Source: Moraxella nasibovis (lineage in GTDB: Bacteria; Pseudomonadota; Gammaproteobacteria; Pseudomonadales; Moraxellaceae). Taken from it: DNA of 64,000 nt. Made by a program: the position numbers and the translations under genes. Positions 1 through 64,000 of the stretch are shown here, piece by piece. The notes beneath the pieces were generated by a model. That model was not told the DNA's origin. It saw only the letters and a program-made list of their open reading frames with translations, and did no database searches. How positions within the stretch are numbered: position 1 is the first letter of the stretch; every line of letters starts with the position of its first letter. The stretch lies in the NCBI RefSeq assembly GCF_029581575.1, contig NZ_CP089975.1:124001-188000 (forward strand). Reading direction: 5' to 3'.

Positions 1-770
1 GGGCGATGAAAGTGCATGGAATGGTCGATGCTGGCGACTTGTAGCCCACGACTTAGGTAGCTTAGCCCGTGACTCATGAGTCCTGTACCCACCAAATAAA
101 AATCAGACGCAAACGCCAAGAGCGCTTGATGAATGGCGACAGGCTGCTCGCCAAGCGTCTCGATGCGCAGCCAGTTGGCTTGGCGTGGCGACATGGGCTT
201 GGGCGTGATGGGGTCTCGTGGTGCGATGGGCTTGATTTCTACATGACGCTTGCGCATGAAACGGGCTTTAAGTGCGTCTGGCACTTGCATGACTTGCTCG
301 GTTTTGAGTTCTTGCTCATTTTTGAGCGTCTCTGGCGCTGGATAATCAGGCATCGTCTCTTGATAATCAAGACCGCCTTCCATCGGCGAAAATGACGCAA
401 TCATCGAAAAAATCACCTGCTCGCTCGTCTTGCCTGTCTCATCTGGCACATACTGCACCGCAGTCACTTCTCGTGCCGACAGGCTGCGACCATCACGCAG
501 GCGGCGCACTTGATAGTACACAGGGTAGCGAATGTCGCCGCCACGCAAAAAATAGCCATGCAAAGAATGACACGGTTTGTCATGCTCCAAAGTCTTTGCC
601 CCTGCCATCAGCGCCTGCGCCAACACTTGCCCGCCAAAGATGCGGGGTCCGACATAATCAAAGCTGGGACCACAAAACACATCAGGGGCGGTCTGCTCTA
701 AGGTTAGTGTGTGCAGTAGGTCGGCGGTTAGGTCTCTTGGGTCGTCGCTTTTGGCAAAAATATGAGTCAT
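1..770 (-). CDS. tesB: Acyl-CoA thioesterase II (partial, C-terminus outside window)
   Basis: Read on the minus strand, an open frame starts at the ATG at 770-768 and runs off the left edge, giving about 256 residues. The N-terminus contains FGGQVLAQA followed by HSLHGYFLRGGD, the typical first hotdog domain of TesB-type acyl-CoA thioesterases; the second domain begins near residue 150 (ARFMRKRHVEIKP) and continues to ASDFYLVGTGLMSHG, also typical of TesB. The family hydrolyses medium- and long-chain acyl-CoA to free fatty acid and CoA in the cytoplasm. The missing C-terminus (about 30 residues) should hold the catalytic Gln. It is divergent from plsB, so the roughly 200 bp between them should carry both promoters. 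The family call is firm; physiological substrate is unknown. Confidence 0.88.
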   Translation of the reverse strand, partial: MTHIFAKSDDPRDLTADLLHTLTLEQTAPDVFCGPSFDYVGPRIFGGQVLAQALMAGAKTLEHDKPCHSLHGYFLRGGDIRYPVYYQVRRLRDGRSLSAREVTAVQYVPDETGKTSEQVIFSMIASFSPMEGGLDYQETMPDYPAPETLKNEQELKTEQVMQVPDALKARFMRKRHVEIKPIAPRDPITPKPMSPRQANWLRIETLGEQPVAIHQALLAFASDFYLVGTGLMSHGLSYLSRGLQVASIDHSMHFHR

Positions 771-970
771 GATTGTGCTGATTGGTTGGTGTGAATGCTG
801 GTTATTATCTAACCGTATTTTTAGATTGTCAATATTTGATGGGCGAATTGGGGATAAAGTGTACGATTTGCTTTGCCTTGGTGGCAAAATTAGCCCAAAA
901 AGACATTAAATGGCACAAATCATTCAGCTTAACTGTATTTTTGGTGGCTAAAACCTAAAAAGATGATAAA

Positions 971-3640
971 ATGAGACAATTTTTGGACTATTTAAAGCGC
1001 GCCATGATCAAACTTCCCACTTCAAAACTGACCGGCTTTCTGGGCTTAAATAAAAAACCCGCTCGCTCGGAGGCTGTATTATCAAGCAATGACACCCAAA
1101 GCCCTGCTGACAAGGCGGCAGATAAAGTGGGGAATTTGCAGCAGACGGCGGAGCTTAGCACATATCGCCGCATGTCTGCTAAGGGCTTGTCACTGGCGGT
1201 CAAGCCGACCATCATTGGCGATGCGCCATCGATCGACAACGAACATCCGACTTTCTATGTGATTCGTGATTATTCTCGCTCAAACAGCTTGCTTGTGGGT
1301 ATGATGACCGATGAGCTGGACTTGCCGTCCGCCCTAGCCAAGATTGAGACGCATGGGCTTGATGAGTCATCGGCGATGATTTTTTTAAAAGGACGCAACA
1401 AAGAGCGAGAGGTGAGCGTCTCTCCACGCCTAGAACGCCTCGTACAGGCGTGCTTGGACAATCCAGACATGGATGTCAATCTCATCCCTGTAACGATTCT
1501 TTGGGGGCGTGCCCCTGACAAAGAAGAATCGATGCTGCGTCTTTTGATGGCGGACGAGTGGCGCTCGCCAAGCATTCCCAAGCAGCTGTTTAATATCGGT
1601 GTGATGGGGCGAGATACCTTTTTGAGATTTTCTGAGGTGAAGTCTTTGCAGGCGCTCATCAAAGATGCCAAAGTCGGTGTTGATGAGCGTCTGTCACGCA
1701 CCATTCATCTGCGTCTCAAAGGCTTCTTGGATAAGCAGCGCACCAGCATCGTCGGTCCTGATTTGTCCGATCGCCGCAATGAGGCAGGCAAGATTTTATC
1801 ATCGCCTGTGGTACAAGCCGCCATCGAAAAAGAGTCCAGAGAGACTGGCAAGCCAATCAATGTTGTCAAAAAAGAGGCGGCAGGCTATGTGGGTGAGATT
1901 GTGAGTGATTATTCGCATTCGGTGTTAAGATTTTTTGATCATTTCTTGACTTGGCTGTGGACTCGTCTGTATGACGGTGTTGAGGTGCGCAACTTTGAGC
2001 GAGTGCGTGCGCTTGCCCCTGATTATCAGATTGTCTATGTGCCGTGCCATCGCAGCCACATGGATTATCTGCTGCTGTCTTATGTGATTTATAAGCGAGG
2101 CTTGCGCATTCCGCACATCGCCGCTGGCGATAATCTGAACATTCCTGTGCTTGGCGAGCTTTTGAGAAATGGCGGGGCATTTTTCATGCGCCGCAGCTTT
2201 AAGGGCAATGCGCTGTACGCCACAGTATTTAAAGAATATGTGCACAATCTCATGCAAAGGGCGGCTCCGATGGAGTACTTCATCGAAGGCGGTCGCTCTC
2301 GTTCGGGGAGATTATTGCCACCCAAGCTAGGAATGCTGGCGATGACGGTCAATAGCCATCTGCGTGAGCCTGCCAAGCCTGTGGTCTTTATCCCGACCTA
2401 CATCAGCTACGAGCGTATCATGGAGGGGGCGACTTATGTGGGTGAGCTAAAAGGTAAGCCAAAAGAGTCGGAAAACTGGCTCGGTATTTTAAAGACCGCT
2501 CGCAAGATTGAAAGGATTTTTGGTACGGTGCATTTGTCGTTTGGTGAGCCTTTGTATTTGGACGATTTTATGGCAAAATTTGCCGTCAATCCCAAAGACA
2601 ACAGCGCCACCAACATCAACAACACGCACGCCATGGTGCAAAACTTGGGCGTCAAAGTCCTACAAAACATCAACAAGACCGCTGTGGTCAATCCTGTGTC
2701 GCTCTTGGCACTGGTGCTACTCTCCACGCCAAAGGCAGCCTTGGATGAGGCGCAGTGCTTAGAGCAGATTGCTTTGTATCAGCGCATCGCACGAGCGCTG
2801 CCTTATGATGCCGACACGCACATCACCGACCTGCCACCAAAGGACATCTTGGCGTACGGCGAGCAGCTAAAACTCATCGAGCGCACACCGCACATCTTGG
2901 GTGACATGATTCGTGTGGCGGACAAGCAAGCACCGATGCTCAGCTATTTTAAAAATAACATTTTGCATGTGTTTATCATGGCAAGCTTTTTGTCGTCTTT
3001 GGTGCAGCGAAATGGACGCATTAACCGTGCCACGCTCGATGCCATCACGATGCTCATGTATCCGTTTTTGCAAGCGGAGCTGTTTTTGAACATTGCGCTT
3101 AGAAATGTCGATAAGCTCATCGATAAGACGCTGGGCGTGCTCATCGATGAGGGCGTGGTCGTCGATCTGGGCGATGGCGTGCTGGGTGCACCTGAGACCA
3201 ATTCGGACAGCTATCAGCAGCTGCTGGTGCTTGCCAGTGCCGCTCAGCAGAGCTTGGAGCGATATTTTATGGCGTTGGCACTCTTGTCCGAGCAGGGCAG
3301 TCGCCGTCTGACCGCCGAGCAGGTGGTGAATCTTTGCCATGTGCTGGGTCAGAGGGTCTCTGTGCTGTATGCCGATGATTTGCCAGACATGTTTGACAAG
3401 GCGTTATTCACAAGTTTTATTGAGACGCTAAAACGCCTAGATTATGTGCAGGTCGAAGAAGAGACGGGTGCGCTGATTTTTGATGAACGCATTGATAACA
3501 TCGCCCAAAACGCCAAATTTGTACTCACGCCTGACATGATGCAGCTTTTGCGTCATACGGCAAGTCTGGATGAGGGTGACATCGAGACGGCGATCGAGCA
3601 GATGAGCGCCAAGCGTAAATTTGGTAAGTCTAAACGATGA
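971..3640 (+). CDS. plsB: Glycerol-3-phosphate 1-O-acyltransferase
   Basis: An 889-residue protein, slightly longer than E. coli PlsB. The acyltransferase HX4D motif is seen as CHRSHMDY (His360, Asp365), followed by the second block with FFMRRSF and the third with EGGRSRSGRLLPPK, where the glycerol-3-phosphate-binding residues lie; a fourth block is VFIPTYISYERI. The enzyme transfers an acyl group to position 1 of glycerol-3-phosphate at the inner membrane, the first step of phospholipid synthesis. The chosen ATG has only a weak AAAGAT-like site; an ATG at 1004 has none. It stands alone, divergent from tesB and followed by a terminator. Identity is very secure. Confidence 0.96.
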   Translation: MRQFLDYLKRAMIKLPTSKLTGFLGLNKKPARSEAVLSSNDTQSPADKAADKVGNLQQTAELSTYRRMSAKGLSLAVKPTIIGDAPSIDNEHPTFYVIRDYSRSNSLLVGMMTDELDLPSALAKIETHGLDESSAMIFLKGRNKEREVSVSPRLERLVQACLDNPDMDVNLIPVTILWGRAPDKEESMLRLLMADEWRSPSIPKQLFNIGVMGRDTFLRFSEVKSLQALIKDAKVGVDERLSRTIHLRLKGFLDKQRTSIVGPDLSDRRNEAGKILSSPVVQAAIEKESRETGKPINVVKKEAAGYVGEIVSDYSHSVLRFFDHFLTWLWTRLYDGVEVRNFERVRALAPDYQIVYVPCHRSHMDYLLLSYVIYKRGLRIPHIAAGDNLNIPVLGELLRNGGAFFMRRSFKGNALYATVFKEYVHNLMQRAAPMEYFIEGGRSRSGRLLPPKLGMLAMTVNSHLREPAKPVVFIPTYISYERIMEGATYVGELKGKPKESENWLGILKTARKIERIFGTVHLSFGEPLYLDDFMAKFAVNPKDNSATNINNTHAMVQNLGVKVLQNINKTAVVNPVSLLALVLLSTPKAALDEAQCLEQIALYQRIARALPYDADTHITDLPPKDILAYGEQLKLIERTPHILGDMIRVADKQAPMLSYFKNNILHVFIMASFLSSLVQRNGRINRATLDAITMLMYPFLQAELFLNIALRNVDKLIDKTLGVLIDEGVVVDLGDGVLGAPETNSDSYQQLLVLASAAQQSLERYFMALALLSEQGSRRLTAEQVVNLCHVLGQRVSVLYADDLPDMFDKALFTSFIETLKRLDYVQVEEETGALIFDERIDNIAQNAKFVLTPDMMQLLRHTASLDEGDIETAIEQMSAKRKFGKSKR

Positions 3641-3651
3641 CTGGGCTAAAT

Positions 3652-3681
3652 AAAAAGGGCGGAAGTGATTTCGCTCTTTTT
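3652..3681 (+). terminator. Rho-independent terminator after plsB
   Basis: An imperfect A-rich/T-rich stem (AAAAAGGGCG pairing with CGCTCTTTTT around a GAAGTGATT loop) begins 12 bp after the plsB stop and ends in a T run, as expected for intrinsic termination. It may also act weakly in the other direction. Confidence 0.7.
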
Positions 3682-3757
3682 ATTTTTTGAGTGGATTGAC
3701 AATACAGTCAGTTCAATCAAGCATGTATTTGTAGAATTTACAAAATCGGCACAGACC

Positions 3758-3785
3758 GTAGGGGCGAAATATTTTTCGCCCCTAC
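3758..3785. repeat. Short dispersed hairpin repeat, copy 1
   Basis: A near-perfect palindrome GTAGGGGCGAAA-tatt-TTTCGCCCCTAC of 28 bp. The same unit recurs near 13278, 36508, 37924 and 48528, mostly between a gene stop and the next gene. It could be a REP-like element or a recurrent transcription or mRNA-stability hairpin. This copy lies between the converging plsB and pdxH. Confidence 0.75.
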
Positions 3786-3890
3786 TGTATTAAATATTTG
3801 GGCTTGGTTGGCAAAATATCAGCAACCAAGTTGATGATATTTTCAAAACACAAAAACTAGAAAAACTGGTTTATCTGGTTTTTATTGACA

Positions 3891-4523
3891 TCAAGGAGCC
3901 AAGCGCTCTACCACCCACTCATCGCCATCTAAGCGATAGCGAATGCGGTCGTGTAGACGAGATGGGCGACCTTGCCAAAACTCCACCTTATCCGCTCGCA
4001 CCAGATAGCCACCCCAGTGCGGTGGGCGTGGTACATGCAAAGGGTGCTTGATGCCGAACATGGCGGCTCGCTTGACGATGACCGATTTGTCGGCGATGAC
4101 TTGGCTTTGTTCGCTTGCCCATGCGCCGATACGGCTGGTGTAAGGGCGGCTGTCAAAGTATTCGTCCGATGAGCGTTCGTCTAATTTTTCTACCACGCCT
4201 TCAATCCGCACTTGCCGTTCTAATTCCGCCCAAAAAAATGTGATGCTGATGTAGGGATTGACCGCCAGTGCCTGCCCTTTGCGGCTGTCATAATTGCTAA
4301 AAAACACAAAGCCATCGTCATTGACTTCTTTTAATAGCACCATACGGCTACTGGGGCGACCATTGGCATCAACGGTGGCGATGTTCATGGCGGTTGGTTC
4401 ATTGACTTTGGCGGTCATTGCGTCGTTTAGCCAAATCTTAAACTGTTCAAGGGGATTGTCATGGCAGTGCAAGCTGTCTAATTCTTGCTTGCTATAATCT
4501 TCTCTTATGTCGTGTAAGTTCAT
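3891..4523 (-). CDS. pdxH: Pyridoxamine 5'-phosphate oxidase
   Basis: A 210-residue FMN enzyme that oxidises pyridoxamine or pyridoxine 5'-phosphate to pyridoxal 5'-phosphate, the last step of vitamin B6 synthesis and salvage. The N-terminal IREDY start, the FMN-binding [12 protein letters not shown] and [10 protein letters not shown] blocks, and the C-terminal PxPxHWGGY-like [10 protein letters not shown] plus [12 protein letters not shown] signature are all present. Length matches the family (about 210-220). The ATG has a GCGAG-like site upstream. It ends facing plsB and begins just beyond the yheV end, so it may be cotranscribed with prlC-yheV. Confidence 0.96.
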
Positions 4524-4535
4524 GATTTTACTCGC

Positions 4536-4772
4536 TTATTTAAATTTTACCACGCCCACGCCACCATCGCCGTAGCCGTCCGTTTGACGCATGATGGCGG
4601 TCTCATCCATGGTGGGGCGGCGTTCGCTGTGGTCGCAGGCGGTGCATTCAATCCACTCATCAAAGGCAGGCTCAAACACCTGAATCTGCACGACGGCGTC
4701 CATTTTTTTGCATTTTGGGCAAGCAACCCCTGCCAGAAATTGGCGTTTTGGGCGATTGGATTGATAACGCAT
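4536..4772 (-). CDS. yheV: YheV-like small zinc-ribbon protein
   Basis: A 78-residue basic-to-acidic small protein with two CxxC pairs (Cys18-Pro-Lys-Cys21 and Cys43-Thr-Ala-Cys46), the pattern of the YheV/DUF2387 zinc-ribbon family. Its function is not established. The ATG at 4772 overlaps the prlC stop by one base in a TGATG junction, which points to translational coupling; in enterobacteria yheV also neighbours prlC-region genes to my recollection, so the pairing supports the call. A TTG three bases earlier is possible but unnecessary. Confidence 0.85.
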   Translation of the reverse strand: MRYQSNRPKRQFLAGVACPKCKKMDAVVQIQVFEPAFDEWIECTACDHSERRPTMDETAIMRQTDGYGDGGVGVVKFK

Positions 4773-6868
4773 CAAGCATCTCCAAAACCGCTGTGGCGGA
4801 GCAGAGCGTCAATTTTTGCTTCACGCCCAGCAAAGGCGATGAAGTTTTCTTTGGCGGTACGAGAGCCACCCATCGCTAGGATATTGTCATAAAATCTTTG
4901 TCCGATGGCAGGGTTTAGCACACCCACGCCATCGGCATGCTCTTCAAATACGCCAAATGCGTCCGCCGACAACAGCTCTGCCCATTTATAAGAATAATAA
5001 CCTGACGCATAACCGCCAGCAAAAATGTGCGAAAAGCTGTTGGCAAAGCGGTTGTTGGCAGGCGGTGTGATGACGGCGACCGCTTGGCGGACTTGGTTTT
5101 GGGTGTCCAAAATCTCTTCGTAACGCTCAAAATTGCCCGCATGAATGCGTAAATCAAACACGCCAAATTCAATCTGGCGTAGGGCTTGTAATCCCGATTG
5201 GAAATTTTTTGCACTCAGCATGGCGGTCAATTTATCATCAGGTAGGGCATCGCCTGTCTCGACATGACGGCTGATTTTGGCAATGCCTGCCTTGTCCCAA
5301 GCAAAATTTTCCATGAACTGACTGGGCAGCTCCACTGCGTCCCACTCCACGCCATTGATGCCAGAGACATCGCTGATGGTAACTTTGGTCAAAAGATGGT
5401 GCAGGGCATGACCAAACTCATGGAATAAAGTCAGCACTTCATCATGCGTCAGCAGGCTTGGCTTGCCATCAACCGCAGGCGAGAAATTGCCCACCACAAA
5501 GCACACAGGCAGAGTCTCTTGTCCGTTTAGGCTGGTATGTTTGCCTTGAAAATCCGACAGCCACGCACCGCCAGATTTGCCAGAGCGGGCATACAGGTCA
5601 ATATATGCCCCGCCAATCAAGCCGTCTTTACCATGCACTTCATAAAATTGGGCGTCTTTGTGCCAAACGGGAGCGTCTTTTGCGACAAAACGCACGCCAA
5701 ACAGCGTATCAATGATGTCAAATAGGCCATCTAACACCACAGGCACAGGAAAATAAGCGCGAATCGCTTCGCTGTCTAGGCTGTATTTTTCGTTTTGTAG
5801 TTTTTCGCTGATGAAAGGAATGTCCCACGGCTTGACTTCATCGATACCGAGCGTTTTGGCAAATTGTTCAACTTCTGCCAAGTCTGCTTTGGCAAATGGG
5901 CGAGCTTTGTCCGCAAGATTTAATAAAAATTTCTCAATCTCGTCATGGCTATCCGCCATTTTGGTGGCGAGCGACACTTGGGTGTAGTCGTCAAAGCCTA
6001 AGAGTTTCGCCTTGTCGGTGCGTAGTTTTAAAATGCGTGCCATGGTGTCGCTGTTGTCAAAACGGCTGGGCTGTCCGTCTTTTTCGCCAGTGAAGGTCAT
6101 CTCGCCAGACGCACGAGTGTTGTAGGCGTGGTAGAGTGTCTCACGCAAGGTGCGGTCGGTGGCGTATTGCATGACCGCCAGATACATCGGAATGTCTAGG
6201 GTCGCCACATAGTCGGTGGGGAGCGTGGCGTTTGGGTGTTTGGCTTTGTAATTGTCGCCTGCTGCTTTTAATAGGGCAAGACCGCTTGGGGTAATGCCGT
6301 CCAGCTGTGCTTCGGTCAGTGGCAGGGCAAATGCTCCCGTTGCATCCAGTACATTATCTGAGAATTTGGCGGACAGTAGGGACAGCTCGCTTTGAATGTC
6401 GGCAAAGGCTTTTTTCTTATCGTCAGGCAAACCCACCCCTGACAAATCAAAACTTTGTAGTGCCAATTTGACCGCACGAATGCGAGCGATGTCTGTGCTG
6501 TCTAGCGTGTGTTCGAGTGATTTGTACAGCTCGTATAGGGCTTTGGATTGACCGACACGCACGCCAAACTCGCTTAATTTTGGCAAAATTTCGTGATGGG
6601 CGTGGCGAATCTCATCGCTATTCATCACGCTGTTTAGGTGCGACAACACCCCAAAAGGACGATGAATGGCGTGGCTTAGGCGGTCAAATTCATCAATGAT
6701 GTGTAGGGCGGTGCCGTCTGCTTTGCCATTTTCAATGTCATCTAAAAAAGCATGGGCGGTGTCTAGGGCGGCTTGGGTTTGTTGGGTGAGTGTCTGTGGC
6801 GTGGTTTTGCCAAAATCCACCAAGCGTAAACGCTCGTCAAAGTCTGGGCTATAAAAATCAATGCTCAT
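4772..6868 (-). CDS. prlC: Oligopeptidase A (M3 metallopeptidase)
   Basis: A 698-residue cytoplasmic zinc oligopeptidase of family M3. The HExxH motif appears as FHEFGHALHHLL (His483, Glu484, His487) and the third zinc ligand region follows in GVEWDAVELPSQFMENF. The family degrades oligopeptides and cleaved signal peptides. Start chosen at the ATG at 6868 because AGGA lies seven bases upstream; an upstream ATG at 6892 would add eight residues with no ribosome site. It is the first gene of a coupled prlC-yheV pair and is divergent from the endonuclease/phosphatase-family gene at 7020. Confidence 0.95.
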   Translation of the reverse strand: MSIDFYSPDFDERLRLVDFGKTTPQTLTQQTQAALDTAHAFLDDIENGKADGTALHIIDEFDRLSHAIHRPFGVLSHLNSVMNSDEIRHAHHEILPKLSEFGVRVGQSKALYELYKSLEHTLDSTDIARIRAVKLALQSFDLSGVGLPDDKKKAFADIQSELSLLSAKFSDNVLDATGAFALPLTEAQLDGITPSGLALLKAAGDNYKAKHPNATLPTDYVATLDIPMYLAVMQYATDRTLRETLYHAYNTRASGEMTFTGEKDGQPSRFDNSDTMARILKLRTDKAKLLGFDDYTQVSLATKMADSHDEIEKFLLNLADKARPFAKADLAEVEQFAKTLGIDEVKPWDIPFISEKLQNEKYSLDSEAIRAYFPVPVVLDGLFDIIDTLFGVRFVAKDAPVWHKDAQFYEVHGKDGLIGGAYIDLYARSGKSGGAWLSDFQGKHTSLNGQETLPVCFVVGNFSPAVDGKPSLLTHDEVLTLFHEFGHALHHLLTKVTISDVSGINGVEWDAVELPSQFMENFAWDKAGIAKISRHVETGDALPDDKLTAMLSAKNFQSGLQALRQIEFGVFDLRIHAGNFERYEEILDTQNQVRQAVAVITPPANNRFANSFSHIFAGGYASGYYSYKWAELLSADAFGVFEEHADGVGVLNPAIGQRFYDNILAMGGSRTAKENFIAFAGREAKIDALLRHSGFGDA

Positions 6869-7019
6869 GTTGTTATCCTGTCTAAAATGCAAAATGAATG
6901 AAGCTGCTAAAAATTATAAGGGCGAGCGTGGGATTTTGCAATGAGATGGCAGGATTTTTGCCATGCCAAGTGCCAAAAATCATGCTACAATGACGCAATT
7001 TGCAACACGACAAAATTTC

Positions 7020-7769
7020 ATGAATCCCATCACCATCACCACCTACAACATCCATAAAGGCATGTCGCCCCTAAACCGTGCGGTCAAATTGGGCGGCATG
7101 GCAGAGGCGCTCAAAGCCATCAACCCTGATGTGCTGTGCCTACAAGAAGTGCAAGGGCAAAATCTCAAACGAGCTGTCGCTTTCAATGAATATCCCGAGC
7201 AGTCGCAGCATGAGTGGTTTGGCGAGTATTTGGCTTATGCCGACACCTATGGCAAAAACGCCCAGTATGAGTACGGGCATCATGGCAATGCGGTGCTGTC
7301 TCGCCACCCGCTTGACCCTAAGCATAATGTTAATATCACGGTCAATCGTCTAGAACAGCGAGGCGTGCTGCACTGCGAGATTTATCCTGAAGGGTGGGGC
7401 TGTCCTGTGGTGGTCTTGTGCGCCCATCTTAATTTGCTACACATGGACAGAGTCAAGCAATATCAAGCCATCATCGACTACATCGACGGCACGATCGATC
7501 AAGATGCGCCTTTGATTTTGGCGGGCGATTTTAATGACTGGACCAAAAAATCCACCAAGATTTTGGAGGCGCTTGGCATGACAGAGGTGTTTCATCACCT
7601 GCACGGCGTGTATCCTGCCACCTATCCTGCCAAACTGCCTGTTTTGAGCCTTGATCGCATTTATGTGCGCAATCTAAAAGTTCATCACGCCACTGTCCAT
7701 ACAGGCACGCCGTGGGCAAATCTGTCCGACCATCTGCCGATCAGTGCGGTGGTGAGCATGGCTGATTAA
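7020..7769 (+). CDS. Endonuclease/exonuclease/phosphatase-family protein
   Basis: About 249 residues if translation starts at the ATG at 7020 (MNPITITTYNIHKG), which matches where family members begin; an ATG at 6963 would add 19 unlike residues. Motifs of the DNase I-like fold are visible: TYNIHKG, the metal-binding Glu in CLQEVQG, AGDFNDW, and the terminal SDHLPI with the catalytic His. No signal peptide is seen. Relatives include cytoplasmic phosphodiesterases, nucleases and lipid-processing enzymes, so the substrate cannot be told. It is monocistronic and divergent from prlC. Confidence 0.85.
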   Translation: MNPITITTYNIHKGMSPLNRAVKLGGMAEALKAINPDVLCLQEVQGQNLKRAVAFNEYPEQSQHEWFGEYLAYADTYGKNAQYEYGHHGNAVLSRHPLDPKHNVNITVNRLEQRGVLHCEIYPEGWGCPVVVLCAHLNLLHMDRVKQYQAIIDYIDGTIDQDAPLILAGDFNDWTKKSTKILEALGMTEVFHHLHGVYPATYPAKLPVLSLDRIYVRNLKVHHATVHTGTPWANLSDHLPISAVVSMAD

Positions 7770-7798
7770 ATCCTATGATTTTGTGGTTTTGTCATTTG

Positions 7799-7890
7799 GC
7801 TGGTATGAATCATAAAACAGTCGTGTAGGGTGGGCAAAGCCTGCCATCTTTAGTATAATGCATTGAAATTGTTGGGTTTCGCAACCAGAG
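7799..7890. repeat. Degenerate copy of the 163-bp dispersed element
   Basis: Contains the recognisable internal blocks of the larger repeat family: a GTAGGGTGGGC-AAAGCCTGCC hairpin and CATTGAAATTGTTGGGTTTCG. Terminal inverted repeats are not clear, so the boundaries are approximate and the copy looks decayed. Confidence 0.5.
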
Positions 7891-7922
7891 CCCAAGCCAT
7901 ACACTAAAAAGGAAATTAAGAA

Positions 7923-8471
7923 ATGGACGGGACGAATAAAAAGTCAGCCAGCCTGTTTTTTGGTCATCTGCGTGAGGGGTTGGTTATTATATGTGTACTA
8001 ATTTTTGCTGTGTTGCAATACTACAACTACCCTCAACAAAAAGCACTGGAAGATAAATATCCTAAAATTTATAATGAACAACTCGCTCGTCAAAGCACGC
8101 CACAGGCTGAAGAGATGGCACTTTTACTTAAACCTATTACACAGACAACCATCCAACCCATCGATCAACAAGACCTGTTTCGTAAATACGGATCTAGTGC
8201 AAGTGCAACACATAAATATAAAAATCCATCAGAAAGAACATTACAGGATATTTTAAAAGAAGTTGAAAATCAGGGATTTTGGACGCCCAATCATCAGTCC
8301 GAGCCTGCGGATGGCAATAACATCTTATATAAAAAAGAGTTTTGCTACCAAGAGTATACTTTAGCCATAACTAATGAAAAAACAGCGGAGGGTTCTATGC
8401 TTTTTGTGAGTGCATATTGGCAGTATGATAGTGATTGCCGAAAACTGGCTTTAGGATATAACCTTGGCTAA
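7923..8471 (+). CDS. Hypothetical membrane-anchored protein
   Basis: A 182-residue protein I do not recognise. It has a charged N-terminus, then one hydrophobic segment at about residues 19-37 (LVIICVLIFAVLQYY), and a hydrophilic remainder probably outside the cytoplasmic membrane. Two cysteines near the C-terminus (in KEFCYQEY and DSDCRKLA) could form a disulfide in the periplasm, as in small type IV pilin-like or type II secretion minor proteins, but no pilin cleavage site is seen. An AAGGAA site precedes the ATG. It is lower in GC than its neighbours and flanked by dispersed repeats on both sides, which fits an accessory or recently acquired gene. Confidence 0.7.
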   Translation: MDGTNKKSASLFFGHLREGLVIICVLIFAVLQYYNYPQQKALEDKYPKIYNEQLARQSTPQAEEMALLLKPITQTTIQPIDQQDLFRKYGSSASATHKYKNPSERTLQDILKEVENQGFWTPNHQSEPADGNNILYKKEFCYQEYTLAITNEKTAEGSMLFVSAYWQYDSDCRKLALGYNLG

Positions 8472-8562
8472 TATTGTGCATGACATCCTTCAACACCCAA
8501 TCCGTTAACACACCCAACCCAAAAAGCACGGCAGGTGGGGATGAGCAAATGTGAAACCCCAC

Positions 8563-8622
8563 ATTTATATCATAACTCATTGAATTTGTTGGGTTTCGTT
8601 TCACTCAACCCAACCTACGGAC
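8563..8622. repeat. Partial copy of the 163-bp dispersed element
   Basis: Carries the central block ATAACTCATTGAATTTGTTGGGTTTCG and its partner CTCAACCCAACCTACGG, nearly identical to the copy at 43013-43158. The outer TIR-like ends are missing or degraded. Confidence 0.55.
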
Positions 8623-8644
8623 TTGCCGATCATAACAGGCGTAA

Positions 8645-8680
8645 TAAAAAAGGACGAACGCATCGCTCGTCCTTTTTTTG
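8645..8680 (-). terminator. Rho-independent terminator of glmS
   Basis: A strong stem (AAAAAAGGACGA with its complement, loop about ACGCATCGC) lies just beyond the glmS stop; on the minus strand it ends in a T run. The A/T tails are symmetric, so it could also stop plus-strand transcription from the hypothetical gene. Confidence 0.8.
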
Positions 8681-8691
8681 GTTGGGGGAAA

Positions 8692-10536
8692 TTATTCCAC
8701 CGTGACAGATTTTGCCAAGTTTCTAGGCTTATCCACATCCGTGCCACGCACCAAGGCGACATGGTAGGACAAAATTTGCACGGCGATGGTATGCACGATG
8801 GGAGACAACACCCCGACATGGCGCGGCGTACGAATCACATGCACACCTTCGGTCTCGGCATAGTCGCTGTCAAGGTCGGTCAGCACGAACAGCTCGCCGC
8901 CACGCGCGCCGACTTCTTGCATGTTGGCTTTGACCTTATCAAGCAGCTTGTCGTTAGGTGCAATGACGACTACGGGCATATTTTCATCGACCAGCGCCAA
9001 AGGACCGTGTTTAAGCTCGCCCGCAGGATAAGCTTCGGCGTGAATGTAGGTCAGCTCTTTTAATTTTAAGGCACCTTCTAGGGCGATCGGGTAGTGGATG
9101 CCACGACCCAAGAACAGCGCTGACGGCTTGGTGGCAAATTTCTGCGCCCATGTGGCGATTTGCGGCTCTAAGTTTAGGGCGTGCTGGATGCTACCCGGCA
9201 GCTGACGCAAATCTTCGCCATAATTTTCAAGCGCCGCTTCATCAACAAAACCACGAGATGCACCCAAAGTGACCGCCAAGCCAAACAAAATCACAAGCTG
9301 CGTGGTGAAAGCCTTGGTGCTTGCCACGCCAATCTCTGCCCCAGCACGGGTGTAGATGGCAAGCGTGCTGTTTCTGGGTAGGGCAGACTCCATCACATTA
9401 CAGATGGACAGGCTGTACTTGTGTCCTTGCTCTTGGGAAAATTTTAATGCCTCCATCGTGTCCAGCGTTTCGCCTGATTGGCTGATGGTGATGATCAGCT
9501 CGTTTTCGTCGGCGATGACATCACGGTAGCGGTATTCGCTGGCAATTTCCACATCACAGCGGATTTTAGCGATGGATTCTAGCCAATATTTGCCTGTCAA
9601 AGCGGCATAATAAGAAGTGCCGCAAGCTAGGATTTTGATGCTGTTGATTTTTTTGAAAATCTCAGGGGCGTCTTCGCCAAAGTTTTCTGGCACAAAGCCA
9701 CCGTCCAAGAAAATCTCTGCCGTATCAGCGACCGCACGAGGCTGCTCGTTGATTTCTTTTTGCATGAAATGGCTGTACGGACCAAGTTCAAGGCTGGCAA
9801 GCGACAGCTGAGAGGTCTTGACTTGACGCTGTGGGGTGTTGCCGTCTTTGTCGATCAAGGTGTCGATGCCCTCTGCGGTCAACACAGCGATGTCGCCATC
9901 TTCTAGATAGGTAACTTGACGGGTGAATGACACCACCGCCGACACATCAGAGGCGATGAATACTTCGTCTTCGCCAAAGCCGATGAGTAGCGGGCAGCCC
10001 ATGCGAGCCACCACCATCTGCGTAGGGTCCTCAGGGGTGATGACGGCGATGGCATAAGCACCATGAAAGCGAGAGCAGGCGGTCTGCACAGCACGGTATA
10101 GATGGTTACCGTTTTGGCTGTATTCATGGTGGATGCTGTGGGCGATGACCTCGGTGTCGGTTTGTGATTCAAATTCAAAACCCAAGCCCTGCAAGCGAGT
10201 GCGCTCTGCTTCAAAGTTTTCGATGATGCCGTTATGCACCACGGCAATCGTACCGCCTGAAATGTGCGGATGAGCGTTCGGCTCGGTGACGCCGCCATGT
10301 GTCGCCCAGCGAGTGTGACCGATGCCGATGTGTCCCGTCAGACCTTTGGCTTTGGCGGCCTCTTCCATGTTGGCGACACGACCAACACGGCGCACTCGCT
10401 TGATTTTGTTTTCTTCTTCGCTATATACAGCGATGCCAGATGAGTCATAGCCACGATATTCTAAGCGTTTTAGACCGTCTGTCAAAAAATCTACAATATT
10501 GGCATGCTTACGAATGCCACCGACGATACCGCACAT
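8692..10536 (-). CDS. glmS: Glutamine-fructose-6-phosphate aminotransferase (isomerising)
   Basis: 614 residues, the standard GlmS length. The mature N-terminus begins with Cys2 (MCGIVGG), the nucleophile of the class II glutaminase domain; the C-terminal half has two SIS domains with CGTSYYA, the SQSGET sugar-phosphate motif and [10 protein letters not shown]. The C-terminus [13 protein letters not shown] is the classic GlmS tail. It makes glucosamine-6-phosphate from fructose-6-phosphate and glutamine, feeding peptidoglycan and lipopolysaccharide synthesis. AAGGAA precedes the ATG. It has its own terminator, and a dispersed element ends about 36 bp upstream of the start. Confidence 0.97.
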
Positions 10537-10571
10537 GATGAGTTCCTTAGTATCAAAAAATTTAACAAGTT

Positions 10572-10734
10572 AAAGACATGCCAAGTGAATGATAAAATTA
10601 CCTATGTGATTTTGGTAGGTTGGGTTGAGCAAAGAAAAACCCAACAAATTCAATGGCTTATGCTAAAAATGGCAGGCTTTACCCACCCTACATAACCACC
10701 CAGTTTGTAGCAACTTTACCATTCGTTTGGTATA
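10572..10734. repeat. 163-bp dispersed element (MITE-like), copy upstream of glmS
   Basis: One end (near 10580-10603) reads GCCAAGTGAATGATAAAATTACC and the other (10706-10734) GTAGCAACTTTACCATTCG, an imperfect inverted pair matching the ends of the copies at 18613 and 45381. Between them are the shared GTAGGTTGGGTTGAGC and AACCCAACAAATTCAATGGCTTATG blocks. No coding capacity. Left boundary inferred from the length of other copies. Confidence 0.7.
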
Positions 10735-10833
10735 AATCCGCCCCAAATCGTTAGGCGAATGGTTTATTATAGTCAAATTTTGCGCCAAGATGAATTGCCA
10801 AGCCCAAAAAATTACAAAAATCCCACCAAGCGA

Positions 10834-12177
10834 TCAAGTTGCCTGCTTGGACGGTGTTTTTAGTAAGGCTTTGGCGATGACTTGCCCATCTTGGTACATG
10901 GATAAAGACAGCTCTTCTGGGTCGTCTTTGTCGATGCGCCAGTCACCTTCGGCGTGTGGCAGACCATTGGCGGTTACAGTGATGCATTTATTTTTTAGGC
11001 GAATCATGGGTGCTTTGTGTTCATAATCGCCCACGCCTTGCAAAATGTGACCTGCGATGGCGGCAGCTTGGGCTCGATGCGGGGCGACATAGCGACAAGG
11101 CACGCCCTCGATGCTGATACAGTCGCCGATGGCGTAGATGTGTGGTGCGCTGGTTTGGAGAGTGGTTGGATGGACAGCGATGCCTGTGCGTCTGTCAAAG
11201 TCTATGCCAGCACTGGCAGGCAGATGCTCATCGACCATAAGACCAGTTGCCATGACGATGTCATCGACCATGAGCGTGTGCATTTGCTTGCTTGTGCCGT
11301 CTTGCATTTGTATGCTGTATCCATCAGCGGTACGCTCAACCGACTGCACCAGCGCATTGCCAATAAAATCCACACCCAAAGCCGTGATGGCAGCCAAAAT
11401 GCGATCGCTTGCCACCTTTGGCAAAAGCGCACTTAAAGGGCGTGTGTTGGCATCAATCAGGCTCACCTTGTGTCCTGCACGGATCAAGTCCTCAGCAAAC
11501 TCTGTGCCGACCATGCCAGCACCGATGATGGCAAGGTGTTTTTTGCTGTCGTTTAGGCGGGCTTGTAGCTTAGCAAAGGGCTGTAAGTGGTTGATGTGCC
11601 ATGCCATCGCACGGTCAATGCTGGGCGGATAGATGGGATTGGCACCGATGGCAAGCACCAAATCATCATAAGGGATGTCGCCATGCGTGGTATGCACCTG
11701 CTTTGCCACCGCATCGATATCCCGAACCCAAGTATCGGCAAGTAGGCGGATATTGGCGGCGTGCGCAGCGTCCCTGCCTGTGCTGCGTATCAGATCATCA
11801 GGCGTCTTTTGTCCGCTGATGGCGACCGACAGCATGGGCTTGTGGTAGCGGTCGGCATCATCGGCGGTGATGAGCGTGATGGCGATGTCTTTATCAATGG
11901 CGCGCAGCGCATCCACCACACTCCAACCTGCCAAGCCTGCGCCAATGACGACAATGCCTGCTTTATTGGTATGGTCGCCCTTGGCATGGGTCGTCTGCTC
12001 GCACAGCTCAAAGCCGTCTTTACTGGCGCCACACACAGGGCAGCCCCAGCCTTCATCGATGTCATCAAGGCGAGTGCCAACAGGCAAAGTGCCATCGCCC
12101 ATCGCCTCATCATAGATGTGTCCGCAAGCTTGGCAGATGAATTTTTGCCATGCTGTATGCCCGTCTGTCGCTGTCAT
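10834..12177 (-). CDS. Rubredoxin-FAD/NAD(P)H rubredoxin reductase fusion
   Basis: A 447-residue two-domain protein. Residues about 10-60 form a rubredoxin: CQACGHIYDEAMGD and CPVCGASKDGFE provide the four iron-ligating cysteines. Residues about 72 to the end are an FAD-dependent pyridine-nucleotide oxidoreductase, with the first dinucleotide-binding motif VIGAGLAGWS and a second AIIGAGMVGTEFAE, then an FAD-contacting IYAIGDC. Separate rubredoxin and rubredoxin reductase (RubA, RubB) pass electrons from NAD(P)H to alkane hydroxylase or to oxygen/peroxide-reducing partners. Here donor and acceptor are on one chain, so only the terminal acceptor is unknown; no alkB is in the window. AGGA precedes the ATG. 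Confidence 0.88.
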   Translation of the reverse strand: MTATDGHTAWQKFICQACGHIYDEAMGDGTLPVGTRLDDIDEGWGCPVCGASKDGFELCEQTTHAKGDHTNKAGIVVIGAGLAGWSVVDALRAIDKDIAITLITADDADRYHKPMLSVAISGQKTPDDLIRSTGRDAAHAANIRLLADTWVRDIDAVAKQVHTTHGDIPYDDLVLAIGANPIYPPSIDRAMAWHINHLQPFAKLQARLNDSKKHLAIIGAGMVGTEFAEDLIRAGHKVSLIDANTRPLSALLPKVASDRILAAITALGVDFIGNALVQSVERTADGYSIQMQDGTSKQMHTLMVDDIVMATGLMVDEHLPASAGIDFDRRTGIAVHPTTLQTSAPHIYAIGDCISIEGVPCRYVAPHRAQAAAIAGHILQGVGDYEHKAPMIRLKNKCITVTANGLPHAEGDWRIDKDDPEELSLSMYQDGQVIAKALLKTPSKQAT

Positions 12178-12370
12178 GAGTGATCCTTTTGGTTTGTCAT
12201 TGTCAATGGTTTATTATAGCACAAATGTACACTCATGGGGTGGTTTGGTCGTGCATTGTTTGGCGGTTTGATGGTGGGCAGCGCTACCCTGAAAATTTGC
12301 TTTTACAGTTTGCAATTTGCCAAACCGCCCCCATTTAGCCAACAACTTATCCAACAAAAGAAGTATCATC

Positions 12371-13267
12371 ATGACCGACATGACCAATTTTCAGCACCCA
12401 GAACAATATCGCCAGCGTTTTTTTATTGAAAATTCGCCTGTGCGTGGCGATGTGGTACGCCTGACGGATGCTTATCAGACCGTCATCGCCAAAAAAGAGT
12501 ATCCGACCGCCATCAAAGCCCTGCTTGGCGAAATGTTGGTGGCGGCAAGTCTGCTCATCGGCACTTTAAAAATCAATGGCAGATTGTCGGTGCAATTACA
12601 ATCATCGGACGAAGATTCCCCTTTGTCGTGGGCGATGGCAGAGTGTGACCATACAGGGCAAGTGCGTGCGTTGGCAGGCTTTAAACATACCGATGACTGG
12701 CAAACTGCGACCACCAGCCGTCAGGCGTTCGCCAAACTTGGTCAGGGCGTGCTGTTCATCAGTATCCACCCAGAGCGAGGCGAGGCGTATCAGGGCATCG
12801 TGGAGCGTGTGAGCGATGATTTGGCGGAGTGTTTGGCGCATTATCAAAAGCAATCTGCACAGATTCCAACGCTACTCAAACTTGCCACCAGCGATGAAGT
12901 GGCTGGCGGTATTTTGGTGCAATTATTACCACAGACGGACGAGGATCGTGAAAACGACCCAGACCTGTGGGAGCGTATGAGTGCTTTGACTGGCACGATC
13001 AAGGCAGATGAGCTGACCGAACTTCATGCCGACGAGATTTTATACCGACTGTATCACGAAGAAGAAGTGGCGATCCCAGAGGCGAGCGAGCTTGCGTTTG
13101 GTTGTACTTGCTCGGCAGAAAAAAGCGAAGGGGCGATTTTACAATTAGGACACGAAGAGGCACTCAACGCTCTAGATGCACACGGTGGCGTGCTTGCTCT
13201 TGATTGTGGGTTTTGCGGAGAGTCTTATCAATTTGATGAACGCAAGATCAATGAGTTGTTTGTGTGA
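12371..13267 (+). CDS. hslO: Redox-regulated holdase chaperone Hsp33
   Basis: 298 residues from the ATG at 12371; the frame is open upstream to 12317 but those residues are not family-like. The zinc-binding redox switch is at the C-terminus: FGCTCS (CxC) and DCGFCG (CxxC) separated by about 30 residues. Under oxidative stress the cysteines form disulfides, zinc is released and the protein binds unfolding clients in the cytoplasm. An AAGAAG-like site is upstream. It is single, followed by a dispersed hairpin and a bidirectional terminator. Confidence 0.95.
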   Translation: MTDMTNFQHPEQYRQRFFIENSPVRGDVVRLTDAYQTVIAKKEYPTAIKALLGEMLVAASLLIGTLKINGRLSVQLQSSDEDSPLSWAMAECDHTGQVRALAGFKHTDDWQTATTSRQAFAKLGQGVLFISIHPERGEAYQGIVERVSDDLAECLAHYQKQSAQIPTLLKLATSDEVAGGILVQLLPQTDEDRENDPDLWERMSALTGTIKADELTELHADEILYRLYHEEEVAIPEASELAFGCTCSAEKSEGAILQLGHEEALNALDAHGGVLALDCGFCGESYQFDERKINELFV

Positions 13268-13277
13268 TCTTAAAATG

Positions 13278-13300
13278 GGGGCGAAAGATTTTTTGCCCCT
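13278..13300. repeat. Short dispersed hairpin repeat, copy 2
   Basis: GGGGCGAAAGATTTTTTGCCCCT starting 11 bp after the hslO stop. Same unit as at 3758, 36508, 37924 and 48528. Confidence 0.7.
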
Positions 13301-13333
13301 ACGCTTTGGATTGTAAGTTAAATTGGTAAAAAT

Positions 13334-13361
13334 AAAAAGAGCGTTTTGAGTGCTCTTTTTT
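13334..13361. terminator. Bidirectional terminator between hslO and the ABC permease
   Basis: AAAAAGAGC / GCTCTTTTTT stem with a GTTTTGAGT loop, symmetric A and T tails, placed 11 bp before the permease end. It can end both converging transcripts. Confidence 0.8.
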
Positions 13362-13371
13362 ATGCTTGGAT

Positions 13372-14079
13372 TTAGGTGGTTGGCGGTACATAGCGTTTGT
13401 GCTTATTGATGTGGTTTTCAAAAAGTCTAAAACCAATCATAATAATCCACGCCAAAATCAGATAAATCACGCCAGCTGCGACATACATCTCAATGTGCAG
13501 GTAGTTTTTGGCGCCCAGATTCTTGGCGGTATAGGTCAGCTCTGCTAGAGTCATGGACGCTGCCAAAGCACTGCCTTTTAGGATAAAGATGACTTCGTTG
13601 CTATAAGCAGGAATCATGATGCCAAAGGCTCTGGGGAGCATGATACGGCGGATTTTTTGGGATTTTGACATACCGATGGCGTCTGCCGCTTCCAGCTCAC
13701 CCTTTGGAATGGCGGCGATTGCCCCACGCACGATCTCGGCGATGTAGGCGGCGGTATTTAGGGTAAAGGCGATGATGGCACACCAGTAGGCTTGCTTGAA
13801 AACTGGCTCCCATAGAACGCTTTGTTTGATGAATTCAAACTGCCCTAAACCCTGATAAATCAAGAAAATCTGAATCAGTAGTGGCGTACCACGAAAGAAA
13901 AAAATGTACGCAAAGGGCAGCGCCTTAATCCACCAGTGACGAGACGAACGCAAAAGCCCTAAAATCACGCCCAAAATCAGCCCCAACACGCACGATGCCA
14001 CCACCAGCTCAATGGTGATGACGGACGCTTTTAGCATGGTGGGGAGCTGATCAATGACCGCTTGCCAATTAAGATTCAT
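13372..14079 (-). CDS. Polar amino acid ABC transporter permease (HisM/ArtM type)
   Basis: 235 residues from the ATG at 14079, whose first base region overlaps the preceding permease stop (ATGA junction), so the two are translationally coupled. A frame-open extension to 14142 lies inside the upstream gene. Several hydrophobic helices and the cytoplasmic EAA loop (GELEAADAIGMSKSQ) that docks on the ATPase are seen, together with FFRGTPLLIQIFL near the start, typical of the His/Glu/Gln/Arg permease family. It forms a heterodimer with the 14076-14798 product in the inner membrane. The last gene of the transporter operon. Confidence 0.92.
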   Translation of the reverse strand: MNLNWQAVIDQLPTMLKASVITIELVVASCVLGLILGVILGLLRSSRHWWIKALPFAYIFFFRGTPLLIQIFLIYQGLGQFEFIKQSVLWEPVFKQAYWCAIIAFTLNTAAYIAEIVRGAIAAIPKGELEAADAIGMSKSQKIRRIMLPRAFGIMIPAYSNEVIFILKGSALAASMTLAELTYTAKNLGAKNYLHIEMYVAAGVIYLILAWIIMIGFRLFENHINKHKRYVPPTT

Positions 14080-14798
14080 GCCTGACCCCCTTTGCTTTTC
14101 GCCAGTGCTTTGGCGTAGCGAGCTGCTGGATTGGCACGCCATTCAAAATGCGTCATCAGTAGCGTAACGACAGTCGTCAATGCCAGATAGACAAGTGCTG
14201 CCACGATGTAGAAAGTAAAAGGCTTTTGGGTGCTTTGGGCAGCACGACCAGCGTAGTACATCAGATCTTGTAAGCCGATGAGCGACACAAGGGCGGTGTC
14301 TTTTAACAGCACCAAGGTCAAATTGCCAAGACCGGGTAGGGCGACCAGCCACATCTGTGGTAAAATGATGCGTCTGATGGTCTGAATCGGACGCATGCCC
14401 AGACTTTGTGCCGCTTCCCATTGACCTTTTGGAATGTCTTCAACCGCCATGCGAAACACTTCGGTGGCATACGCCCCAAACATGATGGATAATGCCGCCA
14501 CACCCGCCCAAAATCTGCTCATGTCGGTGCGACCAGCATAGCCGATTTGACTGGCGATGAATTGCAAAAGTGCATCGCCACCAAAATAGATAAAAAACAC
14601 CATGAGCAATTCAGGCACGCCACGCACGACTGTGGTGTAGATGTCAGCGATTCTTTGTAAAATCCAAACGCCAGACAGCTTGGCGGCAGCACCTAATAAG
14701 CCAAGCACCAGCCCGACAAGCAGGCTGACAATGCCTAGCTGAATGGTCAGCCAAGTGCCTTTGAGTAAAATTGGGCCGTAGCCTTGTAGGTCAAACAC
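14076..14798 (-). CDS. Polar amino acid ABC transporter permease (HisQ/ArtQ type)
   Basis: 240 residues starting at a GTG (14798) preceded by AAGG seven bases upstream. It shows the family's N-terminal hydrophobic segments, VVRGVPELLMVFFIYFGG, and the EAA loop GQWEAAQSLGMRPIQ. Partner of the 13372-14079 permease. The ATPase and three substrate-binding proteins are encoded upstream on the same strand, but a terminator-like hairpin (14871-14908) separates them from this gene, so the permeases are likely made in lower amounts than the binding proteins. Exact substrate is not deducible; arginine, lysine, histidine or related amino acids are likely from family resemblance. Confidence 0.92.
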   Translation of the reverse strand: MFDLQGYGPILLKGTWLTIQLGIVSLLVGLVLGLLGAAAKLSGVWILQRIADIYTTVVRGVPELLMVFFIYFGGDALLQFIASQIGYAGRTDMSRFWAGVAALSIMFGAYATEVFRMAVEDIPKGQWEAAQSLGMRPIQTIRRIILPQMWLVALPGLGNLTLVLLKDTALVSLIGLQDLMYYAGRAAQSTQKPFTFYIVAALVYLALTTVVTLLMTHFEWRANPAARYAKALAKSKGGQA

Positions 14799-15102
14799 AA
14801 AAATGCCTTAATAAAAAAGACGAACGAAAGTCAAAAAAGATAAAAAGAAAAATGTACCACAAAACAAAAACGGTCTGGGCAAATGATAAAAGCATCACGC
14901 CCAAACCGTCTATTTTAACAAAATTTTAATCATCATGAAATGCTTATTTTCAACAGCTCATGTTTTATGCCAAATCAATGGAGCAAACAGACCCATTCTC
15001 TTTAAAAGTGCAGGACGGGTTTTCCCTACCATTTTAGACATAAGTGATTGAATTTATAAGATTTTTAAATCTTAACTTGCATGACTTGAATTTTGTCATC
15101 CA
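14799..15102. other. Intergenic region between binding-protein and permease genes
   Basis: 304 bp without a convincing gene on either strand. The only structure seen is the hairpin at 14871-14908. The rest is AT-rich; a separate promoter for the permeases may lie here but none was clear enough to call. Confidence 0.6.
14871..14908 (-). terminator. Terminator/attenuator inside the ABC transporter operon
   Basis: On the minus strand CGGTTTGGGC and GCCCAGACCG form a ten-bp stem with one G-T pair and an 18-base loop, followed by TTTTTGTTTTG. Placed between the last binding-protein gene and the first permease gene, it should cut read-through. Confidence 0.7.
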
Positions 15103-15891
15103 TTATTTGTTTAGCATTTCTTCGCCAAAATGCTGAACGACAATCTTATCATAAGTACCGTCTGCTTTGATTTCGGCTAGGGCTTTATTGAATTTATCGC
15201 TAAGCTCGCTGTTGCCTTTATTGACGGCGATGGCGAATTTGTCATTGATGTCGATGTCGCCGCCTTTGATTTCAAAGTTTTTGCCCAAATCGCTTTTTAG
15301 CCAAGTTAAGGCAGGCAGTTTGTCAGCAATCATCACATCGGCACGACCATTACCCAGATCCAAAAACGCACTGTCCAGCGTGCCGTGTAGCTGTGGCGTT
15401 ACGCTTGGGTGCGTGGCGGCAAGCCATTGGCTAGAGATGGTTGAGCCTTGGGCGGTGATTTTGGCGTTTTCAATATCGCTGGCATTGGTTGGGTCAAAAG
15501 CTTTGTCTTTGTTTGCCAAAAAAACCAGCGTATTGGCAAAGTATGACTCGGTAAAATCCACCTGCTCTAAGCGTTCTGGCGTAACCGACATGGACGAGAC
15601 AATGGCGTCAAATTTGCCTGCTTTTAGGGCAGGAATGATGCCGTCCCAGTCTTGAGCACCGATGGTGCATTCTGTCGCCATTTTTGCACATAGGGCGTTG
15701 GCAATGTCCACATCAAAACCACCAAGTGTGCCGTCATTGTTGGTGTAGTTAAACGGGGCGTACGCACCTTCGGTGGCGATGCGAATGGTGTTTGGTGCGG
15801 CGGTGTCAGTTTTTGCGTTGTCATTGCCACAACCTGTCAAGGCAAGACCAAGACCGACAACGGTGGCAAGTAGGGTGGTTTTTAGTTTCAT
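15103..15891 (-). CDS. Amino acid ABC transporter substrate-binding lipoprotein (third copy)
   Basis: 262 residues; lipoprotein signal with lipobox LTGC (Cys21), then a type 2 periplasmic binding fold of the His/Arg/Lys/Orn family: IRIATEGAYAPFNYTN, GFDVDIANALC, AQDWDGIIPALKAGKFDAIVSSMSVTPERLEQ and GRADVMIADKLPAL. It captures polar amino acids outside the inner membrane and hands them to the permeases. GGAG precedes the ATG. It has two paralogues immediately upstream; ligand contacts differ between the three, so ligand preference probably differs. Confidence 0.93.
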   Translation of the reverse strand: MKLKTTLLATVVGLGLALTGCGNDNAKTDTAAPNTIRIATEGAYAPFNYTNNDGTLGGFDVDIANALCAKMATECTIGAQDWDGIIPALKAGKFDAIVSSMSVTPERLEQVDFTESYFANTLVFLANKDKAFDPTNASDIENAKITAQGSTISSQWLAATHPSVTPQLHGTLDSAFLDLGNGRADVMIADKLPALTWLKSDLGKNFEIKGGDIDINDKFAIAVNKGNSELSDKFNKALAEIKADGTYDKIVVQHFGEEMLNK

Positions 15892-15932
15892 GACTGCTCC
15901 ATTTTAAAAAGCGGACTGATTGGCTTAAAAAA

Positions 15933-15954
15933 GGCGTACCTACATTGGTACGCC
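15933..15954 (-). terminator. Rho-independent terminator between second and third binding-protein genes
   Basis: A perfect eight-bp stem GGCGTACC/GGTACGCC with a six-base loop, followed on the minus strand by TTTTTT. It begins nine bases after the stop of the 15963-16745 gene. A textbook intrinsic terminator, so the third binding protein and permeases depend on read-through or on another promoter. Confidence 0.85.
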
Positions 15955-15962
15955 CCTTAGGA

Positions 15963-16745
15963 TTATTTGACGATGTTTTGGTCAAAATATTTGCCAACCA
16001 GTTCGTCATATTTGCCATTTTCTTTTAGTTTGGCAAGGGCGGCGTTAAATTCGCCTTTAAGGGCGTCATCTTTACGCAGGGCGATGGCAACAGTGTCGTT
16101 GATGTCGATCGGCTCGCCTTTGACTTCAAAGTCTGCGCCTGTTTCGGTTTTTAGCCAGTCTAGGGCAGGGACGATGTCTGACATCATGCCATCAACACGA
16201 CCAGCAGATAGGTCAAGATAGGCGTTGTCTTGCTTGTCGTAGGCTTTGACCACAGCTGTTGGGTGATTTGCCGCTAGGTGGTCGGCAGAGACGGTGGCTT
16301 GCTGAACGGCGATGTTTTTGCCGTCTAGGGCAGCAGCAGACAATTCTACGCCTTTTTTGCCAAGCAATACTAGGGTGTTGTTGAAGTATGAATCACTAAA
16401 ATCAACCACTTTGGCACGCTCTTCGGTCGCTGACATACCTGCCATGATGGCATCGTATTTGCCAGCGTTTAAGCCAGGAATCAGACCTTCCCAATCTTGG
16501 CTTTGGATGTCACATTTGGCTTTCATCTCTTCGCACAGGGCATTGGCTAGGTCAATTTCAAAACCAACCAAATTACCGCTGGCATCTAGGTAGCTAAATG
16601 GCTTAAAGCTAGATTCAGTAGCAATGCGGATTTGTTTTTCGCCAGCAGGCTCGGTGGTGGCGGCAGTCGTTTCGGCTGGTTTGTCCTGACCGCAGGCACT
16701 GACTAGGGCGGTCAATGCCAAAGCGCTGAGTAGTTTTAGTTTCAT
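15963..16745 (-). CDS. Amino acid ABC transporter substrate-binding lipoprotein (second copy)
   Basis: 260 residues; lipobox VSAC (Cys18), followed by a flexible Ala/Thr/Glu-rich linker and the binding domain (IRIATESSFKPFSYLD, GFEIDLANALCEEM, SQDWEGLIPGLNAGKYDAIM, GRVDGMMSDIVPALDWL). AAGGAA upstream of the ATG. It is closest to its two neighbours in arrangement and signal sequence but clearly diverged in the ligand pocket regions, so an old duplication rather than an assembly artefact. Confidence 0.93.
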   Translation of the reverse strand: MKLKLLSALALTALVSACGQDKPAETTAATTEPAGEKQIRIATESSFKPFSYLDASGNLVGFEIDLANALCEEMKAKCDIQSQDWEGLIPGLNAGKYDAIMAGMSATEERAKVVDFSDSYFNNTLVLLGKKGVELSAAALDGKNIAVQQATVSADHLAANHPTAVVKAYDKQDNAYLDLSAGRVDGMMSDIVPALDWLKTETGADFEVKGEPIDINDTVAIALRKDDALKGEFNAALAKLKENGKYDELVGKYFDQNIVK

Positions 16746-16790
16746 AAAAAATTCCTTATGGTGGGGGCTTGCCAGTTGGGCTGTGTGGGA

Positions 16791-17573
16791 TTATTTAAAG
16801 TTTGCCGCTTCAATTTCAGCCAATTTGCCAGTCTCTTTAAGCTTGGCAAGGGCTTTGTTAAATTCGTCTTTTAAAGCGTCGCCCTTACGAACAGCAATGC
16901 CTAGATTGTCGTTGTTGTCAATCTCTTCGCCAACCAAGCCAAAGCCTGCGGTGTCGCCACTTTTTAGCCATTCAGCGGCTGAGGCTTTCTCTGCCATCAC
17001 AGCGGCGTTACGACCTGCTTTTAGGTCTAGGTAGGCGTTTAGGTAGGTGTCGTATAGCTGTACGGTGTTGCCGTCTTTGCCGTCATATTTTTCGGTGATG
17101 TAGGCAGCACCTGTGGTGGAGCGCTGACCGCCCAAGATGGTGTTTTTGATGTTATTTGGATCAAAGCTACCATCTGTTTTTGACAGCCAAACGATGGTAT
17201 TAGAAAAATAAGAATCGGTAAAATCCACCTGCTCTAAGCGTTCTGGCGTGATAGACATACCTGCGATGATGGCATCGTATTTGTTGGCATTTAGACCTGG
17301 GATCAGACCGTCCCAATCTTGGGCAACGATGTCGCACTTGGCGTTAATCTCGGCACACACCGCATTGATGACATCGACATCAAAGCCTACGATTTTACCA
17401 TCTGCGGCAGTGTCGTTAAATGGAGGGTAGGCGGCTTCGGTGGCGATTTTTAGTTCACGCGCTTCGCCTGTAGTCGCAGCTGCGTCTGCTTTGGTTTCGG
17501 CTGGCTTGTCCTGACCACAGGCACTAAGTGCCAAGGCGATGGCAGCGATGCTACCGATTTTGCTGATTTTCAT
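16791..17573 (-). CDS. Amino acid ABC transporter substrate-binding lipoprotein (first copy)
   Basis: 260 residues; lipobox LSAC (Cys19), then LKIATEAAYPPFNDTA, GFDVDVINAVCAEI, AQDWDGLIPGLNANKYDAIIAGMSITPERLEQ. The hinge-proximal region GGQRSTTGAAYITEKYDGKDGN is its most distinct part, at the expected ligand-contact position (GxxxGT/S in the family). AAGGA precedes the ATG. It lies 44 bp downstream of the ATPase gene and is probably expressed most strongly of the three. Confidence 0.93.
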   Translation of the reverse strand: MKISKIGSIAAIALALSACGQDKPAETKADAAATTGEARELKIATEAAYPPFNDTAADGKIVGFDVDVINAVCAEINAKCDIVAQDWDGLIPGLNANKYDAIIAGMSITPERLEQVDFTDSYFSNTIVWLSKTDGSFDPNNIKNTILGGQRSTTGAAYITEKYDGKDGNTVQLYDTYLNAYLDLKAGRNAAVMAEKASAAEWLKSGDTAGFGLVGEEIDNNDNLGIAVRKGDALKDEFNKALAKLKETGKLAEIEAANFK

Positions 17574-17617
17574 AAAAAATCCTTAATAAAATGAAAGAAA
17601 AATTAAAAAGATAACGC

Positions 17618-18394
17618 TTATGAGCGGTGCGATGCCATAAATTCACGCACACGAGGCGATTTTGGATTGTCAAATACTTCATCAGGCGTGCCAATCTCTT
17701 CAATGCGACCTTGATGTAAAAAGACGATTTTGTCCGACACTTCACGAGCAAAACGCATCTCGTGGGTAACAATCAGCATGGTGCGACCCTCAGAAGCCAG
17801 CTCACGCATGACCGCAAGCACCTCATTGACCAGCTCAGGGTCTAGGGCAGAAGTCGGCTCATCAAACAGCAAAACCTTAGGTTTCATCGCCAAAGCACGA
17901 GCAATCGCCACACGCTGACGCTGACCGCCTGACAGATTGTCTGGATAGGCGTTCTTTTTGTCCAAAAGACCGACTTTGTCCAGTAGGCGTTCGGCTTCGG
18001 CGATGGCGTCTGCTTTGGGCTGTTTTAGCACTTGGGTTGGACCTTCGATGATATTATCCAAGATGGTTTTGTGTGGCCAAAGGTTGAAATTTTGGAACAC
18101 AAAGCCGATGGTTGAGCGCAAGTTTTCAAGTTGTTTGGCGTTTTTGGCGACCAATTCGCCCTTTTTGTCGGTCAAAATCAGCTCTTCATCACCGATGAAA
18201 ATCTTGCCTTTGCTGGGATTTTCTAGCAAGTTAATGCAGCGAAGTAGGGTGGATTTACCAGAGCCTGACGAGCCTAGAATGCTGATGACATCGCCATCGT
18301 GGGCGGTCAAAGAAACGCCTTTTAGGACTTCTAGCGAGCCGTAATTTTTGTGAATGTCTTGTAAATCTAAGGCGATGGAGCGAGTGTCGGTCAT
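17618..18394 (-). CDS. Polar amino acid ABC transporter ATP-binding protein (HisP/ArtP type)
   Basis: 258 residues, standard length. Walker [10 protein letters not shown], the ABC signature [15 protein letters not shown], Walker [14 protein letters not shown] and the switch His in IVTHEM are all intact. The insert [26 protein letters not shown] is typical of the amino acid importer subfamily. It energises the two permeases encoded downstream. First gene of the operon; the start has only a weak AAAG site. The upstream 400 bp, shared with proA, should hold its promoter. Confidence 0.94.
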
Positions 18395-18799
18395 AAGAAT
18401 GTTGCTTTAAAATATCAAAAGAATAATGGGTTATTTTCGCCAAAACTGCACAAAAAGGCAAATGTTTTTTGTTGGTTTTCAAGAATTTTTCACAATCTGT
18501 GGGTAAGATTGGCGTTTTGTTGAAATTTTTTGCGAATTTTCATGGAAAAAATGTTGGCTGATTGCTATGATAGGGCAATTTTTAGCAAAAATCTTAGCCA
18601 AAGGTATTGACCATACCTACCGAATGGCAAAATTACCACGGAATGATGTGATGTCGTAGGTTGGGCTCTGCTTGCGAAACCCAACAAAATCAATAGCTTA
18701 TGCCTAAAACGGCAGGCTTGACCTACCCTACACGACCGCCTAATTTTGTGGTAACTTTACCGTTTTATGGGTATATAAATAGCAAAATGGAGAAATGGC
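18395..18799. other. Divergent intergenic region between the ABC ATPase and proA
   Basis: 405 bp without a gene. Its proA-proximal 40 per cent is a 163-bp dispersed element (18613-18775). The ATPase-proximal part is AT-rich and probably contains that operon's promoter; no operator was recognised. Confidence 0.6.
18613..18775. repeat. 163-bp dispersed element (MITE-like), copy upstream of proA
   Basis: Ends are inverted repeats of about 27 bp: ATACCTACCGAATGGCAAAA at the left with TTACCAC following, and GTGGTAACTTTACCGTTTTA then TGGGTATA at the right. Inside are GTAGGTTGGG, GCGAAACCCAACAAAATCAA and ACGGCAGGC-type blocks. Flanked by TA on each side, as for TA-targeting elements. The right end supplies a TATAAAT 25 bp before the proA start. 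Confidence 0.8.
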
Positions 18800-20074
18800 A
18801 TGAATATTGATGCGTACATGAATCAGGTCGGCAGTCAGACAAGGGTAGCAAGCCGAGCATTGGCGGCGGCGGACACGCAGACTAAGAATACCGCTTTATC
18901 GGCAATCAAAACAGCGATGCTCGCCCAAAAAGACACCATCTTGGCAGAAAACGCCAAAGATGTGCAAAACGGCAAAGAAAACGGGCTGGACGAGGCGTTG
19001 CTGGATCGTTTGGTGATCAATGAGGATCGTTTTGAGGGTATGATGGCGTCTTTAGATGATGTGATTGGTCTGTCTGACCCGATTGGCGAGATGAGTGATT
19101 TTACTTATCGTCCCAGTGGCATTCAGCTGGGTAAGATGCGTGTGCCTTTGGGCGTGATTGGCATGATTTATGAAAGCCGCCCAAATGTGACGGTGGAGGC
19201 GGCAAGCCTTGCCATCAAATCAGGCAATGCCATCATTCTGCGTGGCGGTTCGGAGGCTTTTTATTCTAATCAAGCCATCGCCGCTTGTGTCAAAGAAGGT
19301 CTGGTGGCGGCAGGACTGCCCAGTGAGGCGGTGCAAGTGCTTGAAACCACCGACCGTGCGGCGGTGGATAGCTTGATTACGATGACGCAGTTTGTTGATG
19401 TGGTGATTCCCCGTGGTGGCAAGGGCTTGATTGAGCGTATCGCCAAGGGAGCCAGAGTGCCTGTAATTAAGCACCTAGATGGCAACTGCCACACCTATGT
19501 CGATGCTGAGTGCGATGTGGATCTGGCGGTGAAAGTCTGCGTCAATGCCAAGACTTCTCGTTATTCGCCGTGCAATGCGATGGAGAGCCTGCTGGTGCAT
19601 GAGGCGGTGGCAGGCGAGGTGCTGCCAAAGATTTTAAACGCCATGCACAAGGTGGATTCGGCGATGGAGTTTTTTGTTTGTCAAAAGTCGGCAGAAATTT
19701 TGGCAGGTCAGTCGCTCAATGTATCCTTGGCAAGCGAGGACGACTGGTATGCTGAGTATCTAGCACCAAAATTGGCGGTAAAAATCGTCCCAAGTATAGA
19801 TGACGCCATCAGCCACATCAATCACTATGGCAGTCATCATACCGATGTCATCATCACGACCAACTATAACCACAGCCAACAATTCATCCGAGAAGTGGAT
19901 TCGTCCAGCGTGATGGTCAATGCGTCCAGTCGCTTTGCCGATGGCTTTGAATATGGCTTGGGGGCAGAGATTGGCATCTCAACGGACAAAATCCACGCCC
20001 GAGGTCCTGTGGGGCTGCATGGACTGACCTCTCAAAAATGGGTGGTATTTGGGCATGGGGAGATTCGCCCTTAA
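18800..20074 (+). CDS. proA: Glutamate-5-semialdehyde dehydrogenase (gamma-glutamyl phosphate reductase)
   Basis: 424 residues, close to the usual 417. The ALDH-like fold shows [18 protein letters not shown], the NADP-binding [20 protein letters not shown], and the catalytic Cys in [16 protein letters not shown]. The C-terminus [14 protein letters not shown] and [17 protein letters not shown] is diagnostic. It reduces gamma-glutamyl phosphate to glutamate semialdehyde for proline synthesis. GGAG precedes the ATG. proB is not adjacent, unlike in enterobacteria. A dispersed element lies directly upstream and may contribute to its promoter. Confidence 0.97.
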
Positions 20075-20093
20075 TCGGTCAGTAGCTCAAAAC

Positions 20094-20122
20094 AAAAAAG
20101 CGTGTATGACACGCTTTTTTTT
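20094..20122. terminator. Bidirectional terminator between proA and the Sel1-repeat gene
   Basis: AAAAAAGCGTGT / ACACGCTTTTTT stem with a three-base ATG loop, 20 bp after the proA stop and close to the stop of the converging gene. Confidence 0.85.
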
Positions 20123-20137
20123 GGGTATGACGGATGG

Positions 20138-20884
20138 TCAATAGCCTCGTTGGTTTAAGCGTCTGTACTCATCACAGCCTTCTTGCTCTCCCAAATCACA
20201 GGCTCTGCCATACCATTCTTTGGCAGTATTTAAGCTTTGGCGTACGCCCTCGCCATTATGATAGCGTACGCCAATATTATAGGCGGCTGATGCATGACCT
20301 TGGGCATAGGCTTTTTGATACCATGCTAAGGCTTCGGCATAACTTTGGCGTACACCTCGTCCATCGCTATACATATTGCCCAAATTATTTTGAGCCCTTG
20401 CAACCCCCTGTTCAGCCGCCTTTCTATACCAAGATACTGCCTGAGCATAATCTTGCTTAACACCGTGTCCACCGCTATACATATTGCCCAAATTATATTG
20501 AGCCCCTGCATGCCCCTGCTCAGCCGCCTTTCTATACCAAGCTGCTGCCTGTGCATAATCTTGCTTAACGCCGTATCCATTCTCATACATCACGCCCAAA
20601 TTGTATTGAGACTTTGCATACCCCTGCTCAGCCGCCCTGCGATACCAAGCCACCGCCTGTACATAGCCCTGCTTCACGCCGTATCCATTATCATACATCC
20701 AGCCCAAATTGTGTTGAGCGACTACATCTCCTCGTTCGGCTAGGCGTTTAAAGATGGGGAAGGCTTGACTGTAATTTTGTGAATCATAGTAAGACACAGC
20801 AATGTCAAAATCATCCGCCATCGCAGGCGTTGCCACGCTTAGGCTCAGTGCCAGTAGCAGGGCGGATAGGGCAGGTGTTTTCAT
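20138..20884 (-). CDS. Secreted Sel1-repeat protein (five repeats)
   Basis: 248 residues from the ATG at 20884. A signal peptide (MKTPALSALLLALSLSVATP then AMA) precedes five 36-residue Sel1-like repeats with the pattern AQxNLGxMYxxGxGVKQ, ending with a CDLGEQEGC segment whose two Cys may pair. Sel1 repeats form alpha solenoids for protein-protein contacts; bacterial members act in envelope signalling or host interaction, but no specific role can be read here. The frame extends to 20950, but the signal peptide marks the real start. A shorter paralogue lies directly upstream. Confidence 0.88.
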   Translation of the reverse strand: MKTPALSALLLALSLSVATPAMADDFDIAVSYYDSQNYSQAFPIFKRLAERGDVVAQHNLGWMYDNGYGVKQGYVQAVAWYRRAAEQGYAKSQYNLGVMYENGYGVKQDYAQAAAWYRKAAEQGHAGAQYNLGNMYSGGHGVKQDYAQAVSWYRKAAEQGVARAQNNLGNMYSDGRGVRQSYAEALAWYQKAYAQGHASAAYNIGVRYHNGEGVRQSLNTAKEWYGRACDLGEQEGCDEYRRLNQRGY

Positions 20885-20967
20885 GAGATTCTCCAAGAAA
20901 GTCTGTGCAGACATGATAGGGGATTTGGCTGTCTTTGGCAATACTGGCAAACAGACGGTTTGGTGCG

Positions 20968-21606
20968 TCAGTAGCCTCGTTGGTTTAATTCTTTGTAGGC
21001 ATCACAGCCTTTTTGCTCTCCCAAATCACAGGCTCTGCCATACCATTCTTTGGCGGTGCTCAGGCTTTGGCGTACGCCCTCGCCATTACCATATCTTACC
21101 CCGATGTTGTAGGCGGCTTGTGCCTGACCTTGGGCATAGGCTTTTTGATACCGTGCGATGGCTTCGGCATAGCTTTGGCGTACGCCGTATCCATGATAAT
21201 ACATACCGCCCAAATTATTTTGAGCCCCTGCATCCCCCTGTTCAGCCGCCTTTCTATACCAAGCTACCGCCTGAGCATCGTCCTGTTTCACGCCGTGTCC
21301 ATTCTCATACATCACGCCCAAATTATATTGAGCCTCTGCATTCCCCTGCTCGGCCGCCTTTCTATACCAAGCTACCGCCTGTGCGTAGTCTTGCTTCACG
21401 CCGTATCCATTGTCATACATCCAGCCCAAACCAGATTGAGCCATCACATCTCCTTGTTCGGCTAAGCGTTTAAAGATGGGGAAGGCTTGGCTGTAATTTT
21501 TAGTACTTACATAAGACATGGCGGTGTCAAAGTCATTCGCCATCGCAGGCGTTGCCACACCTAGGCTCAGTGCCAGCAGTAGGGCGGATAGGGCAGGTGT
21601 TTTCAT
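20968..21606 (-). CDS. Secreted Sel1-repeat protein (four repeats)
   Basis: 212 residues from the ATG at 21606. It shares the signal peptide, first-repeat region and C-terminus (CDLGEQKGC...LNQRGY) with the 20138-20884 product but has four rather than five Sel1 repeats; the difference is one 36-residue unit. The leader before the start (GAGATTCTCCAAGAAAGT on the plus strand) is also duplicated. So the two genes arose by tandem duplication including the regulatory leader, followed by gain or loss of one repeat. Function unknown; periplasmic or outer-membrane-associated location inferred. Confidence 0.88.
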   Translation of the reverse strand: MKTPALSALLLALSLGVATPAMANDFDTAMSYVSTKNYSQAFPIFKRLAEQGDVMAQSGLGWMYDNGYGVKQDYAQAVAWYRKAAEQGNAEAQYNLGVMYENGHGVKQDDAQAVAWYRKAAEQGDAGAQNNLGGMYYHGYGVRQSYAEAIARYQKAYAQGQAQAAYNIGVRYGNGEGVRQSLSTAKEWYGRACDLGEQKGCDAYKELNQRGY

Positions 21607-21664
21607 GAGATTCTCCAAGAAAGTTTGTATAGAAATGATATCGGATTTGGCTGTCTTTGGCAAC

Positions 21665-21695
21665 AAAAAAGGACGGTAAACCTCCGTCCTTTTTT
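21665..21695. terminator. Terminator after the acyl-CoA dehydrogenase gene
   Basis: AAAAAAGGACGG / CCGTCCTTTTTT stem with a TAAACCT loop, placed 17 bp past the dehydrogenase stop. It separates this gene from the Sel1-repeat pair on the same strand. Confidence 0.85.
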
Positions 21696-21711
21696 GGTGC
21701 TGTGAAGTCAA

Positions 21712-23532
21712 TCAATCCAAAAACGAAAAATGCTCAATGTCCATCTTGGTCATGACATCGCTTGGCGTGGTCATGGCGCTGGCGTGGGCATCGCTTCTTG
21801 GTAGGATTTTTTCAAAATAAAACTCAGCGGTTTGCGTCTTGGCAAGATAAAATTCATAAGGCTGTTCGCCGCCGTTTTTCATCTTGTCAAAGGCGACCGC
21901 CGCCATTCTTGCCCAGTGATATGCCATCATCACATAGCCTGAGTACATCAGATAGTCATCAGACGCTGCCGAGACGATGTCACGGTCTTTACGAGCGGCA
22001 AGCAGCAGGCGTGCGGTCAGCATGTTCCACTCGGCGCACAGCTTGGTCAATGCCCAGACATATTGACGCATGTCTTTGTCTAAGGCGTATTCGCCACACC
22101 ATTTCATGATGCCTGCGGTGTAGTCGCGCACCACTTTGCCACCACCGTGCAGCAGCACTTTACGACCCAAAAGATCTAGCGCCTGCACGCCAGTGGTGCC
22201 TTCGTACAGCGTAGAAATGCGAGCATCACGGGCGATGAGCTCCATGCCTGTTTCTTTGATGTAGCCATGTCCGCCGTAGATTTGTTGTCCGTGCTTGGCA
22301 CATTCAATACCAAGCTCGGTCAAAAAGCCTTTAAGCACTGGCGTATAAAAGCCCAATTTGTCGTCCCATTTTTTGATCTCATCTTCGTCGCCTGCAACCA
22401 CCGCATTTGACAGGTGGTCAGCATAGCGTGCCGAATGATAAATCATTGAGCGAGCCCCTTCGCTGAATGCTTTTTGGATCAGTAGCATACGGCGGACATC
22501 GGCATGGTGAATGATGGCGTCGCCTGCTTGCTCTGGCTCTTTGGTGCCTGATAAGGCTCGCATGGAGCGGCGTTCTTTGGCATAAGGTAGGGCGTTTTGG
22601 AAAGCCAGCTCCATGTGTGCCAAGCCCTGAATGCCTGTGCCGATACGAGCGGTGTTCATGTAGGTAAACATCGCTTTTAAGCCCTTGTTCGGCTCGCCAA
22701 TCAGATAACCTGTCGCCCCATCAAAATTTAGCACGCAGGTGGCTGATGATGAAATGCCCATCTTGTGTTCAATAGAGCCACACACCACCGCATTTCGCTC
22801 GCCAATTTCACCATTGTCATTCACCAAAAATTTCGGCACGATGAACAAAGATATGCCCTTTGTGCCTTCTGGTGCATCAGGCAAGCGAGCCAGCACAATA
22901 TGCACGATGTTCTCGGTCAGGTCATGCTCACCGGCACTGATGAAAATCTTGGTGCCTGTGATGGCATACGAGCCGTCATCGTTTGGCACGGCACGGGTTT
23001 TCATTTGGTTTAGGTCGGTGCCAGCTTGAGCTTCGGTCAGGCACATCGTCCCAGACCATTCGCCTGAGATGAGCTTGGGCAGGTAGGTGTCTTTTTGAGC
23101 GTCATTGCCGTATTGTAAGATGGTATTGACCGCCCCTGTGGATAAGCCTGGGTACATCGCCCAAGGCCAGTTTGCCGTACCCATCATCTCTCCTTTGATG
23201 AGGTTTAAAGACATGGGCAAGTTCATGCCGCCGAATTTTTCTGGATAAGAAATGCCTTGCCAGCCGCCTTCCACGAACTGCTGATAGGCTTCTTTAAAGC
23301 CTTTTGGCGTGGTAACTTCGCCATCTCTAAAATGACAACCTTCCTCGTCAGCGTCTTGATAGATGGGTGCAAGCACATCTTGGGCGAAGTCGGCAAAACC
23401 CTGCAAAATCATCTCAACCGTCTCAGCATCGGCACCTGCCCCATTTGGCAGGGCTTGATAATGAGATTGGTAATCGAACACTTCATTCATCAAAAACTTA
23501 ATGTCTCTTAAAGGGGCTTTATAAGTCAGCAT
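21712..23532 (-). CDS. Acyl-CoA dehydrogenase (C-terminally extended, DmdC-like)
   Basis: 606 residues from the ATG at 23532, preceded by AGGA; an upstream frame extension to 23607 is not family-like. MLTYKAPLRDIKFLMNEVFD is the usual N-terminus of the roughly 600-residue group annotated as acyl-CoA dehydrogenase or 3-methylmercaptopropionyl-CoA dehydrogenase. MCLTEAQAGTDLNQ (FAD/substrate loop), TGTKIFISAGEHD and the C-terminal QIYGGHGYIKETGMELIARD with the YEGTTGVQALDL segment are seen. It introduces a trans double bond into acyl-CoA for beta-oxidation. The chain-length or methylthio preference cannot be decided from sequence. Confidence 0.9.
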   Translation of the reverse strand: MLTYKAPLRDIKFLMNEVFDYQSHYQALPNGAGADAETVEMILQGFADFAQDVLAPIYQDADEEGCHFRDGEVTTPKGFKEAYQQFVEGGWQGISYPEKFGGMNLPMSLNLIKGEMMGTANWPWAMYPGLSTGAVNTILQYGNDAQKDTYLPKLISGEWSGTMCLTEAQAGTDLNQMKTRAVPNDDGSYAITGTKIFISAGEHDLTENIVHIVLARLPDAPEGTKGISLFIVPKFLVNDNGEIGERNAVVCGSIEHKMGISSSATCVLNFDGATGYLIGEPNKGLKAMFTYMNTARIGTGIQGLAHMELAFQNALPYAKERRSMRALSGTKEPEQAGDAIIHHADVRRMLLIQKAFSEGARSMIYHSARYADHLSNAVVAGDEDEIKKWDDKLGFYTPVLKGFLTELGIECAKHGQQIYGGHGYIKETGMELIARDARISTLYEGTTGVQALDLLGRKVLLHGGGKVVRDYTAGIMKWCGEYALDKDMRQYVWALTKLCAEWNMLTARLLLAARKDRDIVSAASDDYLMYSGYVMMAYHWARMAAVAFDKMKNGGEQPYEFYLAKTQTAEFYFEKILPRSDAHASAMTTPSDVMTKMDIEHFSFLD

Positions 23533-23692
23533 AGTTCTATCCTTGCTTGTCAGTTGGTGTAAAAATACGAAAAAGGCGTGGTTCATCGCCACACCTTCAC
23601 TATACATGAAAATTTGCCAAAGTTATGTGAATTTTTGCAATTTATAACTTATTTTCATATTAAAATTATGTCTTGATAAATTAAAATTATCA

Positions 23693-24502
23693 TTACTTAG
23701 GCAACTGAACACGATTTAGCTCAATATTCACCCCTGTCCATAGCTCAAAGGCGAGCTTGGCTTGGTTGATGAGCATGCCGTAGCCGTCTAAGGTTTTGCT
23801 CTGTTGGGCGGCAAAATGTGCCAAAAATGGCGATGGCTTGCCGTACATCATGTCGTAGGCGACCGTGGCGTGTAGCGTCGGCGATAGTGTGAGCGTCTGG
23901 TCTGTGGTGGTGGCACTGGTGGCATTGATGATGACATCAAAGGTAAAATCGCCAGTCGCCAAATCATCCAAGCCATAAACAGCCATCTCGCCAAATACAG
24001 CAAAGTCGTCTTTTAAAGCCTGCGCCTTAGACAGTGTGCGATTAAAAATACTCAAAGTCGCTCCCTGCTCCATGAGTGGCAAAATCACACCACGAGTTGC
24101 ACCGCCTGCGCCAATGAGGGCGATTTTTTTACCTTGCAAATCCACGCCGTTGCTCAGTAAATCTGCCACCAAGCCCCGACCGTCCGTATTATCGCCATAG
24201 AGCTTGCCATCACGCAGGCACAGTGTATTGACGGCTTTGGCAGTCTTGGCGTAGTCGCTGAGCGTGTCGCACAGCTCAAAGGCGATTTCTTTAAAAGGCA
24301 AAGTGACATTCGCCCCCACACCGCCACCATGAAAAAAGGCTTCCACCACCGCACGAAAGCTGTCTGCATCATCTGGACAAAATTGACGATGATAACGAAT
24401 GTCTAGCCCAACACTTTGTGCAAATGCCTGATGAATGGCAGGGCTTTTGGAGTGGCTGATGGGATTGCCGATGACGATAAAATGTTGAATGAAATGTTGC
24501 AT
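23693..24502 (-). CDS. aroE: Shikimate dehydrogenase
   Basis: 269 residues from the ATG at 24502; an ATG at 24511 is only two bases from the GGAG and so less likely. Substrate motif NPISHSKSPAIHQAF, NVTLPFKE with the catalytic Lys, NTDGRGLV, the NADP-binding GAGGATRGV and the NRT motif (IFNRTLSKA) are all present, with GYGMLINQAKLAFELWTG at the end. It reduces 3-dehydroshikimate to shikimate using NADPH in aromatic amino acid synthesis. It is single, with the next gene divergent. Confidence 0.96.
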   Translation of the reverse strand: MQHFIQHFIVIGNPISHSKSPAIHQAFAQSVGLDIRYHRQFCPDDADSFRAVVEAFFHGGGVGANVTLPFKEIAFELCDTLSDYAKTAKAVNTLCLRDGKLYGDNTDGRGLVADLLSNGVDLQGKKIALIGAGGATRGVILPLMEQGATLSIFNRTLSKAQALKDDFAVFGEMAVYGLDDLATGDFTFDVIINATSATTTDQTLTLSPTLHATVAYDMMYGKPSPFLAHFAAQQSKTLDGYGMLINQAKLAFELWTGVNIELNRVQLPK

Positions 24503-24649
24503 GATGAGCATCGCTCCGTGTTGAGTTTTGCTATTTTTTACTGCATTTTTGAAAAAATGGCAAGTTTTTTAAATTTTAGGTACAATACGGCTTGTTGTTG
24601 ATTTTCAATGATTGTGATATTTTCTTATTTATTTTCGTGACCGACCGCC

Positions 24650-25237
24650 ATGACCGACACCGCCCACACACCCCGTGCCAAAAAATCCAGACCGCCTTTT
24701 TGGATTGTTGCTTTTTTGATTGCTTTGGGGGTACTTGCATTTTTGATGTTCAGACCTGTCACGCCTGCTGAGGAAGTCGTGCAAGATGATGGCGAGGCGA
24801 AGGTCTATGATCCTGTCACATACGACACGCAAAACTGGGGCAGTACGCCCAAGCAGACCGTTGATTTTGAGGTGCTAAAAGCCATGCTCGGCACGACCGC
24901 CACCACCGAGACGGCGCTTGATTTTTATGGCAATCATGCCGACAGATACCGTTTTTCAAATAAAACAGAGCCGCCATTTTATCTCATCGAGTCTGACGAG
25001 GTGTTCGAAGTGGCGTGGTATTATGCCGCACCCAAAGATGATGAGCGCCAAAAAGATGCCAGCATCGCCTACGCCAAAAAAGCACATGCGATGATGGGTG
25101 CTTACTTGGGCGAGGATGGTGAACGCTTGGTGGAAAATATGCTACACACGCCAAGCCAAAGCTTTGCCAAGCCTAGCCTTGGTGTCATTGCGGCAGACTG
25201 CATGGATTATCACTGCCGCATCGTCCTACAAAAATAA
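24650..25237 (+). CDS. Hypothetical single-pass membrane protein
   Basis: 195 residues not recognised. A basic N-terminus (residues 1-15), one transmembrane helix at about 17-35 (FWIVAFLIALGVLAFLMF), then an acidic, mostly soluble domain that should be periplasmic. Two Cys-x-x-x-Cys-like residues near the C-terminus (DCMDYHC) may form a disulfide. It ends 12 bp before pabC and so may lead the pabC-mltG-tmk group, where holB and pilZ often follow; whether it is functionally linked to the divisome or peptidoglycan work of mltG is unknown. Confidence 0.75.
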   Translation: MTDTAHTPRAKKSRPPFWIVAFLIALGVLAFLMFRPVTPAEEVVQDDGEAKVYDPVTYDTQNWGSTPKQTVDFEVLKAMLGTTATTETALDFYGNHADRYRFSNKTEPPFYLIESDEVFEVAWYYAAPKDDERQKDASIAYAKKAHAMMGAYLGEDGERLVENMLHTPSQSFAKPSLGVIAADCMDYHCRIVLQK

Positions 25238-25249
25238 AGCGGCGGTAAA

Positions 25250-26089
25250 ATGGCGTATTTTATCCTTGAAAATGGCAAGCTTGCCAAGCATCACGACATC
25301 ATGGAGCAGCGTGGTCTGTCTTATGGCGATGGTTTTTTTAGTACCATGGGCGTGTATGATGGGCAAATTTTATGGGCAGATGGTCATAAAAATCGTCTCA
25401 CTCGTTCGGCACAGCGGCTGGTGCTGGACATCGATGTGGATGGCGTGATGAGCGAGCTGATACGGCTGGCAGAGCAGACCGAGCAAGGCATAATAAAAGT
25501 CATCATCACACGAGCTGCCCAAAGCGTGCGTGGCTATGGCTATGATGATGGCAGGGCGTGTGTATTGATCAAAACCATGCCGTCCGACATTTATCAAGGC
25601 GTGCGTTTTTATGATGGCATCCCTTGCCAGTCATCAGGTGTGGCGGTGCTGCTAGACGAAAGACTGTCCTTGCGTACGCCCAGATTTGCAGGGTTAAAGC
25701 TCATCAGCAGTCATGAGCAGGTGTTTGTCCATCGTGAGCTACTTTGCTATCAACACACCAATCCTGCCATCGTTGAGGGCTTGGTGATGACAGCCCAAGA
25801 CGAGGTGGTCAGCGGTGCGATGAGCAATGTTTTTTATCATTTAAATGGGGCGTGGCACACACCGCCTGTGCAGACTTGTGGCGTTGATGGCGTGATGCGT
25901 CAGGCACTCATGGCAAAATTTGCCATCAAAGAGCGCACGCTACAACGCAGAGAATTATCCAGCATTGACGGCTTGATGTTTTGTAATGCGGTGCGTGGCG
26001 TGATGCCTGTGCATACGCTTATCATGGCAGATAAGGCGTGTGCTTTGAGGCGGGATTTTGGCGAGTTGTTGAGAGCGCATGAGGCATAA
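25250..26089 (+). CDS. pabC: Aminodeoxychorismate lyase
   Basis: 279 residues, a class IV PLP aminotransferase-fold enzyme. LSYGDGFFSTMGVYDG at the N-terminus, the catalytic Lys in AGLKLISSHEQVFVHREL and the phosphate-binding SGAMSNVFY followed by CGVDGVMRQAL match PabC rather than branched-chain aminotransferases. It releases pyruvate from aminodeoxychorismate to give p-aminobenzoate for folate. Being followed by mltG and tmk is the classical gammaproteobacterial pabC-mltG-tmk order, which strengthens the call. Confidence 0.92.
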   Translation: MAYFILENGKLAKHHDIMEQRGLSYGDGFFSTMGVYDGQILWADGHKNRLTRSAQRLVLDIDVDGVMSELIRLAEQTEQGIIKVIITRAAQSVRGYGYDDGRACVLIKTMPSDIYQGVRFYDGIPCQSSGVAVLLDERLSLRTPRFAGLKLISSHEQVFVHRELLCYQHTNPAIVEGLVMTAQDEVVSGAMSNVFYHLNGAWHTPPVQTCGVDGVMRQALMAKFAIKERTLQRRELSSIDGLMFCNAVRGVMPVHTLIMADKACALRRDFGELLRAHEA

Positions 26090-26198
26090 GAGTGCAATTT
26101 GCCATGATTTTTAGCATGATTTGCCATGATTTGTCATGAAAAATGCCCCCCAATCATGATACAATAGCCATCATTTTCATTCATATCAAGCACAAGTC

Positions 26199-27305
26199 AT
26201 GGCAAAAACCACCAAAAAACCCATCAAAAAAACCCCGCTAAAAAAGCACAAAAAATCCACCACCCCAAAAGTCATCGGTCTTGTGCTGTTGGCACTTTTG
26301 GTGCTGTGGGGCGTGATTTTGTATAACACCATTTTTGCCAAGACTGACCGGGGGGCGCAGACTTTGAGCGTCAAAAAAGGCGATACTTATCATGGTCTGC
26401 TGGTCAAAGATCGTTGGCAAACATCGGCGCTGTCATCAAGCACAGCGACCCGCCTGTACCTAAAACTGCGCGCTCGCACGCCGCTACAAGAGGGGACTTA
26501 TCAGATTCCTGCCAATGCCAGCTTGCGACAGGTCGTGGACATCTTATCCCAAGGTGCCGAAGTGCAGCTTGTCAAGGTGCAAATCATCGAGGGCAAGACC
26601 ATCAAGGATCTGTATCAGACCATCAAAAATACCGACGGCGTGGTGCTTGAAGTCTTGACACCGCGTGCTGATGGCTACTCGTGGGCAGATGCAATGCGAG
26701 ACAATGAGCAGGTGGCGGCGGCGCTTGGCGTGCCTTTGGTGCATGGCAATTTAGAAGGTCAATTTGCCCCAAACACTTACTTTTTTGAGCATGGCACCAG
26801 CGACAAAAAAATCCTACAAAAGCTCTACGACACCCAAAAGCAAGTCCTAGACGAGGCGTGGGCAAGCCGTGACCAAGGATTGCCTTACAAAGACAAATAC
26901 GAGGCGCTCATCATGGCAAGCATCATCGAAAAAGAAACTGGCATCGCTGATGAAAGATGGCAGGTGTCGTCAGTATTTGTCAATCGTCTGCGCCAGAATA
27001 TGCGCCTGCAAACCGATCCGACCATCATCTACGGGCTGTTTGATCGCTATGACGGTAAAATTTACCGCTCAAACATCAACGAAAAGACTGATTATAACAC
27101 CTATCAGATCGATGGTCTGCCGCCAACGCCGATCGCTCTGCCTTCTAAGGCATCCATCGAGGCTGCCATGCACCCAGCCGACAGCGATTGGCTGTATTTT
27201 GTGGCGACGGGTAATGGCGGACATAAGTTTAGCCGTACTTTGGCAGAGCACAATCAAGCGGTCGCTGAGTACCGAGCCGTCATGGCACAAAAAAACCAAC
27301 AATAA
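26199..27305 (+). CDS. mltG: Endolytic murein transglycosylase
   Basis: 368 residues. An extremely Lys-rich cytoplasmic tail (residues 1-26) is followed by one transmembrane helix (about 27-47), a LysM-like segment, and the YceG domain with the catalytic Glu in MASIIEKETGIADER and QTDPTIIYG plus YNTYQIDGLPPTPIALPS. It cleaves nascent glycan strands and is thought to set their length at the inner membrane. Downstream of pabC by 109 bp, and 24 bp before tmk. Confidence 0.95.
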   Translation: MAKTTKKPIKKTPLKKHKKSTTPKVIGLVLLALLVLWGVILYNTIFAKTDRGAQTLSVKKGDTYHGLLVKDRWQTSALSSSTATRLYLKLRARTPLQEGTYQIPANASLRQVVDILSQGAEVQLVKVQIIEGKTIKDLYQTIKNTDGVVLEVLTPRADGYSWADAMRDNEQVAAALGVPLVHGNLEGQFAPNTYFFEHGTSDKKILQKLYDTQKQVLDEAWASRDQGLPYKDKYEALIMASIIEKETGIADERWQVSSVFVNRLRQNMRLQTDPTIIYGLFDRYDGKIYRSNINEKTDYNTYQIDGLPPTPIALPSKASIEAAMHPADSDWLYFVATGNGGHKFSRTLAEHNQAVAEYRAVMAQKNQQ

Positions 27306-27329
27306 AACCAACAATAAACAGCAAAAATC

Positions 27330-27950
27330 ATGACCAAAGCACGATTCATCACTTTTGAAGGCACCGAAGGCGTGGGCAAGACCACCGCCATCGATGGCTT
27401 TTGTCGCCATTTGGAGGATTTGGGCATTGCTTATGTGCGCACTCGTGAGCCGGGCGGCGCAGATGTGGCAGAGGTGATTCGCCAAATGCTACTTAGTAAA
27501 GACAGTGTACTGCATGACGACACCGAGCTTTTGCTCATGTTCGCTGCCCGTGCCGACCATCTGCACAAGACGATTTTGCCAGCGCTCGATGCAGGCAAAT
27601 GGGTGGTGTGTGACCGATTCATTGACAGCACGGTGGCGTATCAGGGCTTTGGGCGGTTTGGCGGCGACAAGCAAGCACTGGCTCGTATTGAGCTGTTGAT
27701 TGAGCAGTTTGTGCCGTGCCTGCCCGATGTGACGCTGTGGTTGGATTTGGATGTGGCGACAGGCATGATGCGTGCCAAAAGTCGCAGTCAGGCGGACCGT
27801 TTTGAGTCGTTGGACACACGGTTTTTTGATCAGGTATATCAAGGTTTGGCGCATCAATTTGCCAAGCACCCCAACCGCATTCGCCGTGTTGATGCGTCTG
27901 GCAGCGTAGAGGAAGTGGCGGTGCGCATTCGTCAGGCGGTGGGCGTGTAG
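27330..27950 (+). CDS. tmk: Thymidylate kinase
   Basis: 206 residues. P-loop GTEGVGKTT, TREPGGADVAE and the DRFIDSTVAYQGFGR (DRY/H-like) motif, with a LID region RAKSRSQADRFES. It phosphorylates dTMP to dTDP. The LID rather than P-loop carries the extra Arg, as in the type II (E. coli-like) enzymes. It is last in the pabC-mltG-tmk run; holB, common next, is absent here. Confidence 0.95.
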   Translation: MTKARFITFEGTEGVGKTTAIDGFCRHLEDLGIAYVRTREPGGADVAEVIRQMLLSKDSVLHDDTELLLMFAARADHLHKTILPALDAGKWVVCDRFIDSTVAYQGFGRFGGDKQALARIELLIEQFVPCLPDVTLWLDLDVATGMMRAKSRSQADRFESLDTRFFDQVYQGLAHQFAKHPNRIRRVDASGSVEEVAVRIRQAVGV

Positions 27951-28203
27951 CCTGCCCATGTTTCTCGCCTTTTATTGCTCATTGACTCAAAAACACCGCA
28001 TACCCACCAAAAGTTTTAAGAAGGGCTTGTTGGATTTTGAAGTTAAATCACGATACAGCCATCAGCTTGCGTAACTTTCTTCAGCATCTGGTAAGTTTTT
28101 GATAAAAATTCTCACTTGATTTGTTGGTAAATTTTTAGGATACTGGCGAGCGTTTGTTTTTATCAAATTTTATCAGATGATTTGGAAATTTTAAGGAAAA
28201 AGC

Positions 28204-29592
28204 ATGCGTCATTTTATGAAACCGACCATGCTGGCAGTGGCATTGAGCCTGTCGGCAGTATTAGTAAACACGCCTGTCTTATCGCCCGCTCAGGCGGCGG
28301 TGCAGGTTGATTTTGCCGATTTGGTGGCGCAGGCGTCTTCTGGTGTGGTGCGCATTTCCACCACCAAGCCCATCAAAGACTCTGAGATGACCCGTGCGCA
28401 GGCGCAGATGCTTAGGCAGTATCTAGGTGAGCAGGCAAATGTACCGACCATCGAGCATGGCTTTGGCACAGGATTTTTTATCACCAAAGATGGCTACATT
28501 TTGACCAATCATCATGTCGTCGAAGGGGCGCAGACGATCACGGTGACGCTACACGACCGTACGGAGATGGATGCGGTGTTGGTGGGTTCGGATGAGGCGT
28601 CGGACATTGCGGTGCTCAAAGTCAAAGGCGAGCAATTCCCTGCGCTGACGACGTCTCGCCGACAGCTGCGTGTGGGCGAGCCTGTGCTTGCCATCGGTTC
28701 GCCGTTTGGCTTTGATTACTCGGCATCGGCAGGCATTGTCTCTGCCAAGTCTCGCAACATGACGCCTGACGCCGCCGTGCCATTCATCCAGACCGATGTC
28801 GCCTTAAATCCTGGTAATTCAGGCGGTCCGCTGTTTAATCAGCAAGGCGAGGTCGTCGGGGTCAATTCACACATTTTTAGCGAAACGGGCGGCTACATGG
28901 GGCTGTCATTTTCCATTCCCATAGACGCCGCTTTGCACATTTATGAGCAAATCAAGGCGAATGGCAAGGTGCGGCGTTCGGCGCTGGGCATCATCGTGCA
29001 GGATGTTGATCGCAATCTGGCGGAAGCGTACGGACTGCCCAGACCACAAGGGGCGCTTTTGACCCGAGTGGGGGCGGGGTCGCCTGCGGATCTGGCAGGG
29101 CTAAAAGTGGGCGATTTGGTGCTCAATTTCAATGGCGCGCCCATCACGCAGGCGGCTGAGCTGTTGAATCTGCTCAATCGCACGCAGCCGAACGAGACCT
29201 TCCACCTGACTTATCAGCGAGGTCGCCAAAAATATGTGACCCAAGGTCGATTTGCTGAGGTGCCCAGCGATGTGTCGGCAGGCGGTGAGCGTCAGAGCGT
29301 CGGCGGTGTGAGACTGGGTCTGCGTCTAAAAGAACTCTCGCCAGCTGAGGCAGGTTTGCTTGCAAATTTGGGTGTGCAAGGCGGTGTGATGATCACTTCG
29401 GTGAATCCTGTGGGGCTGGCAGCACGCTCAGGAATACAGGCAGGCGATGTGATTGTCGGCATGAACCATCGCCCCACACGCAGCGTTCAGGAGATGGCGA
29501 CTGCGGTACAGAGTTTGCCATCAAAAGGCGTTGTGCCAGTACAGCTGATTCGTCAAGGCACACCTGCCATCGTCGGTATGCGTGTTGAGTAG
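28204..29592 (+). CDS. degQ: Periplasmic serine protease DegQ/MucD-type
   Basis: 462 residues: signal peptide (about 1-31, ending AQA), a trypsin-like domain with the catalytic triad His104 (TNHHVV), Asp134 (EASDIAVLKV) and Ser206 (NPGNSGGP), then two PDZ domains (from about 270 and 375). This HtrA family degrades or refolds misfolded envelope proteins. The symbol is for the family; DegP, DegQ and MucD cannot be separated without alignment. The long Q-loop of DegP is not evident, favouring DegQ/MucD. AAGGAA precedes the ATG. Confidence 0.9.
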   Translation: MRHFMKPTMLAVALSLSAVLVNTPVLSPAQAAVQVDFADLVAQASSGVVRISTTKPIKDSEMTRAQAQMLRQYLGEQANVPTIEHGFGTGFFITKDGYILTNHHVVEGAQTITVTLHDRTEMDAVLVGSDEASDIAVLKVKGEQFPALTTSRRQLRVGEPVLAIGSPFGFDYSASAGIVSAKSRNMTPDAAVPFIQTDVALNPGNSGGPLFNQQGEVVGVNSHIFSETGGYMGLSFSIPIDAALHIYEQIKANGKVRRSALGIIVQDVDRNLAEAYGLPRPQGALLTRVGAGSPADLAGLKVGDLVLNFNGAPITQAAELLNLLNRTQPNETFHLTYQRGRQKYVTQGRFAEVPSDVSAGGERQSVGGVRLGLRLKELSPAEAGLLANLGVQGGVMITSVNPVGLAARSGIQAGDVIVGMNHRPTRSVQEMATAVQSLPSKGVVPVQLIRQGTPAIVGMRVE

Positions 29593-29710
29593 CGAAAATT
29601 TGTAAAATAAATCCAAAAAAATCCATCAAAAGCCAAGTCAATTATGATAAACTAGGGGTAGTTTTAACGGCTTTTTTATTTCTTTTACAGTTTTTAAAAA
29701 TGGCATTCTC

Positions 29711-30616
29711 ATGACAGACGCATATCAAGACATTAAGTCAAAATTACAAGGTTCGATCACCGCCTTGGTCACACCCATGAAGGCAGACGGTGCGGTGGAT
29801 TATGATGCACTTGCCAAACTGATTGATTGGCAAATTGCCGAAGGTACGCACGCACTGGTGGCGGTAGGTACGACGGGCGAGTCAGCGACGCTTTCTATGG
29901 AGGAGCATGTCGAGGTGATTCGCTTTTTTGTCAAGCATGTGGGTGGGCGTGTGCCAGTCATCGCAGGTACGGGTGCAAACAACACGCTAGAAGCGATTGA
30001 GCTGACCGCCGCCGCCAAGGACGCAGGCGCTGACTGTGCGTTGTTGGTTGCGCCTTATTATAATAAGCCGACTCAAGAAGGCATTTATCAGCATTATAAA
30101 GCCATCAGCGAAGCGGTGGATATGCCGCAGATGCTGTACAATGTGCCGGGGCGTACCGTTGTGGACATCAGTCAAGAGACAGTGGAGCGTCTGATGGTAT
30201 TGCCAAACATCATCGCCATCAAGGATGCGACAGGTAGTGTCGAGCGTGGTGTAGCGCTCATCAAGGCGGTGGGTGAGCATCTGGTGGTGCTCTCTGGCGA
30301 CGACCCTACGGCACTAGAACTCATCAAGCATGGCGCCAAAGGCAATATTTCCGTCACTTCTAACATCGCCCCCAAAGCGATGAGCCAAGTCTTTGAGCTG
30401 GCATTGGCTGGCGACTTTGAGCAAGCAGCACAGATTCATGACACCGTCAAACATCTGCACAAAGACTTGTTCTGCGAATCTAGCCCACAGCCTGCCAAAT
30501 ATGCGCTTTATAAGATGGGTATGATTGACAAGGGCATTCGCCTGCCGCTTGTTTGGCTGTCATTAGACAGTCAGCCGATCATCGATGCGGCACTTGCCAA
30601 AGCCAACCTGCTATAA
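29711..30616 (+). CDS. dapA: 4-hydroxy-tetrahydrodipicolinate synthase
   Basis: 301 residues. GTTGESATLS, the Tyr of LLYNVPGRT-like LYNVPGRTVV, and the Schiff-base Lys in AIKDATGS are intact, with TPMKADGAVDYDA at the start. It condenses pyruvate with aspartate semialdehyde, opening the diaminopimelate and lysine pathway. Downstream genes are a small lipoprotein and purC, the same order as E. coli dapA-bamC-purC. Confidence 0.97.
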   Translation: MTDAYQDIKSKLQGSITALVTPMKADGAVDYDALAKLIDWQIAEGTHALVAVGTTGESATLSMEEHVEVIRFFVKHVGGRVPVIAGTGANNTLEAIELTAAAKDAGADCALLVAPYYNKPTQEGIYQHYKAISEAVDMPQMLYNVPGRTVVDISQETVERLMVLPNIIAIKDATGSVERGVALIKAVGEHLVVLSGDDPTALELIKHGAKGNISVTSNIAPKAMSQVFELALAGDFEQAAQIHDTVKHLHKDLFCESSPQPAKYALYKMGMIDKGIRLPLVWLSLDSQPIIDAALAKANLL

Positions 30617-30646
30617 AGCACAGGCAACACCCAATTAAGGATCATT

Positions 30647-30922
30647 ATGAATACGACACTAAAAATCAGCACCTTAGCGCTGGCTGCCATCGTAGCGCTG
30701 ACTGGGTGCAGCACCACCAAAAGCTGGTTGGCTAAGCGTGACAATGGCAGCCTTGATTATCAATCAAGCAAAAAGCTACCGCCAATTCAGCTGCCTGCCA
30801 ACCAACCTGCTGCTGAATTTGTTCCGCTGTATCCTACGCCAAATGTCGCTCGTGTGGATACCAATCTCACCAATGAATCAGGCAAGCAGTATGCACTGCC
30901 AAAGCCGCCAAGCGTGCGATAA
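30647..30922 (+). CDS. Short lipoprotein in the bamC position (BamC N-terminal-like)
   Basis: Only 91 residues. A lipoprotein signal with lipobox LTGC (Cys22) is followed by about 70 residues that look unstructured, rich in Pro, Asn, Ser and Lys, and include KKLPPIQLP, FVPLYPTP and GKQYALPKPPSVR. In E. coli, BamC (about 344 residues) lies exactly between dapA and purC, and its first ~70 mature residues are an extended lasso that binds BamD, followed by two helix-grip domains. Here only the lasso-like part is encoded and no helix-grip domains follow. Homology is inferred from position and character, not from alignment. AAGGA precedes the ATG. Confidence 0.7.
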   Translation: MNTTLKISTLALAAIVALTGCSTTKSWLAKRDNGSLDYQSSKKLPPIQLPANQPAAEFVPLYPTPNVARVDTNLTNESGKQYALPKPPSVR

Positions 30923-30981
30923 GATTCAGCGAGTTTTAACTGCATTTTTAAATTAAGAGATTTAAACCCAAGAGAATTAAC

Positions 30982-31698
30982 ATGGAAAAACAAGCCCTAC
31001 TTTATACTGGCAAAGCCAAATCTGTCTATGAGACCGAGCATGAAGACTATCTGGTGCTGCATTTTCGCAATGACGCATCGGCATTCAATGGCGAGAAAAT
31101 CGCTCAGCTTGACCGCAAAGGCAAAGTCAATAACCGCTTTAATGCCTTCATCATGCAAAAACTTGCCGAAGCTGGCATTGAGACGCATTTTGAACGCCAA
31201 CTGTCTGATGACGAAGTGCTGGTAAAACGCCTAAAAATGATCCCTGTCGAGTGCGTGGTGCGTAACTATGCCGCTGGTGGTCTGATGAAGCGTCTGGGCT
31301 TGGCAGAAGGTTTGCCGCTGCTGCCACCGACCTTTGAATTATTCTACAAAGATGACGCTCTGGGCGACCCAATGCTCTCAGAATCCACCGCCATCGCCCT
31401 AGGCTACGCCACCGCCGATGAGCTTGAACAGATGAAAGCTTTGACCTATAAAGTCAATGAAGTGCTGAGTAAAATCTTTGATGATGCTGGTCTGATGCTG
31501 GTTGATTTTAAGCTAGAATTTGGTCTGTTCCACGGTCGTATCGTGCTTGGCGATGAGTTCTCACCAGATGGTTGCCGTCTATGGGACAAAGAAACCAAGA
31601 AAAAACTGGACAAAGACCGTTTCCGTCAAGGCTTGGGCGATGTCGTTGAAGGCTATGAAGAAGTTGCCTTGCGTATCGGCGTGCCATTAGAAGGCTAA
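30982..31698 (+). CDS. purC: Phosphoribosylaminoimidazole-succinocarboxamide synthase
   Basis: 238 residues. [29 protein letters not shown], the [18 protein letters not shown] block, [13 protein letters not shown] and [14 protein letters not shown] are the characteristic SAICAR synthetase segments. It joins CAIR and aspartate in purine synthesis. AAGAGA precedes the ATG, and an intrinsic terminator lies just downstream. Confidence 0.97.
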
Positions 31699-31703
31699 GA
31701 CTC

Positions 31704-31733
31704 AAAAACCCAAGCGATGTCTTGGGTTTTTTT
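31704..31733 (+). terminator. Rho-independent terminator after purC
   Basis: AAAACCCAAG / CTTGGGTTTT stem with a six-base CGATGT loop and a long T run, starting about six bases after the purC stop. Confidence 0.9.
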
Positions 31734-31783
31734 ATTGGTATTAAATTGACATTAAAAGCAACAAGGAAAGCGATGGGGGAATC

Positions 31784-32110
31784 ATGCCAAGCGACAAACT
31801 GTATAAATTCATCGGCTACATTCCAGAATCTGCCGTAGAAACCGTCAAAACTGCCCTATTTGATGCAGGTGCAGGGCAGATTGGCGATTATAGTCATTGT
31901 AGCTGGCAGGTGCTTGGGCTTGGGCAATTCAAACCACTCAAAGGGGCAAATCCTGCCATCGGCGAGATTGATAAGGTTGAGTATGTGTCTGAGTGGCGAG
32001 TAGAAACGGTCGTGCCTGATGCAAGATTGGCTGCGGTGATTGAGGCGTATAAGCAGGCACATCCGTATGAAATGCCTGCTTATGAAGTGTTTGAGATGGT
32101 GGGTGTGTGA
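31784..32110 (+). CDS. Stand-alone YqfO/NIF3-insert-like PII-fold protein
   Basis: 108 residues. YKFIGYIPESAVETVKTALFDAGAGQIGDYSHCSWQ, given here only by its ends YKFIGYIPE and GDYSHCSW, with a C-terminal HPYEMPAYEVFEM, is the pattern of the CutA/PII-like insert domain found in the middle of some NIF3-family proteins, here as an independent small protein. The conserved HPYExPAYxV motif is intact. Function is unestablished; metal or small-molecule sensing is often suggested for the fold. A GGGGGA site lies four bases before the ATG. It stands alone after purC. Confidence 0.75.
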   Translation: MPSDKLYKFIGYIPESAVETVKTALFDAGAGQIGDYSHCSWQVLGLGQFKPLKGANPAIGEIDKVEYVSEWRVETVVPDARLAAVIEAYKQAHPYEMPAYEVFEMVGV

Positions 32111-32277
32111 TGTTGGGCTAATTATTGGTGGGATTTATAGCCAGCCCTAAAATGAGTACTAAATTTTATCTGCAAACTTGCTGTTCTAAACAGCCGTACA
32201 CATCTATGTGTCGACATATAGAAAGTTTGTAGTTTTAGTAAATTTGGCATGTTAATGGCAACTGATATGACAATCGT

Positions 32278-32658
32278 ATGAAAAAATGGAGTGCTGCTTT
32301 GACGCCGTTACTTGATTATGCGCTAGAATACCAGCAGGGCAAAATGTCAGCCATGGATTTTTCTTGGGGATATATTGCTTTGCGCTCAAAATTATCAAAA
32401 GAGAATAATATAAACCTAAGATCTGTAAATGAGCAAACAGATATTGCTCAATGGGTGTTGTACTCGGCTTGTGATAGATTTGAACTTGATCCGGACCGCG
32501 AAATTGAAGAAATTGATGAACAGGAATTTAATGTTCTGGTGAATCAGGCTATCAAAATCGGATTCAGCAGCGAACAACAATTTAATGACCTGCAATTTAA
32601 AAAAGAAGTTGAACAAGCGCTGAGATCTGTTGGATTAACAGAGTTGATAGAAAGATAG
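32278..32658 (+). CDS. Hypothetical small acidic protein
   Basis: 126 residues, no signal peptide or membrane segment, predicted mainly helical and acidic in its centre (DPDREIEEIDEQEF). I do not recognise it; size and composition resemble orphan immunity proteins of toxin systems, but no toxin gene is adjacent. No clear ribosome site. The DNA is visibly more AT-rich than around it. An imperfect inverted repeat (32157-32179 with 32223-32240) lies upstream and a perfect palindrome (32783-32811) downstream, so this may be a small inserted module. Confidence 0.6.
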   Translation: MKKWSAALTPLLDYALEYQQGKMSAMDFSWGYIALRSKLSKENNINLRSVNEQTDIAQWVLYSACDRFELDPDREIEEIDEQEFNVLVNQAIKIGFSSEQQFNDLQFKKEVEQALRSVGLTELIER

Positions 32659-32782
32659 TCTCGATGATAAAAACTTCTTTGCCAAAACTGAATTTATGCC
32701 AAATTGGTAGGCTTGCTTTGAGTGGAGAAAATTCGATATGGCGCATTTTGAGCTTGGTAAACCATAAGGTCCATATCGTCAC

Positions 32783-32811
32783 ATCTGGGGTAAAATTCTT
32801 TTACCCCAGAT
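32783..32811. repeat. Perfect 13-bp palindromic hairpin
   Basis: ATCTGGGGTAAAA and TTTTACCCCAGAT flank a three-base TTC loop. No T run follows on either strand. It lies between the stops of two converging genes, so it may still act as a transcription stop or mRNA-end stabiliser. Confidence 0.7.
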
Positions 32812-32848
32812 TTCAAAGACTAAAACCTCACCATCTTGCCAAAAAAAG

Positions 32849-33358
32849 TCACTTACCATCAATCAGCACATCATTGGCGATGAGCGTTTTGTCGCCTTTG
32901 ACATCCAGCACTTCTTTTTTCAGCTCGGTGGTAAAGATGTGTTCTTTGCTGATGGTCTTGGTGTCAAGGCTGACATCTTCGATGGCGTGTGTGCTTTTGG
33001 TGACGGTGGCAGTCTCACGAGACAGCAAAATCTCAACAGAGCCATCGAGTGCCAAACTTTGCATTTTGCCATTGATGCTGATTTGGGCGTGCGTGTTGGC
33101 GGTGTTGTCGATGATGTCGATCAAAGCATCATCGCTCACAGGTTCATGATGATTGAGCGGTGAGTTGTCTTCTTTATAAGTGATGACAAGGTATTCTTCG
33201 GTCAAAGTGATGGGTAGATTCACCGTGCGAGAGCGGGTCTGCTTTGACAGCACCACTTTGCCTGTGCTGACTCTGTCTTTGTGAATGTGGGCACGCTCTT
33301 CTAAGAGTTCGAGCACTTGTGGGTCGGTGAGCGTGTTGTCGTTGATGTCTTTTGTCAT
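32849..33358 (-). CDS. DUF2382 (YsnF/AvaK-like) domain protein
   Basis: 169 residues, cytoplasmic. It contains two related charged beta segments (LELLEERAHIHKDRVSTGKV and the later VEILLSRETATVTKSTH...EDVSLDT), the hallmark of DUF2382, a domain common in stress-induced proteins of unknown function. Domain architecture is DUF2382 only, without the PRC barrel of its upstream neighbour. A terminator (33470-33499) separates the two, so it may have its own promoter in the 185-bp gap. Confidence 0.8.
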   Translation of the reverse strand: MTKDINDNTLTDPQVLELLEERAHIHKDRVSTGKVVLSKQTRSRTVNLPITLTEEYLVITYKEDNSPLNHHEPVSDDALIDIIDNTANTHAQISINGKMQSLALDGSVEILLSRETATVTKSTHAIEDVSLDTKTISKEHIFTTELKKEVLDVKGDKTLIANDVLIDGK

Positions 33359-33469
33359 GTGATTTTTCCTTAAATTTAAAATTGATCTGCTGTTGGTAAA
33401 TTGTGATGTTGGTCGCTGGTAAATAATTAACCAAATAATAAACGATGATCAAACGATGATTTTCATCTA

Positions 33470-33499
33470 AAAAAGCCAGAGCGATAACTCTGGCTTTTT
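33470..33499 (-). terminator. Terminator between the two DUF2382 genes
   Basis: AAAAAGCCAGAG / CTCTGGCTTTTT stem with a CGATAA loop, about 45 bp past the stop of the PRC-barrel gene; T run on the minus strand. Confidence 0.85.
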
Positions 33500-33543
33500 G
33501 ATTACTTTCGTGTCTTTGGCATGATGCCAAACTCATCAGTCAA

Positions 33544-34392
33544 TCACAGACCACGAGCGTGGCGTACTTCGTCAGCAGTGATGCCTTCGTAGTTCACGAC
33601 ATTGCCGTGTCTGTCCACCACATTACCTAGGTCATCGACATTCAGCTCTTCACGCTGGATGGTTTCTAGGATGGTCTCAGTGCGAGTGTCAGTGGTCTTG
33701 CCTAGGGTGATCTCTTCGGTCACATAAGTTTGCTTGCTGACATTAGCACGCTCAGCTTCTAGCTCAACGCTGATGGTGTCTGCGCCTAGATCATCACCGA
33801 TGCGACGGTCTGTTGGGCGATCTACCGGTACACGCTCGATGTGTGCATGCTCTTCTTCTAGGTTAACTTCCACACGACGCTCTTCGGTCACGACATGCTT
33901 GCCTACGCTTACGATGCCAGCGACGATGCGGTCTTTATTGACAGTCAGACGCTCTTCAAGCAGCTCTAGCGTGTTTGGCGCTGTGTAGTGTGTCTCGTTC
34001 AAGTCAAGGCGGCTTTCAGCTGGTAGTGTGTCGGCAGCATAGAATGCACGGTCTTTGTTGTATTGCTCTTCGTAGCTGTACACATAGTCACGGTCATAAG
34101 CTTCCATCGCTTCGACTTGGTCTTTGGTTAGGCTGTCGAAATATACTTCATCGCCTACGATGCGAGACAGACCTGCTGGTACCAACACTTCTTTTGAGAA
34201 GAACCAACCGCCAGCGTCCACAACCAAATAGCGAACTTTACCAGTATCAACTTCTACCAATACATCTTCTACTTTACCGATTTTTTCTTGTCCGATGCCA
34301 TATGCGGTCTTGCCGATAGGATTGTAATAGCCTTCACCCAAAACTTCACGGTTGGTGGTTTCAATGTCATGTAAACGAACTAGCTTGCTCAT
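33544..34392 (-). CDS. PRC-barrel plus DUF2382 domain protein
   Basis: 282 residues from the ATG at 34392, preceded by AAGGAA. The N-terminal PRC barrel (about residues 5-85) includes GKTAYGIGQEKIGKVEDVLV and RYLVVDAGGWFFSK; a spacer of about 60 residues leads to DUF2382 (about 135-255) with paired segments LELLEERLTVNKDRIVAG and EEITLGKTTDTRTETI. Such proteins are often induced by desiccation, oxidative or salt stress in gammaproteobacteria, but their activity is unknown. It ends with a short NVVDRHGNVVNYEGI motif, also typical. Divergent from rbfA across a 728-bp gap. Confidence 0.82.
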   Translation of the reverse strand: MSKLVRLHDIETTNREVLGEGYYNPIGKTAYGIGQEKIGKVEDVLVEVDTGKVRYLVVDAGGWFFSKEVLVPAGLSRIVGDEVYFDSLTKDQVEAMEAYDRDYVYSYEEQYNKDRAFYAADTLPAESRLDLNETHYTAPNTLELLEERLTVNKDRIVAGIVSVGKHVVTEERRVEVNLEEEHAHIERVPVDRPTDRRIGDDLGADTISVELEAERANVSKQTYVTEEITLGKTTDTRTETILETIQREELNVDDLGNVVDRHGNVVNYEGITADEVRHARGL

Positions 34393-34920
34393 AATGTGTT
34401 CCTTATTCAAATTCAAAATTTAATTTTCAAATTGCTGTTGCAATTCATCAATGATTTGCGTTTTGGGCATCGGTCTTAATCGTTGATTTGATGCCTTTTT
34501 ATATGATTCCAAGTAATCAACAAAGTTAAGAAATCATATTTCTCCATTAGGTCACTGTAGGACAACTTCTATTGTCGTACCCTGCGTTTCCATGTGTCCT
34601 AGTATAGGCGATTTAAAATTTAATAATAGGCGTTTTTTGTCAAAAAATAGGGCAGTTTTTTTGGCATTTTACGACCCAAGGTAAATCAATGTAAACTTGC
34701 GTAAATTCTGTATGGGTTTGGGTAGTTGTGTAATCAAGCTGTTATTTGTGGGTGCTTTTTTAACGGATTTTTATCGGTCAGCGAAGCAGTTTGGGAATTT
34801 TTTAGCCAGATTTTAGCTTAACTTTGCTAATTTCATGACAAATTTAAAAACCAATTTAGCGATTGATGGATTTTAAATGTGCGGAAGGCTTGGTCTTTGG
34901 TGTGCGTTGTTGGCATAAAT

Positions 34921-34949
34921 TTGGTTTCATGGCATAAATGAGCTATACT
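34921..34949 (+). promoter_or_regulatory. Candidate sigma-70 promoter, distal to rbfA
   Basis: TTGGTT, 17-base spacer, TATACT. A transcript from here would have a 160-base leader before rbfA. Confidence 0.45.
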
Positions 34950-35038
34950 ATGTCGCAACTGGCGTGATTTAAGATTAAATTAACAGTTAATGGTAAATTC
35001 AATAAACTGCGCCACGGTTGTCTAATTAAGAACTGTAA

Positions 35039-35066
35039 TTGAGATTTAAACCATTTATATTATAAT
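35039..35066 (+). promoter_or_regulatory. Candidate sigma-70 promoter of rbfA
   Basis: TTGAGA, 16-base spacer, perfect TATAAT, 55 bp before the rbfA start. Confidence 0.6.
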
Positions 35067-35120
35067 GATTTAATCATTTCACCAATTTCCAACTGATTTT
35101 AACCGATTAAAAGAGGCAAT

Positions 35121-35516
35121 ATGAACCAACGACTACAACGACTCTCCGATCAAATCCAGCGTACGCTTTCTGTGCTGATTCGTGATGAGATTAATGACCC
35201 ACGCTTGACAGGTTTTGTGACGATTTCATCTGTCAAAGTCAGCCCTGATTTGGGTTATGCCGACATTTATGTGACGATTTTGGAGCCGTCCAATGACGGT
35301 GGCATGAGTGCGGACGCTCACCGTGAGAGCTTGCAAGTATTGAAAAATGCGGCAGGCTTTTTACGCACCGAGTTGTCGCACACCATGAAAACTCGCACCA
35401 CGCCACGCCTTCGTTTTCATTATGACGAAGTGACCGCTCATGGCAACTATATGACAAACCTTGTCAATGAAGCCATGAAAAAGACGGGTGAGAGCCAAGA
35501 ATTGGACGGCGAATGA
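35121..35516 (+). CDS. rbfA: 30S ribosome-binding factor A
   Basis: 131 residues, KH-fold family. RLQRLSDQIQRTLSVLIRDEINDPRL at the start (shown as its ends) and FVTISSVKVSPDLGYADIYV with TTPRLRFHYDE are characteristic. It helps 16S rRNA 5'-end maturation and cold adaptation. AGAGG precedes the ATG. Its stop overlaps the truB start (ATGATGG), so the two are coupled. nusA-infB, the usual upstream neighbours, are not here. Confidence 0.95.
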   Translation: MNQRLQRLSDQIQRTLSVLIRDEINDPRLTGFVTISSVKVSPDLGYADIYVTILEPSNDGGMSADAHRESLQVLKNAAGFLRTELSHTMKTRTTPRLRFHYDEVTAHGNYMTNLVNEAMKKTGESQELDGE

Positions 35517-36439
35517 TGGCAAAACAAATCGTCTCTGGCGTTTTGCTATTAAACAAGCCAAGTGGCATCAGCTCGCACACCGCCTTAGCCCGTGCCAAAC
35601 GCCTGCTCATGTCGGCAGAATTTGACAGTAAAAAAGCAGGGCATACAGGCACGCTAGACCCGATGGCGACAGGGCTTTTGCCAATTTGTTTGGGGGATGC
35701 GACCAAATTTAGCTCATTTGGGCTGGACGCTGACAAGGGTTATGCCGCCGTCATCAAGCTGGGCAATCAGACCGACACAGGCGACAAAGAGGGGCAGGTT
35801 GTCCGTACTTTGCCAGTACCTGCCTTTGGTCAAAATGAGCTTGACGACGTCGCCTGTGCTTTGACAGGCGAGCAACTGCAAACGCCCCCCATGTATTCGG
35901 CACTCAAAAAAGACGGCAAAAAACTCTACGAATACGCCCGAGAGGGGGTGGAAGTGGAAAGACAAGCTCGCCCCATTGTCATCCATCATCTGACCTTAAA
36001 GAAAATCAGCCCTGATGAAATCGCCTTGTCGGTGGTCTGCTCCAAAGGCACTTATGTGCGAGTACTGGGCGAGACGGTCGCCGAGCGTCTTGGCACGGTG
36101 GGGCATTTGACCGCCTTGCACCGCACCAGTACGGGCGGATTTGATGTGGTGGACGCGGTGGGGATTGATGAGCTTGGCGATTTGTCTTTTGATGAGCGAT
36201 TTACCAGATTATTACCCATTGACGCACTTTTGACCCATTTGCCGAAGGTGTGTTTGAGCGATGATGAAACCGCTCGCATTAAAATGGGGCAACGGCTGAA
36301 CATCAAAGACCGCGTGCAGAGGCTTAATTTTGCCGATGAGATTTGCCAAGTTCGTCTGTATCGTGATGATGAGTTTGTGGGGCTTGGACAGGTTTGGAAC
36401 AATGGACGCTTACAGCCTGTGCGAGTGGTGCAGCGCTAA
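35516..36439 (+). CDS. truB: tRNA pseudouridine-55 synthase
   Basis: 307 residues from the second ATG (35516); an in-frame ATG one codon earlier overlaps the rbfA stop. GVLLLNKPSGISSH, GHTGTLDPMATGLLPI with the catalytic Asp, and YSALKKDGKKLYEYARXG-type PMYSALKKDGKKLYEYAREG are diagnostic, followed by a C-terminal RNA-binding domain. It makes pseudouridine 55 in the T-loop of tRNA. Confidence 0.96.
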   Translation: MAKQIVSGVLLLNKPSGISSHTALARAKRLLMSAEFDSKKAGHTGTLDPMATGLLPICLGDATKFSSFGLDADKGYAAVIKLGNQTDTGDKEGQVVRTLPVPAFGQNELDDVACALTGEQLQTPPMYSALKKDGKKLYEYAREGVEVERQARPIVIHHLTLKKISPDEIALSVVCSKGTYVRVLGETVAERLGTVGHLTALHRTSTGGFDVVDAVGIDELGDLSFDERFTRLLPIDALLTHLPKVCLSDDETARIKMGQRLNIKDRVQRLNFADEICQVRLYRDDEFVGLGQVWNNGRLQPVRVVQR

Positions 36440-36507
36440 TGCCTTGATGGGATTTTTATACCATTCCTAGCAGATGGGTTTTTGAATTTTGATCAAATCA
36501 AGCTGGT

Positions 36508-36535
36508 GTAGGGGCGAAAGATTTTTTGCCCCTAC
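36508..36535. repeat. Short dispersed hairpin repeat, copy 3
   Basis: GTAGGGGCGAAAGATTTTTT then GCCCCTAC, 68 bp after the truB stop. The flank ATCAAGCTGG is shared with the copy at 48528, so the repeated unit extends beyond the palindrome. Confidence 0.7.
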
Positions 36536-36586
36536 TTTTTCTATTCGGCAATTCCCCAAATCTTTTGTAACTTTACACTTTTTTAC

Positions 36587-36616
36587 TTGTCAAAGTGTTG
36601 CGGAGAGGGGTAGAAT
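36587..36616 (+). promoter_or_regulatory. Candidate promoter of the opacity-like protein gene
   Basis: TTGTCA, 18-base spacer, TAGAAT, 67 bp before the start codon. Confidence 0.5.
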
Positions 36617-36682
36617 ATCTTTGCTTTGTTAAAAGCGTGTTTCTACAAACTCACAAGACAGTTTTAAGTTTAAGGATGTATT

Positions 36683-37306
36683 ATGAAAAAGCTACTTTTA
36701 GCTACCCTATTGGCAAGCACTTCAACATTGGCAATGGCTCAAATCGGTACTGACGGTCTGTATGTACAGGGTAATGTTGGTGTATCAAAACTAGAAGCCA
36801 AAGTAGATGGCGAAAAACTCAAAGACAACAACACAGGCTATACCATCGCTGTGGGCAAAGATACAGGTGCGGTGCGTTATCAAGCCGATTACACCAACTT
36901 TGGCAAAATCGAAGAAAGTGGATCGGATGGTGTTCCTGGCGTTGCTGGCTATGACGAGTGGGAGTCGGCTCTAAAAGCTCAATCATTGGGCGTGTCTGCT
37001 ATCTATGATTTCCAAACTGTGTCAGGCTTTACCCCTTATGCAGGCGTGCGTGTTGGCGTGAATCAGCTGAAATTTGAAGAGAATGTGAGATATTCAACAA
37101 TTTTGAATGGCGCTTATACGGTATTTTCTGCAAATTACTCAGATAAAAAGACAAAAGTTGGCGCAGGTGTGCTTGCAGGTGTACAATATGCCGTTAGCCC
37201 ACAACTTGCTGTAGATGCTGGTGTTGAGTATAACTATCTTGGTAAACTCGAAGATGTTAAAGTAAATCAATACGGTGCAAAATTAGGTCTGCGCTACAAC
37301 TTCTAA
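36683..37306 (+). CDS. Outer-membrane beta-barrel protein (opacity/OmpA-like porin fold)
   Basis: 207 residues. A signal peptide (1-19, cut after AMA) is followed by alternating hydrophobic/polar segments of an eight-stranded barrel, e.g. GLYVQGNVGVSKLEAK, FTPYAGVRVGVNQLKFEE and GVLAGVQYAVSPQLAVDAGV, and ends in RYNF with a C-terminal aromatic residue, the signal for insertion by the Bam machine. The long loop around residues 125-150 (YSTILNGAYTVFSANYSDKK) is probably surface-exposed. Adhesion or envelope integrity roles are possible; unproven. AAGGA precedes the ATG. Confidence 0.82.
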   Translation: MKKLLLATLLASTSTLAMAQIGTDGLYVQGNVGVSKLEAKVDGEKLKDNNTGYTIAVGKDTGAVRYQADYTNFGKIEESGSDGVPGVAGYDEWESALKAQSLGVSAIYDFQTVSGFTPYAGVRVGVNQLKFEENVRYSTILNGAYTVFSANYSDKKTKVGAGVLAGVQYAVSPQLAVDAGVEYNYLGKLEDVKVNQYGAKLGLRYNF

Positions 37307-37388
37307 TCCGTCTGTGACCGATTGGCAAAATCCCTTTGTACTCCACGCAAGGGGATTTTGATTTTGTGGCAAATTTTCCAATTTGCCA

Positions 37389-37416
37389 TGACTTTTTTAA
37401 AATCGTGTGCTATAAT
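37389..37416 (+). promoter_or_regulatory. Candidate promoter of rpsO
   Basis: TGACTT, 16-base spacer, and an extended -10 TGCTATAAT, about 95 bp before rpsO. The leader between them, with GCAGGCTTTGGCAATGC and GCTTGCCTG able to pair, could form the S15 autoregulatory structure. Confidence 0.55.
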
Positions 37417-37511
37417 TGGCGGATATTTCGTGCCCTTTGGGGCTTAGGCAGGCTTTGGCAATGCAACGCTTGCCTGTATTTATTTGCATTGCATCATGTT
37501 AAGGATTAGTT

Positions 37512-37778
37512 ATGCTAACTAACAAAGACCGTGAAGAGATCATCGCCAAATTCAAGCGTGGCGAAAACGACACTGGTAGCCCAGAAGTACAAGTTGCACT
37601 TCTAACTGCTCGTATCAACGACCTACAAGACCACTTCAAAGCACACAAAGCTGACCATCACAGCCGTCGTGGTTTGATCCGTATGGTTAACCAACGCCGT
37701 AAGCTACTAGACTACCTAAAAGGTAAAGATCTGGACCGCTACACCGCACTGATCGGTGAGCTTGGCCTACGCCGTTAA
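37512..37778 (+). CDS. rpsO: 30S ribosomal protein S15
   Basis: 88 residues. [36 protein letters not shown] and the DYLKGKD tail are standard. It binds the central domain of 16S rRNA and usually represses its own mRNA through a leader structure. AAGGA precedes the ATG. Followed by pnp, as in most gammaproteobacteria. Confidence 0.98.
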
Positions 37779-37805
37779 TTTAAAATTAGGCTGTCTAATT
37801 TTGTC

Positions 37806-37836
37806 AAAAACGGTGTGCGTTTGCGTGCCGTTTTTG
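37806..37836 (+). terminator. Terminator/attenuator after rpsO
   Basis: AAAAACGG and CCGTTTTT bracket an inner pairing (TGCG/CGCA-like), followed by TTGTTGTTTT. It lies 28 bp past the rpsO stop. Confidence 0.75.
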
Positions 37837-37850
37837 TTGTTTTAATTTCT

Positions 37851-38028
37851 TGGATAATGGGATTAGAACTCTAAGAAATGTTTTTTTGGTAAAATGCTAC
37901 CGTCAGAAATTTAATACCGCTTTGTAGCGGCGAATTGCAATTCGCCCCTACGGTTCAATGTTGAACTTTATGTCATTATTAAATTTATTGCCACAAAAAC
38001 ATCTCTTAGGGCTTTAACCCTTATCCCA
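37851..38028. repeat. MITE-like element between rpsO and pnp, with hairpin copy 4 inside
   Basis: About 39-bp imperfect inverted repeats at the ends: the left contains CTAAGAAATGTTTTTTTGG and the right CCACAAAAACATCTCTTAG, with GGATAAtGGG / CCCTTATCCC beyond them. At the centre (37924-37951) is GTAGCGGCGAATTGCAATTCG then CCCCTAC, a variant of the short dispersed hairpin. It ends 18 bp before the pnp start. Confidence 0.6.
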
Positions 38029-38046
38029 AAATATATAGGAAAAACT

Positions 38047-40137
38047 ATGTTTAATATCGTTCGTCAAGAATTTCAATATGGCAACCAACAAGTTGTTCTA
38101 GAAACTGGTCGTGTCGCTCGTCAAGCCAATTCGGTGCTTGTGCATATGGGCGATGTGTCTGTACTGGTGGCGGTCGTTGTCCGTCCAGAAGCGGTAGCGG
38201 GTCAAGACTTTTTCCCATTGACCGTAAACTACCAAGAAAAAATGTACGCATCGGGTAAAATTCCAGGGGGCTATGGCAAGCGTGAAGGTCGTGCGTCAGA
38301 ATTTGAGACTTTGACTTCTCGTCTGATTGACCGTCCAATCCGCCCACTGTTCCCAGAAGGCTATTATAACGAAATCCAAATCACAGCGACAGTAATTTCA
38401 TCTGGTAAGACCCAAGATGCTGACATTGCAGCGATGATTGGTGCGTCTGCGGCATTGGCGATTTCTCCAGCCCCATTTAATGGTCCAATCGGTGCGGCTC
38501 GTGTGGGCTTTATTGGCAATGAATATGTGCTAAATCCAAACCTTGCCCAGATGAAAGACAGTCAGCTTGATTTGGTCGTGGCAGGTACAAAATCTGCCGT
38601 ATTGATGGTGGAATCCGAAGCAGACGAGCTGTCAGAAGACCAAATGCTGGGTGCGGTGCTATACGGACACGCACAGCAGCAGGTCGTGATTGACAACATC
38701 AATGCCTTTGCCGAGGCGGTGGGTAATGCCAAAGCTGAATTTGTCGCCCCTGCCATCAACGAAGCGTTGAACAATCAGCTTAAAGAACAATTCACCGCCA
38801 AAGTGAGTGAGGCTTATACCATCACGGTTAAACAAGACCGCTACGCTCGCCTAGATGAGCTTGCCAAAGAAGCGTTGGCATTGGCAGGCGATGAAACAGC
38901 TGATGATTATGCCGAAAAAGCCAAAGAAATCAAAGAATTGTTCGAGACCTTAAAATACCGCACCGTCCGTGATAATATCCTATCAGGCAAACCTCGTATC
39001 GATGGTCGAGACCTAGAAACGGTGCGTGCGCTTGACATTCAAGTGGGCGTGTTGCCACATACGCATGGTTCGGCACTATTTACTCGTGGCGAGACGCAGG
39101 CTCTTGTCACCACCACACTAGGCACGAGCCGTGATGTGAACCTTGTGGATACGCTGGCAGGCACCAAGCAAGACCACTTCATGCTCCATTACAATTTCCC
39201 ACATTATTCAGTGGGCGAGACAGGTCGTGAAGGCGGTCCAAAACGCCGTGAAATCGGTCATGGTCGCTTGGCTCGCCGTGGCGTACAAGCCATGCTACCA
39301 GCTGCCGACCGTTTCCCATACACCATTCGTGTGGTGTCGGACATCACCGAATCTAACGGCTCAAGCTCAATGGCATCGGTGTGCGGTGCGTCATTGTCTT
39401 TGATGGACGCAGGCGTACCCCTAAAAGCACCTGTGGCAGGTATCGCCATGGGTCTGGTCAAAGAAGGCGAGCGTTTTGCCGTGCTTTCGGACATTTTGGG
39501 CGACGAAGACCACTTGGGCGACATGGACTTTAAAGTGGCAGGTTCGGTCAATGGCATCACTGCCCTACAAATGGACATCAAGATTGAAGGCATCACCGCC
39601 GACATCATGGAGCAAGCCCTAAAACAAGCCCATGCAGGTCGTATCCACATTCTAAATGCGATGAATGAAGTGATTGCAACTTCTCGCACCGAGATTAACG
39701 CCTACGCACCAAACTACGCCACCATCAACATCAACCCTGAGAAAATCCGTGATGTGATTGGTAAAGGCGGTGCGACCATTCGTCAGCTGACCGAAGAGAC
39801 TGGTGCGACCATCGACATCGATGACAATGGTACGATCCGTATCTTTGGTGCGGACAAAGCATCTACTCGTGCTGCCATCGCCCAAATCGAGGCCATCACT
39901 GCCGAAGTGGAAGTGGGTACTGTTTATGAAGGTACCGTGGCTCGTATCGTGGAGTTTGGTGCGTTTGTGACCATTCTACCAGGTACAGACGGTCTGGTGC
40001 ATATCAGCCAAATCGCCGATGAGCGTGTGGAAAATGTCAGCGACTACCTAAAAGAAGGTCAAAGCGTCAAAGTGCAAGTTCAAGACATTGACAACCGTGG
40101 TCGTATCAAACTGACCATGAAAGGCATTGAGCAGTAA
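38047..40137 (+). CDS. pnp: Polyribonucleotide nucleotidyltransferase (PNPase)
   Basis: 696 residues: two RNase PH domains (about 1-140 and 315-545; [20 protein letters not shown] and [15 protein letters not shown]), a KH domain with [17 protein letters not shown] (about 565) and an S1 domain ([20 protein letters not shown]) at the end. It degrades RNA phosphorolytically in the degradosome. AGGA precedes the ATG. A dispersed element and the rpsO terminator lie in the 268 bp before it, so its expression may be partly separate from rpsO. Confidence 0.97.
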
Positions 40138-40156
40138 TTAATCTTACTTGAAATCC

Positions 40157-40194
40157 AAACCACCTTTGTCGATTGGCAAAGGTGGTTTTTTTTT
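40157..40194 (+). terminator. Rho-independent terminator after pnp
   Basis: AAACCACCTTTG / CAAAGGTGGTTT, a 12-bp perfect stem with an eight-base loop, then eight T. Confidence 0.92.
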
Positions 40195-40377
40195 GATTGT
40201 GGCTCGTGACAAGCCTTTGACAATCTTGCCATCATTAGCCAAGACATTAAAAATCGCCCAAATGATTGAGCGATGGATGATCATGCCTTGCGCCTTTTTT
40301 ATCTTTACATCCTTTGCATGATGGCAAAGATGAAGGCCTTTGTATTTTTGAAGGTTTTTGGGTTGATTATTTTAAGG

Positions 40378-41379
40378 TCAGCCCAAAACTTCGCTCTTGA
40401 TTGCTTGATAATCGGCGTGGCTTAGACGAGGACCAAACTGTGAGACAATGCGAGCTGAGACATGGGCGGCAAGACGCCCGCACTGCGCCAAAGGATGACC
40501 TTGCGTGAGCGCATAAAGAAACGCCCCAGCGTAGTTGTCACCTGCGCCATTGGTGTCTAGCACTTGACGGACAGCAAGCGATGGCACACTGATGATGTCG
40601 CCATGATGAGCGATGAGCGTGGGCTTGTCGCCATTTGTTACGACCACCAGCGTGGCATATTGCCCCAATGCCTGCACCGCACGCTCGTGGCTGTCTGCGC
40701 CTGTGTAGAGCATGGCTTCATCAAGATTGCAAAAAATCGCATCCACACCGCCTGCCAGCATGTCATCAAGCCCTGCTCTGGCAAACTTGACCACCGCAGG
40801 GTCGGCAAAGCTGACAGCGACTTTTACGCCTTGATCTTTTGCATTTTGGCGTAGTTTGGCAAGCCCTGTCGTGATGGACGGCGACATCGCCAGATAGCCT
40901 TCTAGGTAGAGCCATTTTGCCCCTGATAGGGCGTCAAAGTTGATGTTGTTTTCGTTGATTTGACTGCTTGTGCCAAGATGCGTCTGCATGGTGCGTTCGC
41001 CATCTGCCGTCACCAGCACCACACATGAGCCTGTCGTGCCATCAGGGTCGATGGCGACGCTTGCATCTGTGGTTACGCCTGATTTTTCTAGGTCGGCAAG
41101 GTAAAAGTCGCCCATGTCATCGCCGCCCACTCGGCAATTATAAAACGCACGACCGCCCAATGCTGAAAACGCCACCACGCTGTTAGCCGCCGAGCCACCA
41201 CCTGCTTGTTTGGCAGGGCTGTTGCCTGCTTGGGCAAGCGTGGCAAATAGGGCGTTTTGGGTATCAAGCTCGGCAAGTGTCATGTTGCCACGAGTCAGCC
41301 CTGTGGCAGAAAGCGTGTCGTCGGTGATTTTAAATTCGGTATCTACAAGGGCGTTGCCGATGGCGATGATGTCGTACAT
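40378..41379 (-). CDS. PfkB-family carbohydrate/nucleoside kinase (adenosine kinase-like)
   Basis: 333 residues. The N-terminal AIGNALVDTEFKITDD, GGSAANSVVAFSALGGRA and the C-terminal anion-hole motif DTNGAGDNYAGAFLYAL (usually DTxGAGD) with the catalytic Asp are present. The proteobacterial group with this N-terminus is often annotated as adenosine kinase, but it may act on another nucleoside or sugar. Monocistronic; AGGA precedes the ATG. Substrate unassigned. Confidence 0.88.
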   Translation of the reverse strand: MYDIIAIGNALVDTEFKITDDTLSATGLTRGNMTLAELDTQNALFATLAQAGNSPAKQAGGGSAANSVVAFSALGGRAFYNCRVGGDDMGDFYLADLEKSGVTTDASVAIDPDGTTGSCVVLVTADGERTMQTHLGTSSQINENNINFDALSGAKWLYLEGYLAMSPSITTGLAKLRQNAKDQGVKVAVSFADPAVVKFARAGLDDMLAGGVDAIFCNLDEAMLYTGADSHERAVQALGQYATLVVVTNGDKPTLIAHHGDIISVPSLAVRQVLDTNGAGDNYAGAFLYALTQGHPLAQCGRLAAHVSARIVSQFGPRLSHADYQAIKSEVLG

Positions 41380-41506
41380 GGTTTTCCTAGTGATAAAGGT
41401 TGTTAAAACAATTTGAAATTAAAAAGCAGTGTTTAAAAATCATGGCTAAAAAAAGGGCGTAAAGGTACGCCCAAAAAGCCAGTTATTTGATGGCTTAGCT
41501 GTCCGC

Positions 41507-41956
41507 TCACTCCGCCGCCAGCTGCACCACGAGCAAGTCGCTGTCAATGTCAGGCAAAATGCTGTCCGCTGTTGCGCCAGTCAGCCATGCGTTTAGACCT
41601 GTGCGCTTGTGGCGACCGATGACCACCAGATCGATGGTGTGCTTGTCACAATAATCCACGATGCCTTTTCGTCCAGAGATGGCGGTTTTGATATTGACAC
41701 TATGGGCGTGCAGGTCATTTCTGGCAAGCACTTGCGCCAGACGAGAGCGGGCTTCTTGACAGCGTTCGTCATCGATGCTCTCGTGCAAGGCAGCGGCAGG
41801 GATCAGCTCATAGCCAAAGCCAAGCATGGTCTCTTCAACGATGTGCAGCACCGACAGCTCGGCACTTGGCGATGCGTCCAAAATCCACTTGGCTTTGGCG
41901 GCGACCAGGTCGGTGTCGTCTCGTAAATCCGTAACTAATAACACATGTTGATACAT
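41507..41956 (-). CDS. Universal stress protein UspA family
   Basis: 149 residues from the ATG at 41956, with AAGGAG six bases upstream; a GTG one codon earlier is possible. YQHVLLVTDLRDDTDLVA, DLVVIGRHKRTGLNAWLTGA and the final TADSILPDIDSDLLVVQ show the USP alpha/beta fold. The G-2x-G-9x-G(S/T) ATP-binding pattern is imperfect (GRHKRTG...GAT), so ATP binding is doubtful. Role: general stress response. Confidence 0.9.
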   Translation of the reverse strand: MYQHVLLVTDLRDDTDLVAAKAKWILDASPSAELSVLHIVEETMLGFGYELIPAAALHESIDDERCQEARSRLAQVLARNDLHAHSVNIKTAISGRKGIVDYCDKHTIDLVVIGRHKRTGLNAWLTGATADSILPDIDSDLLVVQLAAE

Positions 41957-42169
41957 CACATTCTCCTTTTGCTGATTGCTGACCGAGCGCTTTGCTCATT
42001 TTGGTTCTAGTATAACAAAAATTACCGTATCCGTCAGCCTGTTTTTCGTGTTTTGGGATTATGCAAAATATGTATTAGTTAATTCTTTTTTGTTGTTTTA
42101 AATTTGCGTGCATTGTCATTACTATATGACTATTTTCAAGATTTATGATTCAACAAAAAGGGCTTTATC

Positions 42170-43018
42170 ATGACAACACAACTGACCATCACACCCATCA
42201 AAGACACCATCGGCGCCATCGTCAGCGGTGTTGATTTGAATCACTTAAATGACGAAACGCTGTCTCAGATTAAAGATGCTTTGCTGAAACATCAGGTGAT
42301 TTTTTTTAGAAATCAGGATTTGCAGACCGCATCGCAGGTCAATCTTGCTAAGTCATTTGGCAGTCTGCACATTCACCCAGTTTTCCCAACCGTACCAAAT
42401 GTGCCAGAAGTCATCGTGCTGGACAGCCACGAGACCGACCTAAGAGACAATGAGCTTTGGCATACCGATGTGACTTTTAGCAAAACGCCACCTTTGGGCT
42501 GTGTTCTGCGTGCGGTCAAAATTCCGCCATCAGGTGGCGATACGCTGTGGGCGAGCGGTACGGCAGCGTTTGAGGCGTTGCCAAGCGACATTCAAAATCA
42601 AATCAAAGGCTTAACAGCACTGCATGACATTCGTCTGTCTTTCCCACAAGAGCGTTTTGGTGGGGTAAGCGAAGAAGAGCAGGCTCGTCTAGAAGAGATT
42701 TATCGCAAAAATCCGCCCGTCACGCACCCTGTGGTACGCACGCACCCTGACACAGGCAAGCCGATTTTGTTTGTCAGCGAAGGCTTTACTGCTAAGATTA
42801 ACGAATTGCCAGAAGATGAAGGTAAAGAGCTGCTTGATTTTCTAACTCAGCACGCTGTGAAAGAAGAATTTCATCTGCGCTGGGCGTGGCAAGAAGGCGA
42901 TGTGGCGATTTGGGACAACCGTGCCACGCAGCACAAGGCGTTGTTTGATTATGGTGATGCGCACCGCATCATGCACCGAGCCACCGTTAATGGCGATGAG
43001 CCTTATTACGCCGCGTAG
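42170..43018 (+). CDS. TauD/TfdA-family alpha-ketoglutarate-dependent dioxygenase
   Basis: 282 residues. Iron ligands His98 and Asp100 (LWHTDVTF) and distal His255 (NRATQHKAL) match E. coli TauD numbering; the 2-oxoglutarate Arg is in HRIMHRATV. TauD releases sulfite from taurine under sulfur limitation, but the family also attacks other sulfonates, sulfates and herbicides, and no tauABC transporter is adjacent, so taurine is only a possibility. The stop codon (TAG) is formed at the very edge of a dispersed element. Confidence 0.85.
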   Translation: MTTQLTITPIKDTIGAIVSGVDLNHLNDETLSQIKDALLKHQVIFFRNQDLQTASQVNLAKSFGSLHIHPVFPTVPNVPEVIVLDSHETDLRDNELWHTDVTFSKTPPLGCVLRAVKIPPSGGDTLWASGTAAFEALPSDIQNQIKGLTALHDIRLSFPQERFGGVSEEEQARLEEIYRKNPPVTHPVVRTHPDTGKPILFVSEGFTAKINELPEDEGKELLDFLTQHAVKEEFHLRWAWQEGDVAIWDNRATQHKALFDYGDAHRIMHRATVNGDEPYYAA

Positions 43019-43158
43019 GGTGGGCTAGGCCCAATTGATACTGGTCGGTATGGTAACTCAACTTATTGTTATAACTCATTGAATTTGTTGGGTTTCGTAC
43101 CTCAACCCAACCTACGGCATCACATAATTTTGTGGTAATTTTGCTATTCGGTGGGTTT
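43013..43158. repeat. 163-bp dispersed element, copy after the dioxygenase gene
   Basis: Right end GTGGTAATTTTGCTATTCGG followed by TGGGTTT matches the terminal repeats of other copies; the interior has CTCATTGAATTTGTTGGGTT and CTCAACCCAACCTACGG. The left end is truncated near GTAGGGTGGGC, which includes the TAG stop of the dioxygenase. Confidence 0.7.
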
Positions 43159-43265
43159 AAAAAAACAATCATGATTGTCATGCAATTTGTAATTAAGGGC
43201 GAGTTTGTTCGCCCTTATGCTTAAATGAATGATGGCAAACCTAAAATCTAACAAGGAAAACAAGA

Positions 43266-44717
43266 ATGAATCAGGCAAATCAGACCACGCCAGCAAAACA
43301 GGGTTTTAAAGCAAGCTGGGTCTATGCGATGGCGGTGGGCTCGGCGGTGGGCTGGGGTGCGTTTGTACTGCCCTTTGACTGGCTGTCGTCATCGGGACTT
43401 TTGGCGGTCATCACAGGCTTTGTCATCGGCACGCTACTCATCGGTGTCATCGCCATCAACTATGGCTATGCGACCAGATCTTTGCCTGTGACTGGCGGTG
43501 GCATTGCCTTTGCGCTGGCGGCTTTTGGGCGTACGCATGGGTTCATCGCAGGCTGGGCGCTCATGCTTGGCTATGCCAGTATCATCTCGCTCAATGCGTC
43601 GGCGGTGACGCTGGTGCTAAGGCTTATCATTCCTGAGGTGATGATGCAAGGGGCGCTGTATGAGATTTCTGGTTGGACGATTTATGCGCCAGAGGTGGCG
43701 GTGTCGTCGCTGTTTTTGGTAGGGTTTGCGTATTTGAATGCCAATAATACTGCCGTCTCGGGACGAGTGCAGTTTTTGGCGGTGGTTCTGATGCTCGTTG
43801 GCGTGGCGACTGTACTGCTTGGGACGGGTGCGCATTTCGTCACGCACAGCACGCCTTTGCCACTGATGCCACCTGATGGCGTGGGCTTTTGGGCGGCGGT
43901 GGCGGCGATTGTGGCGTTTGCACCGTGGGCGTATGTCGGCTTTGATGGCGTGCCGCAGCTGGCAGGCGAGTTTCAATTTTCACCCAAAAAAATCATGAAG
44001 CTGCTCATCGCCAGTGTGCTGAGCGCCAGTTTTTTATACATTGCAGTGATTTTGGCGGCGGCGTTTGCCTTTGGGCAAAACATGGCAGCCTTTGCAGACA
44101 GCTCATGGGCGACAGGGGCGGCGATTTCATCGGTGATGGGTAAATTTGGCTTGGTGCTGATGGTGGTGGCAGTCAGCATGGGTGTATTGACAGGGTTAAA
44201 TGGCTTTTATGTGGCGGCAAGCCGAGTGATTTTGACGCTTAGCCGCAGCCAGATGCTGCCGTCTGTTTTTGGTAGATTGCACCCTGTGCATGGCACGCCT
44301 ACGGTGGCATTTTATGCGGTGATGGCGGTGTGCCTGATTAGCCCTTGGTTTGGGCGGGCGGCGCTTTTGTGGATTGTGGACATGGCGAGTGTCGGCATCG
44401 CTGTAACCTTCTTTTATACTTGCGCTTGCACTTATAAGATGGGGCGTGATGGGGCAGTGTTTGGCATGACTGTCCAAGACAAAAACAGCCGTCAGCGTGT
44501 GCTGGGTATTTTGGGCATGGTGATCTCGGTGGGGTTCTTGCTGTTGTTGCTGCTGCCAAATTCGGTTGGCGCATTGAGCCTGCCATCTCGCTATGCGCTT
44601 GTGGCGTGGACGGTGCTTGGCGTTCTTTTTTATGTTGTCAGACGCGCACAGCTTAGCCATCAGAGCGACACCGATCTTAAACGGATATTGTTCACAAGGT
44701 TTGAGTCGGTGCGATGA
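43266..44717 (+). CDS. APC-superfamily amino acid permease
   Basis: 483 residues with about 12 hydrophobic helices. GSAVGWGAFVLPFDWLSSSG in the first helix is the substrate-binding unwound region of APC transporters (GxG(I/A)F-type). The helix-3 and helix-6 motifs GFDGVPQLAGEF are also typical. It imports an amino acid or amine with protons or sodium; substrate cannot be read. It lies after a dispersed element and is followed by no cotranscribed gene. Confidence 0.88.
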   Translation: MNQANQTTPAKQGFKASWVYAMAVGSAVGWGAFVLPFDWLSSSGLLAVITGFVIGTLLIGVIAINYGYATRSLPVTGGGIAFALAAFGRTHGFIAGWALMLGYASIISLNASAVTLVLRLIIPEVMMQGALYEISGWTIYAPEVAVSSLFLVGFAYLNANNTAVSGRVQFLAVVLMLVGVATVLLGTGAHFVTHSTPLPLMPPDGVGFWAAVAAIVAFAPWAYVGFDGVPQLAGEFQFSPKKIMKLLIASVLSASFLYIAVILAAAFAFGQNMAAFADSSWATGAAISSVMGKFGLVLMVVAVSMGVLTGLNGFYVAASRVILTLSRSQMLPSVFGRLHPVHGTPTVAFYAVMAVCLISPWFGRAALLWIVDMASVGIAVTFFYTCACTYKMGRDGAVFGMTVQDKNSRQRVLGILGMVISVGFLLLLLLPNSVGALSLPSRYALVAWTVLGVLFYVVRRAQLSHQSDTDLKRILFTRFESVR

Positions 44718-44850
44718 CAGTATGCTTGATGTACTTACAAGATGCGTCTTTAATTTTACAAAAAATTGCAAACACCTAATATTAGCCTAAATCTGCCTTG
44801 TTACCATAAGCACATCAAAACAACAACCCAAACCCAAACGGAGACATTCC

Positions 44851-45153
44851 ATGAAAAAACTTCTTACCGCACTGACCCTAGCTGCCACTGCTATTACTGC
44901 TGCGCCTGCCATGGCAGACGACGACGCACGCATCTATGAGCGCAACAAAGCGCAGTACATCACTCATGACAAAGCAGGCGAAATCGCCAAGTCTCATGTC
45001 AATGGCAGCGTCGTCAAGAAAGTCGAATTTGACCACAGCCGCCGCCTTGGTGCGCATTTTGATGTTGATGTCATCACCGCACAAGGCGTGGAGTATGATG
45101 TGTCTGTCGATGCCAAGACTGGCAAAGTGCTAAAAAGCAAAATCGACGACTGA
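44851..45153 (+). CDS. Secreted PepSY-domain protein
   Basis: 100 residues: signal peptide (1-22, cut after AMA) and one PepSY-like domain (HDKAGEIAKSHVNGSVVKKVEF, ending YDVSVDAKTGKVLKSKIDD). PepSY domains often inhibit peptidases or act as extracellular sensors; a single-domain secreted form has no assigned role. GGAG precedes the ATG; an intrinsic terminator follows. Confidence 0.85.
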   Translation: MKKLLTALTLAATAITAAPAMADDDARIYERNKAQYITHDKAGEIAKSHVNGSVVKKVEFDHSRRLGAHFDVDVITAQGVEYDVSVDAKTGKVLKSKIDD

Positions 45154-45183
45154 TGCCAGCCTACTGAGCATTCAAAAGTTCAC

Positions 45184-45212
45184 AAAACCGTAAGTCTGAC
45201 TTACGGTTTTTT
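45184..45212 (+). terminator. Rho-independent terminator after the PepSY gene
   Basis: AAAACCGTAAG / CTTACGGTTTT stem with a TCTGA loop and a T run. Confidence 0.88.
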
Positions 45213-45380
45213 GTTGTTTTAAGTGGGCTGTTTTGAGCGCTGTTTTAAATACTGGGGCTGATTTTGCTGCGTTTTGATAAATCAATGAGTTTTATCAAAT
45301 TTAAAAGCTTGCAAGATTTTCGCTTTTTTGATGGTAAATTATGCTACACTAGCAGGTTTATTGCCTATAATTATCATTTA

Positions 45381-45543
45381 TAGCTACCGAATGGTAAAAT
45401 TACCACAGAATGATATGATGTCGTAGGTTGGGTTGAGTGAAACGAAACCCAACGAGTTCAATGAGTTACAATAATATGTTGGGTTATGCTGTCGCTAACC
45501 CAACCTACAAAAGTTGTATTACTTTATCAGTTTGGTAGGTATA
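45381..45543. repeat. 163-bp dispersed element (MITE-like), copy upstream of the M16C peptidase
   Basis: Left end TAGCTACCGAATGGTAAAAT then TACCAC, right end GTTGTATTACTTTATCAGTT then TGGTAGGTATA, forming an imperfect inverted pair. Interior GTAGGTTGGGTTGAGTGAAA, CGAAACCCAACGAGTTCAAT as in other copies. Exactly the same length as the copy before proA, and also flanked by TA. Confidence 0.8.
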
Positions 45544-45568
45544 AAATAACCAACAGTTGGGAAAAATT

Positions 45569-48520
45569 ATGACAACTCACGCATCTTTTGAGCAAATTAG
45601 CACCACCAAGATTGACGCATTAAACATTGATGTAACGCATTATCGCCATAAAGACACAGGGCTGATTCATTATCACTTGGCGTGTGATAATGATGAGAAT
45701 GCCTTGATGATTGGCTTTGCGACACAGCCGATGACTTCACGAGGCGAGGCACACATTTTGGAGCATGTGGTGCTGTGCGGTAGCGAAAAATACCCTGTGC
45801 GAGACCCTTTTTTTAGCATGATTAAGCGTTCTTTGCAGACCTTTATGAATGCAATGACGGCGGCAGACTGGACGATGTATCCTTTTGCTACCCAAAACAG
45901 AAACGACTTTTTTAATCTATTGTCCGTGTATGCCGATGCGTGTTTTTTTCCGAACATTCACGAGCTGGATTTTGCCCAAGAGGGCATTCGCATTGAGCTT
46001 GATGAGCATGGCAAGCCTGAATATCACGGCATTGTTTTTAATGAAATGAAAGGGGCGATGAGTGGCGAGATTGAGCAGCTGTATTATGCACTGACACCGC
46101 ACTTATTCCCAACGACCACTTACCACTATAATTCTGGTGGCGATCCAAAGCACATCGTCAATCTGACTCATGAGGATTTGGTCAAGTTTCATCAGACGCA
46201 CTATCATCCGTCCAATGCCATCGTCATGAGTTTTGGTAATATTGAGGCGACAGACATTCAGGCACATCTACAAGAGCAGGTGCTAAGCCGTTTTGATGAC
46301 ATTGAGCGTCCAAAAGTGGGTAAAAAATTTGCATCTGTTACCGAACAAAGGCTAAGCCAGCCAGTGCAGGTGTTTGATACTTATACCGCCGATGATGATG
46401 GCAAGCAAATGACCCATCATGTGCTGTCTTGGCTACTACCGACCATCAGCAACCCAAAAGAGCGTCTGTCACTTCGCTTGATGGAAGGGGTGCTTGCCGA
46501 GCATTCAGGTTCGCCGCTGCGTGCGTATTTGGAGAGCTATGCTCATGCGACCGCACCCAGTCCGCTACTTGGGCTAGATGACAGCCATTATGAAATGGTG
46601 TTTTATGCAGGCGTGCGTGGCAGCGATGTTGAGTACGCCGATGAGGTGGAGCAGGGGATTTTGGGCTTGTTGGCACAAGTGGTACAGCAAGGCGTGGATG
46701 CCCAGACGATTGAGACGGTGCTACATCAGATAGAGCTTGACCAAAGACACATCGGTGGCGACAGTATGCCTTATGGTTTGACGCTGATGCTTGAGGCGTT
46801 TAGCACGGTGTTGCATGGGGGCGATCCTTTGGATGTGTGGCAGATTGACGAGCATTTGGCGTGGCTAAGACAGCAGGCGAGTGATCCGAATTTTGTGCCA
46901 TCACTCATTAAAAAGCACTTATTGGACAATCCGCACCGTGTGCGTTTGACCGTCTCGCCAGACAAAGGCAAAGCCGAGCGGCTCATCGCAGACGAGCAAG
47001 CGACACTAGATACACTGGATCAGGCAATGAGCGATGATGATCGTGCCGTCATTCGCCAAAAAATGAGCGATTTGCAAGCTCGTCAAGCGATGGTAGATGA
47101 TGTGAATCTGTTGCCAAAAGTGGGGCTTGCTGACATTCCAAGTGAGGTCAGCTTTACGCACGCCAATCAAAAAACCATCATGCTGGGCGATGAGACACGC
47201 ACTTTGTATGAATATCACGCAGGGACGAATGGTCTGTATTATTATCAAGTGGTGATTGAGCTTGGCAAGCAGGCGGACGAGATTTTGAACAATCCTTTGT
47301 TGCCGATTTATCTGACTTTGTTGTCAGAAGTGGGTACGACACAGCACGAGGCACGCACTTTTCAGGCGGTGCAGGCGGCGTGTTCGTCAGGTGTGACGGC
47401 TCGCATCAGTCAGCGTACTGACACGGCAGATAAGGATAAGATGAGCAGTTATTTTGTGGTGGCAACTCGTGCCTTGAACCGCAAATTAGAGGCGGTGGAA
47501 TTGGTCAGCGAAGTGCTGGATGAGACCATCTTTAGCGAAACTGACCGCATTCGTGAGCTTTTGCAGCAAAAACAAAGCGGTTGGCAATCTCGTCTGACTG
47601 GTGCAGGACACGCCTACGCCATGCAGACCGCCAGCCAAAACATGAGCCGTCTTGCCAAGATTGAATATGCGTTCTCAGGCTTGCCTGCGTTGGTGGCGTT
47701 GAAGGCGTTTTTGGCACAAGAGGGCGATGACAAATGGCGTGTGCTGTCCGAGCGTCTGTCGGCACTGCACGCAAGTATCGTAAGCCTACCAAAAGATGTC
47801 ATCGTGGTGTGTGAGCGTGAGATGGCACCAGCCTTGACCGACAAAATCACCCAAACGCTGCATACTAAGTCTCGCTCTGTGGCGGTGCAAGCAGAGCCTT
47901 TGCCGTTTGATGATTTGTTAGAAATTTTAAATAATAACAGCGAGCAAGACACCGCTTGGCTCATCTCAACCAATGTGTATCATAACGCCGCCGCCTACGC
48001 TGCGACCACATCTGATGATGCGGATACGCCTGCATTGATGGTGCTTGCACCGTTCTTGCGTAATGGCTATCTGCATTCTGCCATTCGTGAAAAGGGTGGT
48101 GCTTATGGCGGTGGGGCGAGCTTTGATAGCAATGCGGCGGCGTTTAAGTTTTATAGCTACCGAGATCCACATTGTCAAGAGACTTTTAATCATTTCTTAG
48201 CAAGTATTGATTGGCTCATTGACAGTGAGCATGACGAGGCTCAACTAGAAGAAGCAATCATCGGTATCATCGCTGGCATGGATAAGCCTGGTTCGCCAGC
48301 AGGCGAGGCGGTCAAGTCGTGTTTTTCGACGCTACATGGGCGAGATAAAGCGTATCAGCAGGCACTTCGGGCGAAGATTTTGGCGGTAACGATGGATGAT
48401 TTAAAACGAGTTGCCAAAAAATATCTTAAAGACAAGCCCTACGCCAAAGCCACGCTTGCACCGCTTGAACAAGAAGAATCCGTCAAGCAGCTTGGCTTTG
48501 TGGTGAAAAAGTTGTCATAA
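45569..48520 (+). CDS. M16C zinc metallopeptidase (presequence protease/insulinase-like)
   Basis: 983 residues from the ATG at 45569; the upstream frame opens with a TTG four codons earlier. The inverted zinc motif HxxEH appears as His62-ILEH66 in GEAHILEHVVLCGSEKYP, followed by the distal Glu in NEMKGAMSG, and the C-terminal half contains the R/Y pair region REKGGAYGGGASF. The M16C subfamily are about 970-residue clamshell proteases that degrade peptides. No signal peptide is seen, so cytoplasmic. A repeat is immediately upstream. Confidence 0.92.
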   Translation: MTTHASFEQISTTKIDALNIDVTHYRHKDTGLIHYHLACDNDENALMIGFATQPMTSRGEAHILEHVVLCGSEKYPVRDPFFSMIKRSLQTFMNAMTAADWTMYPFATQNRNDFFNLLSVYADACFFPNIHELDFAQEGIRIELDEHGKPEYHGIVFNEMKGAMSGEIEQLYYALTPHLFPTTTYHYNSGGDPKHIVNLTHEDLVKFHQTHYHPSNAIVMSFGNIEATDIQAHLQEQVLSRFDDIERPKVGKKFASVTEQRLSQPVQVFDTYTADDDGKQMTHHVLSWLLPTISNPKERLSLRLMEGVLAEHSGSPLRAYLESYAHATAPSPLLGLDDSHYEMVFYAGVRGSDVEYADEVEQGILGLLAQVVQQGVDAQTIETVLHQIELDQRHIGGDSMPYGLTLMLEAFSTVLHGGDPLDVWQIDEHLAWLRQQASDPNFVPSLIKKHLLDNPHRVRLTVSPDKGKAERLIADEQATLDTLDQAMSDDDRAVIRQKMSDLQARQAMVDDVNLLPKVGLADIPSEVSFTHANQKTIMLGDETRTLYEYHAGTNGLYYYQVVIELGKQADEILNNPLLPIYLTLLSEVGTTQHEARTFQAVQAACSSGVTARISQRTDTADKDKMSSYFVVATRALNRKLEAVELVSEVLDETIFSETDRIRELLQQKQSGWQSRLTGAGHAYAMQTASQNMSRLAKIEYAFSGLPALVALKAFLAQEGDDKWRVLSERLSALHASIVSLPKDVIVVCEREMAPALTDKITQTLHTKSRSVAVQAEPLPFDDLLEILNNNSEQDTAWLISTNVYHNAAAYAATTSDDADTPALMVLAPFLRNGYLHSAIREKGGAYGGGASFDSNAAAFKFYSYRDPHCQETFNHFLASIDWLIDSEHDEAQLEEAIIGIIAGMDKPGSPAGEAVKSCFSTLHGRDKAYQQALRAKILAVTMDDLKRVAKKYLKDKPYAKATLAPLEQEESVKQLGFVVKKLS

Positions 48521-48527
48521 TCAAGCT

Positions 48528-48550
48528 GGGGCGAAATATTTTTCGCCCCT
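48528..48550. repeat. Short dispersed hairpin repeat, copy 5
   Basis: GGGGCGAAATATTTTTCGCC then CCT, eight bp past the peptidase stop, preceded by TCAAGCTG as at 36508. It probably doubles as the peptidase gene's hairpin. Confidence 0.7.
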
Positions 48551-48593
48551 ATGCTTTTGTCATTTGGTGGGTGTGATGATGCAAATCTGGCGG

Positions 48594-49169
48594 TTATTCT
48601 GCCACGCCATACACTTTACGCACCACTCGTTTAAAATAAGCAAACGCATCGTCCGCCCCTTTCATGGCAGCTTGTCTTTGCTCATCGTTGATGGGCAGGG
48701 CATCAATTTTGGCCTTGACCGAACGCCAGTGTGGCATACGACCGTCTGGGTGAGCCGCCAGATGCGCCGCCCCAAAGTCGTCATTTAGGTCAATTTTGCC
48801 TGCTTCTTTGTACAAAATCGCCGCACCAACATTCGAGCCTTCTACGCAGTATAGCCAGCCGATCGCTTCGTCATCGGTGTAGCTTGGCACTTCCACATCT
48901 TTGCCATAGGCGGTCACTTGCAAATCTTTCATGTCGGATTTGACTCGTTCTAGTCGACTTAATTCTGCCAAGCCTTCAAATTGGGCAGCAAGTTTTTCGT
49001 TGTGGTAGATGGGATTGACGGTGCTGTGAAATTCAAATTGTGTTTGTAGAAATTTGCGATAATTGTCATGATTGGCAAAGGGTTGCATACTCATGACCAG
49101 ATGATCCACCGCATCGTGCGTGGTGCGTGAGTGTTCTTTTAGGGCTTCTGATAGAGTAAGCTTGTTCAT
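48594..49169 (-). CDS. hemO: Heme oxygenase (HemO/PigA-like)
   Basis: 191 residues, predominantly helical. The proximal heme ligand His is probably in SRTTHDAVDHLVM near residue 18, and the distal helix glycines in VEGSNVGAAIL. LAAHPDGRMPHWRSVKA is also typical of the HemO group. It opens heme to biliverdin, CO and iron in the cytoplasm, so the cell can use host heme as iron. AGGTG precedes the ATG. A Fur-box-like sequence lies 45-63 bp upstream, and the divergent neighbour is a DUF454 protein often found with heme/iron genes. Confidence 0.85.
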   Translation of the reverse strand: MNKLTLSEALKEHSRTTHDAVDHLVMSMQPFANHDNYRKFLQTQFEFHSTVNPIYHNEKLAAQFEGLAELSRLERVKSDMKDLQVTAYGKDVEVPSYTDDEAIGWLYCVEGSNVGAAILYKEAGKIDLNDDFGAAHLAAHPDGRMPHWRSVKAKIDALPINDEQRQAAMKGADDAFAYFKRVVRKVYGVAE

Positions 49170-49213
49170 AAATCACCTATGAATTTAAAAAAGCAATTCA
49201 TCTCATTGAAAAA

Positions 49214-49232
49214 AATAACAATAATCATTTTT
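49214..49232. promoter_or_regulatory. Candidate Fur box upstream of hemO
   Basis: AATAACAATAATCATTTTT matches 14 of 19 positions of the consensus GATAATGATAATCATTATC. It lies 45 bp before the hemO start. Confidence 0.6.
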
Positions 49233-49303
49233 GATAAATCGCTGGCTTGTGTTATGATATGGATTGCTTGAAATGTCCGGATTTCAAGGCAAAGCAGGCA
49301 TTA

Positions 49304-49332
49304 TTGATAATGCTATTGCTTATCATTATATT
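49304..49332 (+). promoter_or_regulatory. Promoter of the DUF454 gene overlapped by a Fur box
   Basis: TTGATA, 17-base spacer, TATATT. The interval 49306-49324 (GATAATGCTATTGCTTATC) matches 15 of 19 Fur-consensus positions and covers the -35 and most of the spacer, so bound Fur would block polymerase. Start codon is 52 bp further on. Confidence 0.65.
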
Positions 49333-49383
49333 CTAATCGCTATGATTTGCAAGTAAAATTATCGACATTTTGGTTTATTTTTT

Positions 49384-49812
49384 ATGTCCCAATCGCCCAA
49401 AAAACCGAGCGGACCGCTTGATGACAAAGAGCGACTCCATGCCAATCGCATGGTGCGCTGGGCGTTTTTTTTGCTGGGGTTTGTGTTTTTGGGATTGGGG
49501 ATTTTGGGAGTGGTTTTGCCCGGATTGCCGACGACGGTGTTTATTTTGCTTGCGGGCTATTGTTGGGCGAAAAGTTCTCGGCGATTTTATGGCTATCTGC
49601 TTGGGCATAAAATTTTTGGCAAAATGCTACGAGACTGGGAAGAGCGCCGTGCCATGCCACGCTTTGCCAAATATCTGGCGTGGGGCATGATGACGGTGTC
49701 GTGCGCCATTATGTTTTATCAGCTGCCTGACGACATGCTGTGGCTTGCGGTGATGGTCAGTGTGCTGTGCGTGGCGGTGGCGGTTTGGATGGCAAAATTG
49801 CCCGATGCTTAA
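49384..49812 (+). CDS. DUF454 (YbaN-like) inner-membrane protein
   Basis: 142 residues with hydrophobic helices at about 25-60 and 98-135. FLGLGILGVVLPGLPTTVFI is the family hallmark, followed by YCWAKSSRRFYGYLLGHK. Function unknown; family members lie near heme and iron genes in many gammaproteobacteria, as here beside hemO with a predicted shared Fur control. No clear ribosome site before the ATG. Confidence 0.83.
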   Translation: MSQSPKKPSGPLDDKERLHANRMVRWAFFLLGFVFLGLGILGVVLPGLPTTVFILLAGYCWAKSSRRFYGYLLGHKIFGKMLRDWEERRAMPRFAKYLAWGMMTVSCAIMFYQLPDDMLWLAVMVSVLCVAVAVWMAKLPDA

Positions 49813-49844
49813 GCCATACGCCAAGCTTAAAAGGTGGAGTAGGG

Positions 49845-49960
49845 GCGTAGGCTGAGCAAAGCGAAAACCTAAAAAATTCAAATGGTCGCAATAAAAATGG
49901 TGGGTAAAACCCGCCCTACATGATTTATGTTTAAACCATTGAATGCATTGGGTTTTGCAT
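49845..49960. repeat. Highly diverged copy of the 163-bp dispersed element
   Basis: Shares GTAGG...GAGCAAAGCGAAAACC, AATTCAAATGG and GGTGGGTAAAACCCGCCCTA-type blocks with the family, but no terminal repeats; call is tentative. Confidence 0.4.
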
Positions 49961-49984
49961 GATAATGCCTGATCTGATCAGCAT

Positions 49985-50014
49985 AAAAATATCCGCAATG
50001 TGGCGGATATTTTT
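49985..50014. terminator. Terminator of upp, bidirectional
   Basis: AAAAATATCCGC / GCGGATATTTTT, a 12-bp perfect stem with a six-base loop. It lies 17 bp past the upp stop on the minus strand. Confidence 0.88.
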
Positions 50015-50030
50015 ATGGATACAATAAGAC

Positions 50031-50672
50031 TTACAGCTCTTTGGTGCCAAAAATCTTGTCGCCAGCATCGCCCAGACCTGGAATGATGTAGCCGTTTTCG
50101 TTTAGGTGACTGTCTAGGGCGGCGGTGTAGATTTTCACATCTGGGTGGGCTTCATTGACCAGACGCACGCCTTCTGGAGCGGCAACCAGCACTAGGGCTT
50201 TGATGTTGGTGCAGCCGTGTTTTTTTAGCATGTCAATGGTGGCGACCATACTACCACCTGTGGCAAGCATTGGGTCTAAGATGAGAGCAGGGCGCTTGTC
50301 AATGTCTTTGACAAATTTTTCAAAAAATGGCACAGGCTCAAGCGTCTCTTCGTCTCGTTGCAAGCCGACCACCGAGATCTTTGCGGTAGGCAGTAGGTCT
50401 AGCACGCCATCAAGCATGCCGATGCCAGCACGCAAAATCGGCACTAAGGTTACGGTTTTGCCTTTGATTTGCTCGCCAGTGATTTCGCCGCACCAGCCTT
50501 GCATTGTAAATTGTTCAATCTCATAATCACGGCTCGCTTCGTACGCCATCAAGCGACCCAGCTCTTTGGTCAGCGTGCGAAATTTGTAGGTGCTGCTGTC
50601 TTTTTCACGCATCAAGGACAGCTTGTGGCGAACCAAAGGGTGATCTACGATGTGGATATTTAGGTCGGTCAT
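50031..50672 (-). CDS. upp: Uracil phosphoribosyltransferase
   Basis: 213 residues. [17 protein letters not shown] at the N-terminus, GAGIGMLDG-like [15 protein letters not shown], the PRPP loop [18 protein letters not shown] and the uracil-binding [15 protein letters not shown] at the end are all intact. It converts uracil and PRPP to UMP for pyrimidine salvage. No uraA permease is adjacent. Confidence 0.97.
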
Positions 50673-50831
50673 TTTATGCTCGTTTTGATTTTAAAAATAG
50701 TCAAAAAAGATGGATTTGTTTTGTCCGTAATTGCGAACGCACAATCTTGCTTATGATACCAAATCTTGCCCAAATTTGATAGGTTTTGCGTGTGCTGTGA
50801 TAAGTTTTTGGGTGTGGCGCCAGATGCTGTA

Positions 50832-51887
50832 CTATTGGTTATTGATTTTAAGGTCTGGTAGGGTTAGGTCGCCGTCTTTGATCCAGCCTTTTTTGTGCAT
50901 GATTTTGGCAAAGATGAGCGTCAAAATTGCAGGCAAAATCAGATGAAATAAGACAATCAAAACCACCGTGCGGACGCTAAATCCCATCGCATCCAGCGTG
51001 CCGATTTGCCCAACCAAGCCTGATGTGCCCATGCCTGCACCGATGGCGATGTTCGTCATACCAAAAACAGCGGTCGCAAACGGTGCCAAAATCGCCCCAG
51101 TGAGCGTGGGCGGTAGCCAGATTTTGGGATTTTTGATGATGTTGGGCATTTGTAGCATGCTCGTACCTAAGCCTTGTGCGATGATGCCGTGCAGACCGCC
51201 ATTGGGTAGGTGCGCTTGGTTGTCACGGTAGCTCATCAGTGCAAAGCCAACCATTTGAGCGGCACAGCCGACCGTCGCTGCCCCTGCTGCCACGCCTGAC
51301 AAATCAAGGCTGATGGCGATGGCGGCACTGGAAATGGGCAGGGTTAAAAGCAGCCCCATCGTGATGGCGATGATGATGCTGGTCAAAATCGGCGACAATG
51401 CCATCGCCCACACGATGAACGAACCAAGCGCCATCATCAAGGCGGCAATGCTGGGTGCGATGGCATAAGCCGTGCCAATGCCAGCTAGCAGAGCGACGGC
51501 AGGCGTGATGATGATGTCGATGGGCGTGGTTTTGTGGATGAGTTTTCCGCATTCTGTGCCGATGATGCTTGCGATCAATGCACCGACAACACCGCCAAGC
51601 TCTGCCCCTGCAAGCCCTGTCGCCACCGCCGAGAACAGCACCAAGGGCGGCGCTTTTAAGCCAAAAGCCACGCCCACACCAATCGCACCGCCCACCGCCA
51701 TTTGTGCGTGCGTGCCTGCCGTGATAAGTGCCGAGATGTTCGCCCAAGTGCCGATGTTTTTTAAAATCAAGCCGACAATCAGCGAACCAAACAGCCCCAT
51801 CGCCATGCCGTTCAAAGCATCAATGCCATAGCGCCGCCATGACAGAGTGATGTTTTGGCGGCGCAGGTGTGTCGTTATTTTTGTCAT
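50832..51887 (-). CDS. PTS-IIC-like membrane protein without partner subunits
   Basis: 351 residues, almost entirely hydrophobic, with about nine or ten helices. DALNGMAMGLFGSLIVGLIL, GGAIGVGVAFGLKAPPLVLF and a C-terminal GMTNIAIGAGMGTSGLVGQIG are as in the PTS_EIIC type 2 (Listeria-type) family. No EIIA, EIIB, HPr or EI gene is in the window. It may be a sugar-phosphate-independent transporter or sensor. AGGA precedes the ATG. Whether it moves a sugar is unknown. Confidence 0.78.
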   Translation of the reverse strand: MTKITTHLRRQNITLSWRRYGIDALNGMAMGLFGSLIVGLILKNIGTWANISALITAGTHAQMAVGGAIGVGVAFGLKAPPLVLFSAVATGLAGAELGGVVGALIASIIGTECGKLIHKTTPIDIIITPAVALLAGIGTAYAIAPSIAALMMALGSFIVWAMALSPILTSIIIAITMGLLLTLPISSAAIAISLDLSGVAAGAATVGCAAQMVGFALMSYRDNQAHLPNGGLHGIIAQGLGTSMLQMPNIIKNPKIWLPPTLTGAILAPFATAVFGMTNIAIGAGMGTSGLVGQIGTLDAMGFSVRTVVLIVLFHLILPAILTLIFAKIMHKKGWIKDGDLTLPDLKINNQ

Positions 51888-51895
51888 GTATGTTC

Positions 51896-53038
51896 CTATG
51901 GCTCTTTTTGCTGTGTTGTCTTTATTATCCTACGCAATTCTGGTTGTGTCCACCAATTTTCCCCCACAAAACCGTCCGCATATTTCTCGCCCATTTTCGG
52001 CACATCAATCGGCAAACCCTGTTCTTTGGCACTTTTTACCGCATTATCAATGGATTCATACCACGGATTTCTACCAAGACTAAACACGCCCCAGTGCATT
52101 GGCACGATTTTTTTGGCGTTTAAATCTAGGCTTGCTTGCACCGATTGGTGGGCAAACATATGCGTTTTGGGCCAGCCTGCATTCGCCGCGTCAATTTCCA
52201 TAAAGGCGATGTCAAATCCGCCATATTTTTTGCCGATGTCGCTAAAATGCTGGGCGTAACCCGTGTCGCCACTCCAATACAGCCGTTTGCTCCCTTCCAG
52301 TACAAAAGATGCCCACAAAGTTTTGTTGCGGTCGTTTGTCCAGCGAGAAGTGTAATGTTGGGACGGCTCGGCGGTGAGTTTGACCGTGCCAACCATCGTG
52401 GAGTCGCCCCAACCGAGTTCGGTGATTTTATCAGGCGAAACGCCCCACGACTCTAATCTTGCCCCCACGCCAAGCGGTGCGATAAAGCGTTTTGCTTTGT
52501 CCGCCAAATGGCGAATGGTGGTCGCTTCCAAATGGTCGTAATGGTCGTGGCTAATCAGCACCACATCAATGTCGGGCAGGTTTTGACGGCTAATAGGGGC
52601 TTCCTGAAAGCGTGGGGCAATCAGGGGCAAATTCAAGGGGTTGGCGTTGTCAAACACGGGGTCGATCAAAAAGCGTTGTCCGTCCAATTCCAAAATGGCG
52701 GTGGCGTGTCCAAGCCAATAATAGGCGAAGTTTTCAGGCTGCCCAAAATGGGTTTTATCCAATAAAATCATGGGTAAACGACCATTCGGTGTATAACCGT
52801 CATGGCGAATAAAGCCGCCTTTGCCAGTCGCTTTGTCGGGATAATAAGGCAAATCATCGGTATAAAGGTTCACAAATTGCCCGTTTTTATAATAGGGCAA
52901 ATGGGCAAAACGGCTCTCGTCAGGCAAATCGCCCAAATTGCGGTACAACATCACGCCCAAAATCGCCACAATCAGGGCGAGTATGCCCAAAGTGGCTAGG
53001 GTGAATTTAAGGAGTTTTTTAAAAATGGGTTTCATCAT
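51896..53038 (-). CDS. MBL-fold hydrolase, NAPE-PLD/UlaG-like
   Basis: 380 residues. An N-terminal hydrophobic segment (about 10-31) suggests membrane attachment facing the periplasm. The metallo-beta-lactamase motif is VVLISHDHYDHLE (HxHxDH), later metal ligands in AEPSQHYTSRW and YWSGDTGYAQHF, and HWGVFSLGRNPWYE. It is near NAPE-phospholipase D and the ascorbate-6-phosphate lactonase group. Substrate in bacteria is unknown; an outer-leaflet lipid is possible given the anchor. ATG at 53038 or 53035. Confidence 0.85.
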   Translation of the reverse strand: MMKPIFKKLLKFTLATLGILALIVAILGVMLYRNLGDLPDESRFAHLPYYKNGQFVNLYTDDLPYYPDKATGKGGFIRHDGYTPNGRLPMILLDKTHFGQPENFAYYWLGHATAILELDGQRFLIDPVFDNANPLNLPLIAPRFQEAPISRQNLPDIDVVLISHDHYDHLEATTIRHLADKAKRFIAPLGVGARLESWGVSPDKITELGWGDSTMVGTVKLTAEPSQHYTSRWTNDRNKTLWASFVLEGSKRLYWSGDTGYAQHFSDIGKKYGGFDIAFMEIDAANAGWPKTHMFAHQSVQASLDLNAKKIVPMHWGVFSLGRNPWYESIDNAVKSAKEQGLPIDVPKMGEKYADGFVGENWWTQPELRRIIKTTQQKEP

Positions 53039-53360
53039 ACATCAAATAAATCAAACCATTAGGATCTGGCTGTCCTATGGTTTTGGTTGGGGTTGCAAGT
53101 GCATTATTATAGCAGATCGGGGGTTGTTTTGGGAAAATGAGGGGTATTGTGGGCTGGGAGGTGGGGCGATAAGTTATGCTCAAAATGGTTAAAAGTAGAG
53201 CTATTATTAGGAATTTTTAGATTAAAAAATAATTGGTAATTTTGATGGTTGGCTATTATTTGAAACGAAAAATGGTTTTTGGGCTGGCTGAAAGCATTAC
53301 CCATAAAATTCCAAAAATCCTAAAATAAACACTCCTTTATTTACCAAGAGTATTTATTTT
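53039..53360. other. Intergenic region upstream of the recombinase
   Basis: 322 bp, AT-rich, no gene. It holds the divergent promoters of the hydrolase and the recombinase and the inverted repeat at 53322-53360. This is the junction between core genes and the accessory region. Confidence 0.6.
53322..53360. repeat. Inverted repeat abutting the recombinase start codon
   Basis: AAAATAAACACTC (53322-53334) and GAGTATTTATTTT (53348-53360) are inverted with one mismatch around a 13-base spacer, ending directly at the ATG. Could be a binding site for the recombinase itself (autoregulation or crossover core) or an operator. Confidence 0.6.
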
Positions 53361-54293
53361 ATGAAACAAACTTTATTTTCCGACTATTTTGCCGAATGGG
53401 TCAAAACCTACAAAGAAGGCGCGGTGCGTCCTGTTACGATGAAAAAATACCAGTCCAGCCTGTATTGGCTCAAAAAACTTGCTCCAGAATTGCAGGTTGG
53501 CGAATTGTCGCGTTCTCGTTATCAAAAATTGCTCAACGATTATGCTGAATTCCACGAACGCCAAACCACAATGGACTTTCATCATCAGATCAAAGGGGCG
53601 ATTTTGGATGCGGTTGATGAAGGCTTGATTGATAATGACCCCACTCGCAAAGCCATCATCAAAGGCAAAACCCCCGCCAATAAAAAAATCAAATTTTTAC
53701 ATCAAAACGAATTGCAATTGGTATTAAAGCAACTCAATTTAAGCCAGCAATTAAATTGGGATTGGTTTATTTTATTGATTGCCAAAACAGGAATGCGGTT
53801 TTCCGAAGCCCTTGCCATTACCGCAGGCGATTTTGACTTTGCTCACCAAACTTTAAGCGTCAGCAAAACTTGGGATTATAAAAACAATGGCGGATTTTTA
53901 CCCACCAAAAACCGCTCATCAATTCGCAAAATTCAATTAGATTGGCAAACGGTAATGCAGTTTTCAGGCTTAATCAAAAACTTAAACAGCGAATCTGAAA
54001 CACCCATTTTTATCAGCCTAATGAAAACAGGCGATAAGGTTTATAATTCCACCGTCAATTACCGCATTGCCCGCCATTGTAAAAAAGCAGGCGTATCGGT
54101 GATTACCGTACACGGTTTACGCCATACGCACGCGTCATTACTTTTGTTTGCAGGTGTTTCCATTGCCAGCGTGGCAAGACGGCTTGGGCATTCTAGTATG
54201 ACCACCACTCAGCAAACTTATTTGCATATCATTCAAGAACTTGAAAACAAAGATACCGATATTGTGATGCGACATTTGGCGTCATTGTGTTAA
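53361..54293 (+). CDS. Tyrosine recombinase/integrase
   Basis: 310 residues. An N-terminal SAM-like core-binding domain (about 1-110) precedes the catalytic domain with the full residue set: Arg146 (TGMRFSEA), His251-x-x-Arg254 (VHGLRHTHAS), His277 (RRLGHSSM) and Tyr287 (TYLHI). It should cut and rejoin DNA at specific sites. No excisionase, phage or conjugation genes lie nearby; instead it converges on the type I restriction locus, the kind of neighbour that catalyses hsdS rearrangement in other bacteria. The integrase may also be a remnant of the element that brought the locus in. Confidence 0.92.
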   Translation: MKQTLFSDYFAEWVKTYKEGAVRPVTMKKYQSSLYWLKKLAPELQVGELSRSRYQKLLNDYAEFHERQTTMDFHHQIKGAILDAVDEGLIDNDPTRKAIIKGKTPANKKIKFLHQNELQLVLKQLNLSQQLNWDWFILLIAKTGMRFSEALAITAGDFDFAHQTLSVSKTWDYKNNGGFLPTKNRSSIRKIQLDWQTVMQFSGLIKNLNSESETPIFISLMKTGDKVYNSTVNYRIARHCKKAGVSVITVHGLRHTHASLLLFAGVSIASVARRLGHSSMTTTQQTYLHIIQELENKDTDIVMRHLASLC

Positions 54294-54310
54294 TGGTGTA
54301 GTTTAATTTT

Positions 54311-54365
54311 TTCAGGCTGTCTGAAAAAAATCAGCCAATTTTCCAACATAGAGAATTGGCTGATT
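54311..54365. terminator. Convergent terminators between recombinase and hsdR, with DUS-like sequence
   Basis: Two hairpins. AATCAGCCAATT (54329-54340) and AATTGGCTGATT (54354-54365) form a 12-bp stem followed on the minus strand by a T run: an hsdR terminator. TTTTTTCAG-GCTGT-CTGAAAAAA beside it includes AGGCTGTCTGAA (54314-54325), one base different from a DNA-uptake-sequence dialect of Neisseriaceae (AGGCTGCCTGAA). Confidence 0.7.
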
Positions 54366-54368
54366 GCT

Positions 54369-57353
54369 TTATCGTTCACTTAATATTTTTTCAATATGGA
54401 ATTTGATTTTGTCTTCCACATATTTTTTTAAAGTCATTTTATTGCCAGATTTGCCGTTTTCTTTTTCATATAAACTGGCGACTTTTTCCATATCGGCGGT
54501 TTTTGCCAAATCTTTTAATAAATTAAACTCGTGCCAATCTTCTTTGCCAAAAACGTGATGATGTAATAATTTTTCAAATAAAGATTTATCCAAATCAAAC
54601 AAATTCACCAATTCAAAAATCGTGCTTTTTTCACGGCTTTCACGGTATTTGTCGAGCAATAAATTTAAAGAAATGTCATCGGGTAATTTACCTTCTATCG
54701 CGTCCGCCAAAATTTGTTTTAATAATTCTTGGTCGGTTTTGCGGTATTGCGTGGACAATTCATTAAAGCGTGCAATATCGGCATTGTTTTGCGATTGATT
54801 GATGTTTTTTAATAATTGACTGATATAGTCGTTGTCAATTTTAATGCGTTCGCCACTAATCAGCGTGTTATCAATCAATAAAATGCCAGAATCATCGCCA
54901 CCTGTTTCACCCGAATGTTCATTTTGCACATCAAGATAACGGGCTTGCAATCGCCCATAATCTTCAATGTCAAACGGCAATTTTGCCATATCTTCGCCAT
55001 TTGCCATATCAAATCCTTGTTGGCGGATTTTAATCATATTTTTTTCCAATTCATTTGCCCAGCGTACAAATTGTTTTTGTGTCGGCAAATCATCAGGCAA
55101 AGCCGAAAAATCAGGTTGCCCATTATCATTTTTGGGAAAAAGCGTGGCAATGTCTTGATAAATATCACGAATAACCGCCAAAGTTTCTTCTAATTTTGGG
55201 GCATTCATCAAACTGCCACCCGCTTTTTTATTGGCGTATAATTCAAAAGCCTTGTCAATTTGCAGTTTCATTTGCAAAGGACGGCGATAATATTCAATAA
55301 TACCATAAGGTTTTCGGCTGTCGGTAATGCGATTGGTGCGTGAAAAGGCTTGAATTAAATTGGCATAATCCAATAATTTATCCACATAAAGCGTATTTAA
55401 ATAGGGGGCGTCAAACCCTGTCAAAAGCTGCTGCACCACAATCACCAAATCAAGGCGAGTGTGGTCATCAACTTCTTGGTATTGATAACGGCGAGCCAAT
55501 CTGTCCATTAAATCGGTTTTATACGCTGGCACATTATCAATACCAAAATCAGTATTAAATCTTTGATTGTAATGAATAATGGCTTGTTCTAATTTTAGAC
55601 TGTTTTCCAAATCATTTTCTTGATTTCGGTCGCTGTCATCATAAATGACCGCCACGCTGATATTTTTATCATTGTTTTTTAATTTCTCAAAATACAAATT
55701 GGCGGTTTTAATGTCTTTCACCGTGAGCATTGCCGAAAATAAACGATTGGACGAATTATTGTCCCATTTTCTTAAAATGTCTTTAATCACCATATCAATA
55801 TGATTTTCGCCATAATTGTCTTCGGGCAATTCTTTTTCTATGGCTAAATCATCTTTTTCAGACAGCCATTTTTGATAAACATCGCCTTTTGACGGGTCTT
55901 TATGTTCAGCAATTTTTTGGCGTAATTCATAAGCGTCATAAGTAAAATTTTGGCGAACATCAAAGGCAAGTACATTATTATCGGCAATACCGTCCGCCAC
56001 CGAATAAATATGCAAAGGATTACCAAAAAGTTCGGCAGTGGTAACCGATTTTTGATTGTCGTCCAATAAGGGCGTACCCGTAAAACCAAACCAAATAGAG
56101 CGACCGAACATTTGCCGAATTTGAATGAGCATTTCGCCTGCGGTAGAGCGATGAGCTTCATCAACAATAAATACAATGTTTTTATCTTTGATTTTATCTT
56201 GGTCTAAGCCTGCGACTTTATTGGCTTTTTGAATGCTGGTAACAATAAGTTTGTCTTTGGTTTTATGATTGATGGCTTTTAATAAAGCATAAGAATTACG
56301 AGTGGTGGTAATGCTGTCTTCTTCGCCAAAAGATTGATATTCGTCAATGGTTTGTTTAACCAGTTCATTTCTGTCCGCCAAAAACACGACTTTATCCACA
56401 TTGGGCAAAGTGCTGACCAATTCGGCTGTTTTAAACGAAGTCATTGTTTTGCCTGAACCTGTGGTATGCCAAACATAACCACCCAATTTAGATTCGTGAT
56501 TTATGCCAAACTCCGCTCCATTTAATCGTTCTAATATTGCTTCCACCGCATAAATTTGATATGACCGCAATACCTTTAAGGCGTTTCGTTCATTATCAAA
56601 AATGGTATAAAGCGACACCAATTTATGCCCCATTGGTACGGATAAAACTTTTTCAATAAATTGACTGGTGCCAAATACATTTTGATTGTCAAAATCTTTC
56701 CAATTAAAGGCAAATTTAAAATTAAATTTATCATAATGCCCAAAATTGGCAAAATAACGGCATTCATCAGGATTTAATATCACAAAAATTTGAATCAGCG
56801 AATAAAATCCTGAAAAACTTAATTCTTCGCTGTATCGTTTGATTTGATAAAAGGCTTCATCGGTTTTAATGCCGTCTTTTTTAAGTTCCAAATGAATCAC
56901 AGGAATGCCAGAAATCAATAAGGTAATGTCAAAACGGCGGTCTTTTCGGTGTTCTTTGCTGGCAGGGCGGGTAATTTGGCGGACGATTTCATAGCTGTTG
57001 CGACCTCCACCGACATCGTGTCGCCAAAAAAACTCCAAAAATAACGGTGTATTTTCCAAACCTTTGGCGTCTCGTACGATTTGTAATTGCCCGTTGGCAA
57101 GCATTTTGCCTGCTTCTATTGGGCTTTTGACGGCAAAAATTTGTGCGGTCAATTGTCTAAATTCGTTGTCGGTCAATTCCACGCCTTGCAAGCGGTCTTT
57201 GTTTTGAGCGTTTAAAATGGCTCGCCAGTTGGCTAATAATTCGCTTTCGGTTTTGTAATACAAATCGGGACGGGGTGTCCAGCCGTATTTGGATAGGCGG
57301 TCAATGATTTCTAATTCAAGTTCGGTTTCGGTTTGGGTGGTTTTTTGGGTCAT
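54369..57353 (-). CDS. hsdR: Type I restriction enzyme, R (motor-nuclease) subunit
   Basis: 994 residues from the ATG at 57353, with GGAG seven bases upstream; the frame is open to 57374. The N-terminal endonuclease domain shows the PD-(D/E)xK pattern (FDITLLISGIPVIHLELKK, with the catalytic Asp and Glu-x-Lys), and the SF2 helicase motor follows with Walker A HTTGSGKT near residue 300, DEAH box FIVDEAHRS and FTGTPLL. The C-terminal part binds the methylase core. It translocates DNA and cuts unmethylated DNA at a distance. It seems complete and in frame. It is separated from hsdS by a partial hsdS cassette and a terminator. Confidence 0.95.
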   Translation of the reverse strand: MTQKTTQTETELELEIIDRLSKYGWTPRPDLYYKTESELLANWRAILNAQNKDRLQGVELTDNEFRQLTAQIFAVKSPIEAGKMLANGQLQIVRDAKGLENTPLFLEFFWRHDVGGGRNSYEIVRQITRPASKEHRKDRRFDITLLISGIPVIHLELKKDGIKTDEAFYQIKRYSEELSFSGFYSLIQIFVILNPDECRYFANFGHYDKFNFKFAFNWKDFDNQNVFGTSQFIEKVLSVPMGHKLVSLYTIFDNERNALKVLRSYQIYAVEAILERLNGAEFGINHESKLGGYVWHTTGSGKTMTSFKTAELVSTLPNVDKVVFLADRNELVKQTIDEYQSFGEEDSITTTRNSYALLKAINHKTKDKLIVTSIQKANKVAGLDQDKIKDKNIVFIVDEAHRSTAGEMLIQIRQMFGRSIWFGFTGTPLLDDNQKSVTTAELFGNPLHIYSVADGIADNNVLAFDVRQNFTYDAYELRQKIAEHKDPSKGDVYQKWLSEKDDLAIEKELPEDNYGENHIDMVIKDILRKWDNNSSNRLFSAMLTVKDIKTANLYFEKLKNNDKNISVAVIYDDSDRNQENDLENSLKLEQAIIHYNQRFNTDFGIDNVPAYKTDLMDRLARRYQYQEVDDHTRLDLVIVVQQLLTGFDAPYLNTLYVDKLLDYANLIQAFSRTNRITDSRKPYGIIEYYRRPLQMKLQIDKAFELYANKKAGGSLMNAPKLEETLAVIRDIYQDIATLFPKNDNGQPDFSALPDDLPTQKQFVRWANELEKNMIKIRQQGFDMANGEDMAKLPFDIEDYGRLQARYLDVQNEHSGETGGDDSGILLIDNTLISGERIKIDNDYISQLLKNINQSQNNADIARFNELSTQYRKTDQELLKQILADAIEGKLPDDISLNLLLDKYRESREKSTIFELVNLFDLDKSLFEKLLHHHVFGKEDWHEFNLLKDLAKTADMEKVASLYEKENGKSGNKMTLKKYVEDKIKFHIEKILSER

Positions 57354-57472
57354 TTTTTTGCTCCGTTTGGGCAATAACGCGTAAAATCATAACATATTTT
57401 GGTAAAATTTACATATTTTTACACAAAAAGTTGGTCAAGCAAAACTTGCTTTAATTGCTGGTATTTTTCTAA

Positions 57473-57540
57473 CTCACGCTGATGAAAAGCGATGGTGTCG
57501 TCTAGTTGTTTAAAAAACTCGCCAATGGCTTGTTGTTCGG
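57473..57540. repeat. 68-bp direct repeat, copy A (end of silent cassette)
   Basis: Encodes AIGEFFKQLDDTIAFHQRE of the conserved helix. Begins CTCACGCTGATGAAAAGCGA and ends GGCTTGTTGTTCGG on the plus strand. Identical to copy C over its length; copy B has one base change visible (TAGTTG to TAGCTG). Confidence 0.9.
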
Positions 57541-57935
57541 CTAGGGTTGGGATGAAAACTTCAATGTTTTTTATCAAGGGGTATTTTAAATTCCAAGTAT
57601 CCGATGTTAAACCTTGTGAATTTACTCTAAACAAATCAAGCATTTTCTCTAACTTAAATTGATAGGAAAAGAACAATGGCGAAACACCTTCGTTTGGTAT
57701 CAAAACCGTGTACGCAGGGCTTAAAATGCCTGAATAAGCGGATACGCCACTTGCACCTTGCCACATTCTCATAGAGTTATAAGCAATGTCGTTAATTTCA
57801 ACTTTTTTGTAATTGCTTTTGTCTTTGCTTGAATTGTCCTTTCTGTCCAAATCGCTAGATTTAATGACACCAGAGTTAATTGTTACTGAAATCAGTTCGC
57901 CTTTATCAGGCCTTTCCGCTCTTTCAGAAAAACAA

Positions 57936-57963
57936 TCCCCCAACTTTCGCTGTTTCCAAGCGT
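57936..57963. repeat. Domain-entry repeat, copy 1 (silent cassette)
   Basis: TCCCCCAACTTTCGCTGTTT then CCAAGCGT. The first 24 bases recur at 59304-59327 and the last 20 (CTTTCGCTGTTTCCAAGCGT) at 58682-58701. Encodes the WKQRKL entry to the recognition domain. Confidence 0.85.
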
Positions 57964-58043
57964 AAATATGGAAATTTGCAATTTATACTAAAAATAAAAA
58001 TATCTTTATAATCAATCATTTAATTTTAATGTAGAAATACAAC

Positions 58044-58079
58044 AACTCATTGACAAAAAGTAATTCTTGCCAATGAGTT
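58044..58079 (-). terminator. Terminator-like hairpin between hsdS and the silent cassette
   Basis: AACTCATTG and CAATGAGTT form a nine-bp stem with further internal pairing, about 48 bp after the hsdS stop. Followed on the minus strand by TGTTGT rather than a clean T run, so termination is likely but partial. Confidence 0.55.
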
Positions 58080-58126
58080 AATTATTGTTAATTTGCGTAA
58101 TAAAATATACCATTTCTTAACAATTT

Positions 58127-59377
58127 TTATACAAACATCTGTTTTAGATAGCCATTTTTAAGGTTTTTATACTTTTCTAACTCACGCTGATGAAAAGCGA
58201 TGGTGTCGTCTAGCTGTTTAAAAAACTCGCCAATGGCTTGTTGTTCGGGCAGGGTTGGGAAATAAATAGGCATTTCAATAAAGACATTGTCCTTAATGGA
58301 TAAACGGTCAGCCCTTGCCCCTGTATCGCCATTTTCTTTCATAAAACTGTGCCATTTTGTGCTAGAAAAGTAAGTTTCCAAGAAAGCAAAATCAATCTCA
58401 TCACAAACTCTAAATACATAGTACAAAGGCGACATAGCCCCAGAACGCCCAAGTTTATTGCGTTTTATCGGTCCGACAGGGGCAAAATTTGAAATTCTAG
58501 GGTTGTAAACAAAATCGTTATTTCTAACTATGTAGTAACCTGATAAATTATTTACATTGGCAATATCTTTATCAAAAAAATCTCTTTGGCTGATAATTCC
58601 TAATTCGGCAGAATTGGTAAAAGTTTCCAAAAATTCCATATTGAGATTTTTCTCTAAAACTTTTTGAGATATATCTTTTAGCTTTCGCTGTTTCCAAGCG
58701 TCAGTAAAATTAGGAAAGCGTAATTGCGGTTTATTCTCATTTTCTTGGGGAAACATCTTTTCCAAGTACGAAATTTTTAAATTTTTGTACTTTTCCCACT
58801 CACGCTGATGAAAAGCGATGGTGTCGTCTAGTTGTTTAAAAAACTCGCCAATGGCTTGTTGTTCGGTTTCACTTGGTAAATTAAATTCAAAATTTAATAA
58901 GTTTTTTGCGGTAATTCCAAAAACTTTTGTACCTGTGGCGATAACTTTTCCGTATTTTGAAAAAATATCCGTATGCAAAAGATAATATAAAAACAGCGAA
59001 TTAACTTCTGTTGGTCTTAAAGCAATTGTATGCAAACCCGCTACAATATTTCTTGATAAAAAACAATCAATTAGACAAGCATTTCCGATACCTTCATAGT
59101 CTTCTGACGCATCGGCAATAACTAAATCTCCCTTTTGTAAAAATTCATAATTACCTTTTTGAATGCTAGGTAAATTATTTTCAGATGATATTAATTTTGC
59201 AATATTCCTATGAATATCGCCATAATGGACGTATTTAAATCCTGTATCTTTATTTGTCTCAACATTTCTTGATAATGAATAAGACTTAATTTGAAAAACA
59301 ACTTCCCCCAACTTTCGCTGTTTCCAATCATCCGTAAATCCAGCAAATCGCAATTTAGGCACTTTACGCTCGCTCAT
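58127..59377 (-). CDS. hsdS: Type I restriction enzyme, S (specificity) subunit
   Basis: 416 residues from the ATG at 59377, which shares one base with the hsdM stop (TGATG); the frame is open upstream to 59413. Architecture: WKQRKL entry, recognition domain 1 (about 25-170), conserved helix 1 (171-225), second entry RFPNFTDAWKQRKL (about 216-232), recognition domain 2 (233-376) and conserved helix 2 (377-416). Both conserved helices contain AIGEFFKQLDDTIAFHQRE. Each recognition domain reads one half of a split DNA target; helix length sets the spacing. The target cannot be predicted from the sequence alone. Confidence 0.95.
   Translation of the reverse strand: MSERKVPKLRFAGFTDDWKQRKLGEVVFQIKSYSLSRNVETNKDTGFKYVHYGDIHRNIAKLISSENNLPSIQKGNYEFLQKGDLVIADASEDYEGIGNACLIDCFLSRNIVAGLHTIALRPTEVNSLFLYYLLHTDIFSKYGKVIATGTKVFGITAKNLLNFEFNLPSETEQQAIGEFFKQLDDTIAFHQREWEKYKNLKISYLEKMFPQENENKPQLRFPNFTDAWKQRKLKDISQKVLEKNLNMEFLETFTNSAELGIISQRDFFDKDIANVNNLSGYYIVRNNDFVYNPRISNFAPVGPIKRNKLGRSGAMSPLYYVFRVCDEIDFAFLETYFSSTKWHSFMKENGDTGARADRLSIKDNVFIEMPIYFPTLPEQQAIGEFFKQLDDTIAFHQRELEKYKNLKNGYLKQMFV
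58181..58248. repeat. 68-bp direct repeat, copy B (end of hsdS)
   Basis: Same unit and orientation as copies A and C, encoding the second conserved helix of HsdS. Confidence 0.9.
58682..58701. repeat. Domain-entry repeat, copy 2 (entry of second recognition domain)
   Basis: CTTTCGCTGTTTCCAAGCGT, identical to 57944-57963. With copy B it brackets recognition domain 2, just as copy 1 and copy A bracket the silent domain. Confidence 0.85.
58799..58866. repeat. 68-bp direct repeat, copy C (middle of hsdS)
   Basis: Encodes the first conserved helix after recognition domain 1, same orientation as A and B. Confidence 0.9.
59304..59327. repeat. Domain-entry repeat, copy 3 (start of hsdS)
   Basis: TCCCCCAACTTTCGCTGTTT then CCAA, identical to 57936-57959. 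It opens recognition domain 1. Confidence 0.85.
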
Positions 59378-61905
59378 CACACACCCCCAACCAGCTGATT
59401 TGCCATTGCCCAAAACGCATTTTCCGCCTGCTGCCTTTGACGGCGAATGTCTTCTAGCGTGTCGGCATAGCGTTCGTCCAGCACTTTAAGCTGATTGGCG
59501 ACCGTTTTGGCGTAGCTTTGCCCCACATCGCTTAAATTGCCCGACAAATCGCCAAACCATTTTTGAATCAGTAAGCGTTTAATCGCTCCCAAATCAAGCT
59601 GTTGATATTGCTGTTCAATTTTGCTGTTTAAGGCGGGTTCTTTGGTTTTAAGTTCGGCTTTTAGGGTTTTAGCAGCCAAAAAATCCGCCAAACTTTCGGA
59701 CAACGGCTCAAAATTTTCATCGTCCATACTCATTGTTTTTAAATCTTTTTCTATGGCTTTATAAGATTTTTCGTCCAATTTTTCCTTGTCATTGACATAC
59801 TCCGCCAATGCGGTATCGGCAATATTGGCAAGGCGTTCGGCTTGGCGTTCTTCAATTTCATCAAGGCTTTGTTTTAGGCGGTCAATCTCGCCAATTTCAT
59901 CGGCAAAAAATTCATAACCAATCATTTGTTTGGACAAAAGTTCGCCTTTGACACCGTCTTGCACTTCGTTTTTGCCTTTCATCACCATATTGGGAACAAG
60001 TCGTCTGGCTTTATAAAAGCCATTTTCACGGACACATTCGTTATCGTCCGCCCCAATTTCGTCCGATAAAATCAACAAATCAGGCAAAATCGTGCTTTGC
60101 CAGACATCAATCAGCGACTGATAAGCGTGATAAGGGTCGCTAAATTCAGACAGTCTAAAAAGTTCAAACAGGCGGTTTTCGGCATTTTCAAAAGTGGTGG
60201 TAAATTCGTCTTCGCCAAGCGGTTTGTCCGCTGTCAAAGCGTGGGCAAAATCGTGTTGCCAAGCGGTAATTTTATTTTGCAAGTCATTGATGTAATTTGC
60301 ATAATCACTGTCTTGGTTGATGATGTCAAAAATCTGGTCTGTTTTGACGCTTAATTTGACAAAATTTGGGCGAATTTCTTGCCATAATTTGGGCGAAATG
60401 TTGGGGAATTTTTGCCAAAATGGGGCAAAGCGAGCCATATCTTCAAGCGGAATACCGCCTTTTAAATGGGCTTCAATGGACTGGCTGTCATCGTTGCCAA
60501 CAGGCGTAACATAGCGTGGAATATTGAGATTAAAGCCGTTGGCGATGATTTCATCAAGCTCGGCAACTTTGGCAAAACCGTCCACATTTTGCCGTGCGAT
60601 GTAGGTGTCTAGGATTTTTTTGATGTCTTGTTCACGCAAAACATTGGTGTTTTTCTCTTTGCGATAGCCGTTTGACGCATCAATAAACAGCACATTGTTG
60701 TGTTTGCTTTGTTTACGCAAAATCACAATAATGGTCGGAATGCCCGTGTTGGTAAAAATCCCCGCAGGCAGTCCGATGACCGCATCAATTTGCCCACGCT
60801 GTAACAATTTGGTGCGGATTTTTTCTTCTTCATTGCCCCGAAATAACACGCCGTGTGGCAAAACAATCGCCATTACCCCGTCAGGTTTTAAGTGGTACAA
60901 GGAATGGAGCAAAAAGGCATAATCGGCTTTGGTGGCAGGGGCAACGCCATAATCACGGTAGCGTGGGTCTTTGAGCTGATTTTCGGACGCTTCCCATTTG
61001 GCAGAATAAGGCGGATTGGCAACGACTGCGTCCACAAATAAGGGGTCGTCTTTGCCACTGATAATGCCATTTGGCCAGTCTTCTTTGAGCGTGTCGGCAT
61101 TACGCAAAACCATATTGGCAGGGCTTACGCCACGCATCAAAAGGTTCATTCGGGCAATGTTGTAGGTGGTGGAGTTGTTTTCTTGACCGTAATATTTGAT
61201 TTGGTTGCGTTGTTTGGGCGAGATTGCCGAACCCAAAGTCAAAAGCAAAGAGCCTGAACCTGCGGTCGGGTCGTAAACAGTGGGTTTGTCTTTGCCACGA
61301 ATTTCATTGGCGACAATGCTTGCCATAATTTGCGAAACTTGGTGTGGGGTGTAGAACTCGCCTGCTTTTTTGCCCGAACTCATCGCAAATTGGGCAATCA
61401 GGTATTCATAAATAAAGCCAAAAGTATCGTAATCGGTGTTGCTAGAAATGTTAATATCATCAAGCAAAACCAAGAGTTTACGCACGGCGGATTCTTTTTC
61501 GCTGGCGTTTGAGCCAAGTTTTTCGGAAGTTAAATTGACATCGTCAAAAATCCCTTCAAAATCTTCTTTTTGGTGTGGGTCTAGGTTTTGACGAAAATGG
61601 GAAAGGGCGTCTGTTACATTGCTGATTCGCCAATTCCCACCCTTGATATTGGCAATCCAAGTGCTGTACAAATCGTCTTTGGCGATGTAGTAGCCTAAGT
61701 CGGATTTTAGGGTGTCAATGTTTTCATCGTCCAAGTCGTCAAGGGTCATTTCGTATTCTTTGGCAAGGTAGCCAACTTCGTATTCTGACAAAAATTTGTA
61801 AAACAAAAAGCCCAAAATGTAGTTTTTGTATTCGCTGGCGTCCATTTTGCCACGCAAGTCGTTGGCTGATGCCCAAAGTTTGGTGGCGAGTTGTTGTTTG
61901 TTCAT
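59377..61905 (-). CDS. hsdM: Type I restriction enzyme, M (methyltransferase) subunit, long form
   Basis: 842 residues, against about 500-530 for E. coli-type HsdM. The N-terminal HsdM domain (about 8-150) is followed by the adenine-methylase core: AdoMet motif DPTAGSGSL (Asp212) and the catalytic NPPYS (Asn297). Beyond about residue 480 is a C-terminal extension of some 350 residues, with coiled-coil-like DRLKQSLDEIEERQAERLAN near 685-705 and a final RRQRQQAENAFWAM helix. Two M plus one S form the methylase; it should make N6-methyladenine. AAGGAA precedes the ATG; first gene of the operon. Confidence 0.95.
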   Translation of the reverse strand: MNKQQLATKLWASANDLRGKMDASEYKNYILGFLFYKFLSEYEVGYLAKEYEMTLDDLDDENIDTLKSDLGYYIAKDDLYSTWIANIKGGNWRISNVTDALSHFRQNLDPHQKEDFEGIFDDVNLTSEKLGSNASEKESAVRKLLVLLDDINISSNTDYDTFGFIYEYLIAQFAMSSGKKAGEFYTPHQVSQIMASIVANEIRGKDKPTVYDPTAGSGSLLLTLGSAISPKQRNQIKYYGQENNSTTYNIARMNLLMRGVSPANMVLRNADTLKEDWPNGIISGKDDPLFVDAVVANPPYSAKWEASENQLKDPRYRDYGVAPATKADYAFLLHSLYHLKPDGVMAIVLPHGVLFRGNEEEKIRTKLLQRGQIDAVIGLPAGIFTNTGIPTIIVILRKQSKHNNVLFIDASNGYRKEKNTNVLREQDIKKILDTYIARQNVDGFAKVAELDEIIANGFNLNIPRYVTPVGNDDSQSIEAHLKGGIPLEDMARFAPFWQKFPNISPKLWQEIRPNFVKLSVKTDQIFDIINQDSDYANYINDLQNKITAWQHDFAHALTADKPLGEDEFTTTFENAENRLFELFRLSEFSDPYHAYQSLIDVWQSTILPDLLILSDEIGADDNECVRENGFYKARRLVPNMVMKGKNEVQDGVKGELLSKQMIGYEFFADEIGEIDRLKQSLDEIEERQAERLANIADTALAEYVNDKEKLDEKSYKAIEKDLKTMSMDDENFEPLSESLADFLAAKTLKAELKTKEPALNSKIEQQYQQLDLGAIKRLLIQKWFGDLSGNLSDVGQSYAKTVANQLKVLDERYADTLEDIRRQRQQAENAFWAMANQLVGGV

Positions 61906-62069
61906 TGGGGGTTTCCTTAAAAATGCTTACGCTTGGGTACAGCGATGGTCAAATAGAGCATATTTTAGCGGAAAATACAAGTAAATCATACAACTAAGTT
62001 TGATTAAGACAAAAAAATGGGGGTTGCTTTCGCCCCTCCATTGTGTGTTTTGGTTTTATTTTAAACAGC

Positions 62070-62912
62070 TTATTTTAAATATTTAGCGTGAAAAGCAATA
62101 TGCTCGCCAATAAAACTAGAAATAAAATAATAACTGTGGTCATACCCTGCCCGCAAATTAAATTGATACGCCACACCTAATTTATCTGCTTGTTGGCAAA
62201 ATAATTCAGGTTTTAATTGCTCAGTTAAAAATTTATCTTTATCGCCTTGTTCAATCAAAATAGGCAAATTAGGACGGTATTTTTCCAATAACGCCACGCT
62301 GTCATAATCCGCCCACACCTGTTTATCATCGCCCAAATAGGCGGAAAATGCCTTTTGTCCCCACGGCACTTGGCTGGGTGCAGTTATGGGCGAAAATGCC
62401 GAAACACTTTGATAAACATCAGGATTTTTAAAGGCAATCGTCAATGCCCCATGTCCGCCCATAGAATGCCCAAAAATGGATTGTTTGCCACTCGTGGGGA
62501 AATGCTCGTTAATCAACGCAGACAATTCTTTGACAATATAATCATACATTTGATAATGTTTTGCCCAAGGCTGCTCGGCGGCATTGACATAAAAGGAAGC
62601 CCCTTGCCCCAAATCATAAGCGTCATCGTCCGCCACATTTTCACCGCGTGGCGAAGTGTCGGGGGCAACGACAATCACATTATGCTCATCGGCATAACGC
62701 TGAAAACCTGATTTGGTAATAAAATTTTGCTCGGTGCAAGTCAAGCCAGACAGCCAATACAACACGGGCAAACGCTCGGTTTTGGCGGTGCTACTTTCGG
62801 CACAATTCGGTAAATAAATGGCAAAAGTCATTTCGCAATTTAAGCAGTCTGAAAAATGTTGCCAGATTTGTTGTTCGCCGTTAAAAATGCGGTAGGTTTC
62901 TAGGTGTTGCAT
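62070..62912 (-). CDS. fghA: S-formylglutathione hydrolase
   Basis: 280 residues. The esterase-D family shows LSGLTCTEQNFITKSG, PDTSPRG, the nucleophile elbow FGHSMGGHGALT, and RAGYDHSYYFISSFI with the catalytic His near the end. It hydrolyses S-formylglutathione to formate and glutathione, the second step after the adhC product. AAGGA precedes the ATG. adhC lies directly upstream on the same strand with an 89-bp gap, so the two are probably one operon. Confidence 0.95.
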   Translation of the reverse strand: MQHLETYRIFNGEQQIWQHFSDCLNCEMTFAIYLPNCAESSTAKTERLPVLYWLSGLTCTEQNFITKSGFQRYADEHNVIVVAPDTSPRGENVADDDAYDLGQGASFYVNAAEQPWAKHYQMYDYIVKELSALINEHFPTSGKQSIFGHSMGGHGALTIAFKNPDVYQSVSAFSPITAPSQVPWGQKAFSAYLGDDKQVWADYDSVALLEKYRPNLPILIEQGDKDKFLTEQLKPELFCQQADKLGVAYQFNLRAGYDHSYYFISSFIGEHIAFHAKYLK

Positions 62913-63001
62913 GGTTTTCCTTACAAGCGGTAAAAAAGGTGCTGAAATTTACAAAGGCAACAAGGCGGAACATTGCCGCCTTGCTGAATATAAAGGTTCG
63001 A

Positions 63002-64000
<999 letters not shown>

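Follow-up and report, generated by a model that had tools for sequence, protein, structure and literature searches.

A type I restriction-modification locus of Moraxella nasibovis with recognition modules between direct repeats and a linked tyrosine recombinase: a probable tvr-like shuffling system

Genes and repeats of the locus

A stretch of 64,000 nucleotides of the Moraxella nasibovis chromosome (64 kb, in the following called the window) was analyzed. It harbors a type I restriction-modification system with hsdR, hsdM, and an hsdS gene encoding two recognition domains (TRDs), and, in addition, a half-cassette with a third TRD and a tyrosine recombinase gene that is convergent with hsdR (Table 1). 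The hsdS start codon and the hsdM stop codon have one base in common. The chromosome is complete, with 2,227,058 bases, and the cassette region is single-copy in it; this one genome of the species contains a single arrangement of the locus.

Table 1. Positions of genes, repeats, and other features within the window
Feature	Position	Strand	Remarks
hsdM	59377-61905	-	TIGR00497 above cut-off; PF02384, E 2.7e-104
Expressed hsdS	58127-59377	-	ATG at 59377; frame open from TTG 59413 (58127-59413); two PF01420 (Methylase_S) stretches
W1, opening site of TRD1	59312-59327	-	core at 59320
E1, closing repeat of TRD1	58799-58866	-	core at 58807
W2, opening site of TRD2	58682-58697	-	core at 58690
E2, closing repeat of TRD2	58181-58248	-	core at 58189
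Hairpin, possible terminator	58043-58080	-	between hsdS stop and silent cassette
Silent half-cassette	57419-57964	-	opening site, TRD3, closing repeat, tail; one PF01420, E 4e-9
W3, opening site of TRD3	57944-57959	-	core at 57952
E3, closing repeat of TRD3	57473-57540	-	core at 57481
hsdR	54369-57374	-	TIGR00348 above cut-off; PF04313; frame begins with TTG 57374, likely start ATG 57353
Tyrosine recombinase, 310 aa	53361-54293	+	PF00589, E 1.3e-22; PF13102

The half-cassette has no start codon of its own ahead of TRD3. Its frame is open from 57964 to the stop codon, and upstream of it stop codons are found in all three frames, so that its description as silent in the initial annotation is reasonable. 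The interval between hsdS and the cassette (57965-58126) contains no gene and has stop codons in all three frames read. A terminator had also been proposed there. The A+T-rich hairpin with 17 pairs, a loop of 4, and a fold z of -4.28 is indeed present, but its T tract is weak, and a consensus scan of 57300-59500 yielded 2 terminator-like sites compared with 1.8 in shuffles. Its function as a terminator is plausible.

The bodies of the three TRDs are nearly unrelated. TRD2 and TRD3 are 25% identical over 130 aa (E 7e-4), TRD1 and TRD3 are 35% identical over 34 aa, and the match of TRD1 and TRD2 covers 15 aa only. The repeats at their edges are therefore not remnants of a recent duplication of a whole domain. 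Further Methylase_S matches in the genome are located at 2187852 and at 717902, and the latter contains stops. A further TRD donor with an opening site elsewhere in the chromosome was considered and rejected, because no such site exists beyond the three of the locus.

All three TRDs start with an exact copy of the opening site TTGGAAACAGCGAAAG (W), which encodes WKQRK and is on the minus strand in each case. W2 and W3 have in common these 16 bp and a preceding ACGC (20 bp), whereas the bases upstream of W1 are different. The pattern TTGGRAACAGCGNRAG has three copies in the whole genome, all of them at this locus, and the reversed-pattern control had 0. When up to 3 mismatches were allowed, the mean number of matches in shuffles was 1.07, and 3 were reached in 9 of 100, so that the count at this laxity is weak evidence; the three perfect copies together with their genome-wide restriction to the locus are not due to chance. 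Each TRD ends with a 68 bp direct repeat (E), which encodes FHQRE. Its first and third copies have the same sequence, from which the second deviates by one base; a longer repeat family of 138 nt was also detected for the closing repeats. These PF01420 matches, exact opening sites, and closing repeats confirm the initial annotation of three recognition domains, two in hsdS and the third in the silent cassette, edged by repeats of the same orientation.

Two features had escaped the initial annotation, namely the recombinase gene and a core, CAGCGNRAG, that is common to the W and E sites. Six copies of this core occur in the window; they are confined to the locus and all are on the minus strand. 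All six are spaced from the hsdS frame by a number of bases divisible by three, and the coordinates give distances of 738 bp for W2-W3, 708 bp for E2-E3, 501 for W2-E2, and 471 for W3-E3. Because the phases are equal at both ends and TRD2 and TRD3 are open, a W-to-E exchange preserves the reading frame. Neither an inverted cassette, an inverted copy of the core, nor a long inverted repeat between the cassettes was found. Switching by inverted repeats was rejected for the window, as the three modules and six cores are all on the minus strand, and the locus, having neither inverted hsdS copies nor inverted repeats, is not an inverting locus of the ivr/cod type.

The recombinase and the locus within the genus Moraxella

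The recombinase frame is intact, and the protein is 94% identical to its counterpart in M. lacunata. The residues R146, H251, R254, H277, and Y287 are invariant (alignment A1 of 3); based on the motif of the tyrosine recombinase family, we take them to be the catalytic residues. The NCBIfam matches were XerA/C/D-like and integron-integrase-like, all below the cut-off, and searches against solved structures retrieved generic integrases and S subunits only. Among 22 genomes of the genus, the recombinase was found in three at E <= 1e-30. The pattern TTGGRAACAGYGNRAG has nine copies in the 22 genomes, three in each of the three recombinase-bearing genomes and 0 in the other 19, and its reversed control had 0. 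As a further control within the genus, 29 distinct sites from 30 loci were compared. The opening site was present in 0 of the 20 that came from other hsdS genes; the remaining nine belonged to the three recombinase-linked loci.

M. lacunata has the same locus with the same TRD1, and its gene order (L016) is exactly that of the window. TRD2 and TRD3 differ between the two species, and they are bounded by the same repeats. Scored in 100-base intervals, the mean nucleotide identities were 45% for TRD2 and 54% for TRD3, with 69-75 in intervals straddling a TRD border. The means for the other parts were 89% for hsdR and for the recombinase gene, 89-91% for hsdM, 91% for the spacer between the cassettes, 95.5% for the linker, and 97.5% for TRD1. 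Single intervals scored 85 in part of the spacer and 81-99 in hsdM, and the hsdM interval 60201-60300 scored 42. The region 58701-59500, which comprises TRD1 and the hsdM-hsdS junction, is 95-98% identical per 100 bases.

The divergence of TRD2 and TRD3, with 89-97.5% identity in the other parts, supports the exchangeable cassettes with matching borders that the initial annotation had proposed. Neither TRD2 nor TRD3 of the window was found in a swapped position in M. lacunata, and a simple position swap between the two species was rejected, because both TRDs differ. That they are entirely different speaks for import as much as for switching. The higher identity of TRD1 in comparison to hsdM and hsdR (89-91%) suggests a transfer of TRD1 between the two species. 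At three close positions of the E repeat, all three window copies have T, A, and A, and all three M. lacunata copies have C, G, and G; in total, 19 of 86 positions compared vary in some way. Judged from this pattern, the E repeats are subject to concerted evolution within each species.

Several further features of the M. lacunata locus were observed. The hsdM gene of strain NCTC10359 (L011, 7615-10111) is split over two frames, and the poorly matching stretch corresponds to 60201-60300 of the window. The type I system of this strain may thus be inactive, or the assembly may be wrong. An additional ORF of 181 aa (L011, 4773-5318) is located between the silent cassette and hsdR; its product resembles a REP-associated (Y1-type) transposase.

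The type I locus of the third recombinase-bearing genome (G010, locus L012) has an hsdM that differs from that of the window, and its units all have one direction. W sites are present at its two second TRDs and at the silent cassette and absent at its two first TRDs, which is consistent with an immobile first TRD position. The two hsdS genes of this locus have a common 3' half of 733 bp (8507-9239 and 13057-13789; 99.6% identity) and different first TRDs, and the common half suggests recent copying.

The locus might also be a frozen relic that no longer rearranges, with the half-cassette left behind from an earlier replacement of hsdS. A single known arrangement, a cassette without a start codon ahead of its TRD, a recombinase gene that is not inside the array, and the split hsdM of M. 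lacunata, which indicates that such loci may decay, would all fit such an origin. In a relic, however, it would be hard to account for a silent frame that is open throughout in both species in spite of different TRDs, for E repeats that evolve in concert, for the intact and conserved recombinase, and for W sites that are all still perfect. Taken together, we regard a relic as highly unlikely.

Relatives of the recombinase in other phyla

A scan with the three recombinases of the genus was used to collect related loci. The best 80 of 393 relatives, the window, and L012 made up a set of 82 loci, which is a sample of near relatives; as the loci are related, the counts are not independent. Units of hsdS were present in 69 of the 82 loci, which belong to several phyla. 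In the DNA pieces of the 13 others (3.0-12.7 kb), neither an hsdS unit nor an exact TTGGGAACAGCGT was found. These numbers bear on the notion that the recombinase is part of an unrelated mobile element, inserted beside hsdR by chance. Defence loci often adjoin integrases, and the family matches of the recombinase are generic and below the cut-off, but the presence of hsdS units at most homologous loci and the coincidence of recombinase and W sites in the same three genomes of the genus render a chance insertion extremely improbable.

The orientation of the extra units could be scored for 35 loci: 16 were direct-only, 17 mixed, 1 inverted-only, and 1 had no extra cassette. The tally omits the other 47 loci, in which hsdM or a full hsdS was missing from the flank examined; the searches for hsdM and hsdR used profiles built on the window's proteins and may have missed distant kinds. 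Direct-repeat arrays are thus common among near relatives of the recombinase, contrary to the initial annotation, which had held a direct-repeat layout to be less common. In Macrococcus hajekii (L032) the gene order is exactly that of the window.

Among the 211 TRD units of the 82 loci, 183 allowed placement of the opening site; the other 28, in which the domain match begins too late, were excluded. Of the 183 placed sites, 172 agree with TTGGGAACAGCGTAAG in at least 14 of its 16 bases. The codon usage at the site differed strongly from that elsewhere in the same domains: Gln was encoded by CAG in 170 of 173 cases (48% elsewhere), Lys by AAG in 151 of 157 (39% elsewhere), and Arg by CGT in 137 of 170 (35% elsewhere). 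The same bias was found in single, mostly silent units, with CAG in 79 of 81 and AAG in 71 of 72 cases. These codon frequencies indicate that, among the relatives of the recombinase, the DNA sequence of the opening site is conserved more strongly than the encoded amino acids require. At the closing sites, an in-frame HQR was present in 147 of the 211 units, with His encoded by CAT in 146 of these 147, and 64 units had no closing HQR motif.

Duplicated TRDs revealed the borders of the exchanged segments. Eight near-identical TRD pairs were detected within loci, and in six of them an exact block of 433-517 bp began at the W site and ended at the E core, as predicted from cassettes with matching borders. 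Of the two remaining pairs, that of L051 has diverged and that of L012 has other borders, namely an exact 3' half duplication of 721 bp that has E1 and the end of the gene as its edges, which looks more like homologous exchange. Between loci, TRD pairs with at least 50% identity comprised 97 single/second, 80 single/first, and 69 first/second pairs, the units being defined by a common open reading frame and not by expression. In genera other than Moraxella, related TRDs occupy different positions in different loci.

These results are also relevant for a rival explanation, homologous, RecA-type domain movement (DOMO), according to which the repeats provide homology for gene conversion or for imported DNA, and the recombinase is incidental or inactive. 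In M. catarrhalis, direct repeats of 11-59 bp beside the TRDs and TRDs common to several loci have been described (PMC6241649), and the main text of that article does not contain the words "recombinase" or "integrase". In H. pylori, TRD movement at repeats of 37 and 49 bp has been described (PMC3077401). A repeat length of 68 bp would permit some homologous exchange, and the duplicated half-gene of L012 and the possible import of TRD1 would also fit. However, the 16 bp W site is short for RecA, and yet its synonymous positions are conserved across phyla; within the genus it occurs only in genomes with the recombinase; and six duplications stop in the short core and not anywhere in the longer repeat. 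Therefore, we consider homologous movement as the sole mechanism to be rather unlikely.

Plasmids provided additional cases. On two plasmids of Enterococcus raffinosus (L141, L142), with a recombinase of 64% identity, the first TRDs are exchanged between the expressed hsdS and an inverted hsdS. Judged from the two sequences, this rearrangement took place in nature, but by inversion. Genes annotated as subunit S lie on both sides of a relative of the recombinase (56%) on two plasmids of Lactobacillus delbrueckii. In this look-up, 14 of 70 records with a recombinase match were examined, and no annotated hsdS was found near the relative (about 55% identity) in 10 plasmid records of Ligilactobacillus salivarius. 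On these plasmids (L129-L138), it adjoins genes for GbpC/Spa or other adhesins. A stretch of 2.1 kb that includes both adhesin parts has opposite orientations in L. salivarius S35 and S40 (L130/L131, 6793-8907), with 100% identity. The recombinase family thus probably also shuffles adhesin domains, and homology alone cannot assign hsdS as the substrate.

Proposed exchange and its relation to known systems

By its anatomy, the locus is a member of the recombinase-linked, TRD-shuffling class of type I systems: it has an extra TRD module beside hsdS, a linked tyrosine recombinase, and a common short border site. We assign a probability of about three in four to site-specific, recombinase-driven TRD shuffling that works like the tvr locus (SpnIV) of S. 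pneumoniae. The anatomy, the site conservation, the exchange borders seen by comparison, and the linkage of the recombinase were observed directly. We infer that the recombinase acts on the W and E sites, that the reaction can be reversed in this strain, and that it alters methylation.

The exchanged module would be one TRD, from the opening site W to the closing repeat E, and the recombinase encoded beyond hsdR would most likely recombine the CAGCGNRAG cores. Recombination of W2 with W3 would excise a circle of 738 bp containing TRD2, the hsdS stop codon, and the hairpin, and leave an in-frame hsdS with TRD1 and TRD3. Re-entry of the circle via its E core into E3 would exchange TRD2 and TRD3 with nothing lost; excision at E2 and E3 followed by reintegration at W would have the same outcome. 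The swap would leave the tails, the hairpin, and the spacer in place and would give rise to two HsdS proteins with two specificities of methylation and restriction, while TRD1 would be constant. RecA-type exchange at the 68 bp repeats may contribute, and joint action is conceivable, with the recombinase using the W sites and either route the longer E repeats. As the recombinase gene is outside the array, a circle would not contain it and could be lost.

The initial annotation had proposed a swap by double crossover or gene conversion. Exchangeable cassettes are supported by our results, but the mechanism was incomplete, because the adjacent recombinase and its probable sites had been overlooked. 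It had expected simple crossing over to delete a domain, whereas a loss-free route of excision and reintegration exists, as described for tvr (PMC6265443). In summary, the cell can probably swap recognition modules. If the system is active, Moraxella would be a further case of bacteria in which a recombinase switches type I specificity, and restriction, possibly also gene expression, would vary within a clone. The short site, conserved as DNA across phyla, offers a handle for locating such loci; a survey based on inverted repeats such as that described in PMC7394358 would miss direct-only arrays. A further idea, which we put forward as tentative and rather doubtful, is that W-TRD-E units act as mobile cassettes in a system that extends over several phyla. 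As the recombinases of the family have one site within the coding sequence in common (TTGGGAACAGCGTAAG, core CAGCGNRAG), TRD modules would be excised and captured between loci, strains, and even genera in an integron-like manner, and direct-only arrays with the recombinase in trans would be one stable form of the system.

Three kinds of known systems are similar to the locus. For Moraxella, none of the titles and abstract openings examined in the open-licence literature mentioned hsdS shuffling linked to a recombinase; the movement of type I TRDs in M. catarrhalis is already in print (PMC6241649), as is the Listeria form of the site (PMC4783014). The x-TRD-y modules of DOMO, which has been described in H. 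pylori and is also assumed to occur in M. catarrhalis, likewise have two direct repeats and TRDs that change position, with exchange between alleles or loci (PMC3077401, PMC6241649). In contrast to the window, no dedicated recombinase is described there, and the repeats have 37/49 bp and 11-59 bp. The ivr/cod loci (SpnIII, PsrA) and the hsd locus of Listeria ST8 have in common with the window a tyrosine recombinase, hsdS, and short sites before the TRDs (PMC7096588), and the first bases of the W site of the recombinase family are found within the Listeria inversion repeat, agcttgggaacagcgt (PMC4783014). These systems use inverted repeats and inversion, whereas all repeats of the window are direct.

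The closest counterpart is tvr. As described in PMC6265443, this locus has direct repeats of about 18 and about 70 bp with a common core of about 11 bp. Circles were detected by PCR, and deletion of the recombinase gene tvrR greatly lowered shuffling. Excision at the short repeats required the recombinase, while excision at the long repeats weakly persisted without it and also in a recA mutant, and loss-free excision at one repeat type with reintegration at the other was demonstrated experimentally. Like tvr, the window contains a type I locus with TRD-coding modules, a tyrosine recombinase, and two kinds of direct repeats with a common core in one orientation; in tvr, too, the TRD adjacent to hsdM stayed in place, and a 2+1 arrangement exists. 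The two loci differ in that the TRD groups of tvr enclose tvrR and the toxin-antitoxin genes tvrAT, which are carried along in the circle, whereas the window has only three TRDs and its recombinase gene is beyond hsdR on the other strand; neither a recombinase nor a toxin-antitoxin gene is present between its cassettes, where 57965-58126 is too short. The locus is therefore not tvr in the strict sense but would work like it. The principle is known from pneumococcus, and the layout with the recombinase outside the swapped segment is a variant of it.
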